Source: Vibrio crassostreae
GTDB taxonomy: Bacteria; Pseudomonadota; Gammaproteobacteria; Enterobacterales; Vibrionaceae
Assembly: GCF_024347415.1 (NCBI RefSeq)
Contig: NZ_AP025477.1
Span: forward strand, 372,001 to 436,000
DNA: 64,000 nt
Direction of reading: 5' to 3'
This document shows positions 1 to 64,000 of the stretch, piece after piece. How positions within the stretch are numbered: position 1 is the first letter of the stretch; each line of letters opens with the position of its first letter. The notes below the pieces were generated by a model. The model saw nothing but the letters and a program-made list of their open reading frames with translations. It ran no database searches and was not told the DNA's origin. The translations under genes and the position numbers were made by a program.

Positions 1-546
1 GAAAAGGAAGCACTTTCTCAGCTCATCGTTGCTCAACTCGATGGTAAAAAACTATTGTTGCCACAGCCCGATCCAAATGATGCTGTGTGTAAGCAAAATG
101 GTAACCGTGTTATTAAGAGCAACCATGATGAACTGCACTCGACACAGGTGGCTGATGTTTTGACGAAACGCGCGACGACTACTGACGCTCAAGATGAAGG
201 AGACACTCCGGTGAAACTGATCGATTCCAAAGTGATAGAGGGTGACCTATCGATTCTTGGTTTAGAGAAAATGAAGCAAATCGTTGTGCTTTTCGAGGAG
301 AGCAGCAACCTTACTTTGAATGAATTAGTCGAGGCGAGTGAAGCCGATAATGGACGAGAAGTGAAGTCTTTGGCGCACAAGCTTAAAGGATCTGCAGGTA
401 GCTTGGGTTTATCAGCACTGTACAGTTTATGTCAGAGCATTGAAGCAAGTGAAGCCCCATTACTGCATTACAGAGATAACGACCAAGCTTTATCCGAATT
501 GGTTAAAGATTCGTTAGAGGCCCTCCTCCCTTATGTTTCTGCTTAA
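1..546 (+). CDS. Hybrid sensor histidine kinase, C-terminal HPt part (5' truncated by window)
   Basis: The frame is open from base 1, so this is the tail of a longer protein. The last ~110 residues form a histidine phosphotransfer (HPt) domain: the phospho-accepting His is at bases 376-378 in LAHKLKGSAGSLGL, the usual HPt helix signature. A Thr/Asp-rich linker precedes it. HPt domains at this position terminate ArcB/TorS-type phosphorelay kinases and pass phosphate to a response regulator. The input and kinase domains lie outside the window, so the stimulus cannot be told. A TTG at base 55 could be mistaken for a start, but the upstream residues remain protein-like and no ribosome site precedes it. 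Confidence 0.85.
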   Translation, partial: EKEALSQLIVAQLDGKKLLLPQPDPNDAVCKQNGNRVIKSNHDELHSTQVADVLTKRATTTDAQDEGDTPVKLIDSKVIEGDLSILGLEKMKQIVVLFEESSNLTLNELVEASEADNGREVKSLAHKLKGSAGSLGLSALYSLCQSIEASEAPLLHYRDNDQALSELVKDSLEALLPYVSA

Positions 547-590
547 TGGTGTAAGTTTGTTTTAAGCAATACCCAATCAGCAAGACCAAC

Positions 591-627
591 AAAAAATCCT
601 CTGTACGAATATCGTCAGAGGATTTTT
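591..627 (+). terminator. Rho-independent terminator after the sensor kinase gene
   Basis: A 7-bp stem (ATCCTCTG-type arms) flanked by an A-run on the left and T-run on the right, so it can end transcription in both directions. It lies between the plus-strand kinase and the minus-strand cti gene, which converge here. Confidence 0.8.
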
Positions 628-720
628 TGTATCGAGCAAGTGAGCCTTCTTTCATAACGACTAGCCTCTTAAAACTAATCTCTCCCAAGAGCTTGAACTA
701 AAACCAAGGCTTATTACTTA

Positions 721-3075
721 TTATCTATTTTCAAAGCGGTTGTAATCCAACAAACCAAACTCAATTGGTTGGTCTTGTTGATACCAACGATGCACTCGGT
801 CACTGAATGGCCAGAACTCGCTAGAACTGCGTCGTACCGCAAACTTGTCTAGCAACGCCACGTAGTCTTCTTCTGTGTTTAAGTTTTGTAGCGCTTTAAC
901 CAGAGTCGGAATCTCATTCTCAGTTAATGACAGGTAAGCCGCAGGGTAGCTACCGACAACGCCTCGTACGAGCGTAAGGTCATCATTGGCATAATCGCGG
1001 TTACCTTCTTCATTAAAAAGGCTAGAAATGTTGCTGTGAGCGTTATTGTGAATCATGGTGAACAGCTGCTCTTCGCCGTTTTCGCCTTCAATCATGATCA
1101 TGACTAATTGAGGTACATGACGTAGGCCTTCTCCCTTAATCAAATTCACTTGATTAAGCAGTGCTTCATTCTTTTTACCAAAACCTGTTTCAACAATATC
1201 AAAGCGATTATCGAGGACAGGTGCGAGCTTATCTTTGATCATGTTAAGCAGTTCACGCTTAGGATCGGCCGTTTTGTAAACCACACTGGTTGGTTGTTCA
1301 AAAGGTGCAATATTACGCTGCAAGTAGTCGCTCAATTGTGTGCTTTGGTTTTTATACCAACTTGAGTGTTCAATATGTCGCACGTCTTTAGGAAGAAGGG
1401 TTAAGAAATTACTCTCACCTTCAAGGCGTAAGAAGTCCATGAACATGCGTGTAATCAGTTGGTGGCCAAAGTTACCGTAGACATCGAAGCCTGCGACGAG
1501 AAGATAATGAATGCGTTCTAAAAGAGCATAATCAAGAATCCATGCCGTCTTAGGTTGCGTGCCAACTAACCCTTGCACAACAGATGCGCTATCAAAATGT
1601 CTAAAGATGGTGAGGGCTGCATTTGGGTTGACGCCATCGCCATCCCAAATGATGTCAGTGTCCAGGTTTACGCCACTTTCAAACCATTGGTTGGTGAAGT
1701 CTGATTTGGCATTTAGGTATCGTGCTTGTTGCTTCGCGTATCTTACCCAATTAGTGACAGGAACCGTATTGCTGTCTAGCTCACTAGGTAGCTTTAAGTT
1801 TTTCTTTTGGCTCGCGTAGAAGGCGTTTATTTCTGGTAAGTCGGCTTTCTCAGGGTCAATGAAGAAAATCCAAAAACGATCGTTAATCACGTTTAGAGCA
1901 AGTTGACCTCGACACACTGGCCCTTTGATAAAGGCCATGATGGTGTTTTGAGCATTGTCCAACATGAAGTGGAAGCGCGAGTTTACTGGCAGCGCTTCAA
2001 ACGAAGTCATTGGGTTAGCAGAAACATCAATGTTGTAACTAGGAAGTTGTTTTACTGAGTAATTCGCATCGACAAACCAGTTATTCCACTTTTGTAGACG
2101 TTCTTTACTAAGTGCGAAAGGCATGTGCGTTTTGTCGACGATGCTGCCTTGCTCTGGAATCAGGCGGTAGTAAACACGGTCTACTTTTGGATCGTCATAA
2201 GGGCGACGAGTCGTGATGCGTTTTACCGCTTCACCTGGTGGTGTTGCAGAGCGAACAACAGTGAAGAAACGTGTGGGTTGAGCTAAATCAGAAAAATAGA
2301 CGTGAGATAAAAACAGGTGCTCATAGATGTAACGAGCTGAAAGTTGGCTCTTATTGTCACTTTTATTTAAAAAGCTTTCGTAGACATTAACGAGCTCTTG
2401 TTCCGCATCATTCAGCGGGATATGGTCGTTCATCAACGCGCCATTTTCTAACCAACTCATTAAAGTTGCGTATTCTGTTTTATCTAAATTCGGCATCCCA
2501 TACGGCATTCCCCAAGTTGGGTAATCTCTCTCATATTGGGCATACTCTTCAATCGTTGGGCACTGTTGGTCTCGGTCGGTTGAAAAGTCGAAACCTTCTA
2601 GCTGGGTTTGATCGGGTAGAGGGTGATTCTCTTTCTGGATCAACATACGAGAAACAAGACCTGCATCGAGGTTAGCGGTTGAGTTCTGCATACGCTCATT
2701 GAGGACAGGATGAAAATCCGCATCACGCCACTCTTGTGTGGTTATAGCATCTTCAAACAAGCGAGTAGGGGCAGAAGCAGTTAAACGGGTACCTTGATAA
2801 ACGAGTGCTTTGCTTGCACCTCGGTCTATACCTTCTACTGAAGACATCTTTAACTGGCAGGGCGCATCATAACAAGCGTGACAAACCACGCATCGGTTAT
2901 CAATGATGGGTTTTACTTCGTTAATGAAGTGCTGTGCTTGAGCCGAAAGAATAGGGGCTTGGCGATCGCGTACTTGTTGCTCACCAAACAACTCGTCGAA
3001 GTTTAAACCCGCGTAGACGGCACAACCTGAGAAGACGCTAACAAAAGCTAAAATGAAGAGTTTTTTCAAATTCAT
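721..3075 (-). CDS. cti: Fatty acid cis/trans isomerase (Cti), periplasmic c-type haem protein
   Basis: 784 residues, the usual length of Cti. The protein converts cis unsaturated membrane fatty acids to trans, stiffening the membrane under solvent or heat stress. The N-terminus is a secretion signal ending in a lipobox-like FSGC at about residues 15-18, followed around residue 62 by a c-type haem motif CVVCH, which is diagnostic for the family; a second Cys pair (HACYDAPC) follows directly. Overall sequence (DYPTWGMPYGMPNL, RPYDDPKVDRVYYRL) fits the family. The start is the ATG at 3073-3075, directly before the signal peptide. It is transcribed alone, 200 bases downstream of the VRR-NUC gene on the same strand. 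Identification is by recognition of the family; enzymatic activity is inferred. Confidence 0.9.
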   Translation of the reverse strand: MNLKKLFILAFVSVFSGCAVYAGLNFDELFGEQQVRDRQAPILSAQAQHFINEVKPIIDNRCVVCHACYDAPCQLKMSSVEGIDRGASKALVYQGTRLTASAPTRLFEDAITTQEWRDADFHPVLNERMQNSTANLDAGLVSRMLIQKENHPLPDQTQLEGFDFSTDRDQQCPTIEEYAQYERDYPTWGMPYGMPNLDKTEYATLMSWLENGALMNDHIPLNDAEQELVNVYESFLNKSDNKSQLSARYIYEHLFLSHVYFSDLAQPTRFFTVVRSATPPGEAVKRITTRRPYDDPKVDRVYYRLIPEQGSIVDKTHMPFALSKERLQKWNNWFVDANYSVKQLPSYNIDVSANPMTSFEALPVNSRFHFMLDNAQNTIMAFIKGPVCRGQLALNVINDRFWIFFIDPEKADLPEINAFYASQKKNLKLPSELDSNTVPVTNWVRYAKQQARYLNAKSDFTNQWFESGVNLDTDIIWDGDGVNPNAALTIFRHFDSASVVQGLVGTQPKTAWILDYALLERIHYLLVAGFDVYGNFGHQLITRMFMDFLRLEGESNFLTLLPKDVRHIEHSSWYKNQSTQLSDYLQRNIAPFEQPTSVVYKTADPKRELLNMIKDKLAPVLDNRFDIVETGFGKKNEALLNQVNLIKGEGLRHVPQLVMIMIEGENGEEQLFTMIHNNAHSNISSLFNEEGNRDYANDDLTLVRGVVGSYPAAYLSLTENEIPTLVKALQNLNTEEDYVALLDKFAVRRSSSEFWPFSDRVHRWYQQDQPIEFGLLDYNRFENR

Positions 3076-3275
3076 ACGTATTTATATATTAAGCATTTTC
3101 TCTAATTATATCGAAAATGATTGAAAATGCTCATGTTCTAACAATCTTATAGATAAGATCTTGATGGAACCGAGTAACTTGTCGATGCACGTCACTCGCT
3201 TTTGCTCATAAATTAGGGCTTAGACCCAGCCAGATTAAGCACTAAGAGCTAACAGCCATGAGCTAAGAGTAAGAC

Positions 3276-4940
3276 TCATTGATTGACGTAACAAACAGAG
3301 AAAGGGACAGACAATCGCTCAAACTCTTTGATCCAGCGCCACTGGTTGTCTTGCAGCTTATCTCCTGGGCCTTTGACTTCAATCCAATGAAACCGTTCGT
3401 CTTTGAACGCAATCAAATCGGGCATCCCGGTTCTAAATAGCTTTAAGTCACTCAATAACACTTTGAACAGGTCGATAATCAAGGCGTTAGGAATAGCTTC
3501 CATGCTGTGTTCGATGAGTGCTTTAGGGAAATGATTCCAATGAACAAAGGGATTAGCCATGCCTTGCTTTTCATCGTAGTTCTCAAGTAAGTGGTTCAGC
3601 CCGTGTTCGGATAGGGTTTGGAACACAGCTTCAATTTGCTCGGCTCGTTTGTCTATAAAGTCTGAGTGATACAAGTCCAGTGGCCGATGTTGGTAACGAT
3701 TGATAAAAGCACCTTCGACATCAGAGAAAATGACATCCCAAAAAGCCAAACCGAACAAACCACACAGAAAACTGTTTTCAGAAAAGTAGACATCCCAGCC
3801 TTGGCTTTCAAAATGTTGCTTTACCGCAAGCTCGACTCGCGTTTGGCTGAGGTCTAATTCCAGTTTTATCTGCGCGCAACTTGGCTTTGAAGGGCGAGGG
3901 ACCTTGTGGCCCTGCTTCCGTAATAACCTCTGTTCAAGCTTAACCGCGACCTCTAGCTCTGACACATCCGATGGAGTAGCTTGCATTTGCGTGACAATGT
4001 CACACATTGAGTCTAACTCGCCTTGTTTTTCATAGATGCGCGCAAGTCGTTCTCTGCTCGGAGGAAGTTCCGATTGTTTGAACCAAAAGATAGCTCGTTC
4101 GTTTAGGTTTAATCTTTCTAGATCACGGGCAATATCATTGATCAAACGCGATCGTTTTCTGGCAATGCTTTTGTGTTCTGATTCTGCGGGTATCGACTGT
4201 AAAAGCTGCTCAAGAAACTCACTGTCTTTGCGGTCACCTTCTGAATACAAGCGTTGAATATCGCGTATCTGGAGCAATTGATTGAGTTGATCTCTAGAAG
4301 TGAAGAAGCGGCGCTGTTTGCTTAATGGATAGTTCTCAAAGGTATTGAACCCAAGGTCGCTTAACACGAATTGGCTTAAGTCTTGATAGGTGTTGGCAAA
4401 GAATAGCAACAGTAATACATCAATCACTTGAGATTGGACGACATAAATACAGTCGAAGGTTAGGTTTCGAAATTGGTCGAAAGGCTGCTGATCAAGCAGT
4501 AACAACAGCTTATCTTTCTTGGCAGAACTGTTGCTCTTAAGGGCGGGGAATACATTCAACAGCTCTGGTTTAGTGAGTAAGTGTAACCCGAGTTCGACCT
4601 CATTAATTACGAGGTTATGTTGCTTTGTGGGATGACTTAACATAATAAAGCCTGAGTTGCTCAGCTCTTGTAGTGTGCTATTTAAGTCAGGAATTTCTAG
4701 ATAGTTGAGTTTATCGCTGCGAAACCAACAGCCTTTACGAGAAAGTAAACGAACCATTAAACATTGGCTTGAAACAGAAAGACGTTTGTATTCAGACAAC
4801 CAACGGCACTCATCGTCACTCAGAAGATCAGGGTAGAGCGTTTGCGCGTGTTCAACCAATCGATTGAAGTTGTCGAGATAATAAGTAGGGGAGAGCTGAG
4901 GAGTGGTTGCTATCGTCAATGGAGAAGTCGCTTGATACAA
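3276..4940 (-). CDS. VRR-NUC domain nuclease (bacterial FAN1-like)
   Basis: 554 residues. The C-terminal ~50 residues contain the VRR-NUC core, TGMPDLIAF then WIEVKGPGDKLQDNQ, with the acidic and Lys residues of the PD-(D/E)XK nuclease fold (D, then E-V-K). The N-terminal part is helical and resembles the SAP-like/TPR organisation of bacterial FAN1 homologues, structure-specific nucleases implicated in interstrand cross-link repair. The only start that keeps the N-terminus is TTG at 4938-4940; the first in-frame ATG is about 65 codons further in. The TTG sits on the T-run of the terminator that ends the upstream transporter gene, so spacing to any promoter is very tight. Function is inferred from the domain. 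Confidence 0.85.
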   Translation of the reverse strand: MYQATSPLTIATTPQLSPTYYLDNFNRLVEHAQTLYPDLLSDDECRWLSEYKRLSVSSQCLMVRLLSRKGCWFRSDKLNYLEIPDLNSTLQELSNSGFIMLSHPTKQHNLVINEVELGLHLLTKPELLNVFPALKSNSSAKKDKLLLLLDQQPFDQFRNLTFDCIYVVQSQVIDVLLLLFFANTYQDLSQFVLSDLGFNTFENYPLSKQRRFFTSRDQLNQLLQIRDIQRLYSEGDRKDSEFLEQLLQSIPAESEHKSIARKRSRLINDIARDLERLNLNERAIFWFKQSELPPSRERLARIYEKQGELDSMCDIVTQMQATPSDVSELEVAVKLEQRLLRKQGHKVPRPSKPSCAQIKLELDLSQTRVELAVKQHFESQGWDVYFSENSFLCGLFGLAFWDVIFSDVEGAFINRYQHRPLDLYHSDFIDKRAEQIEAVFQTLSEHGLNHLLENYDEKQGMANPFVHWNHFPKALIEHSMEAIPNALIIDLFKVLLSDLKLFRTGMPDLIAFKDERFHWIEVKGPGDKLQDNQWRWIKEFERLSVPFSVCYVNQ

Positions 4941-4969
4941 AAAGAGCCTAACCCTAAGGTTAAGCTCTT
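4939..4969 (-). terminator. Terminator of the OFA transporter gene
   Basis: Two 12-base arms (AAGAGCCTAACC and GGTTAAGCTCTT, one mismatch) separated by CTAA, followed on the minus strand by five T. It ends the transporter transcript and overlaps the start codon region of the VRR-NUC gene. Confidence 0.75.
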
Positions 4970-4997
4970 CAGTAACAAATTCAATCTTTTCTGTTGA

Positions 4998-6236
4998 TTA
5001 AGCTTGTGATGCTTTTAGTTCAGCAACTTTAGCTTCAGAGATTGGCTTAGTGATGATTGCTAGAACAATACACACTGCCATCATAACTGCTGAGATTGTG
5101 TAAGCTAGGCCGTAACCTTCGCCGTTTGACATTGAGAAGCCAACAACTGCTGCACCGATAGCGCCGCCGATACCCCATGCCGTGTAAAGCACGCCGTAGT
5201 TAGTACCGTAGTTTTTCAGACCGTAGAACTCAGCAGTAAGAGTTGGGAATACTGCTAGAAGCGTACCGTAACCAACAGCTGCGATAGCCGTACCAATGAT
5301 TAGCGTGAATTCAGAGTTGAACGTAGCGAATAGAGCCATGTTCGCGCCTTGAAGGATGAACGCTAGAAGTAGAGTACGTACGCCACCAATTTTATCTGCA
5401 AGCATACCCGCAGCAACACGGCCGCCTGAGTTGAATACTGCAAGGATAGACGCTAGGTAAACTGCGTTTGGCAGGTTAGCTTGAACGCTAGCAATCGTAG
5501 TGATGTTACCGATGATCATTAGACCAACAGATGCAGCGAATGCGTACATGATCCATAGAGAGTAGAACTGAGGAGTCTTCAGCATTACTTTCCAAGTTAG
5601 GTCTTCAGTCTTCTTAACCGCTTTAGGAGCTTGGCCTGCTTTTACTTTAGGCTCAGCTGGCGTGTAATCCGCTGGTGGGTTGTTGATTGTTGCTGCTAGA
5701 GGTACTGCGATTGCAAGTACACCAACACCAAGAATCATAAAGCTTGTTTGGATACCCATGCTATCGATTAGCGCAGAAGTTAGTGGTGCTAGGTAAATAG
5801 CAGCAAGACCGAAGCCAGCAGCGATTAGACCGTTAACCATACCTTTCTTAGAAGAATGGAACCACTTCATTGCTGATGGAGAAAGACATGCGTAACCGAA
5901 GCCGATACCAGCACCTGTCATCACGCCAAACGTTAGGTTTAGCATCATAGGTGTTGTTGCGAAACCAGAAGCAATCATACCTAGGCCAGTAAGCGCTGTA
6001 CCTAGGATAAGGATCTTACGTGGACCCATACGGTCTTGTAGGATGCCCGCAACAAGAAGACAAACAGAGAATGTGATAGTTGCAATAGCGTAAGGTGAAG
6101 ATGCTTCAGCAGCACTCCAACCAGCTTCAGTTACTAGCGCTTTGTTAAATACACTCCAAGCATACAGGATGCCAAGACAAAGGTTGATACAGAAGCCTGC
6201 TAGCAGGATACGTGTTGCTTTATCAATCTTGCTCAT
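4998..6236 (-). CDS. MFS transporter, oxalate/formate antiporter (OFA) family
   Basis: About 412 residues with 12 predicted membrane segments. The sequence pattern (LLAGFCINLCLGILYAWSVF at the N-terminus, GILQDRMGPRKI as the cytoplasmic loop 2-3 signature, SSKKGMVNGLIAAGFG, ending with a short charged tail) matches the OxlT/YhjX group of major facilitator proteins. Substrates in this family are small monocarboxylates or dicarboxylates; which one here cannot be read from sequence. The preferred start is the ATG at 6234-6236 (MSKIDK), preceded by GAGA; an upstream ATG at 6257 would add seven residues. Single gene with its own terminator and a long upstream region. Confidence 0.85.
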   Translation of the reverse strand: MSKIDKATRILLAGFCINLCLGILYAWSVFNKALVTEAGWSAAEASSPYAIATITFSVCLLVAGILQDRMGPRKILILGTALTGLGMIASGFATTPMMLNLTFGVMTGAGIGFGYACLSPSAMKWFHSSKKGMVNGLIAAGFGLAAIYLAPLTSALIDSMGIQTSFMILGVGVLAIAVPLAATINNPPADYTPAEPKVKAGQAPKAVKKTEDLTWKVMLKTPQFYSLWIMYAFAASVGLMIIGNITTIASVQANLPNAVYLASILAVFNSGGRVAAGMLADKIGGVRTLLLAFILQGANMALFATFNSEFTLIIGTAIAAVGYGTLLAVFPTLTAEFYGLKNYGTNYGVLYTAWGIGGAIGAAVVGFSMSNGEGYGLAYTISAVMMAVCIVLAIITKPISEAKVAELKASQA

Positions 6237-6830
6237 TTTTATTCTCAGTTTTGTCATCGGTTAGTGGAGAGCCACTTAACTAAAGACGGGTTATTGTGAT
6301 TGTTTCTTCAAAATTAGTTTGCGTTTATCAACAGATAGCGCAAAAGAGCGCGGATTATAACCAATAAAAATGTGATTGGAATCTCTTTTTCCATTTTTGG
6401 TAAATTAACTTCAGTTTGTTAATGGGTTGTTTTTCATTGGTTTTCAAAATGTTTTTAACACCTTTCTATTTTGTTCTTTTTCGCCCTGTTACCCAATTAT
6501 TCCTGGGATTTCGAGGTGATAAATTTTTAGTAGACTCGTATTCCGTGCGGATATCACAGAGTTGCAAAAAATTTTAATTAATTTCCAAGGTTAAATTTGT
6601 GTAACAAAATAAATCGAAGTAGTGCTTTTTTCATATGAGACAAGGAGTAACGGAGTTCTATTAGAAACAATATGTTAACCAATTGTTAATGGTGGTTTTT
6701 GAAGGTGCCTTTGCTTACATTTTGTTCGATCTGAGGGGTTGTGTTGTTGGGAAAAAGTGGGAAAATAGTACGCAAACTGAGATTCCAAAAATGAAAGGAT
6801 GCGTTTCTAGTCTATTACGAGGCGAGTATT
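6237..6830. other. Long AT-rich intergenic region between divergent genes
   Basis: About 590 bases separating the OFA transporter (minus) from a small membrane protein gene (plus). It must carry both promoters. I found no convincing operator, structured RNA or well-supported ORF; the short frame at 6683-6886 has no ribosome site and ends inside the next gene. Confidence 0.5.
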
Positions 6831-7211
6831 ATGAAACTATTTTTAATTCTATTGATGTCGATTACTGGTGGTGTAGCAGCGGCTGATCATATTCATTCTT
6901 TCTTGTTCGGCTTCTACATCGCGGCATTGGCTGTAGGCAGTTGTTACTGGCTTGCATTCCGCAGCACGCGTTTCCCACAGTTGGCATTAGTGCTATTGAT
7001 GTGTGGCTTTTTTGCAAAAATTGCAGTGACGGTTATCGGTGTTTCTTGGGGTATCTCGAACGATATCATTCAATCGCCGTTCATTTTCTCGTTGTCATAC
7101 CTGTTCTTCTTAGTGGTTGTGTCTTACGTTTGGTTTGCATACCGCGATAAACTGACGATGAAGAAGCGCGCTAAACAGGTAGAAGAGTCTCGCAAACAAG
7201 CGGCAGCATAA
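6831..7211 (+). CDS. Small inner-membrane protein of unknown function
   Basis: 126 residues with about four hydrophobic helices (residues 1-18, 24-45, 50-72, 85-103) and a strongly charged, Lys/Arg/Glu-rich C-terminal tail that is likely cytoplasmic. The topology is loosely reminiscent of AtpI-like proteins but I see no diagnostic motif. The start ATG at 6831 is preceded by GAGGCG. It is followed immediately by a strong terminator, so it forms a single-gene unit divergent from the OFA transporter gene. No function is assigned. Confidence 0.7.
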   Translation: MKLFLILLMSITGGVAAADHIHSFLFGFYIAALAVGSCYWLAFRSTRFPQLALVLLMCGFFAKIAVTVIGVSWGISNDIIQSPFIFSLSYLFFLVVVSYVWFAYRDKLTMKKRAKQVEESRKQAAA

Positions 7212-7228
7212 TTCGATTTGATTCTTAT

Positions 7229-7254
7229 AAAGCCTTCTTCGGAAGGCTTTTTTG
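7229..7254 (+). terminator. Terminator of the small membrane protein gene
   Basis: Perfect stem AAGCCTTC/GAAGGCTT with loop TTCG followed by six T, 18 bases after the stop codon. Confidence 0.9.
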
Positions 7255-7300
7255 ATCCTGCTTACCTGAACTCTATTATTTGGTTGTGACGGCAGATAAA

Positions 7301-7336
7301 AGAAACCCCAGTATGGTGACATACTGGGGTTTCTTG
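7301..7336 (-). terminator. Bidirectional terminator downstream of yajD
   Basis: Long stem GAAACCCCAGTAT / ATACTGGGGTTTC around the loop GGTGAC. It lies downstream of the minus-strand HNH gene; the A/T flanks allow action in either direction. Confidence 0.75.
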
Positions 7337-7391
7337 TTATTTATCTATTATCTAACAGTTACCATCTACCGAAGACAACTCTGAAGTCGTG

Positions 7392-7736
7392 TTACTTCTT
7401 CATCATCTTAGCGAGATCGGCGAACGGGTTGTGTGTCGCTGACTGATGATCATCTAAACTCGCTTTTGCATCCACACCATAACGTTCATGGTCAGTGTAT
7501 TTTGAATGCTCATGATCGTGACAGTACAGGCACAATAGCTCCCAGTTACTGCCATCTTCAGGGTTGTTTGTATGGTCGTGATCCACGTGGTGAACGGTAA
7601 GCTCTCGGAGGTTTGAGTAAACAAATTCACGCGCACATTTACCACATACCCAAGGGTACAGTTTTAGTGCTTTTTCGCGGTAGCCTTTCTCTTGGCGAGC
7701 ATACGCTGCACTCGAGCCTGTGAAATCAGAAGACAT
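7392..7736 (-). CDS. yajD: YajD-family HNH nuclease-like protein
   Basis: 114 residues. A CxxC pair (CGKC), the central HHVDHDHTNNPEDGSNWELLC segment and a second CxxC-like pair (CLYC, then HDHEH) form the zinc-coordinated HNH fold typical of YajD. The preferred start is the ATG at 7734-7736, with AAGGA seven bases upstream; a TTG two codons earlier lies too close to that ribosome site. YajD proteins are conserved in Gammaproteobacteria but their substrate is not established. Single gene with a terminator on its 3' side. Confidence 0.85.
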   Translation of the reverse strand: MSSDFTGSSAAYARQEKGYREKALKLYPWVCGKCAREFVYSNLRELTVHHVDHDHTNNPEDGSNWELLCLYCHDHEHSKYTDHERYGVDAKASLDDHQSATHNPFADLAKMMKK

Positions 7737-8011
7737 TGCCAAATCCTTATCAATTGTAATCTCCCGATTTTATCACAGCTTTCTTTAACCTGTAGGCATG
7801 TCGTGACTAAATCATGTTTCGTACTAACCGTTCTGTGGCTTAGGTTTGATTGGGCACTTATCTTTTACGTGTGCTATCTCATAAAGCAGGTTATGTCTTT
7901 CTGGAATAAGCCATGCTTAACAGTTTGAAAAGAAATTGTATTTAGGGGTTTTAACCAAGGGAGCGTGACCTAATATCAGTTAAAGCTACCCTATATTAAT
8001 AAGGAAATATC

Positions 8012-8869
8012 ATGTCAGAACAATACACACCGCCAAAAGTCTGGGTTAACGATACTGATGGTGGTAACAAGTGGGCAAATATCAATAGTCCTGAATCTGG
8101 CGCTCGCTTTGATAAAGAGCTTCCTGTTGGTGACCATGCTTTTCAATTGTATTCTCTTGGTACACCTAACGGTCAAAAAGTCACTATCTTGCTGGAAGAG
8201 TTGTTAGCGGCAGGTGTTAAAGAAGCGGAATATGATGCGTATTTGATTAACATTGGTGAAGCTGAACAGTTCTCTTCTGGTTTTGTTGGAGTGAATCCAA
8301 ATTCCAAAATACCGGCACTCGTTGATAAGTCTGGTGCTGAAGACGTGAATGTTTTCGAATCAGCATCTATCTTGATGCACTTAGCTGAAAAATTTGGTCA
8401 CTTCTTACCAAAAGAAGGGGCAGCGAGAACACAAACCATTAACTGGTTGTTCTGGGCTCAAGGTTCAGCACCATTCTTAGGTGGTGGTTTTGGCCACTTC
8501 TACGCTTACGCTGATGAAAAGCAAAAGTACCCAATTAACCGCTTTGCGATGGAAGCTAAGCGTCAACTAGACGTGTTAGACAAACAACTCGCAAATAGCA
8601 CATTTGTGGCAGGTGAAGAGCTAAGCATCGCTGATATCGCGATCTGGCCATGGTATGGCAACCTTGTGTTGGGCAAAATATACGATGCTGCTGAGTTCCT
8701 ACAGGTTGAGTCTTACACCAACGTTGTACGCTGGGCTAAACAACTAGAAGCGCGCGAAGGTTTTCAACGCGGCCGAGTGGTTAACCGTTCATTTGGCGAA
8801 GAGTGGGAGCAAGTACCAGAGCGCCATTCTGCGGAAGACATTGACCGTGTTTTGAAGCTACGCCCGTAG
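8012..8869 (+). CDS. yghU: Glutathione S-transferase family protein YghU
   Basis: 285 residues, the characteristic length of YghU, a thioredoxin-fold GST-like protein with disulfide-bond oxidoreductase activity in E. coli. Distinctive features are the N-terminal extension (YTPPKVWVNDTDGGNKWANI), the entry into the GST fold at QLYSLGTPNGQKVTILLEEL, the NPNSKIPAL cis-Pro loop and the ESASILMHLAEKFG glutathione-binding segment; the C-terminal helical domain has SIADIAIWPWYGN. The start has a purine-rich AAGGAA six bases upstream. Single gene with its own terminator. Confidence 0.92.
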   Translation: MSEQYTPPKVWVNDTDGGNKWANINSPESGARFDKELPVGDHAFQLYSLGTPNGQKVTILLEELLAAGVKEAEYDAYLINIGEAEQFSSGFVGVNPNSKIPALVDKSGAEDVNVFESASILMHLAEKFGHFLPKEGAARTQTINWLFWAQGSAPFLGGGFGHFYAYADEKQKYPINRFAMEAKRQLDVLDKQLANSTFVAGEELSIADIAIWPWYGNLVLGKIYDAAEFLQVESYTNVVRWAKQLEAREGFQRGRVVNRSFGEEWEQVPERHSAEDIDRVLKLRP

Positions 8870-8899
8870 TACTTTAAAGCGATAGTCGACACCACATTC

Positions 8900-8946
8900 A
8901 TAGAGTTTGTTTTAGCGGTCAACGTTAAATCAAACTCTATTTTTTG
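8900..8946 (+). terminator. Terminator of yghU
   Basis: Ten-base perfect arms ATAGAGTTTG / CAAACTCTAT enclosing a 21-base loop, followed by a T-run. Confidence 0.7.
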
Positions 8947-9141
8947 TTTCATCTAATCAACCTTTTCTTTCCTTTCTATATCAGCCTTTCGATAAATACC
9001 GTTACGACTCTCCTTCACACTATCATTCGTATTGCTAATTATTTTTTATATCTTTGATTACTAGAGGTTTTTATTCATATTTATGCCTTTTTACTAAAGC
9101 GATTTCATATTTTGTTACATCTCAACGATTAATTATTTATT

Positions 9142-9163
9142 GAAACGTTATAACATAACAATA
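9142..9163 (+). promoter_or_regulatory. Zur box (zinc-uptake regulator operator)
   Basis: GAAACGTTATAACATAACAA contains the inverted repeat GTTAT-AAC-ATAAC and matches the enterobacterial/Vibrio Zur consensus (RNNRNNGTTATANTATAACNNYNNY) closely. It lies 37 bases upstream of the GTG start of the His-rich outer membrane protein gene. Zur would repress here when zinc is plentiful. Confidence 0.8.
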
Positions 9164-9199
9164 AGTTTATTGGTGATGTATCTTAGAAAGGAAAAAGTT

Positions 9200-10336
9200 G
9201 TGAATAAAAAATTGGTTTCTCTAGCGGTTGGTAGCATTCTCGTTTCCCCTGTTTTTGCCGACACGTTGTCAAACCCTCAAATTGGCGTTGTTCTTGATGG
9301 TTATTATCAAGACGGTCAACGTAATAACTCGGAGCGTGATGAAGGCTTTGGTCTTGGCCATACCGAACTCAACATGTCTGCGAATATCGATGACAAGTTT
9401 TATGGCTCTTTGACTACGGTTATTGAAACTCACGATGATGAGACTGAATTACTGCTCGAAGAAGCTTTCATTGAAACACTGACGATGCCTTACGGTTTAA
9501 GTATTCGAGGTGGTCGTTTCCTATCAGACTTTGGTTACCTGAATAACCAACATATGCATACTGATAGTTTTGTTGAGCGTCCTGCTGCTTACCGCACATT
9601 CTTAGGCTCTCATTATTACGATGATGGTGTTCGTGCGAACATCGTTCTACCTACAGACCTATATGTGAAGTTCGGTATTGAAGCGCTAAGTGGTAGCAAG
9701 ATGTCGTCTGTTGATGATGGCTCTGATGTTGGTGTTTACACTACAACTCTTAAGCTGGGTGACGACTTTTCAGAGTCATCAAGCTGGCAGTTTGGTTTGA
9801 GCTACTTACGAAATGAAAACGGTAAAGTACGTGAGTTTGGAGACCATGATCACGGGCACGAGCATGACCACGATCATAGCCACGGCGCGGCGGTAACGGG
9901 CTCAAACTTATACGGTGCTGATTTTGTATGGAAGTGGGCTCCAAACGGTAACTACAAATACCAAAACTTCACGCTTGCAGCTGAGTACATGCTGTTGGAT
10001 GGCATCGTTGATGACAAATACAAAAATGATGCGGAATCACCAGATACGCTAGCAGGCTATTATGTATCGGGTGTTTACCGATTCAGCCCAAGCTGGTCTG
10101 CTGGCCTGCGCTATGGTGAAGCGGAAAGCTATGATGGACACGCACATGGTGACCACATGCACTTTACTGCAATGAACGACAAAGAAGCGGATGCAATGAT
10201 CGCTTGGGATTCATCTCATTTTGGTACAGTTAGAGCGCAATACTCTCGCGTTGAAAACCAAAGTAAAGAGACAGATAACGTATTTACCCTTCAGTATGTG
10301 ATGACCTTTGGGGCGCACGGTGCTCATGCATTCTAG
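9200..10336 (+). CDS. Zinc-regulated, His-rich outer membrane beta-barrel protein
   Basis: 378 residues from the GTG at 9200, which has AAAGGA eight bases upstream and is followed directly by a clear signal peptide (NKKLVSLAVGSILVSPVFA). An upstream ATG at 9140 would include the Zur box in the coding region and bury the signal peptide, so it is rejected. The mature protein is rich in alternating aromatic/hydrophobic strands and ends in a strand, as in porin-like barrels. Two His-rich loops, one HDHGHEHDHDHSHG and one DGHAHGDHMHF, suggest metal capture at the surface or periplasmic side. It overlaps the start of the ZnuA-like gene by 11 bases, pointing to one operon. The exact role in zinc entry is inference. 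Confidence 0.8.
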   Translation: MNKKLVSLAVGSILVSPVFADTLSNPQIGVVLDGYYQDGQRNNSERDEGFGLGHTELNMSANIDDKFYGSLTTVIETHDDETELLLEEAFIETLTMPYGLSIRGGRFLSDFGYLNNQHMHTDSFVERPAAYRTFLGSHYYDDGVRANIVLPTDLYVKFGIEALSGSKMSSVDDGSDVGVYTTTLKLGDDFSESSSWQFGLSYLRNENGKVREFGDHDHGHEHDHDHSHGAAVTGSNLYGADFVWKWAPNGNYKYQNFTLAAEYMLLDGIVDDKYKNDAESPDTLAGYYVSGVYRFSPSWSAGLRYGEAESYDGHAHGDHMHFTAMNDKEADAMIAWDSSHFGTVRAQYSRVENQSKETDNVFTLQYVMTFGAHGAHAF

Positions 10337-11258
10337 GAAACTCCGACTTACAATGGCAACGGGTGTTGCCATTGTATCCTCATCGATAATTGTATCTTCG
10401 CCTGCGATGGCGTTGAATATTTTCGTTTGTGAGCCTGAATGGCAAGCACTTGTCCACAGTCACGCTCCTGATGCCAATATCTACTCGGCGACTACGGCTA
10501 AGCAAGACCCGCACTATGTTCAAGCAAGACCATCACTTATTGCCAAAATGCGTCAAGCCGATATGGCGATGTGTTCAGGGTCTGAATTAGAAGTAGGCTG
10601 GCTGCCAATGTTGCAAGTACGTAGCAGTAACCCTGCAGTGCAAGATAGTGCGTCAACCATGTTATACGCGAGCGATATGGTAGGTATGCTTGATACCCAT
10701 GACCATGTCGATCGAAGCATGGGAGATATCCACGCTCACGGAAACCCACATGTTCAGTTTGCTGCTGAGTATATGATTCCTATCTCGAGAGAAGTCACCA
10801 AGCGTTTACAACTGGTTGATCCTGACAATGCACATATCTACATGCGGAATGGTATGAAGTTTCGTGCCAACTGGCGTAATAAATTGGCAGAGTGGGAAAT
10901 GAAAGCAGAGCCGTTACAAGGTAAAAAAGTGGTCGGGTATCATGCTACATATCGTTACCTCTTTGACTGGTTAGATATGGCGCAAATTGCTGATCTAGAA
11001 CCTAAGCCTGGGATATCACCGACTACCTCACATTTACAGTCATTGACCAAATTGGATCCAGCTTCGTTTGATGCGATTGTGTATTCATCACACCAAGACC
11101 AGCGGCCTGCTAATTGGCTTAACCAGCAAATCAACAAGCCTACTATACAGCTACCATTGACGGTTGCAGAAGGTCAGAGCCTTGATCAAATGTACGATCA
11201 AGTCATTGATGAGTTGCTGAGAACGCTCGTTAACCCAGACACATCAACGAGATCGTAA
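10326..11258 (+). CDS. Zinc/manganese ABC transporter substrate-binding protein (ZnuA-like)
   Basis: About 310 residues. An N-terminal hydrophobic stretch (VAIVSSSIIVSSPAMA) is a signal peptide, with processing before LNIFVCEPEW. The cluster A-I fold is recognisable: EPEWQALV, then GSELEVGWLPML, a His/Asp-rich flexible loop DTHDHVDRSMGDIHAHGNPH around residues 120-145, YHATYRYLFDWL and LEPKPGISPTTSHL. Those His residues and GNPHVQF correspond to metal ligands in ZnuA proteins. The start is uncertain (ATG 10326 or 10353); 10326 overlaps the previous gene. The stop overlaps the permease start by one base. Zinc rather than manganese is favoured by the Zur box and His-rich loop. Confidence 0.85.
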   Translation: MHSRKLRLTMATGVAIVSSSIIVSSPAMALNIFVCEPEWQALVHSHAPDANIYSATTAKQDPHYVQARPSLIAKMRQADMAMCSGSELEVGWLPMLQVRSSNPAVQDSASTMLYASDMVGMLDTHDHVDRSMGDIHAHGNPHVQFAAEYMIPISREVTKRLQLVDPDNAHIYMRNGMKFRANWRNKLAEWEMKAEPLQGKKVVGYHATYRYLFDWLDMAQIADLEPKPGISPTTSHLQSLTKLDPASFDAIVYSSHQDQRPANWLNQQINKPTIQLPLTVAEGQSLDQMYDQVIDELLRTLVNPDTSTRS

Positions 11259-12058
11259 TGTTGATTGAATATGGTTGGCTAGCACCTGCAGTTTTGTGTG
11301 GCTTAATCGCGTTAGTCGGTAACATTGTGCTTGGGGAGCAAGTTCTCAAACGCCAGATTATCTTTATCGATCTTGCGGTCGCACAAGTGGCTGCGTTAGG
11401 CGCGGCATTGAGCCAATATTGTTTGAGCCGATTTACACTGTTTAGCGGTTCTTGGTTTGCAGAGATGATTGGCCCGTGGGTTATGTCATTACTGCTTTGT
11501 GGATTAATTGCACTCATGGAAAAGCGTTACAAACAACACTTAGAACCAATGATAGGAAGTTTGTTTGTGGTATCGGCTTCATTAGCGATTCTATTGGTCA
11601 GCAAAGATCCTCATGGCGCCGATTTTATTCAATGCATTCTCAACGGGCAGCTGTTGTGGTCTACCTGGGATGACGTCTGGCCATTGGCAATAATCACGAC
11701 CGCGATGTTGGTGTTAATTAGTGTAAAGCCTGAATTTATGCAGGGTAGTGGCTTTTACCTTATCTTCGCTATATTGATGCCGATCACCGTAAAGCTGACT
11801 GGGATATATTTGGAGTTTGCGTTACTGGTGATTCCTGCGTTATGTGCAGCTGCGTATAAAGGCGTTCGCTTCTTTATTGCGAGTATTGGGATTGGCACTG
11901 TCGGTATTTTATCGGGCTTAGCGGTGTCGGCTTATTATGATTTACCGAGTGGCGCCAGCATTGTCATCACGCTGTTTTTAACGGGATTAGTGTTCAATAT
12001 TGTGTCCCAGTTGATTAGACGTAAGTGCATGGCTAGTTCGACAAAAACTTGCGGTTAG
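11258..12058 (+). CDS. Metal ABC transporter permease (ZnuB-like, ABC-3 family)
   Basis: 266 residues, about eight membrane helices. The segment IVLGEQVLKRQIIFIDLAVAQVAALGAAL is the family hallmark, and the sequence after residue 180 (MPITVKLTGIYLEFALLVIPALCAAA) matches the second conserved core of ABC-3 permeases. The ATG overlaps the stop of the ZnuA-like gene (TAATG). No ATPase gene follows: the next gene is an unrelated dioxygenase-like protein 150 bases away. The permease must therefore borrow an ATPase (for example ZnuC encoded elsewhere) or be non-functional as a pump. Confidence 0.88.
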   Translation: MLIEYGWLAPAVLCGLIALVGNIVLGEQVLKRQIIFIDLAVAQVAALGAALSQYCLSRFTLFSGSWFAEMIGPWVMSLLLCGLIALMEKRYKQHLEPMIGSLFVVSASLAILLVSKDPHGADFIQCILNGQLLWSTWDDVWPLAIITTAMLVLISVKPEFMQGSGFYLIFAILMPITVKLTGIYLEFALLVIPALCAAAYKGVRFFIASIGIGTVGILSGLAVSAYYDLPSGASIVITLFLTGLVFNIVSQLIRRKCMASSTKTCG

Positions 12059-12209
12059 CCGAAGGTTTTATTTGGTAGTGATTGCGAGTCTGAACGTGGA
12101 CATGGAGTATTTTTTAGAACCGATAACGCTGGCATATTATATTTAGATTTAGCTATTGCAGGCTATTTAGGTATAAACTTGCGACATCATAATTCTAAAG
12201 GATGGTGCC

Positions 12210-12533
12210 ATGTACCACGGTCATATCTATTTCCCTCTTCGCTTTGCAGAGCAGGCAGAAACACTGCGTCAGAAAATTCTATCGGAACGTAAAGATGTGT
12301 TAGAGACTTTCCCATTAATACAACGTTTGGTCGGCCCACATAAGATGCCGATGTTTGAGATTCACTTTTCGAACAAAGAGTCGGGCATTGTTGAGTGGTT
12401 GGAGCAAGAGCGCGGTGATATGTCGGTGCTTATTCACCCAGTAACCGGTGGCGAAGAAACTCTAGACCACACAGTACGTGCGACTTGGCTTGGTCGCGAG
12501 CTCGGTGTATTTGAAGATACACTAAGTAGCTAA
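12210..12533 (+). CDS. DOPA 4,5-dioxygenase family protein
   Basis: 107 residues with the family signature YHGHIYFPL at the N-terminus, GPHKMPMFEIHF in the middle and VLIHPVTGGEETLDHT near the end; the His residues in these three segments correspond to the presumed metal ligands. Bacterial members are small cupin-like proteins, mostly uncharacterised, related to plant and fungal DOPA extradiol dioxygenases of betalain synthesis. The ATG at 12210 has AAAGGA just upstream. It is separated from both neighbours and probably monocistronic. The substrate is unknown. Confidence 0.82.
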   Translation: MYHGHIYFPLRFAEQAETLRQKILSERKDVLETFPLIQRLVGPHKMPMFEIHFSNKESGIVEWLEQERGDMSVLIHPVTGGEETLDHTVRATWLGRELGVFEDTLSS

Positions 12534-12723
12534 TTTAATTCGCGCCCGATAGTACGTATCTAATAAAAGTAACTGCTGTCGGGCGTAGCTCTCAGATTCT
12601 TCTCCAAATAAAATATCCTCCTTCAATTATAAATATTTCCTGCTGATCCTCAATTACGCTCTGCGATTCCTCAGTTAGCTAATACATCAAACACTCCATT
12701 TACTGGAGCCATTTCCCTTTGGG

Positions 12724-13701
12724 TTGCGTGTTATTTCTAATACAGCAATTTGGGACACTTTTTTCCATGTGGGATTGGTAATACTGACGCCATATTCATT
12801 TATGGGCTCAATAATGCTATTCAAACATCCCATCTCTTTGCTAACGATTATTCGGCTTAACCCATTAAAGGTTGCTGCGACTTGGTTAATGGTTTTGGCT
12901 GAAAACGTGATGCTTATTCTGTTGCCATTGTTTATTGGTTACGCCATCGATGGCGTGTTAAACCAAAGCTTCCAGCCTTTGACGATGCTGGCTGCGATTC
13001 TTTTTGTGCTGGTAATCATCAGTGTTGTTCGTCGTTTTTACGATACCCGTGTTTATGGGGCGATTCGGGTCAAACTGGCAAATATCGTTGAGCGCAATCT
13101 ACGCGGTTTATCTATTTCGACCAAAGACGCTCGACTCACCATGTCGCGTGAGCTGGTTGATTTCTTAGAAGACGATTTACCTGCTTTGATGACGGCTGTG
13201 GTTCAGCTTGTTGCGACTGTGGTGATTCTCTCTACATTCCATTTCTCATTGGCGCTTTGCATGTTGCTTGCCGGCCTGTCGATGCTAGCGATTTATGGCG
13301 TGTTCCACCGAACCTTTACCCAACTTAACGGCCAATTTAACGATCAAGTTGAACAGCAGGTTCAGTTGCTGAGTGGTGTTCGCTTATCAGCGCTTCGTTG
13401 GCACTTTGAGCGACTAAAACAGTGTGAAATCAAACTCTCAGACACCGAGGCCATTGTCTACGGACTGATCTTTACCGTGTTGTTTGGCGCGGTAGTGGGG
13501 AACTTGTGGATGGTGAGTCAGCTTATCGAGCCGACTGCAGGGCAAGTGTTCTCCATCGTTACCTACTCACTGGAGTTTGTTGAAACCGCAGTGATGCTAC
13601 CAATTACGCTACAAACCCTTTCTCGCCTTACGGAAATCAGTCAGCGACTCAATCATACCTTCGTCCAACAGGCTACCAAGGAGATGCCTTATGAAATTTA
13701 A
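12724..13701 (+). CDS. ABC exporter six-helix membrane domain protein without ATPase domain
   Basis: Up to 325 residues resembling only the transmembrane half of a type-I ABC exporter: LLPLFIGYAIDGVL, LVIISVVRRFYDTRVYG and FSIVTYSLEFVETAVMLPITLQ are typical of helices and intracellular loops of this fold. There is no Walker A, signature or Walker B sequence and no ATPase gene adjacent. The start is uncertain: no upstream codon has a good ribosome site, and the ATG at 12814 (MLFKHPISLL) is a plausible alternative. The stop overlaps the RND adaptor start by 11 bases, so it is likely translationally coupled to the efflux genes. Its role there is unknown. Confidence 0.75.
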   Translation: MRVISNTAIWDTFFHVGLVILTPYSFMGSIMLFKHPISLLTIIRLNPLKVAATWLMVLAENVMLILLPLFIGYAIDGVLNQSFQPLTMLAAILFVLVIISVVRRFYDTRVYGAIRVKLANIVERNLRGLSISTKDARLTMSRELVDFLEDDLPALMTAVVQLVATVVILSTFHFSLALCMLLAGLSMLAIYGVFHRTFTQLNGQFNDQVEQQVQLLSGVRLSALRWHFERLKQCEIKLSDTEAIVYGLIFTVLFGAVVGNLWMVSQLIEPTAGQVFSIVTYSLEFVETAVMLPITLQTLSRLTEISQRLNHTFVQQATKEMPYEI

Positions 13702-14846
13702 AAAGCCACTTTCGGTATTAGTCGGTTGTGCGGCTATCTTTGTTGCCTTGATTGTTGTCGATGAATTAGAACCCGAGGCAGCAGAACCAGTGAAGAAGCA
13801 AGCAGTATTAGCACCGGTCTCTGTATTGGAGGTGACACCCTCGCAGCTAGAATCGACGTTAACGGTATTAGGCTTAACTGCTGCTCGTTGGCCAATTCAG
13901 CTGAAAGCGTCGAGTAGCGCACAACTAAAATGGCTGAATGAAAATATTGAACCGGGACAGCTAGTGAATAAGGGCGATGTGTTGGCGAGGCTAGATACCA
14001 GCGCCGTTGATGCGAACTTGGCGCAAGCGTTAAGTGCGTTAAAGCAAGCGGAGCTGGAATTGAAACAGACTAAGCATGAACAGACCGTCGCGCTCAAAAT
14101 GCTCAACCCAAAAACAAGATCATCCTTTGCACGCAGCGAAAGCCAACCTACAACAAGCCAAACAGGCTTACGTAAGTGCGAAGAAGCTAGTGGAAGAGTC
14201 GACGATCACCGCGCCTTTTGATGCGGTTATCATGAAGCGCCACATTAGCCCAAGAGAGTGGGTAGAAGCTGGGCAAGTGACTTTTGAATTAGCCGCTAGT
14301 GATTCGATTGATGTCGAGCTTCCAATCTCTGAAATGCATTGGCAGCAAGTGCAAGCTGCTTTGGTTAAGCCAAGTATTCGTGTCGTGAGTCGCTCTGGGA
14401 ATCAATGGCCCGCGAAGGTGCGTTATGTATCGCCTGAAGTGGATTTGGTGACGCGTCAAAGGCAAGTTGTGCTATCGGTTGAAAACCCTTACCAAGACAA
14501 GCTTAGGCTATTCCCTAATCAGCAGGTTCAGGCCGAAGTTAACCTCGGTCTACAAGATGACGTCATAAGCGTACCTTTGAGTGCGATGACGCGAGACGGG
14601 TATGTGTGGACATTGGATACAGAAGATCGCTTACGAAAAGAGTCGGTAACGCTTATTGGGCAAGGCAGCCGAGAGCTTGATATTCGCTTCAATGATCGAA
14701 GTGATGAGGCTCGCCGTGTGGTGCAATATCCGCTTTCTTCCATGCTTAACGGTAAACAAGTCGCGCCTAGGTTCAATGGAGTCCATTCTGAAGCCATGCT
14801 CGCGGGTAAATCTGATGCAGCTCAGATTAAGGAATCAAACCAATGA
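13691..14846 (+). pseudogene. RND efflux periplasmic adaptor (HlyD/MFP family), split by a +1 frameshift
   Basis: Two frames together encode one adaptor of about 384 residues. The first frame (13691 to about 14109) gives a membrane anchor, the beta-barrel/lipoyl start (PIQLKASSSAQLKWLNENIE, GQLVNKGDVLARLDTS) and the first coiled-coil helix. The second (about 14110-14846) resumes with HAAKANLQQAKQAYVSAKKL, the second hairpin helix, then ITAPFDAVIMKRHISPREWV and the barrel domain. The break coincides with CCC followed by AAAAA at 14107-14114; deleting one base there joins the frames exactly. It may be a true mutation, a sequencing error in a homopolymer, or less likely a programmed slip. The pump gene downstream is intact. 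Confidence 0.85.
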
Positions 14847-17800
14847 GTTGGATGACAAAATGGTTCATTAATAACCCAGTCGCTGCCAATCTGCTGATGA
14901 TGGCGATTGTGATCAGTGGCGTATTAGCATTTGGACAACTGCGTGTTGAGTCGTTCCCACAAATTGCACCATCATCAATCAGTATTACTGTGGCTTATCC
15001 TGGCGGTACCGCACAACAGATTGATGAGAGCGTGACGCAACGAATCGAAGAGTCGATCAGCGGAATTGCTGGCATCAAACAGATCACCAGCCAATCGAGT
15101 GCTGGAATGTCACGAGTCGTGGTACGTAAAACCAACAGCACAGATTTAGACAAGCTCCTGGATGACATTCGTAACCAAGTTAACGCCATCAACGGCTTTC
15201 CCGTGCAAGCAGAAAGACCGCAAGTGGTGCGTAATGAATTTACCAACTTAGCGGCGTTTGTGGTGGTGTCAGGTCCAAGAACCGATGATGAATTACTACC
15301 AATTGCCAAGCAACTTGAGCAAGCGCTGAAGAAGAACCCTCAAATTTCCAAGGTATCAAACTGGGGAACTCGAACGCCTCAATTGGTTATCGAGCCTGAT
15401 CCTGACCAACTGAAAGCGTTAGGGCTGAGCTTGGAAGATCTAGCAAGACTCGTAGAGCAGCGTTCGCTTGAATCTCGTAGTGGTGAGCTAATTAGCGACA
15501 AAGGCCGAATGGTGATTCGTGGTGACGGTTATGCCGATGATTTACAGAAGTTGAATCAGCTTGTTGTGATTTCAGGAAGCAACGGAAAAATACTGCTGGG
15601 TGATATCGCCAAGTTAAGTCGTGGTTACCAATACAGTGGCTCTATCGTGCGTAACAACGGCTCTAACGCCATTGCATTATTGGTCAGTACGAGCCAAACC
15701 GACAACCTGCTCAAAGTCAGCGAAGCGATCAGCAAAACACTGGATGCCCAACGCGCGATTTTGCCGTCGGATATTGAGTTGAATACCATGGCTGACATGG
15801 CGCCTTACATTGAAGAGCAGCTATTTCGTTTGAGTGATAATGCATGGCAAGGCTTATTGATCGTCGTCGTTCTACTTGGGATCTTTCTTGAGATTAGGCT
15901 CGCGTTTTGGGTCGCGATGGGGATTCCGATTGCGCTGACAGGGACGCTCGCCGCAATGCAGCTTTTTAATTACAGCATCAACGACATCACCTTGTTTGGT
16001 TTTATCTTGGTGCTCGGTGTGTTGGTGGATGATGCGGTTGTCGTAGGTGAAGCGATACATGACAAACGTACGGGAAACGCTGGTCATTCTGGTGCCCCAA
16101 AGCTCAATGGCTCCTCAAATATAAACGGTCTTTCTAATATAAACGGAAAGATAGCCGCTTGGCAGGGCGTGCATTCTGTGTCGGTGGCGACTGTATTTGG
16201 TGTGCTAACGACCATTGCTGCATTTTCTCCAATGCTTTGGATTAATAATGAATTAGCTAAGGTGCTTGCTGGGTTTTCGGCAGTGGTGATCTTCGCTTTG
16301 CTCTTCTCTCTGATTGAAAGCAAATTCATTCTACCGTCGCACTTGGCTCAGCTTTCTGTGAAAAAGCCATCCACAAGTATTTTTGCCAAGGTTCAGAATG
16401 CCGCCCAAGGCGGGTTACAGTGGTTTAATCTCAACATCTACAAGCCAGTATTGGAGTTTGCACTTGGCTACAAAGTCGCGTCTTTACTTGGGTTTGTGGC
16501 AGCTATCTCACTGGCCTACGGCATGTGGTCTAACGGTGCGATTCGCAGTGCATTGTTCCCTGAAATTCCGGGGCGTTACATCACCGCGGTTATTGAGTTG
16601 GAAGATGGCGCACCGTTGCCTTTACAGCGCCAAGCCTTGTTGCAAGTTGAGCAAGCAATGACACAAGTAGAAAAAGGCTTGATGGACGATTACCCATTAC
16701 AAGAAAAGCCCGTGGTGAACCTGCTTGCTTGGTCTGATGGCTATGGTGAAATTGAAGTGACGGCTGAGCTTACTAACGAGTCTTTAAGCTCACTGCCGGG
16801 TAATTTATTGTTGAAGCGATGGAGAGAAAACACAGGCCAAATCGAAGGCGCTTATTCGGTTAAGTTCAGCGCGGCAGAGGAACCTGCTGGTGGAACATTC
16901 TTAACGATCTCTTCCAATGATCGTGAGCTTGCTTCTCTAGTTAGCGAGGAGCTCGCGGATACTTTGACTTCGTTGAAAGGCGTATCGGATGTCTACGACG
17001 ATGGTCAGGATGGTTTACCGCAAGTACGCTTGGTATTGAATCAATATGGCCAGCAGTTAGGGTTAACTCAAGCGAAACTGGCTCAGCTAGCAGGCGAAGC
17101 GTTTGGCGAAAGAGAAGTCCATCGCCTGTTAGAAAACGGGCAAGAGACCAAGGTGCTGCTGCAATATCCAAGAGAGGAGCGCAGAACCTTAGCTCAGCTA
17201 CAACAAGCAATTATCATGTTACCTAATGGCGGAAGCGTGATGATGGGTGATATTGCTGAGTTTCGTCACGAGCAAGAACCGCAAGTGGTTTACCGCCGCG
17301 ACCGAGAGCAAGTGATTAACCTGCATTGGAAGCAGAACCGAGATCTGCAATCACCGGAGAAAACTCGTGAGCAACTCGAAGATATGATTGAATCTCTGCA
17401 CTTACAGTTTCCAAGTGTGACGATAAAAGCGGGCGGTGAGTTTGAAGAGATAGGGGAAGTGTCGGATGGCTTTAAATCGGCAATGATTCTGACTTTGCTG
17501 ATGATCTACATCTTGTTGGCGGTGCCTTTGAAGTCTTACTGGCAACCAATGATCATCATGGCGGTCATACCGTTTGGATTCACAGGCGCGATTTTTGGTC
17601 ACTACTTGATGGACTTGCCGATCAGTATTCTTTCGATGTTCGGAATGATGGCCATGACGGGGATCGTGATTAACGATTCGTTGGTGCTGATCACGCGTTT
17701 TAATGCTGAATATCGCCAAGGCGTGCCATTACAGCAAGCGTTAGTGATTGCCGGTACTAGCCGTTTGAGAGCTATCTTCTTAACCACGATAACCACTGTG

Positions 17801-18028
17801 TGTGGGTTGTTGCCATTACTAAGTGAAACTGCGGAACAAGCACAATACTTGAAGCCTGCTGCGGTCTCACTGGTGTTTGGAGAATTGTTTGCCACTGCAG
17901 TAACGCTGATTTTGATCCCCGTGCTGCTTGGCCTGTTTTGCTGCAAGCCGCCTCAGGTTGAAAATCTAATTGCACAAGAACCACGTGAACAAGATGCATT
18001 AGAAGAACTCAGTTTGGAGCGCTCGTGA
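14843..18028 (+). CDS. RND efflux pump inner-membrane transporter (AcrB/MMPL-type)
   Basis: 1061 residues, standard for a hydrophobe/amphiphile RND pump: first helix after WFINNPVAANLL, the porter domain signature AYPGGTAQQIDESVTQRIE, helix 4 with the proton-relay Asp pair in GVLVDDAVVVGEA, and the second half with GIVINDSLVLI. It would export small hydrophobic compounds using proton motive force together with the adaptor and a TolC-type channel. It overlaps the adaptor stop by four bases. Odd point: about residues 411-439, just after helix 4, hold an Asn/Gly/Ser-rich insert with two copies of an NING motif that I do not expect in this family. Confidence 0.93.
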   Translation: MSWMTKWFINNPVAANLLMMAIVISGVLAFGQLRVESFPQIAPSSISITVAYPGGTAQQIDESVTQRIEESISGIAGIKQITSQSSAGMSRVVVRKTNSTDLDKLLDDIRNQVNAINGFPVQAERPQVVRNEFTNLAAFVVVSGPRTDDELLPIAKQLEQALKKNPQISKVSNWGTRTPQLVIEPDPDQLKALGLSLEDLARLVEQRSLESRSGELISDKGRMVIRGDGYADDLQKLNQLVVISGSNGKILLGDIAKLSRGYQYSGSIVRNNGSNAIALLVSTSQTDNLLKVSEAISKTLDAQRAILPSDIELNTMADMAPYIEEQLFRLSDNAWQGLLIVVVLLGIFLEIRLAFWVAMGIPIALTGTLAAMQLFNYSINDITLFGFILVLGVLVDDAVVVGEAIHDKRTGNAGHSGAPKLNGSSNINGLSNINGKIAAWQGVHSVSVATVFGVLTTIAAFSPMLWINNELAKVLAGFSAVVIFALLFSLIESKFILPSHLAQLSVKKPSTSIFAKVQNAAQGGLQWFNLNIYKPVLEFALGYKVASLLGFVAAISLAYGMWSNGAIRSALFPEIPGRYITAVIELEDGAPLPLQRQALLQVEQAMTQVEKGLMDDYPLQEKPVVNLLAWSDGYGEIEVTAELTNESLSSLPGNLLLKRWRENTGQIEGAYSVKFSAAEEPAGGTFLTISSNDRELASLVSEELADTLTSLKGVSDVYDDGQDGLPQVRLVLNQYGQQLGLTQAKLAQLAGEAFGEREVHRLLENGQETKVLLQYPREERRTLAQLQQAIIMLPNGGSVMMGDIAEFRHEQEPQVVYRRDREQVINLHWKQNRDLQSPEKTREQLEDMIESLHLQFPSVTIKAGGEFEEIGEVSDGFKSAMILTLLMIYILLAVPLKSYWQPMIIMAVIPFGFTGAIFGHYLMDLPISILSMFGMMAMTGIVINDSLVLITRFNAEYRQGVPLQQALVIAGTSRLRAIFLTTITTVCGLLPLLSETAEQAQYLKPAAVSLVFGELFATAVTLILIPVLLGLFCCKPPQVENLIAQEPREQDALEELSLERS

Positions 18029-19047
18029 TTGATTTTATAAAGGACAAAGACGATAGTGAAGCCAAGCGATCGAATTCAATCAAGTCGACAGATACAAGAG
18101 CTTCTATGCCTGAGAACAAAGATCGTATGACGCAACAGAGCAAACCTGATTATCAATTGGTGCCCGGTTTTAAACTGGTGCCTGAGATTGCATTGATTGA
18201 ATCTTTGCCAGAGCATCTTCAAAAACGCTTTAGTCATGCGCTTACTTTAATGCATGAAGAGTGGGGTGAGCGTCGTACATGGGAAGAGATAGCAACCGAA
18301 AGTGCAATTTCTCCTTATCACTTTCATCGTCAATTTACTGAGCTGTTCAATGAAACACCGGGTCAGTATCTGAGTCGCGTTCGATTACAAATCGCAGTGG
18401 GCTTGCTGATCAATGATGAGCCGTGGAGCGTGATTGAAATAGCTCAGTATTGTGGCTTCTCATCGTCGCAGTCTTTAGGTAAGGCGCTTAAGCGTGAATT
18501 AGGGGTTACGGCAAAGCACATTCGAGAAATGGGCTACAACGCGACACCTAAGGAGACGGCGGATTTCATTCAGAGATTGGCGCATCCGGGTGTGCAGTCT
18601 TCAATGGAAAAAGAATTGGTTAAGTCTATGCCGACCGAACTGGTTTGGTATCCAGAACGCGGTATGCAGAAGCTTAAACTAGACGACCCAGATTGGGATA
18701 CCGTATTTGAGATGTATGGCAAAAAATCGACACAACTCATGGGTACCACACCAATAAAACAGATGAGAAACAAGTGGGATGATATCGACGCGGAAATCGG
18801 AAACTGGCAAGTTGCTAGAGACCGTTACGACAAGATCGTTCCAGAAGGCTACTACTTATGTAGCGATGTTTATCTGGTTTCAGATGTGGCTTATAGCACA
18901 GCCTTAGAAGCGCTGTTTAAGGCTGTTGAACAACAAGGCTTAAAGCTGGATGTACAAGGGTATTTGGTAGAAATGATTCGCCACATTGATGATGACGAAG
19001 TGGAAGGGGTGACCTTCTCTTTTCAGCTACCCGTTTTAATCCCGTAA
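18025..19047 (+). CDS. AraC-family regulator with GyrI-like effector domain
   Basis: 340 residues. After a polar, apparently disordered N-terminal extension, residues ~65-170 hold the double helix-turn-helix: EEIATESAISPYHFHRQFTE, then VIEIAQYCGFSSSQSLGKAL. The C-terminal ~150 residues match a GyrI/Rob-like small-molecule binding domain, often linked to multidrug sensing. An internal ATG near 18106 (MPENKDRM) could be the true start, giving a more usual length. The gene overlaps the RND pump stop by four bases and is the last gene of the efflux operon, so it probably controls that operon. Confidence 0.87.
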   Translation: MIDFIKDKDDSEAKRSNSIKSTDTRASMPENKDRMTQQSKPDYQLVPGFKLVPEIALIESLPEHLQKRFSHALTLMHEEWGERRTWEEIATESAISPYHFHRQFTELFNETPGQYLSRVRLQIAVGLLINDEPWSVIEIAQYCGFSSSQSLGKALKRELGVTAKHIREMGYNATPKETADFIQRLAHPGVQSSMEKELVKSMPTELVWYPERGMQKLKLDDPDWDTVFEMYGKKSTQLMGTTPIKQMRNKWDDIDAEIGNWQVARDRYDKIVPEGYYLCSDVYLVSDVAYSTALEALFKAVEQQGLKLDVQGYLVEMIRHIDDDEVEGVTFSFQLPVLIP

Positions 19048-19062
19048 TACGGTGAACAATAA

Positions 19063-19088
19063 AAAGGCTCCTCAATTGAGGAGCCTTT
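19063..19088. terminator. Bidirectional terminator between efflux operon and fru operon
   Basis: AAAGGCTCCTC / GAGGAGCCTTT perfect 11-base arms around AATT, with A-run on one side and T-rich sequence on the other. The AraC gene and fruA converge here. Confidence 0.9.
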
Positions 19089-19136
19089 GTTTAATAATAA
19101 GCCGCTTTATAGAAGGAGCTTAACAGAGTAGGGGGA

Positions 19137-20894
19137 TTAAGCCTCTGCCGTTACTTTAGAGCTGCTCATCTTTTTAAGTGCTGCGTAGCCAAAGCCTGTA
19201 ACTAGCGTACCTGCTGCAATCGCCACTAGGTACATGAGAACTGGAGAGATAGCGCCAGGAATCAGTAGTACGAATAGACCGCCGTGTGGAGCCATTAGCT
19301 GTGCACCAAACATCATTGATAGAGCACCCGTTAGTGCACCACCTGCCATACAAGCTGGGATAACACGCATTGGATCTTTCGCTGCGAATGGAATCGCACC
19401 TTCAGAGATGAAACATAGGCCAAGAACGAATGATGCTTTACCCGCTTCACGCTCGCCTGCTTCAAACTTGTCTTTCACTAGGAAAGTTGCAAGGCCCATA
19501 CCTAGAGCTGGAACCATACCTGCTGCCATGATAGCTGCCATTGGTGCGTAAGTTTGTGAAGCCAGTAGACCAACACCGAACGTGTAAGCGGCTTTGTTTA
19601 CCGGACCACCAAGGTCGAAACACATCATTGCGCCTAGAATCACACCTAGAAGAATCGCGTTAGACGTACCCATGTTGTTTAGGAAGTCTGTCATTGCGCT
19701 CATTACGCCAGAAACAGGACCACCTACGATGTAAACCATCACAAGGCCAGTGAACAAACTCGCGATAAACGGAATGATCAGGATTGGTTTAAGCGCTTCC
19801 ATAGATTGTGGAAGCTGAACTTTGTCAGCAATGAACTTCGCAGAGTAACCCGCAATGAAACCAGCCGCGATACCACCTAGGAAACCTGCGCCCGTTGAGC
19901 TAGCCAGCATACCGCCGATTAGACCTGGAGCCAGACCCGGACGGTCAGCAATCGAGAATGCGATGAAACCAGCAAGAACAGGAATCATCAGTGCGAATGC
20001 AGAACCACCACCGATAGTCATCAGTGCCGCTGCTAGTGTGCCTTCTTCTTTAAACGCTTCGATACCGAATACGAAAGAAAGAGCGATGATCAAACCACCC
20101 GCAACAACCACAGGAAGCATGTGAGATACACCAGTCATTAGGTGCTTGTACACGCCTTTCTTCTCGTCAGCAGGCGCTGAATTTGAAGAAGCTGTGTGTT
20201 GGTATGGTTTAGCTTCTGCGAACGCTTTTTCCATCTCTTGCTTTGTTTTCTTCAAAGCAGGACTTGTCGTTGTTTTGTATAGCGCTTTGCCGTTAAAACG
20301 ATCCAGTGGAACGTCGATGTCTGCTGCGATGATAACAAGGTCAGCGTCTGCGATTTCTTGGTCTGTCAGTTGGTTCTTCGCACCTACAGATCCGCGAGTT
20401 TCCACTTTGATTTGGTGACCTAGGCGTTTGCCTTCTGCTTCAAGCGCTTCAGCCGCCATAAAGGTGTGTGCAACACCCGTTGGACAAGCGGTGATCGCTA
20501 CGATCTTTTTACAGCCTGTAGTTTCTGTTGAAGCATTTGCAGAAGTACCTGTCACTTCAACAGTGCTTTCAACTTGAGAAGCGTCTAATACCGTTGCTTC
20601 TGCTACCGCTTTCTCTAGAAATGCTTTTGCATCTGCTGTGCATTCTGAGATAGCCGCTTGGTACACTTTCTTACCAACAAGGCGCGCTTTATCAACGTTT
20701 GTGTTAGCTGCGATAACCACAACGTCGCTGCTGTCGATAGCGTCTTGTGATACTGGAGATTCAGGTAGCACGCTTGATTGACATTCAATAGCGGCGTTCC
20801 AACCCAGTGCTTTTGTCGCTTGCTCTAACAAGCCTGCGGCGATGATACTGTTTGCTACGCCACTTGGGCAAGCTGTGATAATGGTAATATTCAT
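19137..20894 (-). CDS. fruA: PTS fructose-specific EIIB'BC component FruA
   Basis: 585 residues. An N-terminal IIB' domain (TACPSGVANS, Cys9) is followed by the active IIB domain, whose phosphorylated Cys lies in ITACPTGVAHTFMAAEAL near residue 136. The remaining ~340 residues form the EIIC channel with about eight to ten membrane helices (GVSHMLPVVVAGGLIIALSF, FDLGGPVNKAAYTF). It imports fructose with phosphorylation to fructose 1-phosphate. It is the last gene of fruBKA, 15 bases after fruK. Confidence 0.96.
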   Translation of the reverse strand: MNITIITACPSGVANSIIAAGLLEQATKALGWNAAIECQSSVLPESPVSQDAIDSSDVVVIAANTNVDKARLVGKKVYQAAISECTADAKAFLEKAVAEATVLDASQVESTVEVTGTSANASTETTGCKKIVAITACPTGVAHTFMAAEALEAEGKRLGHQIKVETRGSVGAKNQLTDQEIADADLVIIAADIDVPLDRFNGKALYKTTTSPALKKTKQEMEKAFAEAKPYQHTASSNSAPADEKKGVYKHLMTGVSHMLPVVVAGGLIIALSFVFGIEAFKEEGTLAAALMTIGGGSAFALMIPVLAGFIAFSIADRPGLAPGLIGGMLASSTGAGFLGGIAAGFIAGYSAKFIADKVQLPQSMEALKPILIIPFIASLFTGLVMVYIVGGPVSGVMSAMTDFLNNMGTSNAILLGVILGAMMCFDLGGPVNKAAYTFGVGLLASQTYAPMAAIMAAGMVPALGMGLATFLVKDKFEAGEREAGKASFVLGLCFISEGAIPFAAKDPMRVIPACMAGGALTGALSMMFGAQLMAPHGGLFVLLIPGAISPVLMYLVAIAAGTLVTGFGYAALKKMSSSKVTAEA

Positions 20895-20909
20895 AATAAA
20901 CCTTTTGTC

Positions 20910-21887
20910 CTATTTGCTTGTGTCTAACTGGCTAGTTGGAGCACTAAGCGCCTGTAATTGGATATTTTGTAGTACTGAATCCAGCTCTTGTTGGCTGGTG
21001 ATGCCCACGCCTACCTGTGAAACTGCTAGAGCAGATAGGGCGGTTGCGAATTTAATAAGTTCTGTTTTTGGCATCTGTTGCATGTGACCCCAACATAGGC
21101 CAGCAACTAAGGTGTCGCCTGCGCCTACCGTGCTTACTACTTGCATGCGCGGTGGTTGAGCATGTAACCATTCACCTTGGTTTAGCCACATCACGCCTTC
21201 TGCGCCAAGTGATACCACGATGTTTTCAATACCTTTTTCACTTAGGGCTTGGCCCGCGTGTTGGCATTGGTCACGTGTGGTTAGCTCTGCGTTGAACAGT
21301 TGAGACAGCTCTTCATCGTTTGGCTTAATTAACCAAGGTTGTGCATTGATACCGGCTTTAAGTGCGTCACGGCTGCTATCAAATAGCACCTTCTTACCTA
21401 AATCGTGTAAACGTTGAACCCAAGAAGCGCAAAGCTCTGGTGATACGCCTTGTGGCAAGCTGCCTGCAATCACGAAGTATTCGTGGTCTTCAGCCAGCTC
21501 TAGCAAGGTTTCTTCAAACGCTTTAATCGCTTCAGCGTCAACAGGAACACCTGGGAAGTTGATGTCGCTAACTTGGCCTGAGTTTTCTACCAATTTCACG
21601 TTGATACGAGTTGCGCCATCAACACGGATAAAGCGGTCAGTTGCGCCCATCTGTTCGAACAGTTGGCAGAACGCTTCTTCGTTATTGCGACCAAGGAAAC
21701 CTGTTACGGTCACTTTAGCGCCAAGCTCTGAAAGCACTTTTGCTACGTTTACGCCTTTGCCTGCTGCATGCAGAGAGCCTTTGTTTACTAGGCTCACTGA
21801 ACCGACGTTAAGTGCGTCGATAGCACCTGTTAGATCCAGAGCAGGGTTTAGCGTTACGGTAACGGCTTTGATTTGTTTATCAGACAT
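20910..21887 (-). CDS. fruK: 1-phosphofructokinase FruK
   Basis: 325 residues of the PfkB sugar kinase family. The N-terminus TVTLNPALDLTG and HAAGKGVNVAKVLSELG (substrate site) and the C-terminal STVGAGDTLVAGLCWG anion-hole/catalytic Asp motif are diagnostic of FruK. It converts fructose 1-phosphate to fructose 1,6-bisphosphate. It follows fruB by nine bases and precedes fruA by fifteen, so the three are one transcript. Confidence 0.96.
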   Translation of the reverse strand: MSDKQIKAVTVTLNPALDLTGAIDALNVGSVSLVNKGSLHAAGKGVNVAKVLSELGAKVTVTGFLGRNNEEAFCQLFEQMGATDRFIRVDGATRINVKLVENSGQVSDINFPGVPVDAEAIKAFEETLLELAEDHEYFVIAGSLPQGVSPELCASWVQRLHDLGKKVLFDSSRDALKAGINAQPWLIKPNDEELSQLFNAELTTRDQCQHAGQALSEKGIENIVVSLGAEGVMWLNQGEWLHAQPPRMQVVSTVGAGDTLVAGLCWGHMQQMPKTELIKFATALSALAVSQVGVGITSQQELDSVLQNIQLQALSAPTSQLDTSK

Positions 21888-21896
21888 ATCGATTCC

Positions 21897-23030
21897 TTAA
21901 CCTTCGCCAAGGCCTGAAGCGATAGCTTTGCCGATCGATTCAAGTGCTTGTGCTGCGTCATCACCTTCAGCAACAAACTGAAGCTGGTGGCCGTGTTTAA
22001 CGCCAAGAGCGATCACTTTCATCAAGCTCTTCGCGTTCACTTCTTTTCCGTCACCATCTAGGTTTGAAACGCGGATTGTTGATTCGAATTTCTTCGCTTC
22101 AGCAACCAGCATTGCGCCCGGACGAGCGTGTAGGCCGTGTGCGTTTTTGATTTTGAATACTGCGCAGTTGTCATCGTCCTGAGAAGCTGTAGAAACCGCT
22201 TCACCTTTCAAAAGGCCAATCACTTGCGCTGCATCCGCGGTTAACAGTTGTTGCTGTTTACCTTCGAAAACCATCTTGCTTAGGTTTGCCAGAATTGATT
22301 GGTGCGCGATGTTACAAGCCGCGAATGCCACTAGGGCTTTCACTGGTGTGCCTTCGAATTCGCAATCGTTCGCTGTAGAAACAAACGATACGCCAGTGCG
22401 AGTTACGCCCTTGTCGCTGCCCAACAACCATAAGCCTTGGCCTAGATGAGTCGGTGTTTTCGTTACTAGGTCAGCAACGAATGCGTTGTCTGTGCAACCT
22501 GTGTTCTTAAGTAGGCCGCCCGCAACTGCAGACATTTGAATCATGTCGCTTGCAGGGAATAGTAGCTGAACTAAAGAAGCGTCTAGGTCGGCTTCTAGCT
22601 GAACTTCGCCATTAAGTAGGGCGATGATTTCGTCTTCTGATTTCGCTTGCTTTAGTTTCTCTTCAACACCGTCTGCCGCTAGAACTTTAGTTAGCTGTTT
22701 AAGGATGCCTAAGTGCTCGTCAGATTTCGCTGCAATACCAATTGCTATGTAAACACGGTTGCCGTCTGCCCAATCAATACCTTCAGGGAAGTGGTGTACC
22801 GCTACGCCTGTCTCTTTTACTAGGTTGCGAGTGTCAGTCGTTCCGTGAGGAATCGCGATGCCGTTGCCTAGGAAAGTAGAGTTCTGGTTTTCACGGTTCA
22901 GCATTCCTTCAACGTAGCCAGAATCCACTAGGCCTTTAGCAGTTAGGTCGCCAGCAATGTTCTGGATAGCTTTGAATTTGTCATCGGCCGTTTGACCAAG
23001 AGTGATGTCAGATTTTGATAATTTAAGCAT
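21897..23030 (-). CDS. fruB: PTS fructose EIIA/HPr fusion FruB (diphosphoryl transfer protein)
   Basis: 377 residues with three parts: an EIIA domain at the N-terminus (phospho-His62 in IAIPHGTTDT), a central degenerate EIIA-like M domain, and a C-terminal HPr-like (FPr) domain from about residue 288 with active His301 in HGLHARPGAM and the Ser335 region NAKSLMKVIAL. It relays phosphate from enzyme I to FruA. As first gene of the fru operon it starts 105 bases from the nearest Cra-type operator. Confidence 0.96.
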   Translation of the reverse strand: MLKLSKSDITLGQTADDKFKAIQNIAGDLTAKGLVDSGYVEGMLNRENQNSTFLGNGIAIPHGTTDTRNLVKETGVAVHHFPEGIDWADGNRVYIAIGIAAKSDEHLGILKQLTKVLAADGVEEKLKQAKSEDEIIALLNGEVQLEADLDASLVQLLFPASDMIQMSAVAGGLLKNTGCTDNAFVADLVTKTPTHLGQGLWLLGSDKGVTRTGVSFVSTANDCEFEGTPVKALVAFAACNIAHQSILANLSKMVFEGKQQQLLTADAAQVIGLLKGEAVSTASQDDDNCAVFKIKNAHGLHARPGAMLVAEAKKFESTIRVSNLDGDGKEVNAKSLMKVIALGVKHGHQLQFVAEGDDAAQALESIGKAIASGLGEG

Positions 23031-23134
23031 GGTGCCTCTTTAGCGTATCGCTTGAGAATTTGTGTATCGCTACGATTCAGTCTAGAGCAAGATTCATGGA
23101 GCTTAATTCTTTGCTTGCTCTTTGCTTTATGCTT

Positions 23135-23150
23135 GCTGAATCGGTTCAGC
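23135..23150. promoter_or_regulatory. Cra/FruR operator-like site 1
   Basis: GCTGAATCGGTTCAGC, an almost perfect palindrome matching the Cra half-site TGAAWC. It lies upstream of fruB, in position to repress the fru operon. Confidence 0.8.
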
Positions 23151-23305
23151 ATTCAGTGTAAAAAAATTCAGCAAAGCCAATTCTGTTAACCAAAATAGTT
23201 TTGCTGCGTGTCGTAATTTCCGTTTCATTCATAACGAGAAGTTGAATCACGACAAATGACGCTCAATCCATTCAAAAGGATGATTGAAGTCACTTTTCAG
23301 ATTTT

Positions 23306-23321
23306 GCTGAATCCTTTCAGC
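23306..23321. promoter_or_regulatory. Cra/FruR operator-like site 2
   Basis: GCTGAATCCTTTCAGC, the same palindrome with a changed centre, about 95 bases upstream of the fruR start. Confidence 0.75.
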
Positions 23322-23326
23322 TATTA

Positions 23327-23344
23327 TACTGAATCGATTCAGCA
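23327..23344. promoter_or_regulatory. Cra/FruR operator-like site 3
   Basis: TACTGAATCGATTCAGCA, with perfect CTGAATCGATTCAG core, five bases from site 2. The close pair suggests autoregulation of fruR and loop formation with site 1. Confidence 0.8.
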
Positions 23345-23414
23345 TATAATTCAACTAATCCAAGGATCAGAAGATTGGTTATATGATCCTACGCACAAAA
23401 TACAGGTCACCCAT

Positions 23415-24419
23415 ATGACACTAGATGAGATTGCCAAACTAGCCGGTGTGTCGAAAACCACGGCCAGCTATGTGATTAATGGCAAGGCGCAGAAATACAG
23501 AATCAGTGAGAAGACTCAGCAGAAAGTAATGGCGGTGGTAGACGAGTATAACTACCGTCCAGACCATGCTGCTTCGTCGCTGCGTGCTGGGAATAGCCGT
23601 TCATTTGGTTTGATTATTCCTGACCTGGAAAACAGCAGTTACGCGCGTTTAGCAAAATTGATAGAGCAGAACTCACGTAAAGTGGGCTATCAAATCCTGA
23701 TTGGTTGTTCTGATGATGACGCCGAAACTGAACGCAAAGTAGCGGAAGCGTTGGTGAGCCGTCGTATTGATGCTTTGCTGGTGGCGAGCTCTATGCCAGA
23801 CGCTAACGAATTCTACTTAAAACTGCAAAACTCAGGCACACCCGTAATCGCGATTGACCGTCCGTTAGACGACGAGCATTTTGCTTGCGTGATCAGTGAG
23901 GATTTTGAAGCGGCGTTTGAGCTGACGCATTCGATCCTTGATGACAATATTCATAGCATTGGCTTGATAGGTGCACTGCCTGAACTGAACATTTCACGTG
24001 AACGTCAGTTAGGTTTTGAAGCAGCGAATAAGGCTCATACACAGCAAACAGGGCTCGATGAAAATAAGCCAACCGTTGTTGGTTACGGTGAGCACTTTGA
24101 CCGTGAATCTGGACGAGAAGTGTTTGAAGAGTGGATTGCTAAAGGTACAGTCCCTGATGCGATCGTCACTATGTCTTACACCTTACTAGAAGGTGTGCTT
24201 GATGTGATGGTCGAAAAGCCAGAGCTAGTGAATCAGGTGAAGCTGGCGACATTTGGTGATAACCGCTTATTGGATTTCTTACCATTTAAAGTTCATTCAC
24301 TGCCGCAGCAATTCGAAGTCATCGCAGACAGCGCGTTTGCCTTGGCATTAAATGCGTCCGCTAAGCGTTACCAAGCCGGGATTGAGCTTGTGCCAAGAAG
24401 CTTAGTCAAACGAGGCTAG
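23415..24419 (+). CDS. fruR: Catabolite repressor/activator Cra (FruR)
   Basis: 334 residues, LacI family. The N-terminal helix-turn-helix MTLDEIAKLAGVSKTTASYVINGKAQ is typical for FruR, followed by a periplasmic-binding-protein-like effector domain for fructose 1-phosphate. The ATG at 23415 is chosen because it begins exactly at the conserved N-terminus; longer frames from 23256 would run through two operator palindromes. It is divergent from fruBKA, the standard Vibrio arrangement. Confidence 0.95.
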   Translation: MTLDEIAKLAGVSKTTASYVINGKAQKYRISEKTQQKVMAVVDEYNYRPDHAASSLRAGNSRSFGLIIPDLENSSYARLAKLIEQNSRKVGYQILIGCSDDDAETERKVAEALVSRRIDALLVASSMPDANEFYLKLQNSGTPVIAIDRPLDDEHFACVISEDFEAAFELTHSILDDNIHSIGLIGALPELNISRERQLGFEAANKAHTQQTGLDENKPTVVGYGEHFDRESGREVFEEWIAKGTVPDAIVTMSYTLLEGVLDVMVEKPELVNQVKLATFGDNRLLDFLPFKVHSLPQQFEVIADSAFALALNASAKRYQAGIELVPRSLVKRG

Positions 24420-24469
24420 CTTTTGTTTAACAGTTATTGAGAGTTTGACGGTTAGCCAGAGCTTAACCG

Positions 24470-26260
24470 TTAGCTAGAGCCTAGTAACAAAACTAACTCT
24501 ACGATAGCGATAACGCCGAGTAACAGAGCCAACACCTTCCAGAATTGAATTGGGTGGCGGTTTATCAAAGGTTGCTTGGCTTTATGCTTCAATAGATTTT
24601 GATTGGGAGTGTAGAGATCTGCCACAAAATCGCCTAGAACCTGATATCGCTCGGTCGGTGATTCTGCACACGCCTTTTGTAAAACCAAATCAATCCAAGC
24701 CGGTAAATCCGTTCGTTTTTGTGTCAACGGTTGGTATTCCCATTGGTGATGGCGTGATTGCTTGAGAGATTGCGCGCTCATTTCAGAGTAGGGCAATTCA
24801 CCCGTTAGCATTTCATAACCGATCACCGCGATAGAGAACAAATCTGAGCTTGTGGTGGCTGTGTTGTACTTAATACTTTCTGGTGCGATGTAATTTACCG
24901 CGCCGAGTGGTGTTGGGTCTTTGTCTGTTTGTTCTCCCTCTTCAATCCCTCTTACTAATACCGCACCAAGGTCGATGATCTTGATGTCGCCATCACGCTG
25001 AATCATGATGTTTTCTGGTTTTAAGTCTCTGTGTACCATGTCAGCACGTTGTAATACACGAATACCTTGTGTGATTTTTTCTAGGATCTCGCGAACCTGT
25101 TCGAGCGAAGGCTTAGGGTTGTCGTACATCCATTGTCTTAGCGTGATGCCTTCTACCCATTCGCAGATTTGGTATAAGAATTGCGAGTTCTCTGGCGTCG
25201 GGTAGACCTTCATTACCTTCTTATTGTTCAGCAAGATGCCCGCCCATTGTTCATTAAAGAAGGCTCGGAGTTGCGACGGGCTATCGTGATATTGAACGGA
25301 AGGGACTTTTAACACGAACTCGGTTTGTGTCTCTTTCTGCATCACTCGGTACACATGGCTTCTTGAACCTGCATACAACACCTCAAGCACCATAAAGTTG
25401 TCGATACTTTGCCCGAGTTTTAACGCGGGTGGGATGGCACGTTTAGCCAGCTTCTCATGGAATTCAATGAGCGAAGGTTTAGGTAGATGACTGACTTGAA
25501 CAATCAAGCAGCTTACGTTGTCCGAACTGTTATGGCTTAACGCTGTGTTACATATGGTTTGAGCGGCGTATTCGAAATCTACACCGGGCTTATCGATGTG
25601 TTCTTTAAAGGTATTTGGAGACACAAACTCGTGTACGCCATCAGATGTCAGGATAAAACAGTCGTTTTTTTTAATAGGAAGCGTTTGATAGTCAACGTTG
25701 AGTTGGTTATCGATGCCTAAGGCGCGTGTTAGATAATGCTTCTGTCCCATATTTTTACGGGTGTGGTCACGGGTCAGTTGGCGTAATTCTCCATCTCTTA
25801 GTAAGTAAATGCGACTGTCGCCAACATGGAATATATGCGCTGTGTTCGATTTTAATATCACGCTGCTAAAGGTGGAAACGAGCGCATTGTGGTTAACTTG
25901 TTGTGCGGGATGAATATTAGAAACAGACGTGTTGAAGAGCCAAGAATTGAGTGAAGTTAAGACTTTCTGTGCTGAACGCTGAATGCTCCAACTTTGTGGG
26001 GTGGCGTAATAGTCGTCGATAAACTGCATCACGCTGGTGTGACTGGCTTTCTGGCCGTGTTCACTGCAACTTGCGCCGTCGGCTATACAAGCAACACTGC
26101 CTTTTAGCTCTTGCTCAGCACGAGTTTTAGGGTGTTTTACAATGATGGCGTCTTGGTTTTCATCACGTACGCCTTTATTCGAATAACCACCAAACTTGAG
26201 TGTGAGCTGATTGCTTGATTCCGGCGTGACGACTTGCCCTTGGCTGAATGAAATTGTCAT
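24470..26260 (-). CDS. PP2C-type phosphatase fused to Ser/Thr protein kinase, C-terminal membrane anchor
   Basis: 596 residues. The N-terminal PP2C domain has R32-N35-D37 (RDENQD), D61-G62 in ACIADGAS, HVGDSRIYLL, D207-G208 and D247-N248, all metal-site residues. From about 285 a Hanks-type kinase follows: a diverged glycine loop YAGSRSHVYRV, Lys318 in VLKVPS, Glu337, catalytic H-R-D at 410-412 with KPEN, and D430-L-G in place of DFG. The last ~22 residues are a membrane helix. Writer and eraser of phosphorylation thus sit in one chain tethered to the membrane. It follows the nitrate transporter gene and appears to be the last gene of the nitrite reductase operon, suggesting a regulatory role in nitrate assimilation (inference). 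Confidence 0.93.
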   Translation of the reverse strand: MTISFSQGQVVTPESSNQLTLKFGGYSNKGVRDENQDAIIVKHPKTRAEQELKGSVACIADGASCSEHGQKASHTSVMQFIDDYYATPQSWSIQRSAQKVLTSLNSWLFNTSVSNIHPAQQVNHNALVSTFSSVILKSNTAHIFHVGDSRIYLLRDGELRQLTRDHTRKNMGQKHYLTRALGIDNQLNVDYQTLPIKKNDCFILTSDGVHEFVSPNTFKEHIDKPGVDFEYAAQTICNTALSHNSSDNVSCLIVQVSHLPKPSLIEFHEKLAKRAIPPALKLGQSIDNFMVLEVLYAGSRSHVYRVMQKETQTEFVLKVPSVQYHDSPSQLRAFFNEQWAGILLNNKKVMKVYPTPENSQFLYQICEWVEGITLRQWMYDNPKPSLEQVREILEKITQGIRVLQRADMVHRDLKPENIMIQRDGDIKIIDLGAVLVRGIEEGEQTDKDPTPLGAVNYIAPESIKYNTATTSSDLFSIAVIGYEMLTGELPYSEMSAQSLKQSRHHQWEYQPLTQKRTDLPAWIDLVLQKACAESPTERYQVLGDFVADLYTPNQNLLKHKAKQPLINRHPIQFWKVLALLLGVIAIVELVLLLGSS

Positions 26261-26407
26261 AACTGGTCTTCTTCTTAACTGGCCGTCTTCTCATTTTCTT
26301 GAGAGCACATCTGAGAAAGAACAAAAGCCCTAGCGAATGCAGAGCCTTTGAACGCAGTACCAAAGTGGTGAAACACACCTTGGTACTACTCCCGATTCAA
26401 TGAGTGG

Positions 26408-27877
26408 TTAGCTCGATACGTTAATCAAGGTTACGCTACCATCGTCGTTCACTTCTGCGATTTGACCGTTAGGCTCTTCCATGAACATCAGAGTAACGAA
26501 GCCAAGTACCGCTGTTCCTGCAATCACTAAGAAGAAGGTTTGGTAACTTACGAATGAAAGTACCGTTAGGTAAACCACCGCACCCACGTTACCGTAAGCA
26601 CCCGTCATACCGGCAATTTGACCTGTCATGCGACGTTTAATCAGTGGTACGGTTGCAAACACCGCACCTTCACCCGCTTGCACGAAGAAAGAACACGCCA
26701 TCGCAGCCACAACCGCTAACCATACTGGCCATGTGCTGTCGACTTGACCCATTGCAAAGTAACCCACAGCAAGACCAATCGTCAGAATAAGCAGTGTTGG
26801 TTTACGACCGAATTTGTCTGAAATCCAACCGCCACCTGGGCGAGACATTAGGTTCATAAAGGCATAAGCCGATGCAACCATGCCCGCAAGAACCGGCGTT
26901 AATTCAAAGGTTTCAGAGAAGAACAGCGGCAGCATAGAAACTACAGCCAGTTCAGAACCAAATGTCGCGAAATACAACACGTTCAACACAGCAACTTGCT
27001 TAAATTTGTACTGGTGAATTTCTGGCACTTCTTCTTTGAATACGTTCTTATTCACCTTCCAAACTTGCGACACTTCGTACACGTAAAGTGCAGCTAAACC
27101 TGCATATACTGAATACACCGCCATGTCAGACAACATGTTGATGTTGCTCGGTGATAGCTTCCATGTCAGTAGCGCTAAAGCGGCATACATCGGGATCTTC
27201 ATAATGAGTAGGAAGAAAAAGTCACCCTTTGATGTCACTTCCATTGCCGTTACTTGAGCTGGCTTGAAGTAAGTCGAACCTTTTGGTGTATCCGATACGT
27301 TTTTGTAGAAGACAAACGAGAACGCTAAGCTCATAAGGCCAGTAATACCGACCGCATAACGCCAACCATCTTCGCCACCAAATGCTAGAGCAAGAGTTGG
27401 AAGTGTAAATGCTGCCGCTGCTGAACCGAAGTTACCCCAGCCGCCGTAAATACCTTCAGCCGTACCCAGTTCATTGTGTGGGAACCACTCAGACACAAGA
27501 CGAATGCCGACCACGAAGCCTGCACCGATGAAGCCTAATAGGAAACGTGCAATCGCGGCTTGAATGAAAGAGTCTGCCATAGCAAACATAAAACAAGGGA
27601 TTGAACAGACGGCGAGTAGCGAAGAGTAGACCAATCTAGGGCCGTATCGGTCGGTTAACATACCAATCGCGACACGCGCCGGAATGGTTAAGGCAACGTT
27701 GAGAATAAGCAGTGTTTTGATCTCTTCAGTAGAAAGACCAAGCGACGTTTTTACCATTTGCAGTAGTGGGGCAAAGTTGAACCACACAACAAAGGTGATA
27801 AAAAAGGCCATCCAACTTAGGTGTAAGGTTTTCATCTTACCCGTAAATGAAAGCAGCGAAAATTTTGTGTTATCCAT
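26408..27877 (-). CDS. Nitrate/nitrite MFS transporter (NarK/NasA-transporter type)
   Basis: 489 residues with twelve membrane segments. Two nitrate signatures of the NNP family are visible: FLLGFIGAGFVVGIRLVSEWF with AEGIYGGWGNFGSAAAA in the first half, and GQIAGMTGAYGNVGAV in the second; conserved Arg residues in helices 2 (TIPARVAIG) and 8 (MSRPGGGWISDKFGR) bind nitrate in NarK. Located between nirD and the phosphatase-kinase gene, it most likely imports nitrate for assimilation. Confidence 0.93.
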   Translation of the reverse strand: MDNTKFSLLSFTGKMKTLHLSWMAFFITFVVWFNFAPLLQMVKTSLGLSTEEIKTLLILNVALTIPARVAIGMLTDRYGPRLVYSSLLAVCSIPCFMFAMADSFIQAAIARFLLGFIGAGFVVGIRLVSEWFPHNELGTAEGIYGGWGNFGSAAAAFTLPTLALAFGGEDGWRYAVGITGLMSLAFSFVFYKNVSDTPKGSTYFKPAQVTAMEVTSKGDFFFLLIMKIPMYAALALLTWKLSPSNINMLSDMAVYSVYAGLAALYVYEVSQVWKVNKNVFKEEVPEIHQYKFKQVAVLNVLYFATFGSELAVVSMLPLFFSETFELTPVLAGMVASAYAFMNLMSRPGGGWISDKFGRKPTLLILTIGLAVGYFAMGQVDSTWPVWLAVVAAMACSFFVQAGEGAVFATVPLIKRRMTGQIAGMTGAYGNVGAVVYLTVLSFVSYQTFFLVIAGTAVLGFVTLMFMEEPNGQIAEVNDDGSVTLINVSS

Positions 27878-28019
27878 GGTTTAAATCCTTTAAATCTGGA
27901 AAATTACCCGGTTTTAGCTCGTGCGTTACTTCCGAAATTCGAACGCATTAATGTGGCTAAACCCTATGCCGAAATTGTTCACGTCTATAACGTGTTTACA
28001 TGATGATGTCGGCGTTTAG

Positions 28020-28364
28020 TTAACTGGCGATAGCAAGTGGTGCGAGAACCTGTACTTGCTCTCCTTGCTTGCGAACTTCAAACTTCACGAGCTTGAGATC
28101 AGGCTGTTCAAGACATTCGCCAGTTTCTAAGTGGTAATGCTGCTTGTATAAAGGTGAGGCCACGTAAGGCTCACCGCTTAATGAACCAATTATACCACGT
28201 GACATCACATTCGCCTTGCCGATGGGGTCGTAATTAGAGAGCCCATAAAGTGTGTCGCTACGCTTGCAGTAAAAAATAGCCACTTGGTTATCGTCTACTT
28301 TGGCGCAAATTCCCCCGTTTGGGGTTAGGTCGCGGGTGCTGCATACGGTTGTCCAATTTTCCAT
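28020..28364 (-). CDS. nirD: Nitrite reductase (NADH) small subunit NirD
   Basis: 114 residues of the NirD family: a Rieske-like fold in which Cys/His cluster ligands are missing, as usual for this group. WTTVCSTRDLTPNGGICAKV begins the protein and SRGIIGSLSGEPYVASPLYKQHYHLETGECL marks the conserved core. It partners NirB to reduce nitrite to ammonium with NADH in the cytoplasm. It follows nirB by 138 bases on the same strand. Confidence 0.95.
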   Translation of the reverse strand: MENWTTVCSTRDLTPNGGICAKVDDNQVAIFYCKRSDTLYGLSNYDPIGKANVMSRGIIGSLSGEPYVASPLYKQHYHLETGECLEQPDLKLVKFEVRKQGEQVQVLAPLAIAS

Positions 28365-28502
28365 GACTTTCTCCTAGTCTAAACATAAAGCTAATAATCA
28401 ATTTAATTAGGGTGATAGCCGACAGCAGTTTTCTTTGGCTGCGCGACTGTCGACTATCGATATTGGTTTAGTTGTTACTGATTCACTCACCATCCATTCG
28501 GT

Positions 28503-31085
28503 TTACGAAACTTCCGTAACTTCGATTTGGTCGGCTTTAGCAAGCTTTTCATCGCGTTGTGAATTCGAAGAATCACTCAAGCTCGGATTAGGAAAGCGTT
28601 GCTCTCGCTCTTTGATGAAGGAGAGGCTAGTGTCCATTTCTTCACTGTTGATGTAGTGCTGGAAGCGCTTTATCTTCTCAGGGCTTTCAATGGTGGTTTT
28701 CCATTCACACTGGTACTTCTCGATGTTGAGTGCGATGTCCGCTTCGAGTTCTTCAGCAACGTTGAGCTTGTCTTCAATCACGACTTGCTTGAGGTATTCA
28801 ATGCCGCCTTCAAGGTTCTCCATCCATACCGATGTACGTTGTAGGCGGTCTGCGGTACGTGTGTAGAACATCAAAACGCGGTCGATGTATTTAAGGAGTG
28901 TGGTTTCGTCCAAATCAGTGGCGAATAGGTCTGCATGGCGAGGGCGCATGCCGCCGTTACCACAGATGTAAAGGTTCCAACCTTTGTCTGTTGCGATAAC
29001 ACCAATGTCTTTCGATTGCGCTTCTGCACATTCACGAGTGCAGCCAGAAACCGCAAACTTGATCTTGTGTGGTGAACGCAGGCCTTTGTAGCGGTTCTCT
29101 AGTCGAATCGCTAAGCCAACACTGTCGTCGACACCGTATCGACACCAAGTGCTACCCACACACGATTTTACGGTACGAACCGATTTTCCGTAGGCGTGAC
29201 CCGTTTCGAAACCTGCATCAATCAGCTTTTTCCAGATGATAGGCAGTTCGTTAAGTTGTGCGCCAAACAAGTCGACACGCTGACCACCGGTGATCTTGGT
29301 GTAAAGGTCGAACTCTTTAGCGACTTCACCAAGTACGATCAATTTATCCGGTGTGATTTCACCTCCAGCAATACGCGGAACCACTGAGTAGGTACCGTCT
29401 TTTTGCATGTTGCCAAGGTAGATGTCGTTGGTGTCTTGCAGTTCGATGTGTTGATCTTCAAGGATGTAATCGTTCCAGTACGAAGCCAGAATCGAACCGA
29501 CAGCAGGTTTACACACGGTACAGCCTAATCCGTTTCCGTGAGAATCTAACAGCTCATCAAAGGTCTTGATTTTGTTGACGCGGATGATGTCAGTCAGCTC
29601 TTGGCGAGAGTAAGCAAAGTGCTCACAGATATCGTTAGAGACTTCAACACCCAAGTTACTCAGTTCGCTATCGAGAACTTGTTTCGCAAGAGCAGAACAG
29701 CCGCCACAACCTGTTGAAGCATTGGTGGTTTCTTTCAGTGCAGCCATCGTGGTGCAGCCAGCAGATACCGCGTCTTTAATGTCGCCTTTAGTCACATCAA
29801 AACATGAACAAATCACAGCGCTATCAGGCAGAGCTTCAACACCCATTGCAGAGCCTGAATCATCGGCCACATTAGGCAAAATCAACACTGATGGGTTTTC
29901 AGGAAGGGGCATATCGTTTTGCTTGATTTGCAGTAGCGAGCCATAGGCTTCTGCATCACCGACCAATACCGCACCGACAATCTTTGTGCCGTCAGCTGAG
30001 ATGATTAGGCGCTTATACACTTGTTCGATTTCATCGTTATAGGTATACGATTGAGCGCCTTCTGTCTTGCCGTGTACTTCACCAATACTGGCAACATCGA
30101 CGCCAAGCAGTTTGAGCTTAGTGCTCATGTCTGCGCCAGTGAATGCAGCGTCGTCAGTACCGCCAGAGACAATATGCGAAGCCGCGATTTTTGCCATCGA
30201 ATAACCGGGCGCCACTAAGCCGAAGATCTTGTTATCCCAAAGGGCACATTCACCAATGGCGTAGACGTTTTCGATATTGGTTTGGCAGTGGTTGTTGATG
30301 ACAATACCGCCGCGCTCGCCAATTTCGACATCAGAGCTTCTTGCTAACTCATCTTGAGGGCGAATACCCGCAGAGAATACGATCATATCGGTTTCTAAAT
30401 GGGTGCCATCGGCGAAGTTCATACGGTAGCGAGCATTTTCGCCATCGACTATTTCAGAGGTCGCTTTATCGGTATGAACTTGCACACCAAGGTCTTCAAT
30501 TTTTCTGCGTAATAGGGCACCGCCACCGTCATCTAATTGAACCGCCATCAGGCGAGGCGCAAATTCAACCACATGGGTTTCTAAGCCAAGGTTTTTGACT
30601 GCGTTTGCGGCCTCTAAGCCAAGCAGACCACCACCAATCACCACGCCAGACTTGCTACCTTTGCTTGATAGTTCAATTGCGTCTAAGTCTTCAATAGTAC
30701 GATAAACGTGACAGTGTTCTTGGTCGTTACCGGGAATAGGGGGAACAAAAGGGAAAGAGCCCGTCGCCAAGATTAGCTTGTCGTAACTTTCAACGTGGCC
30801 ACTTTCAGTGATGACTTGTTGATTGGCAGTGTCTAGCTTGGCAACCTTCTGGTTCAACAAGTAGTTCACGCCGTTACTTTGGTAATACTCTTCACTGGTC
30901 AATGACAGGTCATCAGCACTTTTACCATTAAAGTAAGCCGTCAGTTGAACACGGTCGTACGCTAACCTTGGCTCTTCACTAAAAGTAATCACATCAAATT
31001 CATCACTGTCTGATTGCAGGATGTTGTCGATAAATTTGTGTCCAACCATGCCGTTACCAACAACGACGATTTTCTTCTTGCTCAT
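28503..31085 (-). CDS. nirB: Nitrite reductase (NADH) large subunit NirB
   Basis: 860 residues. N-terminal FAD/NAD domains (VVVGNGMVGHKF; VVIGGGLLGLEAANAV), a BFD-like [2Fe-2S] region (CSCFDVTKGDIKDAV then TGCGGC), and the C-terminal sirohaem/[4Fe-4S] half with CVGSTWCRYG and SGCTRECAEAQ. Reduces nitrite to ammonium using NADH. It is the first gene of the operon nirB-nirD-transporter-kinase/phosphatase; a sigma-54-type promoter lies about 145 bases upstream. Confidence 0.97.
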   Translation of the reverse strand: MSKKKIVVVGNGMVGHKFIDNILQSDSDEFDVITFSEEPRLAYDRVQLTAYFNGKSADDLSLTSEEYYQSNGVNYLLNQKVAKLDTANQQVITESGHVESYDKLILATGSFPFVPPIPGNDQEHCHVYRTIEDLDAIELSSKGSKSGVVIGGGLLGLEAANAVKNLGLETHVVEFAPRLMAVQLDDGGGALLRRKIEDLGVQVHTDKATSEIVDGENARYRMNFADGTHLETDMIVFSAGIRPQDELARSSDVEIGERGGIVINNHCQTNIENVYAIGECALWDNKIFGLVAPGYSMAKIAASHIVSGGTDDAAFTGADMSTKLKLLGVDVASIGEVHGKTEGAQSYTYNDEIEQVYKRLIISADGTKIVGAVLVGDAEAYGSLLQIKQNDMPLPENPSVLILPNVADDSGSAMGVEALPDSAVICSCFDVTKGDIKDAVSAGCTTMAALKETTNASTGCGGCSALAKQVLDSELSNLGVEVSNDICEHFAYSRQELTDIIRVNKIKTFDELLDSHGNGLGCTVCKPAVGSILASYWNDYILEDQHIELQDTNDIYLGNMQKDGTYSVVPRIAGGEITPDKLIVLGEVAKEFDLYTKITGGQRVDLFGAQLNELPIIWKKLIDAGFETGHAYGKSVRTVKSCVGSTWCRYGVDDSVGLAIRLENRYKGLRSPHKIKFAVSGCTRECAEAQSKDIGVIATDKGWNLYICGNGGMRPRHADLFATDLDETTLLKYIDRVLMFYTRTADRLQRTSVWMENLEGGIEYLKQVVIEDKLNVAEELEADIALNIEKYQCEWKTTIESPEKIKRFQHYINSEEMDTSLSFIKEREQRFPNPSLSDSSNSQRDEKLAKADQIEVTEVS

Positions 31086-31573
31086 AATCCATTCCTTATT
31101 CTCGGCGTTATCATCACTAGCATCTAATTTCTAGTAGTTAGTAAATGAATGCCGGGTTGAGATTCCACTCAATTCATAATCATCAAGAAAAACAAAAAAT
31201 GTTTTTTCTAACTCTTGGTTTTTAGTTGAGCAAGGAGGGTGCCAGATTACGTTTTGTTCATTTAAATAAAAATTAATGCATGTTTTTCAATGCTTTAAAA
31301 AACGCGGGTGGCACGTAATTACCCCTAAAGTAGTATGTAATTTTTTTGTTAGATTTATATAAATGAGCATTTGTGGTGCAACTTTCTGCAAGATGGTGCA
31401 AAAATTAAGTTTCTATCTTGGTTAATTTCTGTTTTGTTCATTTCTGATAGGTTTGTTTTTATTAAGCTTTTGTTTTTATTGGTAAATATTTCTTGATTGT
31501 TGATTGCTATGAAGTGGCGTGTTATTTGCTTGGTTTGAATTATTACAATTATGGATAATTGAGCGAGAAACGG
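31086..31573. other. Divergent nirB/nasA regulatory region
   Basis: About 490 AT-rich bases. Besides the sigma-54 promoter for nirB, bases 31370-31405 contain two GGTGCA half-sites and a TGCA, loosely like NtrC enhancer halves; their identity is uncertain. A TGGCAC at 31309-31314 on the plus strand has a poor -12 partner (TACC), so it is only a weak promoter candidate for nasA. Confidence 0.45.
31229..31244 (-). promoter_or_regulatory. Sigma-54 promoter for the nirBD operon
   Basis: On the minus strand the sequence reads TGGCAC-CCTCC-TTGCT, a perfect -24/-12 element (GG and GC with ten bases between). It points at nirB. Nitrogen control by NtrC would be expected with this promoter class. Confidence 0.8.
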
Positions 31574-34156
31574 ATGACCGATTCAAACAGCGGCTGGATA
31601 AAATCAACCTGTGCTTATTGTGGTGTAGGGTGTGGAATAGAAGCGAGACCGACATCGCTAGGAAAACTAGAAGTACGAGGTGATAAAGATCATCCATCTA
31701 ATTACGGAAAGCTGTGTACTAAAGGGATTGCGCTTGGTGACACTGTCACGCCTTTAGGTCGTCTTACACAACCTGCTCATATTCAGAATGAGCAAAAACA
31801 ATCACTGGATTGGAACAGTGCCACGCAGTTAGTCGCAGATAAATTCAATCAAACCATCGAAGAATTTGGGGCCGATTCGGTTGCTTTCTATGTATCTGGT
31901 CAGCTGCTTACCGAAGACTATTACGTTGCCAATAAACTGATGAAAGGCTTCATCGGCAGTGGCAATATCGACAGTAACTCTCGCCTTTGCATGGCATCGA
32001 GTGTGGTTGGGCATAAACGCGCGTTCGGCACCGATACCGTTCCTGTCTGTTATGAAGATTTAGAACAAGCAGAAGTCGTCGTTATCACTGGCTCAAACCT
32101 CGCTTGGTGTCACCCGGTACTTTTCCAAAGATTAAGAGCCGCGAAACAAGCCAACCCTGCGTTGAAAGTTATCGTCATCGACCCGCGTTATACCGACACC
32201 TGTGAAATTGCAGACATTCACTTGGCATTGGAATCCGGCTCAGATGTGGCGCTGTTCAATGGTTTATTAGGCTACCTCGATGATAACGATAAGCTTGATT
32301 CCGACTACATAGAAAATCACACCCAAGGCTTTACCGAATCGATTCGATCTGCAACTCGCTACCGTTATACCGAATCAGGCTATACCGAATCGGGCTGGGG
32401 CGACAAAAGCGTTCCTGAGCTCACAGGGTTAACAGAGCAGCAGCTAAAACAGTTCTACAGTTTGTTTGCATCGAACGAGAAGGTGCTGACCATTTACTCC
32501 CAAGGCGTGAACCAATCGACACAAGGGTGTGACAAGGTGAATGCCATTATTAACTGCCATTTAGCCACCGGAAAAATCGGTAAGCCGGGTATGGGGCCAT
32601 TCTCTGTAACGGGTCAGCCGAACGCAATGGGCGGGCGAGAAGTGGGCGGTTTAGCCAATACTTTAGCAGCGCACTTTGAATTTGGTGATCCGCAATCACA
32701 CCAAACGGTGAGCGAGTTCTGGCAAACCGACAGCTTAGCCACACATGCGGGTTTAAAAGCGATTGACCTGTTTGATGCCATGAATGAAGGAAAAATCAAA
32801 GCGGTGTGGATCATGGCAACTAACCCAGTCGTGAGCCTGCCTGATAGCGAAAAGATCAAAGCCGCATTAGAGAAGTGCCCATTTGTGGTGGTGTCGGATT
32901 GTATTGCCGATACTGAAACCACTCGCTTGGCTGATGTGGTGTTACCTGCGCAAGGGTGGAGCGAGAAGTCGGGCACCGTGACTAACTCTGAGCGTCGAAT
33001 CTCACGCCAACGCCGTATATTACCAAGCCCAGGGGAAGCCAAACCTGATTGGTGGATATTAAAAGAAGTCGCGCAAAAAATGGGATTCAAAGAGCAGTTT
33101 GATTACCGTCACGAAGGCGAGATCTTCAAAGAGTATTGTGAGATGACAGCGCTCGGCAATGAAACAGGTAAAGCGCGTGACTTGTGCTTAATTGGACTCA
33201 CGCAACTGGATGAGAAAGGTTATGGCGAACTCACTCCACAGCAATGGCCAGTACTTGAATATCAACCAGAGATCATTGAACAGCGCATGTTCACCGACGG
33301 CGAGTTCTTTACTGAATCAGGCAAAGCGCAGTTTATCGCGGTTGAGCACGACAAACCGATTGCCGATACCAGTGTCGAATTTCCGCTAATCATGAACACA
33401 GGCCGAATCCGAGACCAATGGCACACCATGAGCCGCACGGGCTTAGCCGCAGGTTTAGGTGAACACACACCAGAACCTTTTGTCGCCATGCATCCAGATA
33501 CGGTTGCTGAGCTTGGTTTAGATGAATTTGGGCTAGATGCCTTCAACCACGCCACTATTAATCCTGTGGTTAAAGTGCGCAGTGCACAAGGGGAGTGCCA
33601 AGCCCGCTTAGTGGTAACAAAAGAGATGCGTCGTGAACAAGTCTTCATGCCTATCCACTGGAATGCGCCAACCGCCAAAGACAGCAAACCATGTGACCTG
33701 ATTTTGCCTCATACCGATGCGGCATCAGGCCAGCCAGAATTCAAACACACACCTGTTGTCGTAGAGCCGTGTGGCTATCGTAGTGAAGCCGCCTTGGTCA
33801 GCGACAAGGTGATGGATTGCAGCAGCTTTGATTACTGGGTTCGCCAAAGAGTGGAGGGCGGTTTTCTGTATCGTATCTCATCATCTAAGAACCCAATGGA
33901 GTTGGTGATTCAGCTCGCCAACACACTCGATGCCTTACCAGAGCCCAACGCAGAGGCTATTAAATCACTCCATTACCACGGCAATAAATCATTCAAGAAC
34001 TACGGCTCTGCCAAGTTAGATCAATTTGGTGTAAAGCAAGCATTCGTAGTGAACAGTAAGCTCGACCATCAAAGCATCGACTGGCTGGTGGAGTGCCTAA
34101 CCCGAGAAGCCGATGAAGAGTTTGAAGCCGAGTTTTTGAGCACCATGGCGAAGTAA
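31574..34156 (+). CDS. nasA: Assimilatory nitrate reductase, molybdopterin catalytic subunit
   Basis: About 860 residues. The N-terminal [4Fe-4S] cluster motif STCAYCGVGCGIEA with a later KLCTKG Cys, the molybdopterin region DSNSRLCMASSVVGHKRAFG (with the Cys that would ligate Mo) and the C-terminal RDQWHTMSRTGLAAGL of the molydopterin-dinucleotide binding domain identify NasA-type nitrate reductase. It reduces nitrate to nitrite, which NirBD takes to ammonium. There is no C-terminal BFD-type 2Fe-2S domain. ATG 31574 (MTDSNSGW) is preferred to a TTG at 31559 that lacks a ribosome site. It is divergent from nirB and has its own terminator. Confidence 0.93.
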   Translation: MTDSNSGWIKSTCAYCGVGCGIEARPTSLGKLEVRGDKDHPSNYGKLCTKGIALGDTVTPLGRLTQPAHIQNEQKQSLDWNSATQLVADKFNQTIEEFGADSVAFYVSGQLLTEDYYVANKLMKGFIGSGNIDSNSRLCMASSVVGHKRAFGTDTVPVCYEDLEQAEVVVITGSNLAWCHPVLFQRLRAAKQANPALKVIVIDPRYTDTCEIADIHLALESGSDVALFNGLLGYLDDNDKLDSDYIENHTQGFTESIRSATRYRYTESGYTESGWGDKSVPELTGLTEQQLKQFYSLFASNEKVLTIYSQGVNQSTQGCDKVNAIINCHLATGKIGKPGMGPFSVTGQPNAMGGREVGGLANTLAAHFEFGDPQSHQTVSEFWQTDSLATHAGLKAIDLFDAMNEGKIKAVWIMATNPVVSLPDSEKIKAALEKCPFVVVSDCIADTETTRLADVVLPAQGWSEKSGTVTNSERRISRQRRILPSPGEAKPDWWILKEVAQKMGFKEQFDYRHEGEIFKEYCEMTALGNETGKARDLCLIGLTQLDEKGYGELTPQQWPVLEYQPEIIEQRMFTDGEFFTESGKAQFIAVEHDKPIADTSVEFPLIMNTGRIRDQWHTMSRTGLAAGLGEHTPEPFVAMHPDTVAELGLDEFGLDAFNHATINPVVKVRSAQGECQARLVVTKEMRREQVFMPIHWNAPTAKDSKPCDLILPHTDAASGQPEFKHTPVVVEPCGYRSEAALVSDKVMDCSSFDYWVRQRVEGGFLYRISSSKNPMELVIQLANTLDALPEPNAEAIKSLHYHGNKSFKNYGSAKLDQFGVKQAFVVNSKLDHQSIDWLVECLTREADEEFEAEFLSTMAK

Positions 34157-34186
34157 TTACTACCTCTCACTCATCATACCTATAAC

Positions 34187-34219
34187 AAAAACGCCGACAA
34201 TCATGTCGGCGTTTTTGTT
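34187..34219 (+). terminator. Terminator of nasA
   Basis: AAAAACGCCGACA / TGTCGGCGTTTTT perfect arms around ATCA, then further T, about 30 bases after the nasA stop. Confidence 0.92.
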
Positions 34220-34577
34220 TGAGAACACGATTCCCAAGATAAAACCTTCTTGCCTGAACTGCGGTTTACTCACACATTAAGGAGTTTTCTGCATTTTTCC
34301 GAAACTATATGGAAAATTTCTGCTTTTCATCATGTTTGATACAAAGATAAGTAGGTAAGATGATGTTATTAAATGAGTTATTAGACTAAGTGTAGTGTGT
34401 CTTGGAAACTAGACAGAATTGTTTCAGGGACAAAATGCAGAATTATTCTGTCTAATATAGCTGTTATAACGCACTCTCAGTTCAAGTTACTAGTTAGTGC
34501 GTAAAATAACGAACACACACGAGAAGTTGGATCGTTACTGTTATATATAATCTTTAGTTTGTAAACGGACTGGAAAG
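34220..34577. other. Intergenic stretch at the left edge of the cassette array
   Basis: About 360 bases without a gene. The left part is plain AT-rich sequence. At 34463-34510 there is an inverted repeat with a GTTATAAC core (see separate entry) that probably marks the first cassette boundary. I see no integrase gene or recognisable attI site. Confidence 0.5.
34463..34510. repeat. Inverted repeat with integron-like core, probable left boundary of the array
   Basis: GTTAT-A-ACGCACT on the left and AGTGCGT-AAA-ATAAC on the right form a 12-pair imperfect palindrome with a 20-base loop. GTTATAAC matches the crossover core of the attC sites that follow. It could be a secondary integration site, a degenerate attC, or chance. 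Confidence 0.4.
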
Positions 34578-34973
34578 GTGAAGCCATTGAAAGGAAAGGA
34601 AACACTATTTATAATTTTATTTAATTCGATTATCGCAGTAGTAATTGCGGTAGTAAGTTGCTATTCAGAAAAAGGTCTCTCAGACAATACTCTAGAAATA
34701 ATTGTCACAACAATCGCGGCAGTAATAGTTGCATTTATACTTTCGGTGATCGCCGAAGAAGAATATGGCGCAATGTTTGGTCCTGCAGTAATGTCATTTT
34801 GTCAACTGTTAATTACTTCTGGTATTTTTATGATCCCGGAGATTAAAGTAGGGGGTAGCCTTATTAAGGCAGCAATGTCTCCTCCATTTGGTTTAGAATA
34901 CTTAGTTCCTTTTGCTACACTCATTGCTCTCATAGAGCTGGGTGGTAGTGTTTGGATCAAAAAAAATTGTTAA
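34578..34973 (+). CDS. Cassette 1: small membrane protein of unknown function
   Basis: 131 residues from a GTG, with four hydrophobic helices (about residues 9-28, 40-60, 66-86, 105-125), mostly ordinary polytopic membrane sequence and few charges. A GGAAAGG ribosome site lies too close to the GTG at 34578; TTG at 34587 has better spacing and is an alternative start. The gene is AT-richer than the flanking chromosome and is followed 30 bases later by an attC site, as expected for a cassette. No family recognised. Confidence 0.6.
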   Translation: MKPLKGKETLFIILFNSIIAVVIAVVSCYSEKGLSDNTLEIIVTTIAAVIVAFILSVIAEEEYGAMFGPAVMSFCQLLITSGIFMIPEIKVGGSLIKAAMSPPFGLEYLVPFATLIALIELGGSVWIKKNC

Positions 34974-35003
34974 TGCAGTTCTCTACTCAACAATATATTT
35001 AGC

Positions 35004-35130
35004 GTTATAACAAAGCATTTAAGAGTGATTCCCAACGCTTGGCATTTTCAGTTCAAGGTTGGGTTTCGTGTTTACGGTGTAAAGGTTTAGGTTAGGTGGC
35101 AGTGTTGCTCACACCTTAATGCGGCGTTAT
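35004..35130 (+). repeat. attC site 1 (VCR-like)
   Basis: About 127 bases from GTTATAACAAAGCATTTAAG to GCGGCGTTAT. The ends are complementary (AACAAAGCATTAAG-type / CTTAATGCGGCGTT) and the inner CCAACGCTTGG box is present, the usual bottom-strand fold of Vibrio attC. Confidence 0.92.
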
Positions 35131-35148
35131 GTGCTACGAGGGTTAGTT

Positions 35149-35445
35149 ATGATAAGCAGTGAATATGTAGTGAAGAAATCGAATGATGAAGTATTACATT
35201 TGATTATTGAATTAGGTTTGCCTGAGCCAGATCCAACTATGGAAGCGGGTGATTATCGTTGTAAATTTAGTGTACTGGCATTGGGCATTGATGAGTATAT
35301 TTATGGGGTAGATGCAATGCAGTCATATTGTATGGCTCTAAAGCGCTTTAATTTTTTCGTAAATGATCTTATCTCGGAAGGGTATAATTTTTACTATCCG
35401 GGTTTTCTCGATATGGAAGTGGACATTCTGTCAACGTACTTTTAG
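35149..35445 (+). CDS. Cassette 2: small acidic cytoplasmic protein of unknown function
   Basis: 98 residues from the ATG at 35149, with GAGG nine bases upstream; a longer frame would begin inside attC 1. The sequence (LGLPEPDPTMEAGDYRCKFSVLALG) has the general look of the small DUF6968-type proteins often carried in cassettes, but I cannot confirm this. No membrane segment or signal peptide. It ends eight bases before attC 2. Confidence 0.65.
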   Translation: MISSEYVVKKSNDEVLHLIIELGLPEPDPTMEAGDYRCKFSVLALGIDEYIYGVDAMQSYCMALKRFNFFVNDLISEGYNFYYPGFLDMEVDILSTYF

Positions 35446-35452
35446 GTACGCA

Positions 35453-35575
35453 CATAACAAACTGTTCAAGAGGGATTCGCAACGCGTGGCATTTTCACTA
35501 TGCGTTGGTTTCAGTGTTTAAGGCGGTATGCGGCGACTTCGGTATTGCGTTGCTCACCCCTTAACAGGGCGTTAT
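35453..35575 (+). repeat. attC site 2 (VCR-like)
   Basis: About 123 bases from ATAACAAACTGTTCAAGAGG to TTAACAGGGCGTTAT, with central CAACGCGTGGC / GTTGCTCACC boxes. Confidence 0.92.
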
Positions 35576-35589
35576 AGCGCAGGAGAAAA

Positions 35590-36219
35590 ATTATCAATTC
35601 ACGAGTACTCTTCCATTATGTTACATGGTTTTTTCTGTCTGCCTTTGCGTTGATGGGAATTATTGTTCTGGCGTCGATTTATGTCACTGATAGACAGTCA
35701 TTTGATTCGCTTTTAGCAAACCTTGGCGATTTTGGTGGTTTTCTTGGTGGTGTTGGTACCATTATCGCGGCAGCGGCGGCTGCGGTTGGTGTTGATAGTT
35801 GGCTTAAACAGCTTCGAGTTGGTAAGTCATTAGTAGTGATTTGGGATGTTCAAGTCGCCTTACGAAAAATTCACGCCGCAGAAATTTCATGGTATGTACA
35901 CGCCTATCAGCGTTCGGAAGACTTTAATGTCGAAGAATTAGAAGAAGACGTAATAAAGGCTTTCGAGGTGCTCGATAATTGTGCTCATGAGCTGGACGCA
36001 ATTGTCGTAAAAAATCAGTTTGAATGGTTAAATAAAGTTATGGATATTCGGCTAGCTTGGAGTGCAATAAAATCCTACTTAGAAACACATCCACGACCAG
36101 ACAGTGTCGCTGACGTTTTAGTCGAAAATGAATTATTGGTTCCTAAAAATAGTCACTTTTCTGCAGTGTACAAAGAGTACTTGGAGCAATTAGAGAAGTT
36201 AGAGCAAACTCTGAAGTAG
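35590..36219 (+). CDS. Cassette 3: membrane-anchored protein of unknown function, probable ATT/ATC start
   Basis: About 209 residues if translation starts at ATT 35590 or ATC 35593. AGGAG at 35581-35585 is the only good ribosome site, and the reading frame is open and protein-like from there (NSRVLFHYVTWFFLSAFALM), giving a complete first membrane helix. The first standard codons (TTG/ATG 35650) would cut that helix. A second hydrophobic segment is GDFGGFLGGVGTIIAAAAAAVGV, then a soluble acidic helical domain. The layout (two helices, GG-rich second helix, soluble tail) resembles the abortive-infection-like protein two cassettes on, but no family is recognised. Confidence 0.65.
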   Translation: MINSRVLFHYVTWFFLSAFALMGIIVLASIYVTDRQSFDSLLANLGDFGGFLGGVGTIIAAAAAAVGVDSWLKQLRVGKSLVVIWDVQVALRKIHAAEISWYVHAYQRSEDFNVEELEEDVIKAFEVLDNCAHELDAIVVKNQFEWLNKVMDIRLAWSAIKSYLETHPRPDSVADVLVENELLVPKNSHFSAVYKEYLEQLEKLEQTLK

Positions 36220-36220
36220 C

Positions 36221-36231
36221 GCTATAACAAA
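36221..36231 (+). repeat. attC site 3, left fragment (interrupted by IS110 element)
   Basis: GCTATAACAAA is the first core box of an attC. Joining it to the sequence from 37417 rebuilds GCTATAACAAAGCGTTTAAG, the standard beginning of these sites. Confidence 0.85.
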
Positions 36232-36240
36232 CGACTATGG

Positions 36241-36246
36241 CGTCAA
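36241..36246 (-). promoter_or_regulatory. -35 half of a promoter formed when the IS110 ends join
   Basis: TTGACG on the minus strand in the right end. In a circle closed across TTTGT (minus-strand sense of ACAAA) it lies exactly 17 bases from GATAAT at 37403-37408 (minus strand) in the left end, giving a sigma-70-like promoter reading into the bridge RNA and transposase. In the integrated form the halves are separated by the whole element. Confidence 0.7.
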
Positions 36247-36249
36247 TGA

Positions 36250-37206
36250 TTAACTTTTGGCTGTGTTTTCATCCCACATGGCGCCATCTCTTAGCATAGA
36301 GTTAAGGGTCACAACCATCTTTCGAACACATGCGATTATTGCGACTTTCTTAGGCTTTCCAGCATCTAAAAGTCGAGCATAAGTCGCTTTGAATATGGGG
36401 TTACATTGCATGGCTGACATCATCGCCATGTATAAAACGGTTTGTACTTGCGCTCGACCGCCTTGGATCACGCGCTTACCTTTGTAGCGTCCACTTTCGC
36501 GTGTGATTGGAGCGACGCCAATCAGTGATGCTGCTTGTTTGTTGGTGATGTAGCCAAGCTCAGGTACGTTGCTAATAATTGATGCAGCGGCAATGTTTCC
36601 TATTCCTGGGACGCTCTGCAATATTGTGTTTTTAGTCTGGTATTCAGGGCTATCTTCAATGAGCTTAACGAGCTTTTCTTCTAACTTGGTGATTTGATTT
36701 TTTATCGTGGTTAGCATTGGTTTGATAGTCGCATGAAGCGAAGCTGGAAGTATTTGGATTCGGTTCTTTTCCATGGTTTGCATGGATAACAACTGGTTTC
36801 GACGAATAACTAAGTCGCTCATTAAACGTATGTTTTTAGGTTTGATGATAGTAAGAACAGGTTTGATTGCTTCTCCGTAATGAGCGATCAACTCTGCATC
36901 TAAACGATCATTTTTGGCTCTGCGGCCAATAGCACCAGCGAATCGTTTTATGTGGACAGGGTTTGCTCTAACAATAGGTAATTGAGCTTCTGCACATGCT
37001 AGAACAAAAGGCATTTCTAATCGGCCTGTTGCTTCAATAACTATACGTTCAGGATTATGATTTTTAATCGTTTTGAGTGCTTTCTTGATGCCTTTATCAT
37101 TGTTCTCTACTGAGAAAAATAGGTCTAGTGGCCTGATGTGGATGTCTAATTGTGTTTTGCCGGTATCAACTCCAACGTTGATGCTTTGATTGATTTTGGT
37201 ATTCAT
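36250..37206 (-). CDS. IS110-family transposase (DEDD recombinase)
   Basis: 318 residues. The N-terminal RuvC-like domain carries D14 (VGVDTGK), E58 (VIEATG), D100 and D103 (KNDRLDAE), the DEDD set of IS110. The C-terminal Tnp_20 domain starts near 195 with LQSVPGIGNIAAASI and has the nucleophile candidate Ser238 in ITRESGRYKGKR followed by GGRAQVQTVLYMAMM. The family makes a circular intermediate and inserts without conventional target duplication, guided by a bridge RNA. The frame is intact, so the element may be active. Confidence 0.95.
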   Translation of the reverse strand: MNTKINQSINVGVDTGKTQLDIHIRPLDLFFSVENNDKGIKKALKTIKNHNPERIVIEATGRLEMPFVLACAEAQLPIVRANPVHIKRFAGAIGRRAKNDRLDAELIAHYGEAIKPVLTIIKPKNIRLMSDLVIRRNQLLSMQTMEKNRIQILPASLHATIKPMLTTIKNQITKLEEKLVKLIEDSPEYQTKNTILQSVPGIGNIAAASIISNVPELGYITNKQAASLIGVAPITRESGRYKGKRVIQGGRAQVQTVLYMAMMSAMQCNPIFKATYARLLDAGKPKKVAIIACVRKMVVTLNSMLRDGAMWDENTAKS

Positions 37207-37375
37207 AATAAGCTAACTCATGCTTGCGTAATGCGGGTTCGAAACCCAGTCGACTATTCGAGGTTTATGCTTGAAGTCCTATGTAGCGTTCATGTTTGTT
37301 ATCGGTCTCTCGATAGAGGAGCCAGCGTTTAAACGAACTGCTACATAGAAAGCTTTAGTTGCAGCTAAAGCCTGG
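37205..37375 (-). ncRNA. Predicted IS110 bridge RNA
   Basis: Read on the minus strand: a hairpin GCTTTAG/CTAAAGC (37352-37371), then a 9-bp stem CTATGTAGC/GCTACATAG (37340-37348 with 37279-37287) enclosing a target loop. In that loop, TTAAACGCT (37324-37332) equals the target half at 37416-37424 and ATAACAAA complement (37295-37302) matches the half at 36224-36231. Next comes a donor loop: ATAGTCG (37251-37257) equals the right-end tip (36232-36238), a hairpin GGGTT-TCG-AACCC (37235-37247), and GCTTATTAT (37205-37213) complementary in sense to the left-end tip (37399-37407). The order is the one known for IS110 bridge RNAs. Ends of the transcript are estimates. Confidence 0.78.
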
Positions 37376-37402
37376 GTCTCACATTACCCGATTGGAGTGC
37401 TT

Positions 37403-37408
37403 ATTATC
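37403..37408 (-). promoter_or_regulatory. -10 half of the IS110 junction promoter
   Basis: GATAAT on the minus strand, three bases inside the left end. See the -35 half at 36241-36246; the 17-base spacer exists only in the circular form. Confidence 0.7.
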
Positions 37409-37411
37409 CAT

Positions 37412-37533
37412 ACAAAGCGTTTAAGAGGGATTCTCAACGCTTGGCATTTTCAGTTTGATTCAGCTTTAGTGTTTACGGCACAATTGTTTATAGGCTAAGT
37501 GGTGGCGTTGTTCACCCCTTAACGCGGCGTTAT
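37412..37533 (+). repeat. attC site 3, right part (interrupted by IS110 element)
   Basis: ACAAAGCGTTTAAGAGGGATT through CCTTAACGCGGCGTTAT, the remainder of the attC that follows cassette 3. The 3' crossover core GTTAT is intact. Confidence 0.88.
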
Positions 37534-37549
37534 GTTTATCGAGGAAAGT

Positions 37550-38167
37550 ATGGAATTAAACATGGAAATCAAAGATTGGATTACAATTGGAGCGGTAATT
37601 ATCGGTCCAATATTGGCTGTCCAAGCTCAGAAAATAATAGAAAATATAACGGAACGAAAAAGAAGAAAACTTCAATTGTTTCACACTCTGATGGAAACGC
37701 GTGCAACGAGATTATCGGGAGCTCATGTTTCTGCTCTAAATATGATAGATCTTGATTTCTACGGGAAATCTGTCTTTGGGAAACGTTGGCAGTCCGAAGC
37801 TGATAAAAAAGTTACGAATGCTTGGAAAATATATAACGATCATTTAAATAATAGCGTTCCTGATGAAAGACTCGATGCGTGGATTGAACGGAGTAATGAT
37901 TTATTTACAAGCCTTCTTTACGCTATGGCTCAATCATTAGGTTATGACTTCGATGAAGTCCAGCTTAAAAGAGATTGCTATAGTCCTATTGCGCATGGGC
38001 GCGTCGAAAATGAACAGACCAAAGTCCGTGAAGGCGTGTTAGCTATTTTAGAAGGCAAGCGTTCGTTACCAATGCACATAACCTATTTACCTCCATACCA
38101 TCCAATAGACCCCGTTGTTCAACCTGAAGTAACAGGTAACGAAAAGGTAGAACCGGTGGCAAAATAA
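37550..38167 (+). CDS. Cassette 4: DUF6680-like membrane-anchored protein
   Basis: 205 residues from ATG 37550, preceded by GAGGAAAG. The N-terminus (EIKDWITIGAVIIGPILAVQAQKIIE) is one membrane helix, followed by a basic stretch ERKRRK and a soluble domain containing LFHTLMETRATRLSGAHVSALNMIDLDF. This arrangement matches what I know as DUF6680, a family common in integron cassettes and of unknown function. Ends just before attC 4. Confidence 0.75.
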   Translation: MELNMEIKDWITIGAVIIGPILAVQAQKIIENITERKRRKLQLFHTLMETRATRLSGAHVSALNMIDLDFYGKSVFGKRWQSEADKKVTNAWKIYNDHLNNSVPDERLDAWIERSNDLFTSLLYAMAQSLGYDFDEVQLKRDCYSPIAHGRVENEQTKVREGVLAILEGKRSLPMHITYLPPYHPIDPVVQPEVTGNEKVEPVAK

Positions 38168-38287
38168 ACATAACAAGCGCTTCAAGCTGATTCGCAACGC
38201 GTACCATTTTTAGTTCAAATTGGTTTGGTGTTTACGGTGCAATGCAGACAGCTCGTCTTCGTTGCTCACAGCTTAAGCGAGCGTTAT
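38168..38287 (+). repeat. attC site 4 (VCR-like)
   Basis: About 120 bases from ACATAACAAGCGCTTCAAGC to GCTTAAGCGAGCGTTAT; the outer arms AAGCGCTT.AAGC / GCTTAAGCG.GCGTT are complementary. Confidence 0.9.
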
Positions 38288-38317
38288 ACCTTTATTTCAA
38301 ACTAGTGAGTTTCATGA

Positions 38318-39241
38318 ATGTTTAAAAAATTGGTTCCATATATATTTTTATTAACTGCGCTTTTTGTTGTAGCAGTACCAAGTGTCTATTTTATAAGCTT
38401 TCCTGGCGGCTTCAGCGAAAATCAAACTGATTGGGCTAGCTTTGGTTCTTATGTCGGAGGGACTGTCGGGGCTGTTTTTGCTTCACTATCATTTTTGGCT
38501 CTTCTTTACACGGTTTATCTTCAAAGAGCGGAGCTTAGTACAGCTGTTACTGCTTTGAATAAAAGTGCTGAAGCACAGGTTGAGCAAGCAAAAACTTATG
38601 AAATTCAAAAGTTTGAAACAACTTTTTATTCGCTACTTGAGCTACATAACCAAGCACTACAAAAACTAGATACCTCTACGACTGTATTGAGTTATCTGTC
38701 TAACTTAGAAACGCAAGATAAAGAGATATCTGAATATCTGGATGAACGACAAGATCACATCTTGAAAAATACTGAATTATCTCAGTATTTTCGTATTTTA
38801 TATCAACTTCTTAAGTTCATAGCTAAAAGCAATGTTATGAATAGAAACAAAGTTTTTAATGCGTCATATCTTGCTGATAGAAATAATATTACGGCAAACG
38901 AAGAATTTGAAAAAATGTATGCAAGCTTTGTTCGTAGCTTTGTACCAGTAAATATTCTACCTGTCTTGGCTCTAAACTGCATTCCAAGCCCTACATGCAT
39001 CAAAAACCTAGACTCCTACTGGCACTTACTAGAACGCTATGAATTCCTTGAACACTTGAAGATTGACCAACTTCCTTTAAATCTATCTTCGTTATTGATT
39101 CTTGATCGATACTCTTATGCTTTAGGTGATCTTGAAAGGTTTAAGAAAAAACAATTAGCTCTCAAGAATGAGTATCCAGAGTACTTTGACGATAAATTGA
39201 TGGAGGGGGGAATTCTACACACCCTCCAAATGAATACGTAA
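38318..39241 (+). CDS. Cassette 5: putative phage abortive-infection protein (AbiC-like)
   Basis: 307 residues. Two N-terminal membrane helices (about 5-28 and 44-68, the second in WASFGSYVGGTVGAVFASLSFLALL), then a coiled segment and the motif QKFETTFYSLLELHNQ around 105-120, followed by helical sequence with FRILYQLLKFI. This is the layout of proteins annotated as putative phage abortive infection proteins (putAbiC). A role in phage defence is inferred from that resemblance. Carried as a cassette with attC 5 directly after the stop. Confidence 0.72.
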   Translation: MFKKLVPYIFLLTALFVVAVPSVYFISFPGGFSENQTDWASFGSYVGGTVGAVFASLSFLALLYTVYLQRAELSTAVTALNKSAEAQVEQAKTYEIQKFETTFYSLLELHNQALQKLDTSTTVLSYLSNLETQDKEISEYLDERQDHILKNTELSQYFRILYQLLKFIAKSNVMNRNKVFNASYLADRNNITANEEFEKMYASFVRSFVPVNILPVLALNCIPSPTCIKNLDSYWHLLERYEFLEHLKIDQLPLNLSSLLILDRYSYALGDLERFKKKQLALKNEYPEYFDDKLMEGGILHTLQMNT

Positions 39242-39246
39242 ACAAG

Positions 39247-39370
39247 GTATAACAAACTGTTTAAGAGTGATTCGCAACGCGTGGCATTTATACTATGCGT
39301 TGCGTTTAGTGTTTAAGGTGGCATGCGGTAGCTTCGGTATTGCGTTGCTCACACTTTAACAGGGCGTTAT
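39247..39370 (+). repeat. attC site 5 (VCR-like)
   Basis: About 124 bases from GTATAACAAACTGTTTAAGA to CTTTAACAGGGCGTTAT. The middle is nearly identical to attC 2 (ACTATGCGTTG ... GGCATGCGG.AGCTTCGGTATTGCGTTG), so the two share recent ancestry. Confidence 0.92.
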
Positions 39371-39387
39371 AAGTCAAGGAGAAGATT

Positions 39388-39891
39388 TTGGATTCTGGTA
39401 TTACTTCAGGATTGATTGGTGGTCTAGTCGCCGTAATCATAGGCACAATAATCACCAAATCAACTAAGAAAAAAGTAACTAATGGTGAACTTAAGCATGG
39501 TGTTTTTCTTTTAGTGTTAGCTATTGCTTGCCTTACGCTTTCTCTTCTTGCTGCGTGGGTGGGGCTCTACGATAACGATGTACAACCAAAAACTGGCGAT
39601 CTTGTTGCTGTTTTAGGTTTGTTTTCTGGCTTTGGCATCGCTGCATTGGCATGTTTTGCTGAATACTTTAAAGTCAAAGGCAGATTTAATGATAGCAGCA
39701 TCGAATTTCATACTCCTTGGACGGGGGCAAAAAAAGAGCATTGGGATGACCTAATTTCTGCAAAGTTTAACACGTCAATGTACTGGTACACTCTCCATTT
39801 TAAATCTGGCAATAAAGTTCGCTTATCTTCTTACTTACTAGGGCATGGAGAGGTTTTAGAGCTACTCAAATCCAGAGGGTTTGACTTATAA
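39388..39891 (+). CDS. Cassette 6: membrane protein of unknown function
   Basis: 167 residues from TTG 39388, chosen because AAGGAG lies five bases upstream. Three hydrophobic segments (LIGGLVAVIIGTIIT, FLLVLAIACLTLSLLAAWVGL, LVAVLGLFSGFGIAALACFA) are followed by a ~60-residue soluble C-terminal domain with beta-like pattern (WYTLHFKSGNKVRLSSYLLG), reminiscent of PH-like tails. No family assigned. AttC 6 overlaps the stop. Confidence 0.65.
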   Translation: MDSGITSGLIGGLVAVIIGTIITKSTKKKVTNGELKHGVFLLVLAIACLTLSLLAAWVGLYDNDVQPKTGDLVAVLGLFSGFGIAALACFAEYFKVKGRFNDSSIEFHTPWTGAKKEHWDDLISAKFNTSMYWYTLHFKSGNKVRLSSYLLGHGEVLELLKSRGFDL

Positions 39892-40012
39892 CAAGCAATT
39901 GAAGATGGATTCACAACGCTTGGCACTTTTGCTTCTACTTCAAATTTAGTGTTTACGGCACGATGCTTTAGGTTTGGGTGGAGGCGTTGTTCACCCCTTA
40001 ATTGGGCGTTAT
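39886..40012 (+). repeat. attC site 6 (VCR-like)
   Basis: About 127 bases from TTATAACAAGCAATTGAAGA to CCTTAATTGGGCGTTAT; outer arms complementary. Confidence 0.9.
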
Positions 40013-40050
40013 AGTTTTCGGCGGCTTAGTCATAAACCGCCATTCTCAGC

Positions 40051-40359
40051 CTATTTCGTGATAGTTAGTGATTTGGGGCTGACAAGACTAGGTGCGGTCT
40101 TGGGCATTGTGCAACTAACTCGCAACTTATACCCTTTGTTGAGATATTGCTCAATTTCCTCATAAGATTCCACGTATAAGTAGTCTTTCTCAAACTTTGT
40201 TTTACTCACAACATACTTTCCGTTTTCATGTTTGTGAGGTTTTTGGATTGCATCTGCATTCTTGCCACTTTTGGTCACGTAACTGATATCCAAATTTTTT
40301 TCCTTATTTCGAGTGAAAAATATATATAGCCGTTTAATTAGTTCTGTTAATTTACTCAT
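40051..40359 (-). CDS. Cassette 7b: small basic protein partner of the CsrA-like protein
   Basis: 102 residues, Lys-rich (about one in six), with no membrane segment and no recognised family. The ATG (40357-40359) overlaps the stop of the CsrA-like gene by eight bases (ATGAGTAA), indicating translational coupling. It runs against the usual cassette direction, toward the preceding attC. Function unknown; its constant link to a CsrA-like gene would suggest a partner or regulator, which is inference. Confidence 0.6.
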   Translation of the reverse strand: MSKLTELIKRLYIFFTRNKEKNLDISYVTKSGKNADAIQKPHKHENGKYVVSKTKFEKDYLYVESYEEIEQYLNKGYKLRVSCTMPKTAPSLVSPKSLTITK

Positions 40360-40546
40360 ATAAGCTGCTCTCTAGCATTTCTGCTAGCTTTTCATCTCTA
40401 ACAACTTTGAAGTCTGTAGAAAAGTTTATCCCAAGACTTGTTTGGTTATGCCTACGCTGTGGTTGAATTTTTATTGTTGCAATTACCTCGTTATTTTTAT
40501 TAATGAGGTGAAGTGATTGCCCTTCTTTGCGAGAGATTGATAGCAT
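40352..40546 (-). CDS. Cassette 7a: CsrA/RsmA-like RNA-binding protein
   Basis: 64 residues, the size of CsrA. MLSISRKEGQSLHL aligns with the CsrA start (Leu2, Arg6, Gly9), the middle IATIKIQ with strand 2-3, LGINFSTDFKVVRDEKL with the GI.AP..V.VHR.EI region; Arg6 and Arg50 correspond to the RNA-contacting Arg6 and Arg44 of CsrA. It departs from housekeeping CsrA through a longer loop RRHNQTS, so it is a diverged paralogue. It lies in reverse orientation in its cassette, with its own promoter presumably in the AT-rich 40547-40673. Confidence 0.78.
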   Translation of the reverse strand: MLSISRKEGQSLHLINKNNEVIATIKIQPQRRHNQTSLGINFSTDFKVVRDEKLAEMLESSLYE

Positions 40547-40673
40547 ATAAGTTTCACTAGGTTTGTTTCAAAGAGTGTATATGGTAATAGTCGATTCGAG
40601 GTGTTTCAATAATAATATAAGCATTGAAAATCAATGATTTATATCAAAATACATTATTGGCAGACAAAATAAA

Positions 40674-40800
40674 CTATAACAAAGCGTTTAAGAGGGATTC
40701 CCAACGCTTGGCATTTTCGGCTTTCATCAATTTAAGTGATTATGTCACAATGGTTTAGGTAGGGTGGTTTGCGTTGCTCACCCCTTAACGCGGCGTTATA
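40674..40800 (+). repeat. attC site 7 (VCR-like)
   Basis: About 127 bases from CTATAACAAAGCGTTTAAGA to CCTTAACGCGGCGTTATA. Confidence 0.92.
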
Positions 40801-40817
40801 ACTATAGCGAGAGTTCA

Positions 40818-41453
40818 ATGGATCAATTCTTACAAGCAAAAGTACTTAAAGCAGATCTAGTGTCTATCGATAGTCAATTTACAGAAAATGGCATAGGTGA
40901 TATGCCAAGTATGGTGCTTCTGAAACAAGGGCTGATATCTGTTGCGAATCTTTTTGATTTCGAAGTCACAATTAGGCGAATGTATCAGCATCATCCAGAG
41001 TTAAACGAATTTTATAGAACATTTTTAAAAGAGTGTGAATTTGCAAAATATCTGCGTAATAAATTTGTAGGGCATTTGAAACAAGAATTGGTCAATAAAG
41101 CCCTAGAATGGAATCCTGAAATAAGGATGTTTTTGGATAAAATGGATGAGCCAACAGTTGCTTATCATGTTAATCAACTGATTTTAGAAACAGCTATCAA
41201 CACTTATGTTGATGGCGAGCAAAAGCATAAGTTATTTGATTCTGAAACAGATCTCAATTATCCGCCTGACAGTACAAGGTTTTTAAAATACCTTACCTTA
41301 GTTATCCGTTCATCTGCAGAATTCTTGAAACAGTATATAGAAATTAGACAAGCAGAAGTTCAAGGTGAGATTGAAGAGGCTAGTGGATTAGAGGGCATGT
41401 TGAAATTAGCTGGTGAGGCAGGGAAAACCGATTTTAACTTCATCAGAAAATAG
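40818..41453 (+). CDS. Cassette 8: helical protein with possible HEPN motif
   Basis: 211 residues from ATG 40818 (GCGAGAG upstream); the longer frame would start in attC 7. Predicted all-helical and soluble. Around residue 79 the segment YLRNKFVGHL contains R-N-x4-H, which fits the Rx4-6H motif of HEPN ribonuclease domains, where a polar residue follows the Arg. This is a motif-level resemblance only. HEPN proteins are frequent in phage defence and toxin systems. No other family recognised. Confidence 0.55.
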   Translation: MDQFLQAKVLKADLVSIDSQFTENGIGDMPSMVLLKQGLISVANLFDFEVTIRRMYQHHPELNEFYRTFLKECEFAKYLRNKFVGHLKQELVNKALEWNPEIRMFLDKMDEPTVAYHVNQLILETAINTYVDGEQKHKLFDSETDLNYPPDSTRFLKYLTLVIRSSAEFLKQYIEIRQAEVQGEIEEASGLEGMLKLAGEAGKTDFNFIRK

Positions 41454-41550
41454 TTATAACAAGGCGTTTAAACGGAACTAAAACAGTGGGTTACGTTTCG
41501 CTTCGCTACACATTTTAACCCACAATTTTAGTCCGCTTAACGCGGCGTTA
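41453..41550 (+). repeat. attC site 8, short non-VCR type
   Basis: About 98 bases from GTTATAACAAGGCGTTTAAA to GCTTAACGCGGCGTTA. The interior is a long palindrome: GGAACTAAAACAGTGGGTTA pairs with TAACCCACAATTTTAGTCC. This differs from the VCR-like sites. Confidence 0.9.
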
Positions 41551-41573
41551 ACTGGCAAAAGGAGTATTGAACA

Positions 41574-42371
41574 TTGGAAGAACTGATAGCCCAATATACG
41601 GGTGCTAATGAAGATCAAAGACTGACAAGACAGTATATTGCTCAGTTAGAGTTTGACACCACAATGCACAAACTCGAACCTTATTTGTCAAAAGGCAAAT
41701 CGGTATGTGAGCTGGGAGCAGCTACGGGGCGTTACTCTTTAAGTTTTGCAAAGATGGGTTGTGATGTAACAGCTGTAGAGCTTGTGCCTGATCAAGTCGA
41801 TATTCTAAATACCAAAGCTAAATCCGAGGGTATCGAGTTAAGAGTGTTTGAGGGAAATGCGTGTGACGTTTCATTTATTGAGAGTAGTTCTCAAGATGTT
41901 TGTGTGATCCTAGGGCCTTTATATCACTTGAAAACTCTGCACGAAAGAGAGCTGGCGATAAAAGAAGCTTTGCGTATTCTGAAGCCAAATGGGGTGTTAG
42001 CTGTTGCCTATATCTCACGCTTTTTTGTCGCGGGCATGTTCGCTCAACAATTTCCGGAATTGATTACCCCCGAAGTGCTTATCGAATTAAATAAGTACGG
42101 CACAGTTTCAAATTCAAAAGCAGATAGTTTCTTTAATGTAGGGTACTTCGCCACACCGGCTGAAATTGAATGTTTGGTTCAAGACAATGGTTTTGGTGTT
42201 ATTGGTCACTCCGCAACAGATGGCTTTGGACGTTATATTTCTAATGGTGTTAATGGCTTTACACGATCTCAATATCAAACTTGGTTAGATTATCACTTAA
42301 TAAATTGTGATGAACCTAGTTTATTAGGTTCAAGTAATCATGGTTTAGTGATCGCTAGAAAAGCCAGTTAA
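41574..42371 (+). CDS. Cassette 9: class I SAM-dependent methyltransferase
   Basis: 265 residues from TTG 41574 with GGAG nine bases upstream. Motif I is SVCELGAATGRYSLSFA (residues 43-59), followed by an acidic strand end VTAVELVPDQV, then DVCVILGPLYHL and ALRILKPNGVLAVAY, the Rossmann methyltransferase order. The small-molecule or RNA substrate cannot be told. Ends just before attC 9. Confidence 0.85.
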   Translation: MEELIAQYTGANEDQRLTRQYIAQLEFDTTMHKLEPYLSKGKSVCELGAATGRYSLSFAKMGCDVTAVELVPDQVDILNTKAKSEGIELRVFEGNACDVSFIESSSQDVCVILGPLYHLKTLHERELAIKEALRILKPNGVLAVAYISRFFVAGMFAQQFPELITPEVLIELNKYGTVSNSKADSFFNVGYFATPAEIECLVQDNGFGVIGHSATDGFGRYISNGVNGFTRSQYQTWLDYHLINCDEPSLLGSSNHGLVIARKAS

Positions 42372-42460
42372 CAAAGCATTTAAGAGTGATTCGCAACGCT
42401 TGGCGTTTTCGCTTCGCTCAAGTATAGCCAAGCGCAGCTCACACCTTAATGCGGCGTTAT
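42367..42460 (+). repeat. attC site 9, short VCR-related
   Basis: About 94 bases from GTTAACAAAGCATTTAAGAG to CACCTTAATGCGGCGTTAT with a reduced centre (TTCGCTTCGCTCAAG). The outer boxes match attC 1. Confidence 0.9.
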
Positions 42461-42492
42461 AACGCTATTTCAATTTATCGAAAGGGGAAAAT

Positions 42493-43281
42493 ATGAAGCA
42501 GTTGTTTTTATCTCACATACATGAAGAAAAAGAGTTAGCATTACTTATTAAGCAAGCAATCGAAGATGAATTTTCAGGTTTCGTTGATGTATTTGTTTCG
42601 TCTGATGGTATAAGTATTCCAGCAGGAGCTAACTTTTTAAAGCGTATTGAAGATGGGCTTGTTGAATCTATTGGTGCAATGTACCTTATTAGCCCCAAGT
42701 CAGTTAATCGTAACTGGATTAATTTTGAATTAGGTGCTATGTGGATTCGTAATGCAATTAGCATCCGAAGTGAAGAAAATGAAATTCCAACGTTACCGTT
42801 GTGCCACTCGGGAATGGATCTTCAACAATTACCTAAGCCGATTGATAATTTAAATGCAATTATAGCGAACCAAGCTTCTCAGCTTGAATTTGCTTTTAGG
42901 TCAATACAAAACGCTGTTGGAGGTAAAGGTTCATTAAGAACTAATTTTGATGAATTAGCTGGAAATATTGCGAAATTCGAACGTCAATACACACTAATAT
43001 CAAATGTAAACTTGGCATTAAAGTTGGTTAACTTAGATAATAGCCAATTTAAGGAGTACTGTTTAGCTCAACGCCCAGGCGAACTTATTTCTTTAGAGCT
43101 AGGGTGTATACCGAGTGATATTCTTAAAAAAGTTAAAGCTCTAGAAGCTGAATTGATAGGGCATGTATCGCTACAGATTGATACAGTTAGAGGCTTGGCG
43201 TATAACCATAAAACAGGTGAAACAGGTCAAAATGCCAGTATTACAGTGAATAGGGAGGTTGTTTTAGAAACGTTAGCCTAA
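42493..43281 (+). CDS. Cassette 10: TIR-domain protein
   Basis: 262 residues. The N-terminal ~130 residues are a TIR domain: KQLFLSHIHEEKELALLIK (strand A/helix A), VFVSSDGISIPAG (BB loop), YLISPKSVNRNWINFELGAMW with Glu79 as the likely catalytic NADase residue. The C-terminal ~130 residues are of unknown fold. Many bacterial TIR proteins deplete NAD during phage infection, so a defence role is a reasonable inference. ATG 42493 has GAAAGGGG upstream. Confidence 0.85.
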   Translation: MKQLFLSHIHEEKELALLIKQAIEDEFSGFVDVFVSSDGISIPAGANFLKRIEDGLVESIGAMYLISPKSVNRNWINFELGAMWIRNAISIRSEENEIPTLPLCHSGMDLQQLPKPIDNLNAIIANQASQLEFAFRSIQNAVGGKGSLRTNFDELAGNIAKFERQYTLISNVNLALKLVNLDNSQFKEYCLAQRPGELISLELGCIPSDILKKVKALEAELIGHVSLQIDTVRGLAYNHKTGETGQNASITVNREVVLETLA

Positions 43282-43292
43282 TGTGGTGAAGC

Positions 43293-43416
43293 GTTATAAC
43301 AAACTGTTCAAGAGGGATTCCCAACGCTCGGCATTTTCAATTTGGTCAGCTTTAGTGTTTAAGGTGGCAAGGTTTTAGGTTAGGTGGTAGCGTTGCTCAC
43401 TACTTAACGCGGCTAT
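43293..43416 (+). repeat. attC site 10 with altered 3' core
   Basis: About 124 bases from GTTATAACAAACTGTTCAAG to CTTAACGCGGCTATA. The expected GGCGTTAT end is replaced by GGCTATAT, so the crossover core has lost its GTT. Confidence 0.85.
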
Positions 43417-43509
43417 ATTTAATTTACATCACACATTCATAGCTGTATGGATGTACATGCCTTTGTGTTGGTATACTATTCACCGGTTTTTTAGTTATAG
43501 AGTTATAAA

Positions 43510-44424
43510 ATGACCAAGTACCTAGAAGCTGGCATCAGAGAGCTAGTCGAAGAATTTCAATCTAATGGTAAACCTTGCCCTTCAGCACAAACAATCGCTG
43601 ATCGCCGGGCTGGCTATATTGGTAGTACTGTATTAGCTGGTGAGAGCCCTAAAATTGAAAGCGAATACTTAGATGTAATTAATAGTATTCCGGTTAAGAT
43701 TTACAAGCCTACAGATGAAGTGAACTTACCTATAACGGTCTATTTTCATGGAGGTTGTTTCATCAGTGGTGGCTTTGAGACACATGATGCTCAGCTAAGA
43801 CAAATTGCTCTTCTATCCAACTCGATAGTTATTTGTCTTCAATACCGGCTTGCACCTGAACATGCTTATCCAGCAGCGCACGATGATGTATACCAAGCTG
43901 TACTCGGTATTAAGGAGCAAGCGCACAAGTATGGTGGTGATTCAGAGCAATTAGTATTTGTTGGCGATAGCGCCGGAGGGCAATTAGCTTTGGCTACGAC
44001 GCTTAGATTGAAAAAGCTAGAGCGGTGGTTACCTCGTCAGCAAATTCTTATTTACCCAATGCTGGATCCAACAGGCAATTCGAAAAGTTACAGAGAAAAT
44101 GGTTCAGATTATATTATAACGGCAAATATGCTTCTTTCTGGTTTCGAGTTATACGCGAATTGTAGCTCTAAAGAAATTATTGAACCAGAGCTTAACCTTT
44201 TAAACAGTGACTTCAGCGGTCTGCCCATCACAACTATTATTACCGCAGAGTTTGACCCGCTACGTGATGAGGGTGAGCACTTATACAAGTTGATGCTTTC
44301 ACAAGGCGTTGAGGCTTACTGCGAACGTTATTTGGGTGTGATTCATGGTTTCTTTCAGTTGTCCGGCGTGTGTAATTCGGCAAAACGTTGTATCACTGCA
44401 ATTTCAAACCAAATTAAAAATTAG
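43510..44424 (+). CDS. Cassette 11: alpha/beta hydrolase, hormone-sensitive-lipase family esterase
   Basis: 304 residues. The oxyanion motif HGG is at 80-82 in VYFHGGCFISGG, the nucleophile Ser154 in GDSAGG, and the acid and base are D249 (EFDPLRD) and H279 (VIHGFFQ). This is bacterial esterase family IV, which hydrolyses short-chain acyl or aromatic esters. It is the last cassette; an attC remnant follows the stop. Confidence 0.9.
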   Translation: MTKYLEAGIRELVEEFQSNGKPCPSAQTIADRRAGYIGSTVLAGESPKIESEYLDVINSIPVKIYKPTDEVNLPITVYFHGGCFISGGFETHDAQLRQIALLSNSIVICLQYRLAPEHAYPAAHDDVYQAVLGIKEQAHKYGGDSEQLVFVGDSAGGQLALATTLRLKKLERWLPRQQILIYPMLDPTGNSKSYRENGSDYIITANMLLSGFELYANCSSKEIIEPELNLLNSDFSGLPITTIITAEFDPLRDEGEHLYKLMLSQGVEAYCERYLGVIHGFFQLSGVCNSAKRCITAISNQIKN

Positions 44425-44445
44425 ATATAACAAACGTGTAAGTAT
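44425..44445 (+). repeat. attC remnant at the right end of the array
   Basis: ATATAACAAACGTGTAAG after the esterase stop matches the first boxes of an attC, then diverges into chromosomal sequence. The rest of the site is missing. Confidence 0.65.
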
Positions 44446-44454
44446 CAAACTAAC

Positions 44455-44484
44455 AAAATAGGGCGCCCGTAACGGCGCCCTTTG
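44455..44484. terminator. Bidirectional terminator between esterase cassette and DoxX-like gene
   Basis: AGGGCGCC / GGCGCCCT stem with loop CGTAAC; T-rich sequence on both outer sides. Confidence 0.8.
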
Positions 44485-44486
44485 TA

Positions 44487-44885
44487 TTAGTTGGAAACGC
44501 TATAAGTGTCGCAGTCGCGAAGTAAGAAGATTGCGATACAAGCTGCGAGCATTGGCCAAGAAGCGAAGAATAGAAGGTTGTTGAACGGGTCCATGTATTT
44601 TCCAAAAGAGGCGAAAGTTGAGCCTGCGTGCAGGACCAAAACCGCACCGTAGGTGTACTTTTTCCACATGCCGACGACGAATGCGCCTAAAAAACCGAGC
44701 TGAGCAACACCCAGCGCCATCATCGCATTGTTCGACACGTCGATGCCGTAAAAGCCGGACAGTACTTTTGTCGCGTGTTCAGGCACAAGGATCTTATCCA
44801 AGCCCCAGAACAAGAAGACGATAAAAATGCCGACTCTCAGCAGTAGTAGGCTGGTCGCCAGTTTGGTTTGAAGTGTCTTTTCCAT
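44487..44885 (-). CDS. DoxX-like membrane protein
   Basis: 132 residues with four membrane helices: LLLRVGIFIVFLFWGLDKIL at the start is the DoxX-family hallmark, followed by ALGVAQLGFLGAFVVGMW, YGAVLVLHAGSTFASFGKY and NNLLFFASWPMLAACIAIFLL. DoxX-type proteins are small inner-membrane components with varied redox links; the role here is unknown. ATG at 44883-44885 has AAGGAAT upstream. Confidence 0.75.
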   Translation of the reverse strand: MEKTLQTKLATSLLLLRVGIFIVFLFWGLDKILVPEHATKVLSGFYGIDVSNNAMMALGVAQLGFLGAFVVGMWKKYTYGAVLVLHAGSTFASFGKYMDPFNNLLFFASWPMLAACIAIFLLRDCDTYSVSN

Positions 44886-45080
44886 GGTATTCCTTTTAAT
44901 GTACTCAAGATGTGATGAAGTTAAATGTCCATCAAAGGAGACCCATGGTCGTTGGTTTTTCTTTCGCTATTTTTCAATGCTTTATGTAACAAGGAATGTC
45001 TTGTTGACTCCTTGGTATATAACATGCTGTTTTTATTTTATGGTACTATTCACCCAATTAATCATTAATGGATATGTAAC

Positions 45081-45560
45081 GTGAAAAAATACCTACTATT
45101 ATCGCTTTCGGTTTTAATTTTGGCTGGTTGTGGAGCCCCTCGTTACACAGGGAGCGCGATTCCAGAACCTACGACTGAAGTGGATGTTGTGATTGTTAAA
45201 GACGTTGAAACACGTGAAGGGTTCTTGAATACCATGGAAACGTGGCTGCAAGATAACGATTATACCTACACCGTCGTACCAGATAAGTCGCAGCACGATC
45301 TTGATAAGCTAACACTGGAGTATGAAGGCCATTGGAGCTGGGACTTGGCGTTGTTCTTAAAGCAAGCGGAGATCAATGCTTATAAGAACGGGCAAAGAGT
45401 CGGTGAAGTCGAGTTCAAAGTTCCATATACGGCTAACCCGAACAAGTTCGGTAATGCAACTAAGCGTATTGGTTTCATGATGGATACGATATTTGGTAAG
45501 AAAACCGCTGAAGAAGCGACAAAAGCGGCCAATTCATCTGATTCAAAAGCAACGAACTAG
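45081..45560 (+). CDS. Putative lipoprotein, Sbal_3080-like
   Basis: 159 residues. The signal peptide ends in the lipobox LAGC (Cys17), so the protein should be lipidated. The pattern RxGFLNTMETWLQDNDYTYTV and GHWSWDLALFLKQAEINAYKNG resembles what I know as Sbal_3080-family lipoproteins, of unknown function. ATG vs GTG: the GTG at 45081 directly begins MKKYLLLS. The C-terminus is Lys/Ala/Ser-rich. Confidence 0.75.
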   Translation: MKKYLLLSLSVLILAGCGAPRYTGSAIPEPTTEVDVVIVKDVETREGFLNTMETWLQDNDYTYTVVPDKSQHDLDKLTLEYEGHWSWDLALFLKQAEINAYKNGQRVGEVEFKVPYTANPNKFGNATKRIGFMMDTIFGKKTAEEATKAANSSDSKATN

Positions 45561-45609
45561 CCTAATTGGTTCCCTTTATTCAATTTCTATTTCTCTTTAA
45601 GCTTAGTTC

Positions 45610-45657
45610 GAAGAGACGAAGAGACGAAGAGACGAAGAGACGAAGAGACGAAGAGAC
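45610..45657 (+). repeat. Tandem repeat (GAAGAGAC)x6
   Basis: Six exact copies of an 8-base unit, followed by a partial copy GAAGATGT. Non-coding, between the lipoprotein gene and a hairpin. Confidence 0.95.
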
Positions 45658-45662
45658 GAAGA

Positions 45663-45697
45663 TGTGAAGCCGTTGCTGTTACCGTTACGGCTTCACA
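45663..45697 (+). terminator. Hairpin downstream of the lipoprotein gene
   Basis: Perfect 11-base arms TGTGAAGCCGT / ACGGCTTCACA around a 13-base loop, but a weak T-run (TTGTTC). Possible terminator. Confidence 0.5.
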
Positions 45698-45782
45698 TTG
45701 TTCAGATTAATTAAAGCTTTTGTCTGAAGTGATATCTTACTCATTTCGCTTGGTATTCAGGGCCTGGTATCAATAAACTTTG

Positions 45783-46631
45783 TTAGCTTTGCTTCTTCTC
45801 ATTTCGAGCCAACCAGATGAGTGGCAGTATGATCATTGCAGTGCCAATCGCCATTGCAATATCAGGCATTTCACCAAACCAGACCAACCCAACTCCCACC
45901 GCTCCGAGTAAGCCGCTGTATTCAGCACTGGCGATTTTATTGCTTTCTGCCGATCGGTAAGTGACGACACATATCGCCGCGTAGATGAGGATAAAACCGC
46001 TTGAACCTGCGGCAGTGATAAGTGGTGACCAATCCCATTCACGGCCTTCCCAAATAGCGAGCCCAAGTGATGCCGGAACGCCTGCTAAGTTGGTTAGCAA
46101 CAACGTTTGTGCCACGGTTTGGTGCTTCGGAAGTTTGCGGATTAATAAGTTATTGCTGGCAATGGTTAACGCCACGATAAGCGCTGCAATGGCTGCCCAA
46201 TCGACCTCTGTTGGGCGAATGATGACCAGAACGCCCATAAAGCCGAATATTCCAGCAGCAACAGAGTAGCGGTTGAGTTGCTCTTTGAAAAATACCAAGG
46301 CCAACGGAAGCATCATCAAAGGTGCGGCATAGAAAATCGCGTTGGCAGTGGCCAATGGCATGGCATTGATGGCAAACACCATAAAGATGGCGCCCAGCAA
46401 CCATATATGCGCGCGCAGGGCATGCCATTTCAGCCCATCGGTGAAGCTCTTTTTACTCACACCAAAACAAAAAGGCAAAAGGATCAACACGGCAGTTAGC
46501 TGTCTGAAGAAGACAAATTGAAACACAGCAATGTCTTCGCCTAAGGTTTTAATTAAGGCATCAGAGAAAACTGCAATTAGATTACCGACAATGAGTAAAC
46601 TCATTGCCATTCCAACAGACATTGAAGGCAT
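45783..46631 (-). CDS. EamA/DMT-superfamily transporter
   Basis: 282 residues, ten membrane helices in two EamA repeats (MPLATANAIFYAAPLMMLPLALVFFKE in the first, SAEYSGLLGAVGVGLVWFGEMP in the second). Members export amino acids or other metabolites. It is divergently paired with a LysR-type gene, likely its regulator. Confidence 0.88.
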   Translation of the reverse strand: MPSMSVGMAMSLLIVGNLIAVFSDALIKTLGEDIAVFQFVFFRQLTAVLILLPFCFGVSKKSFTDGLKWHALRAHIWLLGAIFMVFAINAMPLATANAIFYAAPLMMLPLALVFFKEQLNRYSVAAGIFGFMGVLVIIRPTEVDWAAIAALIVALTIASNNLLIRKLPKHQTVAQTLLLTNLAGVPASLGLAIWEGREWDWSPLITAAGSSGFILIYAAICVVTYRSAESNKIASAEYSGLLGAVGVGLVWFGEMPDIAMAIGTAMIILPLIWLARNEKKQS

Positions 46632-46770
46632 GATGAAGCTCCTATCATTGACTGACGCGTGTTCAGTGTGAGTTAAAAAGAAAATGAAGAAATGTGATGG
46701 CGTAATCTTAATGCATAAAATCGTTTCATATATAATGATATAAATTCACTTAGTATGAGCTGAACTAATA

Positions 46771-47670
46771 ATGAAATTGCCACCTTTGAGAGCAATACAA
46801 TGTTTCGAGTCGGTCGCTCGTTTTAATAGCTTTTCTCAGGCGGCTATAGCGCTTCATGTTACTCAAAGTGCGGTGAGTCATCAGGTTCGCTTGCTGGAGG
46901 AATACTTAGGTGAAACCTTGTTTGTTCGTCAGGGAAGGCGTTTATCGCTCACCCCTATAGGAGAGCGTTACTACGAAGAGGTGTCTCATTCACTGCAGAA
47001 TATTGCGCAAGCCAGCTACCAAATCCGCGAAGGTGACAGTGGGAAAATTCGGATTGCAATGTACAGTTCTTTGGCCGTTAAATGGTTGGTGCCTAGGCTC
47101 GAAAACTTACGCCAACAGCATCCAGAAATCGACTTAACGTTAAGTATGGTGGCCGATGAGCCAGAGTTTTCGGATCAAGTTGCCGATTGCTTTATCACTG
47201 CTAATCCGCCAAAGAAAAACTACGTTAGTGACTTCCTATACAAAGAGCAGTTATATCCGTTTTGTAGCCAAAAGGTGTGGCAGAGAATCGAAGATAAACC
47301 TTTGCCAGAGGCATTATGGGATCAGCAGTTACTTTCAGTAAGTTCAATTTTCAAGGAAGGCGGTGAAGCGAAAGACTGGATTAAGTGGTGTGAACTCGGT
47401 GGTTTCAGCCTGCCAAAGGATGTGAAAATTAGCCAGTTCAGCCACATGGTGTTGGCCGCCGAGGCTGTGAAATACCATCAAGGTATCGCGTTCCTAAACG
47501 ACTACTTTCTTAATGACCAAGATCTTCAACAAAACTTGGTTCGTATCCCAATGCACGATTTACCGACTGGCGACAATATGTACTTTGTCTATAAAAATTC
47601 GAGAGCCAAGCAGTTTGAAATCAGAACGTTAGGCCATTGGCTCAAACAGCAATGTTTTGATTATGAGTAA
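46771..47670 (+). CDS. LysR-type transcriptional regulator (GcvA-like subgroup)
   Basis: 299 residues. N-terminal helix-turn-helix MKLPPLRAIQCFESVARFNS ... FSQAAIALHVTQSAVSHQVR is typical of the GcvA/AmpR branch, followed by a periplasmic-binding-like effector domain. Divergent from the EamA transporter gene with a 139-base shared region, suggesting it controls that gene. Confidence 0.9.
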   Translation: MKLPPLRAIQCFESVARFNSFSQAAIALHVTQSAVSHQVRLLEEYLGETLFVRQGRRLSLTPIGERYYEEVSHSLQNIAQASYQIREGDSGKIRIAMYSSLAVKWLVPRLENLRQQHPEIDLTLSMVADEPEFSDQVADCFITANPPKKNYVSDFLYKEQLYPFCSQKVWQRIEDKPLPEALWDQQLLSVSSIFKEGGEAKDWIKWCELGGFSLPKDVKISQFSHMVLAAEAVKYHQGIAFLNDYFLNDQDLQQNLVRIPMHDLPTGDNMYFVYKNSRAKQFEIRTLGHWLKQQCFDYE

Positions 47671-47846
47671 ACAGTGAAGCGTAACATTGAAATAAACCAA
47701 CTCACTCTCAGATATATGCGTGGTATCTAGATAACACGCATGTATTTTAGGGGCGTGAACAACGCTCTTATGTTCGTTGGAAACGCTCCGAGTGTCCTTA
47801 CTCGATGTAAAAAGATTGTGAGGCAGGCTGCCATCCCTGAACCTGC

Positions 47847-49463
47847 TTAGGTTTGTTCCCATTCTGGCGTTGAGGTGGATGAGAGTTTGTCTTCATTATC
47901 TGCAGCCATATGTTGCTGTCTGAGCAAACTTATCGTCAGGCTTATTGGCATCGGTTTATAAAAATAGAAGCCTTGGATATAGTCGACGCCCAGTTTAGAC
48001 AAGATGTTCACTTGGGATTCGTACTCAACCCCTTCAACGATCACTTGCATGCCTAAGGTTCGGGATAGTTGGAGCATCGATTCAAGTAAAGGGATACCAA
48101 GGCTTGATTCATCTGAAATGTTTTTCACAAATACGCGGTCGATTTTGAGAATGCTAAACGGGAACTGCCTAACAAAGTCTAGACCCGCATAGCCTGTACC
48201 GAAGTCATCAATCGCAACTCTTACGCCCATATTCGATAGTTTGGTTAGGTTGTCTTTAATCTTAACCATATCAGCATCAGAGCATTCGCCATCTTCGGTG
48301 ACTTCAAAAACCACCTGTTTAAGAATGTCCGGATTCTTTTTATAGATGCTAATAACTTTGTTGGCGAAGTTACTGTTAGAGACAACATTACGGCTGATAT
48401 TGACGCTAATGTATTTTGACTCAAACAGTTCGCGATTATTCTTCATTGTGTACAACACTTCACGTAACACAAAGTAGGTCAGGTCTTCAATCAACCCTAA
48501 GCTTTCTGCCAGTGGTATAAAAATGGCAGGGGATACATTGCCTTCAATTGGGTCGTTCCACCTGAGCAGCGATTCACAGCCTACGATCTCTGTAGTGTTT
48601 CGGTTAACGATAGGTTGCATGTGAACATGTAGGTGTTTGTTTTTGAGTGCGCTAGACAGCGAATACTCTAAGCTGCGTTGGCTCTGCTTTTTATGTTTGA
48701 TAGAAAGGATAATGATGGTGGTAATTCCGGCCATCAAAAAGCCAAACCATAAATAGCTTAACAAGAAGTGCAGATAATACTGATACCCAATGTATGAGGT
48801 GATGGTCAGCGGGTAGATGTTCGATTGTATCCGCACCTTTGAGATGTACGACCCAGGGTCGGTAGGGTGGATATCTCTTTGGATCACATCAACTTTGGCC
48901 TGAATGCCATGATTGTGAAGGTTCGCTTCTACAATGTCATAGATAAAGTGCGGCGGAATCATCAGGCTCACCCCGGCATCTTCCTTATTCGAAAAAATAA
49001 GCATGATGGATTGCACTTGGGTGATGGCCGAATTGGAATACGATAGGGTGGTCAAATTCGGATCGTCGTTGAGCCTTTCTCTGATTGTGCTGTAAAGGCG
49101 AAACGAAACCTCACCATCGGTGGTTGAACAATAAAATCGGTTCTGTTTGTTGAATACGGCGGCTTCTTTTACCCAATCGGCATCAAAAACGTTTTGTCTT
49201 AGCTCTCTAACAATTGCATCGCAAGATTGGTCTGGGGTGATACCTGACAAAAAACGGTCGAACCTTGATTGGATGCCTTCAAGTCGTGTTTCGACGAGCT
49301 TTGATGTGTCTTGGGTTAAATTCTGGTAGTGAGACGGTGTAAACGGGATAAGCAATGCCATAGAGAAGAAGAAAGAAATGGCAAAGTAGAACGAAGTCTT
49401 GGCAAAATGTTGGTACTTGATATCCATAGTTGGAGAAGCGTTACCGATTGGGTGAGCATTCAA
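47847..49463 (-). CDS. CSS-motif EAL-domain c-di-GMP phosphodiesterase
   Basis: 538 residues (or about 526 from an internal ATG, MDIKYQHF). Two membrane helices (about 27-43, 237-255) flank a periplasmic CSS domain with QSCDAIV and FYCSTTDG, whose Cys pair is redox-sensing in the PdeC family. The cytoplasmic EAL domain has ESLLRW at the EAL position, VNISRN, FEVTED, IDDFGTGYAGL, LKIDRVFV and EGVE, the full active-site set. It should hydrolyse c-di-GMP. Confidence 0.93.
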   Translation of the reverse strand: MNAHPIGNASPTMDIKYQHFAKTSFYFAISFFFSMALLIPFTPSHYQNLTQDTSKLVETRLEGIQSRFDRFLSGITPDQSCDAIVRELRQNVFDADWVKEAAVFNKQNRFYCSTTDGEVSFRLYSTIRERLNDDPNLTTLSYSNSAITQVQSIMLIFSNKEDAGVSLMIPPHFIYDIVEANLHNHGIQAKVDVIQRDIHPTDPGSYISKVRIQSNIYPLTITSYIGYQYYLHFLLSYLWFGFLMAGITTIIILSIKHKKQSQRSLEYSLSSALKNKHLHVHMQPIVNRNTTEIVGCESLLRWNDPIEGNVSPAIFIPLAESLGLIEDLTYFVLREVLYTMKNNRELFESKYISVNISRNVVSNSNFANKVISIYKKNPDILKQVVFEVTEDGECSDADMVKIKDNLTKLSNMGVRVAIDDFGTGYAGLDFVRQFPFSILKIDRVFVKNISDESSLGIPLLESMLQLSRTLGMQVIVEGVEYESQVNILSKLGVDYIQGFYFYKPMPISLTISLLRQQHMAADNEDKLSSTSTPEWEQT

Positions 49464-49800
49464 TTTAATTTATAAATTTAACGATTACGTAGCAATAGTA
49501 ATAATAAATATTGTGAATGCGCGCATGAATTATTGATAAAGATAATATGTTTTCCATTTTTACCAGCGAAATCTTGATGTTATCTCGTTTTTTCTTGGTG
49601 GGGTTGGTGATATTTTGCATTATTCATACGTATAACAAGCGCTTATATCCCGATAAATTTTGATGTTATTTGCTTAAAGATCGAAAGAGATTTAAATATT
49701 GAGCCATGTTTAATCTAATTAGCTGATATGGTCACAAGTTAAACAAGGTTATAAGGAAATGTCATCGAACCGTTCACGGGTGACAATATTTAGGATGTTT
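49464..49800. other. AT-rich intergenic region
   Basis: About 340 bases between the EAL gene and the LprI-like gene. A short TATAACAAGCGCTTATA at 49631-49647 resembles an attC core box but there is no matching partner box. Nothing else recognised. Confidence 0.5.
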
Positions 49801-50223
49801 ATGAAAAGATTGATATCAGTAATCGCATTCGCTTTGCTGTCTGGTTCTGTATTAGCGGATGAACAGGTTGTCGATTGCGAGAATGCGATGAATACCATAG
49901 AGATCAATCACTGTGCTGCAATTAAGTTGGAAACTGCACAAGTGGAACTTGATCAATACCTTGAAGCGAGCTTTGAGCACAATGCATATGATGCGGAGTT
50001 GGTCAGTTCAATCAAGGTGGCTCAAGACAGTTGGCAAGCTTACGTTACTGCACATTGTGACTCGGTGTATACCCAGTGGCGTGATGGTTCAATTCGAGGT
50101 CTTATGGCGCTTTCTTGCAAAACTAAGCTGACTAAACAAAGAACGCATGAGGTGTGGGAAAACTTCTTAACCTACATGGACAGCACACCGCCAGTTTTAC
50201 CAGAACCCAAGCTGATGAAGTAG
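49801..50223 (+). CDS. LprI-like (DUF1311) exported protein
   Basis: 140 residues from ATG 49801, which has AGGA six bases upstream and begins a signal peptide (KRLISVIAFALLSGSVLA). An upstream ATG at 49759 lies on top of its own AAGGA. The mature part has CENAMNTIEINHCAAIKLETAQVELDQYL, with the Cys/Asn-rich start and DSWQAYVTAHCDSV of LprI proteins, some of which inhibit lysozyme. Confidence 0.82.
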   Translation: MKRLISVIAFALLSGSVLADEQVVDCENAMNTIEINHCAAIKLETAQVELDQYLEASFEHNAYDAELVSSIKVAQDSWQAYVTAHCDSVYTQWRDGSIRGLMALSCKTKLTKQRTHEVWENFLTYMDSTPPVLPEPKLMK

Positions 50224-50355
50224 ATGAGCTGAGATGCTTGTGAGAATGTGCGCTTGCTTCAACCATTGGCGCTCGAGTCAGCAAGCGATAGGGGATTATC
50301 TTACCCTGTCGTTCTTAGTCTCAAGTTTGAAGTGTTACCCAGTAAGGATTCGATT

Positions 50356-51147
50356 TTGGATAGTGTCAGCATCACCCTCGTTCAGCTTGAAGTTGAATAC
50401 AAAAACAAACAAAAGAACCTCTCGCGAGTCTCTGAGCTTTTAGAAGCCGAGACGTCAGTGGGTGATATCACGTTACTGCCTGAACTGTTCTCTACTGGAT
50501 ATATCTTTAACGAGGCTGCAGAAATTCATGAACTGTGTGAAGACTTCAATAACAGCCCGACCATTGATTCGTTAATTGCTCTTGCCATTAAACATCAGAC
50601 GTTAATCGTTGCAGGTATCGCAGAGGAAGATGATGGCCAGCATTACAACAGCGTTGTGGTGGTCGATGGTTCAGGTTTACGTCATAAATACAGAAAAGTC
50701 AGTCAAACGAAATTCGACAAAGAGTACTTTTCTAGAGGAAGTGAGCTCCTTAATTTTGAATACAAAGGCTTGAAGTTTGGTGTCGCGATTTGCTTTGATA
50801 TTTGGTTCCCAGAGATCATGCGAGCGTATCAGTTGGTAGACGTTATTCTCCATCCAGCGAATTTTGGCGGTCATCATAGCTTTGCCATTGCACAAGCAAG
50901 AGCATTAGAAGAAGGCTGTCATCTCGTGACGTGTAATCGCGTTGGACAAGATGTGGTTGATGCCTTTACCGCGACATATTGTGGTGGCAGTCGAGTTTAT
51001 TCACCAAAAGGTGAGTTAGTGACTCAACTCAGCGACAAGCAATCTGTAGAAAGTGTGAGTATTCAGGATCTGTCTATTGCGCCTCAATACAATGGTGTTG
51101 ATGTGTTCGATGAAATGCAGGAGATAGCTTCAGTGTTGAGTCGTTAG
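50356..51147 (+). CDS. Carbon-nitrogen hydrolase (nitrilase superfamily)
   Basis: 263 residues from TTG 50356, with AAGGA eight bases upstream; longer frames from 50248 lack homology to the family start. The catalytic triad is visible: Glu43 in LLPELFSTGY, Lys114 in HKYRKVSQTKF, and Cys146 in VAICFDIWFPE. Such enzymes hydrolyse amides or N-carbamoyl compounds; the substrate is unknown. Confidence 0.88.
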   Translation: MDSVSITLVQLEVEYKNKQKNLSRVSELLEAETSVGDITLLPELFSTGYIFNEAAEIHELCEDFNNSPTIDSLIALAIKHQTLIVAGIAEEDDGQHYNSVVVVDGSGLRHKYRKVSQTKFDKEYFSRGSELLNFEYKGLKFGVAICFDIWFPEIMRAYQLVDVILHPANFGGHHSFAIAQARALEEGCHLVTCNRVGQDVVDAFTATYCGGSRVYSPKGELVTQLSDKQSVESVSIQDLSIAPQYNGVDVFDEMQEIASVLSR

Positions 51148-51174
51148 AACTTCTAGTCTAATGGCGTTTGATCG

Positions 51175-51206
51175 AAAAGGGCAAGGTTAGATAACCTTGC
51201 CCTTTA
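51175..51206. terminator. Bidirectional terminator between nitrilase and hybrid kinase genes
   Basis: AAAGGGCAAGGTTA / TAACCTTGCCCTTT with loop GA; the two genes converge here. Confidence 0.88.
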
Positions 51207-51225
51207 GTTTGGGAATGACATTTTC

Positions 51226-53685
51226 TTAAGTCTTATCATTCATTTGATTCAGATGCTCTAATGAATTGCCGGTTTTCATCCGCTGAGCTTGATGGATATT
51301 GACCATGAGGCGATTGAGCAACTTTTGTAGCAGTTCAATATCAGGAAGCTGTTGATTTTTTGCTTGTACTTCTAGCTCCAGTGCTTGTTTAGAAAGCATC
51401 TTAAGACCTAAATTTAGCGACATACCTTTAATGGAGTGCAGGGTGCGGCACAATAGCTTCAACTCTTTCGCCAAATAATATTCGATGACTCGATCAACAG
51501 ACTGTTCGAACTCAATGATGGTCGAATCGATAAGTAAGCTAAATCCTTCAGTGTCGTCTTTAAGTATGCGTATCATTTCTGACTGACTGATCTCTTCTTC
51601 TGTTAATCTCAGTGTTTCAATTGGTTTGCGATGAAGTTCGACGATATTTTTGATGTCACTCGAGCCTTCGGTCTTTATTTGCTTAGGTAATCGATTCGAA
51701 AATTGTTGCAGGGCGTCGAAAAAGCTCTCTTGTTGTAGAGGTTTAGTCAAAATATGGTCGACACCGGCTTGAATGAAGTTGTCATGAGCTTCACGGAAAA
51801 CATCGGCCGTGTAGGCGAATATCAAGGTGTCGAGTTTTAGTTTCTCGCGGATGTACTGAGTGGTCTCGATCCCGTTCATTTCCGGCATGTGATTGTCCAT
51901 CAAAATAAGGTCATATTGAGTGGTTTTGAGGCGTTCAATCGCAAGCTTGCCATTTTCTGCATGGTCGACATGATGGCCTAGCTTTTCACAGAAGCCTTGA
52001 GCCACGATCGCATTAATACGATTATCTTCTACCAGTAAAATATTCAATGAGTCACAAGTCAGGTTTTCTGTATTGATTACTGGTGCGACGACATCACCTG
52101 TTTTTCCTTCTTGCCAAGCGATAGGCAGAGAAACTTGAAATTTTGTGCCAAGTCCAACAGCGCTCGTGAGTGTTATTTCACCATTCATTAGGTTGACTAG
52201 ATTCTTAACGATCGTGAGGCCAAGCCCCGTCCCGCCAAACTTTCTTGTGGTTGAAGTGTCAGCTTGTTCAAATGAATTAAAGATTTGCTCGTGCTTGTCC
52301 TTTGGAATACCAATACCCGTGTCTGTTACTGTGAGAATAAGCTGGTTATTTGGTCTGTTGAGATCCGCTTGAATGGACACGTGACCTTCTTTGGTAAATT
52401 TGGTCGCATTACCGCCCAAGTTGAACATTATCTGACGTAGTCTTGCACAGTCTCCGATGAGTTGGATGCTGGTTGGTATATTATTTTCGATTAACAGGCG
52501 AATGCCTTTCTCATCGGCTAAGGGTTTAAGTGCGCTACGTACAGGTTGCATGACTTGGACAAAATTAAAGGGTGCAAAGTCTAACTCGAGCTTGTTTTCT
52601 TCGACTTTTGAGAAGTCCAATATGTCGTTGAGTATCGTCATTAAATGATGACCAGAATCGATAATGAGGTTGATGTTCTCTTTTGTTTCCGGCTCTTGGG
52701 TTTGGCTGGCAATGATCTGGGAGATACCAAGCACTCCATTCATTGGCGTTCGAATCTCGTGGCTCATGGTCGACAGAAACTCGCTCTTAGCCTTTACCGC
52801 CATTTCTGCTTTGGTTCGTTCTTCGACTAACTCCTGATTTTTCACTCGCATTTCGCTGTCATTTTTTACGAGGCTTGTTGTCATCTTTTGAAAGCTTTGT
52901 GTGAGGTGGGCTAATTCGTCTTGGGTATCGATCTTTGAATCAAGTTTGAGAGTCGCAGCGCCTTGACTCAAATGGCCTGCGGCAACTTGGTTCGCTGCTT
53001 GAAGTAGAGTGTGTAGTCGTCGATTAATTCGCTTTGATGACCACGTAGCGACAAGGAGTGAGATAAACACTGAAAACATTGTTCCGGCAATGAGTACGTA
53101 TCTGGTTTGAGCTGCGGATCTATCGGATTTGGCTACCCTGATAAGGATTAGTTGCTCTTCAATATCAATGAATTGAACAATCTCTTTTCGTACCTGATCA
53201 ATCAGTTGTTTTCCTGTTTGCTGTTGAATGAGGTAGACGACACTTTGCATTTCAGCCTCACCTGAATTGACGAGGTTACGTTGCATTATCTCTTTTTCTC
53301 CAGCCCCCTCCAGCCATTCATTGTGGATATCATCGATTCGATTAAGACGCTCTACTTGGGGTGGGTTATCACTGACTTGAGTCGCAAGGGTCTGAATTTT
53401 TTGAGGCCAGACATCAAGTGAAACGTGGTAGGGTTCTAAAAAGACAGGGTCACCTGTGATCAAATAGCCACGTTGAGCCGTTTCCATTTCGACGACCAAG
53501 TAGAGAAGTTCTTGGGCACGAGCGATGGCTTTGTGTGTATGAGCGACCCAGTGATTGTCTTCCACAATAGTACGGGTGTTTTGATGGCCAGAAAAAGCAA
53601 CGATCAGCATCAAAGTGATAGGAAAGAAAAAGCTGACGACTAGTTTTTTTTGTAGGGGTATTTTATCAAACCAATCTGCATTCAT
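51226..53685 (-). CDS. CHASE3 hybrid histidine kinase with receiver and HPt domains
   Basis: 819 residues from ATG 53685 (GGAG upstream); a GTG four codons earlier overlaps that ribosome site. Order: membrane helix (about 13-32), CHASE3 sensor with QELLYLVVEMETAQRGYLITGD, second helix (~195-213), HAMP, HisKA (His309 in LSTMSHEIRTPMNG), HATPase (ADTSTTRKFGGTGLGL), receiver with Asp in LILMDNHMPEMNG, and HPt with His in LHSIKGMSLNLGL. It is a complete phosphorelay kinase; signal unknown. Confidence 0.94.
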   Translation of the reverse strand: MNADWFDKIPLQKKLVVSFFFPITLMLIVAFSGHQNTRTIVEDNHWVAHTHKAIARAQELLYLVVEMETAQRGYLITGDPVFLEPYHVSLDVWPQKIQTLATQVSDNPPQVERLNRIDDIHNEWLEGAGEKEIMQRNLVNSGEAEMQSVVYLIQQQTGKQLIDQVRKEIVQFIDIEEQLILIRVAKSDRSAAQTRYVLIAGTMFSVFISLLVATWSSKRINRRLHTLLQAANQVAAGHLSQGAATLKLDSKIDTQDELAHLTQSFQKMTTSLVKNDSEMRVKNQELVEERTKAEMAVKAKSEFLSTMSHEIRTPMNGVLGISQIIASQTQEPETKENINLIIDSGHHLMTILNDILDFSKVEENKLELDFAPFNFVQVMQPVRSALKPLADEKGIRLLIENNIPTSIQLIGDCARLRQIMFNLGGNATKFTKEGHVSIQADLNRPNNQLILTVTDTGIGIPKDKHEQIFNSFEQADTSTTRKFGGTGLGLTIVKNLVNLMNGEITLTSAVGLGTKFQVSLPIAWQEGKTGDVVAPVINTENLTCDSLNILLVEDNRINAIVAQGFCEKLGHHVDHAENGKLAIERLKTTQYDLILMDNHMPEMNGIETTQYIREKLKLDTLIFAYTADVFREAHDNFIQAGVDHILTKPLQQESFFDALQQFSNRLPKQIKTEGSSDIKNIVELHRKPIETLRLTEEEISQSEMIRILKDDTEGFSLLIDSTIIEFEQSVDRVIEYYLAKELKLLCRTLHSIKGMSLNLGLKMLSKQALELEVQAKNQQLPDIELLQKLLNRLMVNIHQAQRMKTGNSLEHLNQMNDKT

Positions 53686-53850
53686 AAAACGAGACACTCC
53701 ATGTCAATGTTCTTTTTTGTTAGTGTAGATGATAATTAGTAGCTAAGTAGGTAAATCGTTGCTGAGTGTGAAAATGCATATTTTTAACACTTAAGTTTAT
53801 GCAAATAAAGGGGGTTTCTGGATGAGTCAAATCCCTAACTCATGCTCCAA

Positions 53851-53884
53851 AAACAAAAAAAGCCAGCTGAATTAGCTAGCTTTT
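53851..53884 (-). terminator. Terminator of the rbs operon
   Basis: On the minus strand AAAGCTAGCT-AATTC-AGCTGGCTTT then seven T, downstream of rbsR. Confidence 0.8.
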
Positions 53885-53909
53885 AAAGGAGTATGAGCTT
53901 GGTAGGACA

Positions 53910-54911
53910 CTAAATCGCTTTTACGCTGCTTCTTTCAACTAACGTTGGCTCTAACTCAACAACCTGCGGATACGCATCAGGGGTTTTGAGTCGGTTCAAT
54001 AGAGTATCTACGGCTGCTTTACCTAAACGGTGCTTTGGCTGGTGGATAGTGCTCAAAGCTGGGGTCATGTACTTAGATAAGTGGATGTCATCGTAGCCAA
54101 TGATCGAAAGATCGTTTGGAATCGATGTGCCATCTTGAGCCGCAGCATGAATCACACCCATTGCCATCATGTCATTGCTAACAAACAGTGCCGATGGCAT
54201 CTCGCCACGCGCTTTTAAAGTTTGGTATGAGTCAAAACCGCCATCACATTCGAAGTTTGATTCAACAATCCACTTAGGGTTGATCTCTAGCTTCGCTTCT
54301 TCCATCGCTTGCTTGAAGCCTTGATAACGAGAAGAGGCTTGATTGCGGTGTAATGGGCCAGTGATACAACCAATTTGAGAGTGGCCGTTATCGATCAAGT
54401 GTTTGGTTGCCATGTAGCCACCTTGATGCGAGTTGTCTTGGATCTTATCGCTCGCGAACAACATTGGGCCCCAATCCATCACCACGATAGGCAATTCTGG
54501 GTAGCGTTCAAATACATCAATGTGCTCGCCCTCAAGGGTTGAACACATCAGCATTAGGCCATCGACACGCTTCTGCAGCAAGGTATCGATAGATGACTTC
54601 ATGCGTTCGCTGTCGCCTTCGGTGTTACACAAGATAAGGTTGTAGCCTTTTTCGTAGCAACGACGTTCTACACCTTTTACTACCTCGCCAAAGAATGGGT
54701 TGGTAGAGGTCGTCACGAGCATCCCAAGGGTTTTGGTTTGCTTCATTTTCAAGCTACGAGCCAATGCTGACGGCGCGTAGTTGAGTTCTTTAGCCGCACT
54801 GTTAACACGCTCAGCAATCTCTTCACTGACAAAACGTGACTTGTTGATCACATGGCTGACGGTTGAAGTTGAAACCTTTGCTAGCCGAGCGACGTCTTTC
54901 ATTGTTGCCAT
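53910..54911 (-). CDS. rbsR: Ribose operon repressor RbsR
   Basis: 333 residues, LacI family. MKDVARLAKVSTSTVSHVINKSRFVSEE is the RbsR-type helix-turn-helix and hinge; the effector domain has GVERRCYEKGYNLILCNTEGD and YDDIHLSKYMTPALSTIHQP. Last gene of the rbs operon (rbsDACBKR). It should bind the two CGAAACGTTTCG palindromes upstream of rbsD. Confidence 0.95.
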   Translation of the reverse strand: MATMKDVARLAKVSTSTVSHVINKSRFVSEEIAERVNSAAKELNYAPSALARSLKMKQTKTLGMLVTTSTNPFFGEVVKGVERRCYEKGYNLILCNTEGDSERMKSSIDTLLQKRVDGLMLMCSTLEGEHIDVFERYPELPIVVMDWGPMLFASDKIQDNSHQGGYMATKHLIDNGHSQIGCITGPLHRNQASSRYQGFKQAMEEAKLEINPKWIVESNFECDGGFDSYQTLKARGEMPSALFVSNDMMAMGVIHAAAQDGTSIPNDLSIIGYDDIHLSKYMTPALSTIHQPKHRLGKAAVDTLLNRLKTPDAYPQVVELEPTLVERSSVKAI

Positions 54912-55063
54912 AAAAAATCCTTGTGGGAGTAACTTGCCACGTTGCGCGATATTCTGCCCGAAAACAGGGGCTTATGCTTGTTATTTGTTGTTACCGAAAT
55001 TGAAGGCTAACACCCGTTAACTACGGTTTAGCTCAGGAGTTAAGCCTTCAAATAGGTGTCAAG

Positions 55064-55990
55064 CTAAGCAGATAATTGCTCTGATAAAAACGCATCCGTT
55101 TCAGCTCTGCTTGGGATTGACGTCTGAGCGCCAAAGCGAGTCACTGAAATTGCAGCCGCAGCGTGAGCAAACTTAATTGCGCGTTCTAATGGCATGTCTT
55201 CAAGCAAGCCCGTCACTAATGCGCCATTGAAGGTATCACCAGCAGCCGTGGTATCTGTCGCTTCAACGCGGAAGCCAGCAATTAACTCACCTTCTCCGTT
55301 TTTACTAACCCAAACGCCTTTAGCGCCAAGTGTGATCATCACAGTCTTGATGCCTTTAGCATGCAGAGCCAAAGCCGCCTGATGAGCAGATGCGCTGTCG
55401 GTTACGGTAACGCCCGTCAATACTTCTGCTTCGGTTTCGTTTGGTGTAATCACATCAACACATGCTAGTAAGGTATCCGACAATGGACGAGCAGGGGCAG
55501 GATTTAAAATAACTTGAGTGCCGCTCTCTTTTGCTACTTTTGCTGCGTATTCAATGCCTTCAATTGGCGTTTCAAGTTGAGTCAGCAGGTATTTAGCACC
55601 ACGAATCTTCTCTAGATGCGGTTCGATTTGATCGCAAGTCAGCTTGTTGTTGGCTTCAGCTGAAAGACAAATGCTGTTTTCGCCCGTTGCGGATACTTGG
55701 ATCATCGCAATGCCTGTTGAGGTGTTGTCTGCAACGATAACACCGTCGATGTTGATGCCGTCTTTGGCGAAATCTTGACGAATATTGATGCCAAATGAGT
55801 CGTCACCGACACAAGCGATAAAGCCGATATCTGCGTTTAATCGTGCAGCCGCGACCGCTTGGTTTGCGCCTTTACCGCCAGGAATGACCTGATAGTTACC
55901 GCCAATCAAGGTTTCACCCGGACGAGGGAACGAAGGAACTTGCAGTACGTGGTCAGCGTTAACGCTACCTAAAACAATCAGTTGAGTCAT
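55064..55990 (-). CDS. rbsK: Ribokinase RbsK
   Basis: 308 residues from ATG 55990 (MTQLIVLGSVNADHVLQV), the normal ribokinase start; a frame extension to 56041 has no ribosome site. GGKGANQAVAAARL is the substrate motif and TAAGDTFNGALVTGL the anion-hole/catalytic Asp motif of PfkB kinases. It phosphorylates ribose to ribose 5-phosphate. Confidence 0.96.
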   Translation of the reverse strand: MTQLIVLGSVNADHVLQVPSFPRPGETLIGGNYQVIPGGKGANQAVAAARLNADIGFIACVGDDSFGINIRQDFAKDGINIDGVIVADNTSTGIAMIQVSATGENSICLSAEANNKLTCDQIEPHLEKIRGAKYLLTQLETPIEGIEYAAKVAKESGTQVILNPAPARPLSDTLLACVDVITPNETEAEVLTGVTVTDSASAHQAALALHAKGIKTVMITLGAKGVWVSKNGEGELIAGFRVEATDTTAAGDTFNGALVTGLLEDMPLERAIKFAHAAAAISVTRFGAQTSIPSRAETDAFLSEQLSA

Positions 55991-56156
55991 GATACGAGCC
56001 TTATGATATATCGTATTTGAAAATGCATGGGTCTTTCTCATTACGTTAACTCTCGTTACGTAAATCGCTCGCCTTGTTAGACGGCGTATGAGAAACAGCG
56101 ATGCACTGTCGGTATTTTTGTTTTTGGTCTTGAGCCAGCGAGTTAGTGAGCTAATG

Positions 56157-56182
56157 AGCAGGGAGATAGGGGACTCCCTGCT
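56157..56182 (-). other. Strong stem-loop between rbsB and rbsK
   Basis: Nine-base perfect arms AGCAGGGAG / CTCCCTGCT around an 8-base loop, 40 bases after the rbsB stop. No T-run follows, so it more likely protects the 3' end of the rbsB part of the mRNA than terminates. Confidence 0.6.
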
Positions 56183-56221
56183 TAATTAGATTCCAGCGCT
56201 AAACTGAGTGACTAAACAGAG

Positions 56222-57100
56222 TTACTTAGCGATGATTTTTAGAGGTACTGGTACGTACTCGTCTACTGTTTCGCCTTTAAGCACTTTGTCTGCCATCTCG
56301 ATACCTAGAGAACCGATTAGGTCTGGCTGTTGTGCAACGGTTGCGCCAAGTAGGCCACGGTTAACTGCTGCGATGCCGTCTTCAGTGCCGTCGAAGCCAA
56401 CGATCATTACGTCTTTACCAGATGCTTGAACTGCGCGAAGAGCACCTAGTGCCATTTCATCGTTCTGAGCGAATACTGCTTCAACGTCTGGGTTCGCTGC
56501 AAGTAGGTTTTCCATTACGTTCAGACCTTTAGTACGGTCAAAATCAGCAGGTTGGCTTGCTAGAAGCTCTAGGCCGCTGCCGTTTACCGCGTTCATGAAG
56601 CCTTCACCACGTTCACGAGCTGCAGAAGTACCTGCGATGCCTTCAAGTTGAATTACTTTCGCTTTTTCGCCCACTTTTTCCATAATGAAGTGACCCGCCA
56701 TTTCACCACCGATTACGTTATCAGATGCGATGTGGCTCACTACGTCACCACGGCTTGCGCCACGGTCTAGTGTTAGTACTGGGATGTTAGAGCGGTTAGC
56801 CATGCGAATTGCGTTAGACACGGCGTCTGAATCCGTTGGGTTGATCAGGATTGCCTTAACACCACGAATGGTTAGATCTTCAATGTTCGACAGCTCTTTG
56901 CTTGGGTCGTTTTGAGAATCAAGAACGATAAGCTTGTAGCCTAGCTCTTCAGCTTTCGCTTCTGCGCCATCTTTCATGGTTACGAAGAATGGGTTGTTCA
57001 ATGTAGACAGAACGATTGCCATTGTATCTTGCGCCTGTGCAGACACAGATACCGTTGTAGAAAGAAGAGCAGCAGAAATAAGAGTCGCTAATTTTTTCAT
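56222..57100 (-). CDS. rbsB: Ribose ABC transporter periplasmic binding protein RbsB
   Basis: 292 residues with signal peptide [22 protein letters not shown]. The mature start [31 protein letters not shown] is typical of RbsB; ARNDE-like ligand residues appear in [15 protein letters not shown] and [19 protein letters not shown]. Binds ribose and delivers it to RbsAC. Confidence 0.97.
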
Positions 57101-57237
57101 GGTGTAAGTCCTTTGTGTAGGGTGAGCTAGGAGGTGAGTCCTAGCTCGTTGTTACATTATTTATAGATTTAATGTTTGTTATTTATTGATGCTTTTTTGT
57201 TGAAAAGCAGGGTATTGCATTGACTCAAACTAGAGTC

Positions 57238-58230
57238 TTATTTGTTTTTGTTGTCGACCAATACCGCCAGAAGAATAACCACTGCTTTTGCAATCATCTG
57301 GTAGTAAGAAGATACGTCTAATAGGTTTAGGGCGTTGTTTAGGAAGCCGATAATCAGTGCACCAATCAATGTACCCATGATACGACCACGACCGCCAGCT
57401 AAGCTTGTGCCACCCAATACCACGGCTGCGATAGCGTCTAGCTCATAACCCATACCTGCGGTTGGTTGAGCTGATGACAAGCGAGATGCCACGATGATGC
57501 CAGCTACAGCAGCTAACAGACCACAGATTGCGTAAACGCCGATTTTTACTTTGTCTACATCGATGCCTGATAGGCGAGTTGCTGATTCGTTGCCACCCAG
57601 AGCGTAAACGTAGCGACCAAAGCGTGTGTGGTTAAGTAGGTACCATACCGCTGCGAATACCACGACCATGATCCATACTGGAACCGGGATGCCCATTGCG
57701 TAGCCTGTACCGAACCAAGCGAATGCGTCTGCTGTGTCTGTGAAGCCAGTTGAGATAGGGCGACCATCGGTATAAACCATGGTTACGCCGCGAAGTAGTG
57801 TCATGGTTACAAGCGTTGCGATGAAGGCTTGAACCTTACCCTTAGCGATAATCACACCACTGATAGCGCCCAATGCTGCACCAGCTACAAGAGCCGTTGG
57901 CACTGCTATCATCACAGGGATTTCCATGCCAATCATGCTGGCTGCGAATGCACCACAAAGTGCCAGTACAGAGCCGACACTTAAGTCGATACCCGCGGTT
58001 AGGATAACCAACGTCATACCCACAGCGATGATTGCGTTAACCGAGGTTTGGCGCAGAATGTTTAGGATGTTGTCGACAGTAAAGAAGTTCGGGTTTAAGA
58101 AAGAAACGACAACAATCAGGAAGATCAAAGCTATCAGTGATTTTTGATCAATCAGCCACTCTTTGCTGATTAACGGCTTCTTCTTCGGCGCTTCGGTTTC
58201 AGTTGTTTTGCTCATGGTTTTAGTACTCAT
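57238..58230 (-). CDS. rbsC: Ribose ABC transporter permease RbsC
   Basis: 330 residues with about ten membrane helices. [20 protein letters not shown] and [23 protein letters not shown] are conserved in the RbsC/XylH permease family. It overlaps the rbsA stop by four bases, indicating translational coupling. Confidence 0.96.
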
Positions 58231-59732
58231 GCTGCGTCCTCGTTGATCTTTTTACCGACCGCACACGCCAGTAATAATTCTTGGTTTGCTTCTTTAGCGT
58301 CAAATTCACCGCTTACACGGCCTTCATGCATCACCATGATGCGGTCACTCATTCCTAACACTTCTGGCATTTCAGATGAGACCAAAATGATGCTCATGCC
58401 GTCGGCTTTAAATTTATTAATGAGTTGGTAAATCTCTTTCTTAGCACCGACATCGACACCACGCGTTGGCTCATCGAGAATCAGTACTTTTGGTTTGGTC
58501 ATCAATCCTTTAGCGATAGCCACTTTCTGTTGGTTACCACCAGAAAGGTTGCCAATGATCTGCTCGCGAGTAGGGGTTTTGATGTTGAACAGTTTGATGA
58601 AGTCATCAACTGCAATCACTTCGTCTTTATGTTGGATTTGACCGCTCTTAGTCAGCAGATCCAGTGAACATAGAGACATGTTTTCTTTAACAGAAAGCCC
58701 AAGTACTAAGCCATCGCCTTTACGGTCTTCTGAGATGTAAGCAATGCCATTGGCCAAGCCATCTCTCGGGCTAACAGGGTTGATGGTTTTGTTTTCTAGG
58801 TTGATGACGCCGCGTTCACTTGGAAGGGCACCGTAAATCACTTTCATCAGTTCGGTACGACCTGCGCCCATCAGCCCAGATACACCCAGGATTTCACCGC
58901 GTTTTAGCGTAAAGCTCACGTCATGAACACCAGAACCAGTCAAGCCGATCACTTCAAGGCAGGTTTCACCGTGGCTTTGGCCGATACGTGGATATTGCTC
59001 GTCTAACTTACGACCAACCATCATTTCGATTAAGCCATCTTCGTCGGTGTCTTTTACTTCACATTGACCAATGAATTTGCCGTCGCGAAGTACGGTGATG
59101 TCGTCGCAAATCTCAAAGATCTCTTTGAGTCGGTGAGATATGTAAACAATGCCGCAGCCTTCATCACGCAGTTCGTTGATCACCTTAAACAGAGACTCAG
59201 TTTCAGTATCGGTTAGCGCGTCAGTCGGCTCATCCATGATGATGACCTTTGATTCAAACGAAAGGGCTTTCGCGATCTCTACCATTTGTTGCTCACCAAG
59301 GCTCAACTGGCCTAAAAGTGTTTTTGAGCTGTGCTTTACGTTCAGGCGTTTAAGTAGCTTGTCCGCTTCTTGGTACATCTCGCTCCACAAGATGCGACCC
59401 ATGGTGCCGGTGATTTCACGACCTAAGAAGATGTTTTCGGCGATGGTTAACTCAGGAATCAGATTCAGTTCTTGGTGAATGATGCTAATGCCTGCTTGTT
59501 GAGAATCACGCGGCCCTTTAAATGCGGCAGGTTTTCCTTGGTAGGCGATAGTACCGCCGTCCAAGTGATAAATACCTGTCAGCACTTTCATGAGGGTTGA
59601 TTTACCTGCACCGTTTTCGCCCATTAACGCCATTACGCGTCCTGGGTAAACGTTGAGGCTTGCCTTATCCAGTGCTTTCACACCTGGGAAGGCTTTCTCA
59701 ATTGAGCTAAGTTCTAAAATGGCTTGAGTCAT
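58227..59732 (-). CDS. rbsA: Ribose ABC transporter ATPase RbsA
   Basis: 501 residues with two fused ATPase domains. The first has Walker [25 protein letters not shown] and [11 protein letters not shown]; the second has the degenerate Walker A of sugar importers ([10 protein letters not shown]), [15 protein letters not shown] and [16 protein letters not shown]. It powers ribose import with RbsB and RbsC. Confidence 0.97.
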
Positions 59733-59793
59733 GTCGGTTCCTTTACTCGGGGCCAGTTGTATTTGGTTGTGTCTGTGTATGGTTTAGCTTTTA

Positions 59794-60213
59794 TTAAAAA
59801 GTCACGCCAGCTTGGAAAATAACATTTGCGTATGGTGTGCATTCACCAGTACGAATCACTGCGCGGCTGTCATGTGTACGCTGCTTAAACTCTTCATGAG
59901 TGATGTAAGTAATCGAAAGTGGTTTGCCACAACGTGCTTCTTCCGTTTTGATTTGATCAATCAGCGCTGCGTGATGTTCTGGGCTGACTTTCGCGAATTC
60001 TTCTGCAATCACAACGCCTTCAATTTGAGACTCATCAAGCATGGTCTTCACTGTTTGGGCGAAGCTCGGTACACCGTGAGTCAAAGCAAGATCAATACGA
60101 GTTACGTGGTCTGGAATCGGTAAGCCCGCGTCACAAATCGTGATTTCATCTGTGTGGCCAAGAGTCGCCACTAAGTAAGAGAGTTCAGAGTTTATTAGAG
60201 TACTTTTTTTCAT
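59794..60213 (-). CDS. rbsD: D-ribose pyranase RbsD
   Basis: 139 residues from ATG 60213 (MKKSTLINSELSYLVATLGHTDEI), the standard length; the frame extends upstream to 60318 but across an operator. His20-like HTDEI and IRTGECTPYANVIFQAGVTF are the family motifs. It converts pyranose to furanose ribose. First gene of the rbs operon. Confidence 0.96.
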   Translation of the reverse strand: MKKSTLINSELSYLVATLGHTDEITICDAGLPIPDHVTRIDLALTHGVPSFAQTVKTMLDESQIEGVVIAEEFAKVSPEHHAALIDQIKTEEARCGKPLSITYITHEEFKQRTHDSRAVIRTGECTPYANVIFQAGVTF

Positions 60214-60270
60214 ATCACGACCTATCAAAAAATAACGCTTAATGGGTTGAGAACAACTCAAGAAAAAGCC

Positions 60271-60286
60271 ATCGAAACGTTTCGAT
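60271..60286. promoter_or_regulatory. RbsR operator 1
   Basis: Perfect palindrome ATCGAAACGTTTCGAT, 58 bases upstream of rbsD; matches the CGAAACGTTTCG core of RbsR sites. Confidence 0.85.
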
Positions 60287-60334
60287 AGTGATAATAGTGT
60301 CTGATTTATCATTTGCACGTTTGATTGTTTTAGA

Positions 60335-60350
60335 GTGTGATAACGATCAT
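60335..60350. promoter_or_regulatory. Possible CRP site
   Basis: TGTGA-TAACGA-TCATC, one good half-site and a partial second half, upstream of the rbs promoter region and abutting operator 2. Confidence 0.45.
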
Positions 60351-60364
60351 CGAAACGTTTCGAT
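60349..60364. promoter_or_regulatory. RbsR operator 2
   Basis: A second exact copy of ATCGAAACGTTTCGAT, 78 bases centre to centre from the first; such spacing suits DNA looping. Confidence 0.85.
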
Positions 60365-60414
60365 AGGGCGTTTTTTGGTGATCTCAGTCAACGCCATTGA
60401 TTGCATAAATTTGG

Positions 60415-60729
60415 CTACGTGGGTTCAATTGATAGCACATATCCAAACTTACTGATGGTAATGATCTGGACGTTTGGCGTTCTCAATCGCGCGAAGACAT
60501 TGCGTAGGTTATAGACGACGTTTGCAAGGGCATGCGGTGACGAGAGTTGCCCGTCCCAGCACACATCAACAATATGTTCTCTCGAAATCGGCTTTCCCAC
60601 ATTTTCTATCAGTAAGCAGAGCACTGCTAATAGGTGAGGGCGCAAGGTGATTTTATTCCCTTGCTCGTTGGTAATAGTGCGAGCGTCGATATCAATGATT
60701 AAGCCGTTGAAGTCTATTGTGTGGTTCAT
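60415..60729 (-). CDS. Stand-alone winged-helix DNA-binding protein (OmpR/ToxR type)
   Basis: 104 residues forming only a Trans_reg_C winged helix: FNGLIIDIDARTITNEQGNKITLRPHLLAVLCLL, then PISREHIVDVCWDGQ, ANVVYNLRNVFAR as recognition helix and TISKFGYVLSI as the wing. No receiver domain and no membrane helix are present, so it differs from both OmpR and ToxR/CadC. It begins 365 bases upstream of the outer membrane barrel gene, on the opposite strand, and may control it (inference). Confidence 0.8.
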   Translation of the reverse strand: MNHTIDFNGLIIDIDARTITNEQGNKITLRPHLLAVLCLLIENVGKPISREHIVDVCWDGQLSSPHALANVVYNLRNVFARLRTPNVQIITISKFGYVLSIEPT

Positions 60730-61169
60730 CGTGTTTTTTGATCGTCTTATTCTGAATTGTGGAGATTGAGCGAAATTGGCTGCTTTTGGATCGGATAACT
60801 ATTTAAGTGTGGTTATTTAAGTGTACGAATGGTCAAAGCGCGCGAATTATGCAGAATCGCATCACTCTTGAAAGTAAGCGTTCGTAAGTCTGCGTGAATA
60901 AAATCTAAAAATGGGATGATTGGAAAATTGAGTGGAAGGTTTTATCTAGAAAAGACGTGTTTTTATTTCTTTATTATTCATGTGTTTATTTTGTTATTAC
61001 TGATTATGTTGGCTGAAGTTACAAAGTGATTATATTTTTATTTATTTTTTTGTTTTCAGTGAGATTAACCTGCTTGCCAATTCGACGGGGTGTCGGATAA
61101 CTCTAACAAGATTGTGCAGCATAGGAAGGTGTAACAATCATGATTTGCACTAAGTAAGGTCAAGCAGTA
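60730..61169. other. Intergenic region between winged-helix and barrel genes
   Basis: 440 AT-rich bases with promoters for both divergent genes. I see no clear operator or RNA gene. Confidence 0.5.
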
Positions 61170-61787
61170 ATGAACAACAAATTAATTTTAAGCATCGCGC
61201 TGATGTCAGCCGTGGCGGCAAGCAATGTAATGGCATCCGATAGTGGTTTTTATCTAGGTGGTGCAATCGGTACTTCTGGTATTGATGATGGAGGGTTAAT
61301 TGATTCTCAAGCTCCTGTTACTTTTAAAGCAGAAGACAATACTTACCGATTAATTGCTGGTTACAAGTTTAACCGCATTGTGTCGATTGAGGCTCAATAT
61401 ACAGACTTTGGTGATATTGCTCTTAAAACCAATTCTGGAGACAAGGTTTTCACTTGGACACCTCAAATCTTTTCTGTAACGGCTAACCTTGGCTACACGT
61501 TTGATAATGGCGTGCGTCCATTTGGTACGATTGGTTTATCTACGATTGACTTAGATATGGAGCTTGCAGATGGATCGCGACCATCAGGTAATGGATTTGA
61601 TGATACTGGTGATGGAATCCGCATGGGAGTTGGGGTTGAATACACGCCACCAACCATGTCTGCGTTGAGCTTCCGATTAGCGTATGAGGCTGATGCTTTT
61701 AATGTTGATAGTTATGACTATGGATATAAAACTGAAAAGACAGTTGTACTTGATTCGTTCTACCTTGGTGCGATGTACACCTTCTAA
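61170..61787 (+). CDS. Outer membrane beta-barrel protein
   Basis: 205 residues. A signal peptide (NKLILSIALMSAVAASNVMA) is followed by alternating strands with GFYLGGAIGTSG, YRLIAGYKFNRIVSIEAQYTDFG, and a terminal LDSFYLGAMYTF ending in Phe, the usual outer-membrane insertion signal. It fits the eight-stranded OmpA-like/OmpW-like small barrels. Ligand unknown. AAGGTC lies upstream of the ATG. Confidence 0.85.
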   Translation: MNNKLILSIALMSAVAASNVMASDSGFYLGGAIGTSGIDDGGLIDSQAPVTFKAEDNTYRLIAGYKFNRIVSIEAQYTDFGDIALKTNSGDKVFTWTPQIFSVTANLGYTFDNGVRPFGTIGLSTIDLDMELADGSRPSGNGFDDTGDGIRMGVGVEYTPPTMSALSFRLAYEADAFNVDSYDYGYKTEKTVVLDSFYLGAMYTF

Positions 61788-61865
61788 GTTTCACACTTTG
61801 TTAAACGGTAAATCGGTTTCTAAATGGGGCGTCGGTTGGCTCAACCCGTTTAGCTAAAGTGAAAG

Positions 61866-61893
61866 GCCGCAGTTTTTGACTGCGGCTTTTTTA
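61866..61893 (+). terminator. Terminator of the barrel gene
   Basis: GCCGCAG / CTGCGGC stem around TTTTTGA, followed by seven T. Confidence 0.9.
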
Positions 61894-61902
61894 TGTTTAA
61901 CT

Positions 61903-62976
61903 CTAGGCTTCACGGATATGCGCGGTAACAGATACGATGGCATGGTCGGTACTGAATTGGTCGTGTTCAAAACTAGGATTAATCAGATGATGGTCTAACA
62001 CTGTGTAACTAGAGATCTCCATCAAGCTTGATGAGTTCTGACAATCGAATTCGTTCGACATCAAAATGTAGTCCAGTACAGATCCAGAAGCGCCGTAGTA
62101 GTGGGTTGGTTTGCGTTGTTCGAGCAAGTCTTCTTCATGTAACTGATGGTAAAGATCCCAGCTGTCTTTTAATCGAAAGTGGGATAGCCAATGCTTGCTG
62201 TTTTCGTCTCGGTTGATTGAGTAACTCAACAGCCCTTTAAACTCATCATTAAACAGAGGCTTATTAAAATCACCCATCAACACAACAGGCTGGTCGGTCT
62301 GGTAACGTTGATTGGTGATGTATTGATGCAGCATCTGAGCTTCTAGACCGCGTTGGACACTCGATAACCAAGAGCCAAGTTGTTCTTGATGGAAGCGAGT
62401 GAGCGTGTCACTTTGTGGTTTTTCACCTTGCAGAGCGTTGTCCGCATCGACAGATTCTGCTTTTGGTTCTGTCGGACGCTGTGATTTGAAGTGCACCACA
62501 TAACAGTCGGTTGAACCTAAATGGGGTAACGTAATTGTGGCGTGAATAGGCGTTCGGTTGAATGAGAATTTGCCGCCAAGGTTGAATACTGTCAGTAACT
62601 TCGAATCTGGTGTAACAGGCTGTACGTTTTCAATCGGGTAACGCGATGCAATACCAACGACAGGTGAGGTGTATAGGTAATCATCTTCAACATGTGCGCT
62701 ATCGACAACTGCAAAGTAAGGGTAACCCAGTACTTTCATTAATTGCTCTAAAGATTCAGGGCTAAATATCTCTTGGAAGCCGATCACATCACAATCTAAT
62801 GAACGAATCGCTTCAGTCATCCAATGTTGCTTCTTTTGCCATTCTTCGAAGCTGTAGATGTTCTCAAAATCATAATAAGCATTCGGTGGTTCGAGGTAGT
62901 TCAAAAGGTTGAACGTTGAGAATGTTATTTGGTTTGGTTTGTTCAAAGTGTCATTCCATTTAGACCTAGGCTGCAA
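61903..62976 (-). CDS. Endonuclease/exonuclease/phosphatase family protein
   Basis: 357 residues. Motifs in order: ITFSTFNLLNYL, DVIGFQEIF (catalytic Glu), VVLMGDFNKPLF (Asp-Asn), and FSTDHAIVSV (Asp-His). This is the DNase I-like EEP fold. No signal peptide is evident. Substrate could be nucleic acid, phospholipid or phosphoester. Convergent with the barrel gene. Confidence 0.9.
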   Translation of the reverse strand: MQPRSKWNDTLNKPNQITFSTFNLLNYLEPPNAYYDFENIYSFEEWQKKQHWMTEAIRSLDCDVIGFQEIFSPESLEQLMKVLGYPYFAVVDSAHVEDDYLYTSPVVGIASRYPIENVQPVTPDSKLLTVFNLGGKFSFNRTPIHATITLPHLGSTDCYVVHFKSQRPTEPKAESVDADNALQGEKPQSDTLTRFHQEQLGSWLSSVQRGLEAQMLHQYITNQRYQTDQPVVLMGDFNKPLFNDEFKGLLSYSINRDENSKHWLSHFRLKDSWDLYHQLHEEDLLEQRKPTHYYGASGSVLDYILMSNEFDCQNSSSLMEISSYTVLDHHLINPSFEHDQFSTDHAIVSVTAHIREA

Positions 62977-63349
62977 GGATACTCCAGTAAAGTATAGTTT
63001 GTTGATTATTTAGAACCTAAATTTCGCTTTAGAAGCGAATCAAAGGAAATCTAAGTCGTGGAGGCTTGTGTCATTCACGCTAGCGCAATCTTAGTGCTTC
63101 TGCCTTCCCCCGTACTTTTTTACGCCACCAAACTAATCAAAGCAATCAACTCAATCAAAGCTTACTGCATTCAATAACTTCGAGCTGTAACGAGTTAATT
63201 GTAAATAAACCGTCAGAGATGAAGTGCTGATGGTTTTATTAGTTATTACATGATGTTAGATTTGAACCTATACTTGTTTTAGCGGTGTGTATTCAAAGCC
63301 GATTAATCAAGTTGAATATCGAATTCATAACATTTGAAGGGAGAGTCAA
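62977..63349. other. Intergenic region upstream of the YejA-like gene
   Basis: About 370 bases containing promoters of two divergent genes; no distinct feature recognised. Confidence 0.5.
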
Positions 63350-64000
63350 ATGGGAACAGTTTTCCGAAGCAAAGCCTCGCAGCGCACTCAGTTTTTCAGG
63401 TTAAATTTAACTTCATGTGCAGTCATGCTGCCGCTTATTGCTCTATATCCCTCCGTTACACACGCTTCTGATACCGAAACACCTGCCGTCACCGTAATTG
63501 AAACCACTCAACTGGTTGGTTTTGGTGAAGCGAAATATCCAGCCGATTTCACTCACTTTGATTACGTTAATCCTGATGCGCCAAAACTAGGTAAAGTGAC
63601 CTACGGCAGCATTGGCACCTACGATAGCTTTAATCGATTCGGTTCTCGCGGCGTTGCTGCAAGTTACACGGGTGAGATTTACGATACCTTGATGTTTTCT
63701 CCGAGCGACGAGATTGATGCGTATTATCCATTAATCGCCTCAAAGGTTCGCTACGCCAGTGATTTCACTTGGATGGAAATTGATATCAATCCAAAAGCCA
63801 GATTCAATGATGGTGAGCCTATTACGGCTCATGATGTGGCATTCACCTTTAATAAGTTTTCAACCGAGGGTGTGCCTCAATACCGTGTCTATTACAAAGA
63901 AATTAAGTCAGTCACCGCGGTTTCTGATTTAGTGGTTCGTATTGAGATGGAGAAGCCAAACCGCGAGAAGTTGTTTAGCTTTGCCCAAAGTACTCGCGTA
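63350..64000 (+). CDS. Extracellular solute-binding protein, YejA-like (3' truncated by window)
   Basis: 217 residues visible from ATG 63350, preceded by AAGGGAGAG. A long N-terminal segment ends in a hydrophobic signal (VMLPLIALYPSVTHA). The mature part has GEAKYPADFTHFDYVNPDAPKLG, YDSFNRFG, YTGEIYDTLM and FNDGEPITAHDVAFTF, characteristic of the SBP_bac_5 YejA group that binds peptides for the YejABEF importer. The yejB/E/F genes would be expected beyond the window. Confidence 0.88.
   Translation, partial: MGTVFRSKASQRTQFFRLNLTSCAVMLPLIALYPSVTHASDTETPAVTVIETTQLVGFGEAKYPADFTHFDYVNPDAPKLGKVTYGSIGTYDSFNRFGSRGVAASYTGEIYDTLMFSPSDEIDAYYPLIASKVRYASDFTWMEIDINPKARFNDGEPITAHDVAFTFNKFSTEGVPQYRVYYKEIKSVTAVSDLVVRIEMEKPNREKLFSFAQSTRV

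Follow-up and report, generated by a model that had tools for sequence, protein, structure and literature searches.

An insertion sequence in the genome of Vibrio crassostreae sits within one attC site of an integron cassette array, which raises the question of how it came to occupy this particular spot. The window, i.e. the whole stretch of DNA analysed, comprises 64,000 nucleotides, and it contains seven further intact attC cores. We are highly confident that the insertion is an IS110-group element with a bridge RNA guiding its insertion into integron attC sites, and this reading of an earlier note on the same DNA, that of a bridge RNA aimed at the attC core, remains the best one since three of its guides covary with their partners. 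The element probably selects its landing spots by RNA. At the level of sequence, the comparisons below establish the element ends, the target, the agreement of three guides with their partners, and the fold of the 5' stem-loop and the target loop. The element, its target and the surrounding cores are located as follows:

36232..37414, minus strand: IS110-group element without its cores (1,183 bp; left end 37414, right end 36232), ends conserved among relatives
36250..37206, minus strand: DEDD transposase/recombinase of 318 aa (PF01548, PF02371, NF033542 with 200 bits)
36232..36238, minus strand: right-end tip ATAGTCG (left donor)
37415..37416, minus strand: core dinucleotide TT of the left junction, with the same TT at 36230-36231
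36230..36231, minus strand: core dinucleotide TT of the right junction, matching the TT of the left junction
37417..37425, minus strand: left target, L'' part of attC (CTTAAACGC)
36223..36231, plus strand: R'' end of the interrupted attC (TATAACAAA)
37518..37535, plus strand: L'-R' partner of the interrupted attC (CTTAACGC-GGC-GTTATGT), 0 of 200 shuffles scoring as high
35008..35023, minus strand: intact attC core
35455..35470, minus strand: intact attC core
38171..38186, minus strand: intact attC core
39250..39265, minus strand: intact attC core
40677..40692, minus strand: intact attC core, identical to the interrupted site
42369..42384, minus strand: intact attC core
43297..43312, minus strand: intact attC core

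Membership in the IS110 family is evident from the protein, which combines a DEDD (RuvC) domain and a Tnp domain with a conserved serine; PF01548, PF02371 and NF033542 all score above their cut-offs. In the alignment with IS621, residues D14, E58, D100, D103 and S238 fall on its catalytic D, E, D, D and S, and the only solved structures matched are those of IS621 and ISCro4 (97 bits each). Alignments of many relatives cover positions 1-1184 of the query element.

The natural target of the window element is CTTAAACGCTTTGTTAT. The earlier observation that further attC sites of the window share the core of the interrupted one is borne out by the seven intact cores of the form CTTRANNNNYTTGTTA (35008-43312, all on the minus strand), compared to 0.09 expected. 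The twin at 40677 is identical to the interrupted core and thus shows the appearance of the empty site. Genome-wide (5.8 Mb, 4 contigs), the core pattern has 20 matches including the seven of the window, and the backward-read control has 9. A search of the whole genome for an integron integrase gave none above the TIGR02249 family cut-off (best partial match 71 bits, cut-off 265; 14 control genomes also yielded matches below cut-off), so the array at 35008-43312 may be a cassette cluster without integrase. An empty site after the same cassette was not found among 227 genomes, the cassette being present in the source genome only (1/227). At window position 41457, TAACAAGGCGTTTAAACGG resembles another attC type, and the target of one relative (L050) is alike.

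The non-coding left end of the element harbours the predicted RNA, with these components in 5' to 3' order of the transcript:

37209..37388, minus strand: bridge (seeker) RNA region, model R1, supported by fold z and covariation
37352..37371, minus strand: 5' stem-loop, 7 pairs, 4 of them changed on both sides
37335..37347, minus strand: 5' arm of the target-loop stem with one bulged A, 12 pairs, 6 changed on both sides
37324..37333, minus strand: left target guide (LTG) TTTAAACGCT, following the left flank
37304..37323, minus strand: stem-loop between LTG and RTG, nearly invariant, drawn rather than proven
37295..37302, minus strand: right target guide (RTG) ATAACAAA, following the right flank
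37280..37291, minus strand: 3' arm of the target-loop stem
37269..37272, minus strand: 5' arm of the donor-loop stem (AAGC), 4 pairs with 37210-37213, scarcely varying
37251..37257, minus strand: left donor guide (LDG) ATAGTCG, equal to the right-end tip
37235..37247, minus strand: stem-loop between the donor guides, nearly invariant
37223..37232, minus strand: probable right donor guide (RDG) ATTACGCAAG, gapped pairing to CTTGTAT of the left-end tip
37210..37213, minus strand: 3' arm of the donor-loop stem (GCTT), within the right donor guide of the earlier note

Region 37209-37388 folds at -57.9 kcal/mol (z = -5.02). Comparison of the fold with relatives, which the earlier note had called for, supports it: in 24 sequences, 10 of 36 pairs are altered on both sides versus 5.0 upon shuffling (0/500), and pairing is kept in 97.9% of cells, the tested structure being based on the first sequence together with the consensus fold. 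Six of the ten doubly changed pairs belong to the target-loop stem and four to the 5' stem-loop; the other four helices are drawn and not proven, as they scarcely vary. Of the five fold measures, the one for further pair types remained within the shuffles (58/500). The stem proposed earlier to enclose the target loop is real, and its length has to be corrected from 9 bp to 12 pairs with one bulged A (8+4). At E 1e-5, model R1 matches 37 of 394 genomes of the order, in 11 of 114 genera; neither Rfam at gathering scores nor ARAGORN gave a match in this DNA. The RNA would be expressed from the left end.

IS1111 elements reportedly insert into attC, as Tetu and Holmes (in 2008) and Post and Hall (in 2009) are said to have described. 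An RNA-guided element aimed at attC as such is already known: guide RNAs directed to one attC end were shown for ISKpn4 and ISPst6 and predicted for ISPa25 (PMC11187229; articles cited by PMC number were available in part, and statements taken from them refer to those parts). This raises the question if the window element is simply a member of that IS1111-attC group. It shares the kind of target, one end of attC, and the window copy indeed lies in an attC with a partner arm and an intact twin; moreover, a few IS1111-type elements have an upstream RNA region (PMC11187229). Still, we regard such a membership as very unlikely. The non-coding DNA lies upstream of the transposase gene (208 nt, compared with 18 nt at the opposite end), the bottom-strand match (LTG) is located 5' of the top-strand match (RTG) in the RNA, and the subterminal repeat is short (~5 bp, CCATA/TATGG, by eye), in agreement with the absence of long repeats in the IS110 group, the reverse being the IS1111 rule (PMC11208160, PMC11187229). 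As judged from their descriptions, the IS1111-attC elements have the RNA downstream of the transposase gene, a reversed guide order and longer subterminal repeats, none of which is seen here, and the matches to solved structures are confined to IS621 and ISCro4.

For the IS110-group element we propose the following mechanism. A bridge RNA consisting of a target loop and a donor loop would be encoded between the left end and the DEDD recombinase gene. Its target loop would pair with both attC strands at the R''/L'' border (CTTAAACGC-TT-TGTTAT), and its donor loop with the joined element ends, the pairing within the complex and the right donor guide being putative parts of this scheme. By exchanging strands at the NT core, the recombinase would let the element enter attC in one orientation. 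Insertion separates R'' from L'' and should thereby disable that attC, and the disabling of single attC sites could fix the cassette order. We also envisage a circular intermediate whose junction would create a promoter: joining right end, core and left end of the window element generates TTGACG, 17 nt and GATAAT, and a like arrangement appears at the joined ends of 84 of 88 insertions, with accepted -35/-10 variants taken from our own list. For ISEc11 and the IS110-type ISEc21, a promoter arising from the joined ends has been reported as well (PMC11187229).

If the RNA is programmed in this way, guides and flanks should change together. Relatives were taken from the best 80 of 142 contig loci and from 61 of 227 genus genomes at E 1e-60 (own genome included); close ones occur in Vibrio, Photobacterium, Shewanella, Alteromonas, Pseudoalteromonas and others, and the named records most similar in the transposase are from Vibrio. 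The large set retained 131 regex matches, corresponding to 108 unique insertions, after dropping 35 (23 without LTG/RTG, 6 without left end and 6 with too short a left flank); 107 insertions were usable for the LTG (one masked), 88 for the LDG and 87 for the RTG, the rest being without right end or masked. A smaller set comprised 76 of 77 NCRs (L037 dropped), 75 of them used for the LTG.

Among 48 unique LTGs, 6.00 of 9 positions match the left flank versus 4.40 after permutation (0/20,000), a test that leaves shared descent in place and scores, for data and controls, whichever of two registers fits better. All 107 usable rows gave 6.11 versus 4.79 (0/5,000), and three draws from the smaller set, with one row for each of its 34 unique LTGs, gave 6.2 to 6.4 of 9 versus 4.6 to 4.7 (0/20,000 each). 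The match persists within right-flank classes (TTTGTTA, n=11, 6/20,000; CTTGTTA, n=20, 0/20,000). The RTG equals the right flank over 7 nt in 81 of 87 insertions, with agreement of the core base in 86 of 87; rare variants changed along with the flank (L034, TTCGTTA; L048, CTTATTA), and in L048 both guides changed together with both flanks. As expected for a bridge RNA, the target loop hence matches both target strands. In the donor loop, the LDG equals the right-end tip in 83 of 88 insertions, over five haplotypes. The four matches quoted in the earlier note all exist in the window (37324-37332 identical to 37416-37424; 37295-37302 the reverse complement of 36224-36231; 37251-37257 equal to 36232-36238; 37205-37213 the reverse complement of 37399-37407), and three of its guides, LTG, RTG and LDG, follow left flank, right flank and right-end tip above chance across relatives. 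Sites sharing nothing with the loops, which it had named as evidence against its proposal, are not what the relatives present; their flanks do match the loops.

Exceptions for the RTG are L038, L050, L051, L116, L141 and L149 (6/87), and for the LDG L031, L075, L116, L142 and L149 (5/88). L116 combines second-lineage guides with a first-lineage right end and flank, as if it were a hybrid. It is the sole core-base exception and has a discordant right-end tip, so that its right end may have come from another element.

The fourth guide calls for revision. The earlier note had placed the right donor guide at 37205-37213, where GCTTATTAT stands by the start codon in 96 of 108 insertions; the left-end tip, its supposed partner, varies. 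This segment is fully complementary to the tip in 23 of 108 insertions and to at least 7 of 9 positions in 85 of 108. The latter count stems from the ATAAT stretch of the tip, which most insertions share; when the tip changes, the motif does not change with it. The motif is not a guide; it is the nearly constant 3' arm of the donor-loop stem plus the start codon. The probable RDG at 37223-37232 and the left-end tip both vary too little for a covariation test. In a second lineage, many members carry ATTTGCAAG at this position, the same sequence that the pairings in PMC11208158 imply for the RDG of IS621.

The pieces at the left end do spell attC halves, and one might take them for remnants of a captured attC, or the whole element for a cassette acted on by an integron integrase. 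We consider this extremely improbable, as these pieces occupy the guide positions of a conserved fold and follow the flanks one by one, in a genome without an integron integrase above the family cut-off.

A further explanation is that recognition of attC by the recombinase depends on the folded hairpin or on protein contacts, with the guide matches being by-products of residence in attC. It would account for YTTGTTA right flanks in 80 of 87 insertions whatever the LTG, and for the imperfect LTG matching (commonest value 6/9; 4 or less in 12 of 107). The strongest control in this respect is the comparison within loci, for which 43 rows held a neighbouring core, neighbours being limited to the pattern YTTRANNNNYTTGTTA (L046 and, with a mis-anchored left end, L034 and L081 were excluded). 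LTGs fit the occupied attC in 6.53 of 9 positions versus 5.11 of 9 in intact neighbours; the occupied site was better in 33 loci, equal in 6 and worse in 4 (Wilcoxon p 2e-7). Counted per unique LTG, 21 of 25 were better and 1 worse. Agreement at the core base was seen in 37 of 38 occupied versus 53 of 83 neighbouring sites. The occupied site thus surpasses its neighbours in the same locus, so the guide match is to the site used. Since this applies to L box and core base, and since guide changes accompany flank changes in L034, L038, L048, L141 and L148, recognition without RNA is, in our view, highly improbable. Tuning of LTGs to the general attC repertoire of their locus was considered and rejected (4.86 versus 4.82 permuted, 3636/10,000, one register); the core base is weakly tuned to its own locus (0.64 versus 0.51 permuted, 152/10,000).

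In favour of guidance by RNA, some relatives appear retargeted. L034 and L038 (both Shewanella), L141 and L148 carry LTGs of the ATATCCTTA type, at or near CTATCCTTA. L148 is from a genome of the window's genus, and L141 shares genus group g7 with the genome of L143, whose element and site are those of L038. When the flanks of L038, L141 and L148 are rejoined, each pair gives a short palindromic site whose far end reads GTTGAAC, in keeping with the attC consensus; those of L034 contain no GTTGAAC-type arm. The partner-arm test, built for the longer Vibrio attC, gave p 0.375 for L038 and 0.845 for L034, its set excluding L141 and L148.

According to the earlier note, the insertion flanks of close relatives should all be attC R'' boxes, and this holds in part. 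A partner arm (L'-spacer-GTTA-like) was supported at p 0.05 in 42 of 75 insertions, the window copy included, and without support at this level in 33 of 75, L034, L062 and L085 among them; an earlier version of the test was near noise (11/69 at 0.05), the replacement pattern was shaped after the first result, and 75 of 76 insertions were taken (L046 skipped, masked). Insertions without partner arm may lie in half sites, in long or otherwise different attC sites, or in sequences of another kind.

The left junctions of the 108 insertions also show some irregularity. Relative to a YTTRA anchor, 55 have the expected length, 22 are one base shorter and 2 one longer, and 29 are without anchor. The short junctions occur mostly at sites ending in GC or GT (17/22). 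Intact sites have a spacing of 4 in 82 of 93 pattern matches and of 3 in 5. In the short-junction insertions the LTG would set the core one base to the left of the RTG's position, and our guess is a slipped exchange.

IS621 is among the closest known systems. It targets REP sequences, whereas the window element targets attC; furthermore, the RTG of the latter pairs over ~8 nt, its core is TT, and its protein is only 97 bits from IS621. According to the available parts of the IS621 literature, of which PMC11208160 covers the bridge RNA and the different RNA location in IS110 and IS1111, the two have in common an RNA encoded in the left end, the order LTG, RTG, LDG, RDG, two loops with stem-loops between guides, a DEDD-S recombinase, the left-end TGTAT, an NT core and, as far as the probable RDG of the window element is concerned, pairing of the RDG with gaps. 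ISEc21, of the IS110 type, has an upstream seekRNA with the bottom-strand match first and a junction promoter, as proposed for the window element; its target differs, being located in the transposase genes of particular IS3-family members (PMC11187229).

What is new here is an IS110-type clade, with RNA upstream of the transposase gene and a guide order opposite to that of the IS1111 elements, at attC, with natural guide variants per attC type. We recognised no IS110-type element with upstream RNA aimed at attC in the literature searched, most subscription journals and bioRxiv lying outside it. IS110 elements were reported in Shewanella integrons, none interrupting attC in the part of PMC9229058 available; IS110 elements in Shewanella are mentioned, not in attC, in the accessible part of PMC10011109; and ISPa21 of the IS1111 group lies in integron cassettes and might disrupt attC (PMC11616780). 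This suggests that integron arrays, by which bacteria capture accessory genes, are targeted by guide RNAs of the IS110 half of the IS110/IS1111 superfamily as well as of its IS1111 half. We think it likely that the elements constitute a separate, second RNA-guided lineage specialised on integron attC across many Gammaproteobacteria genera, whose guides were repeatedly rewritten, in the L box, in the core base and even towards another attC type, a short one, as in Shewanella and in one genome of the genus Vibrio, and whose RNA decides which attC subtype within an array is occupied, hence which cassette is frozen in place. About a hundred insertions at slightly differing sites, with guides differing alongside and unoccupied neighbours as controls, amount to a natural experiment on bridge RNA programming.

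The V. crassostreae genome contains a second copy (L002/L003; L002 1292-2473) with a broken transposase frame. Its site, GTTTAAATTGAT/TTTGTTAAGG, resembles an attC, with no clear partner arm (p 0.19). In the Vibrio halioticoli plasmid AP024877.1, six places are similar to the transposase, the best being 96.5% identical. A second partial left end is found near the locus end in L024 (5133-5253) and L068 (5074-5188), perhaps from a neighbouring insertion.
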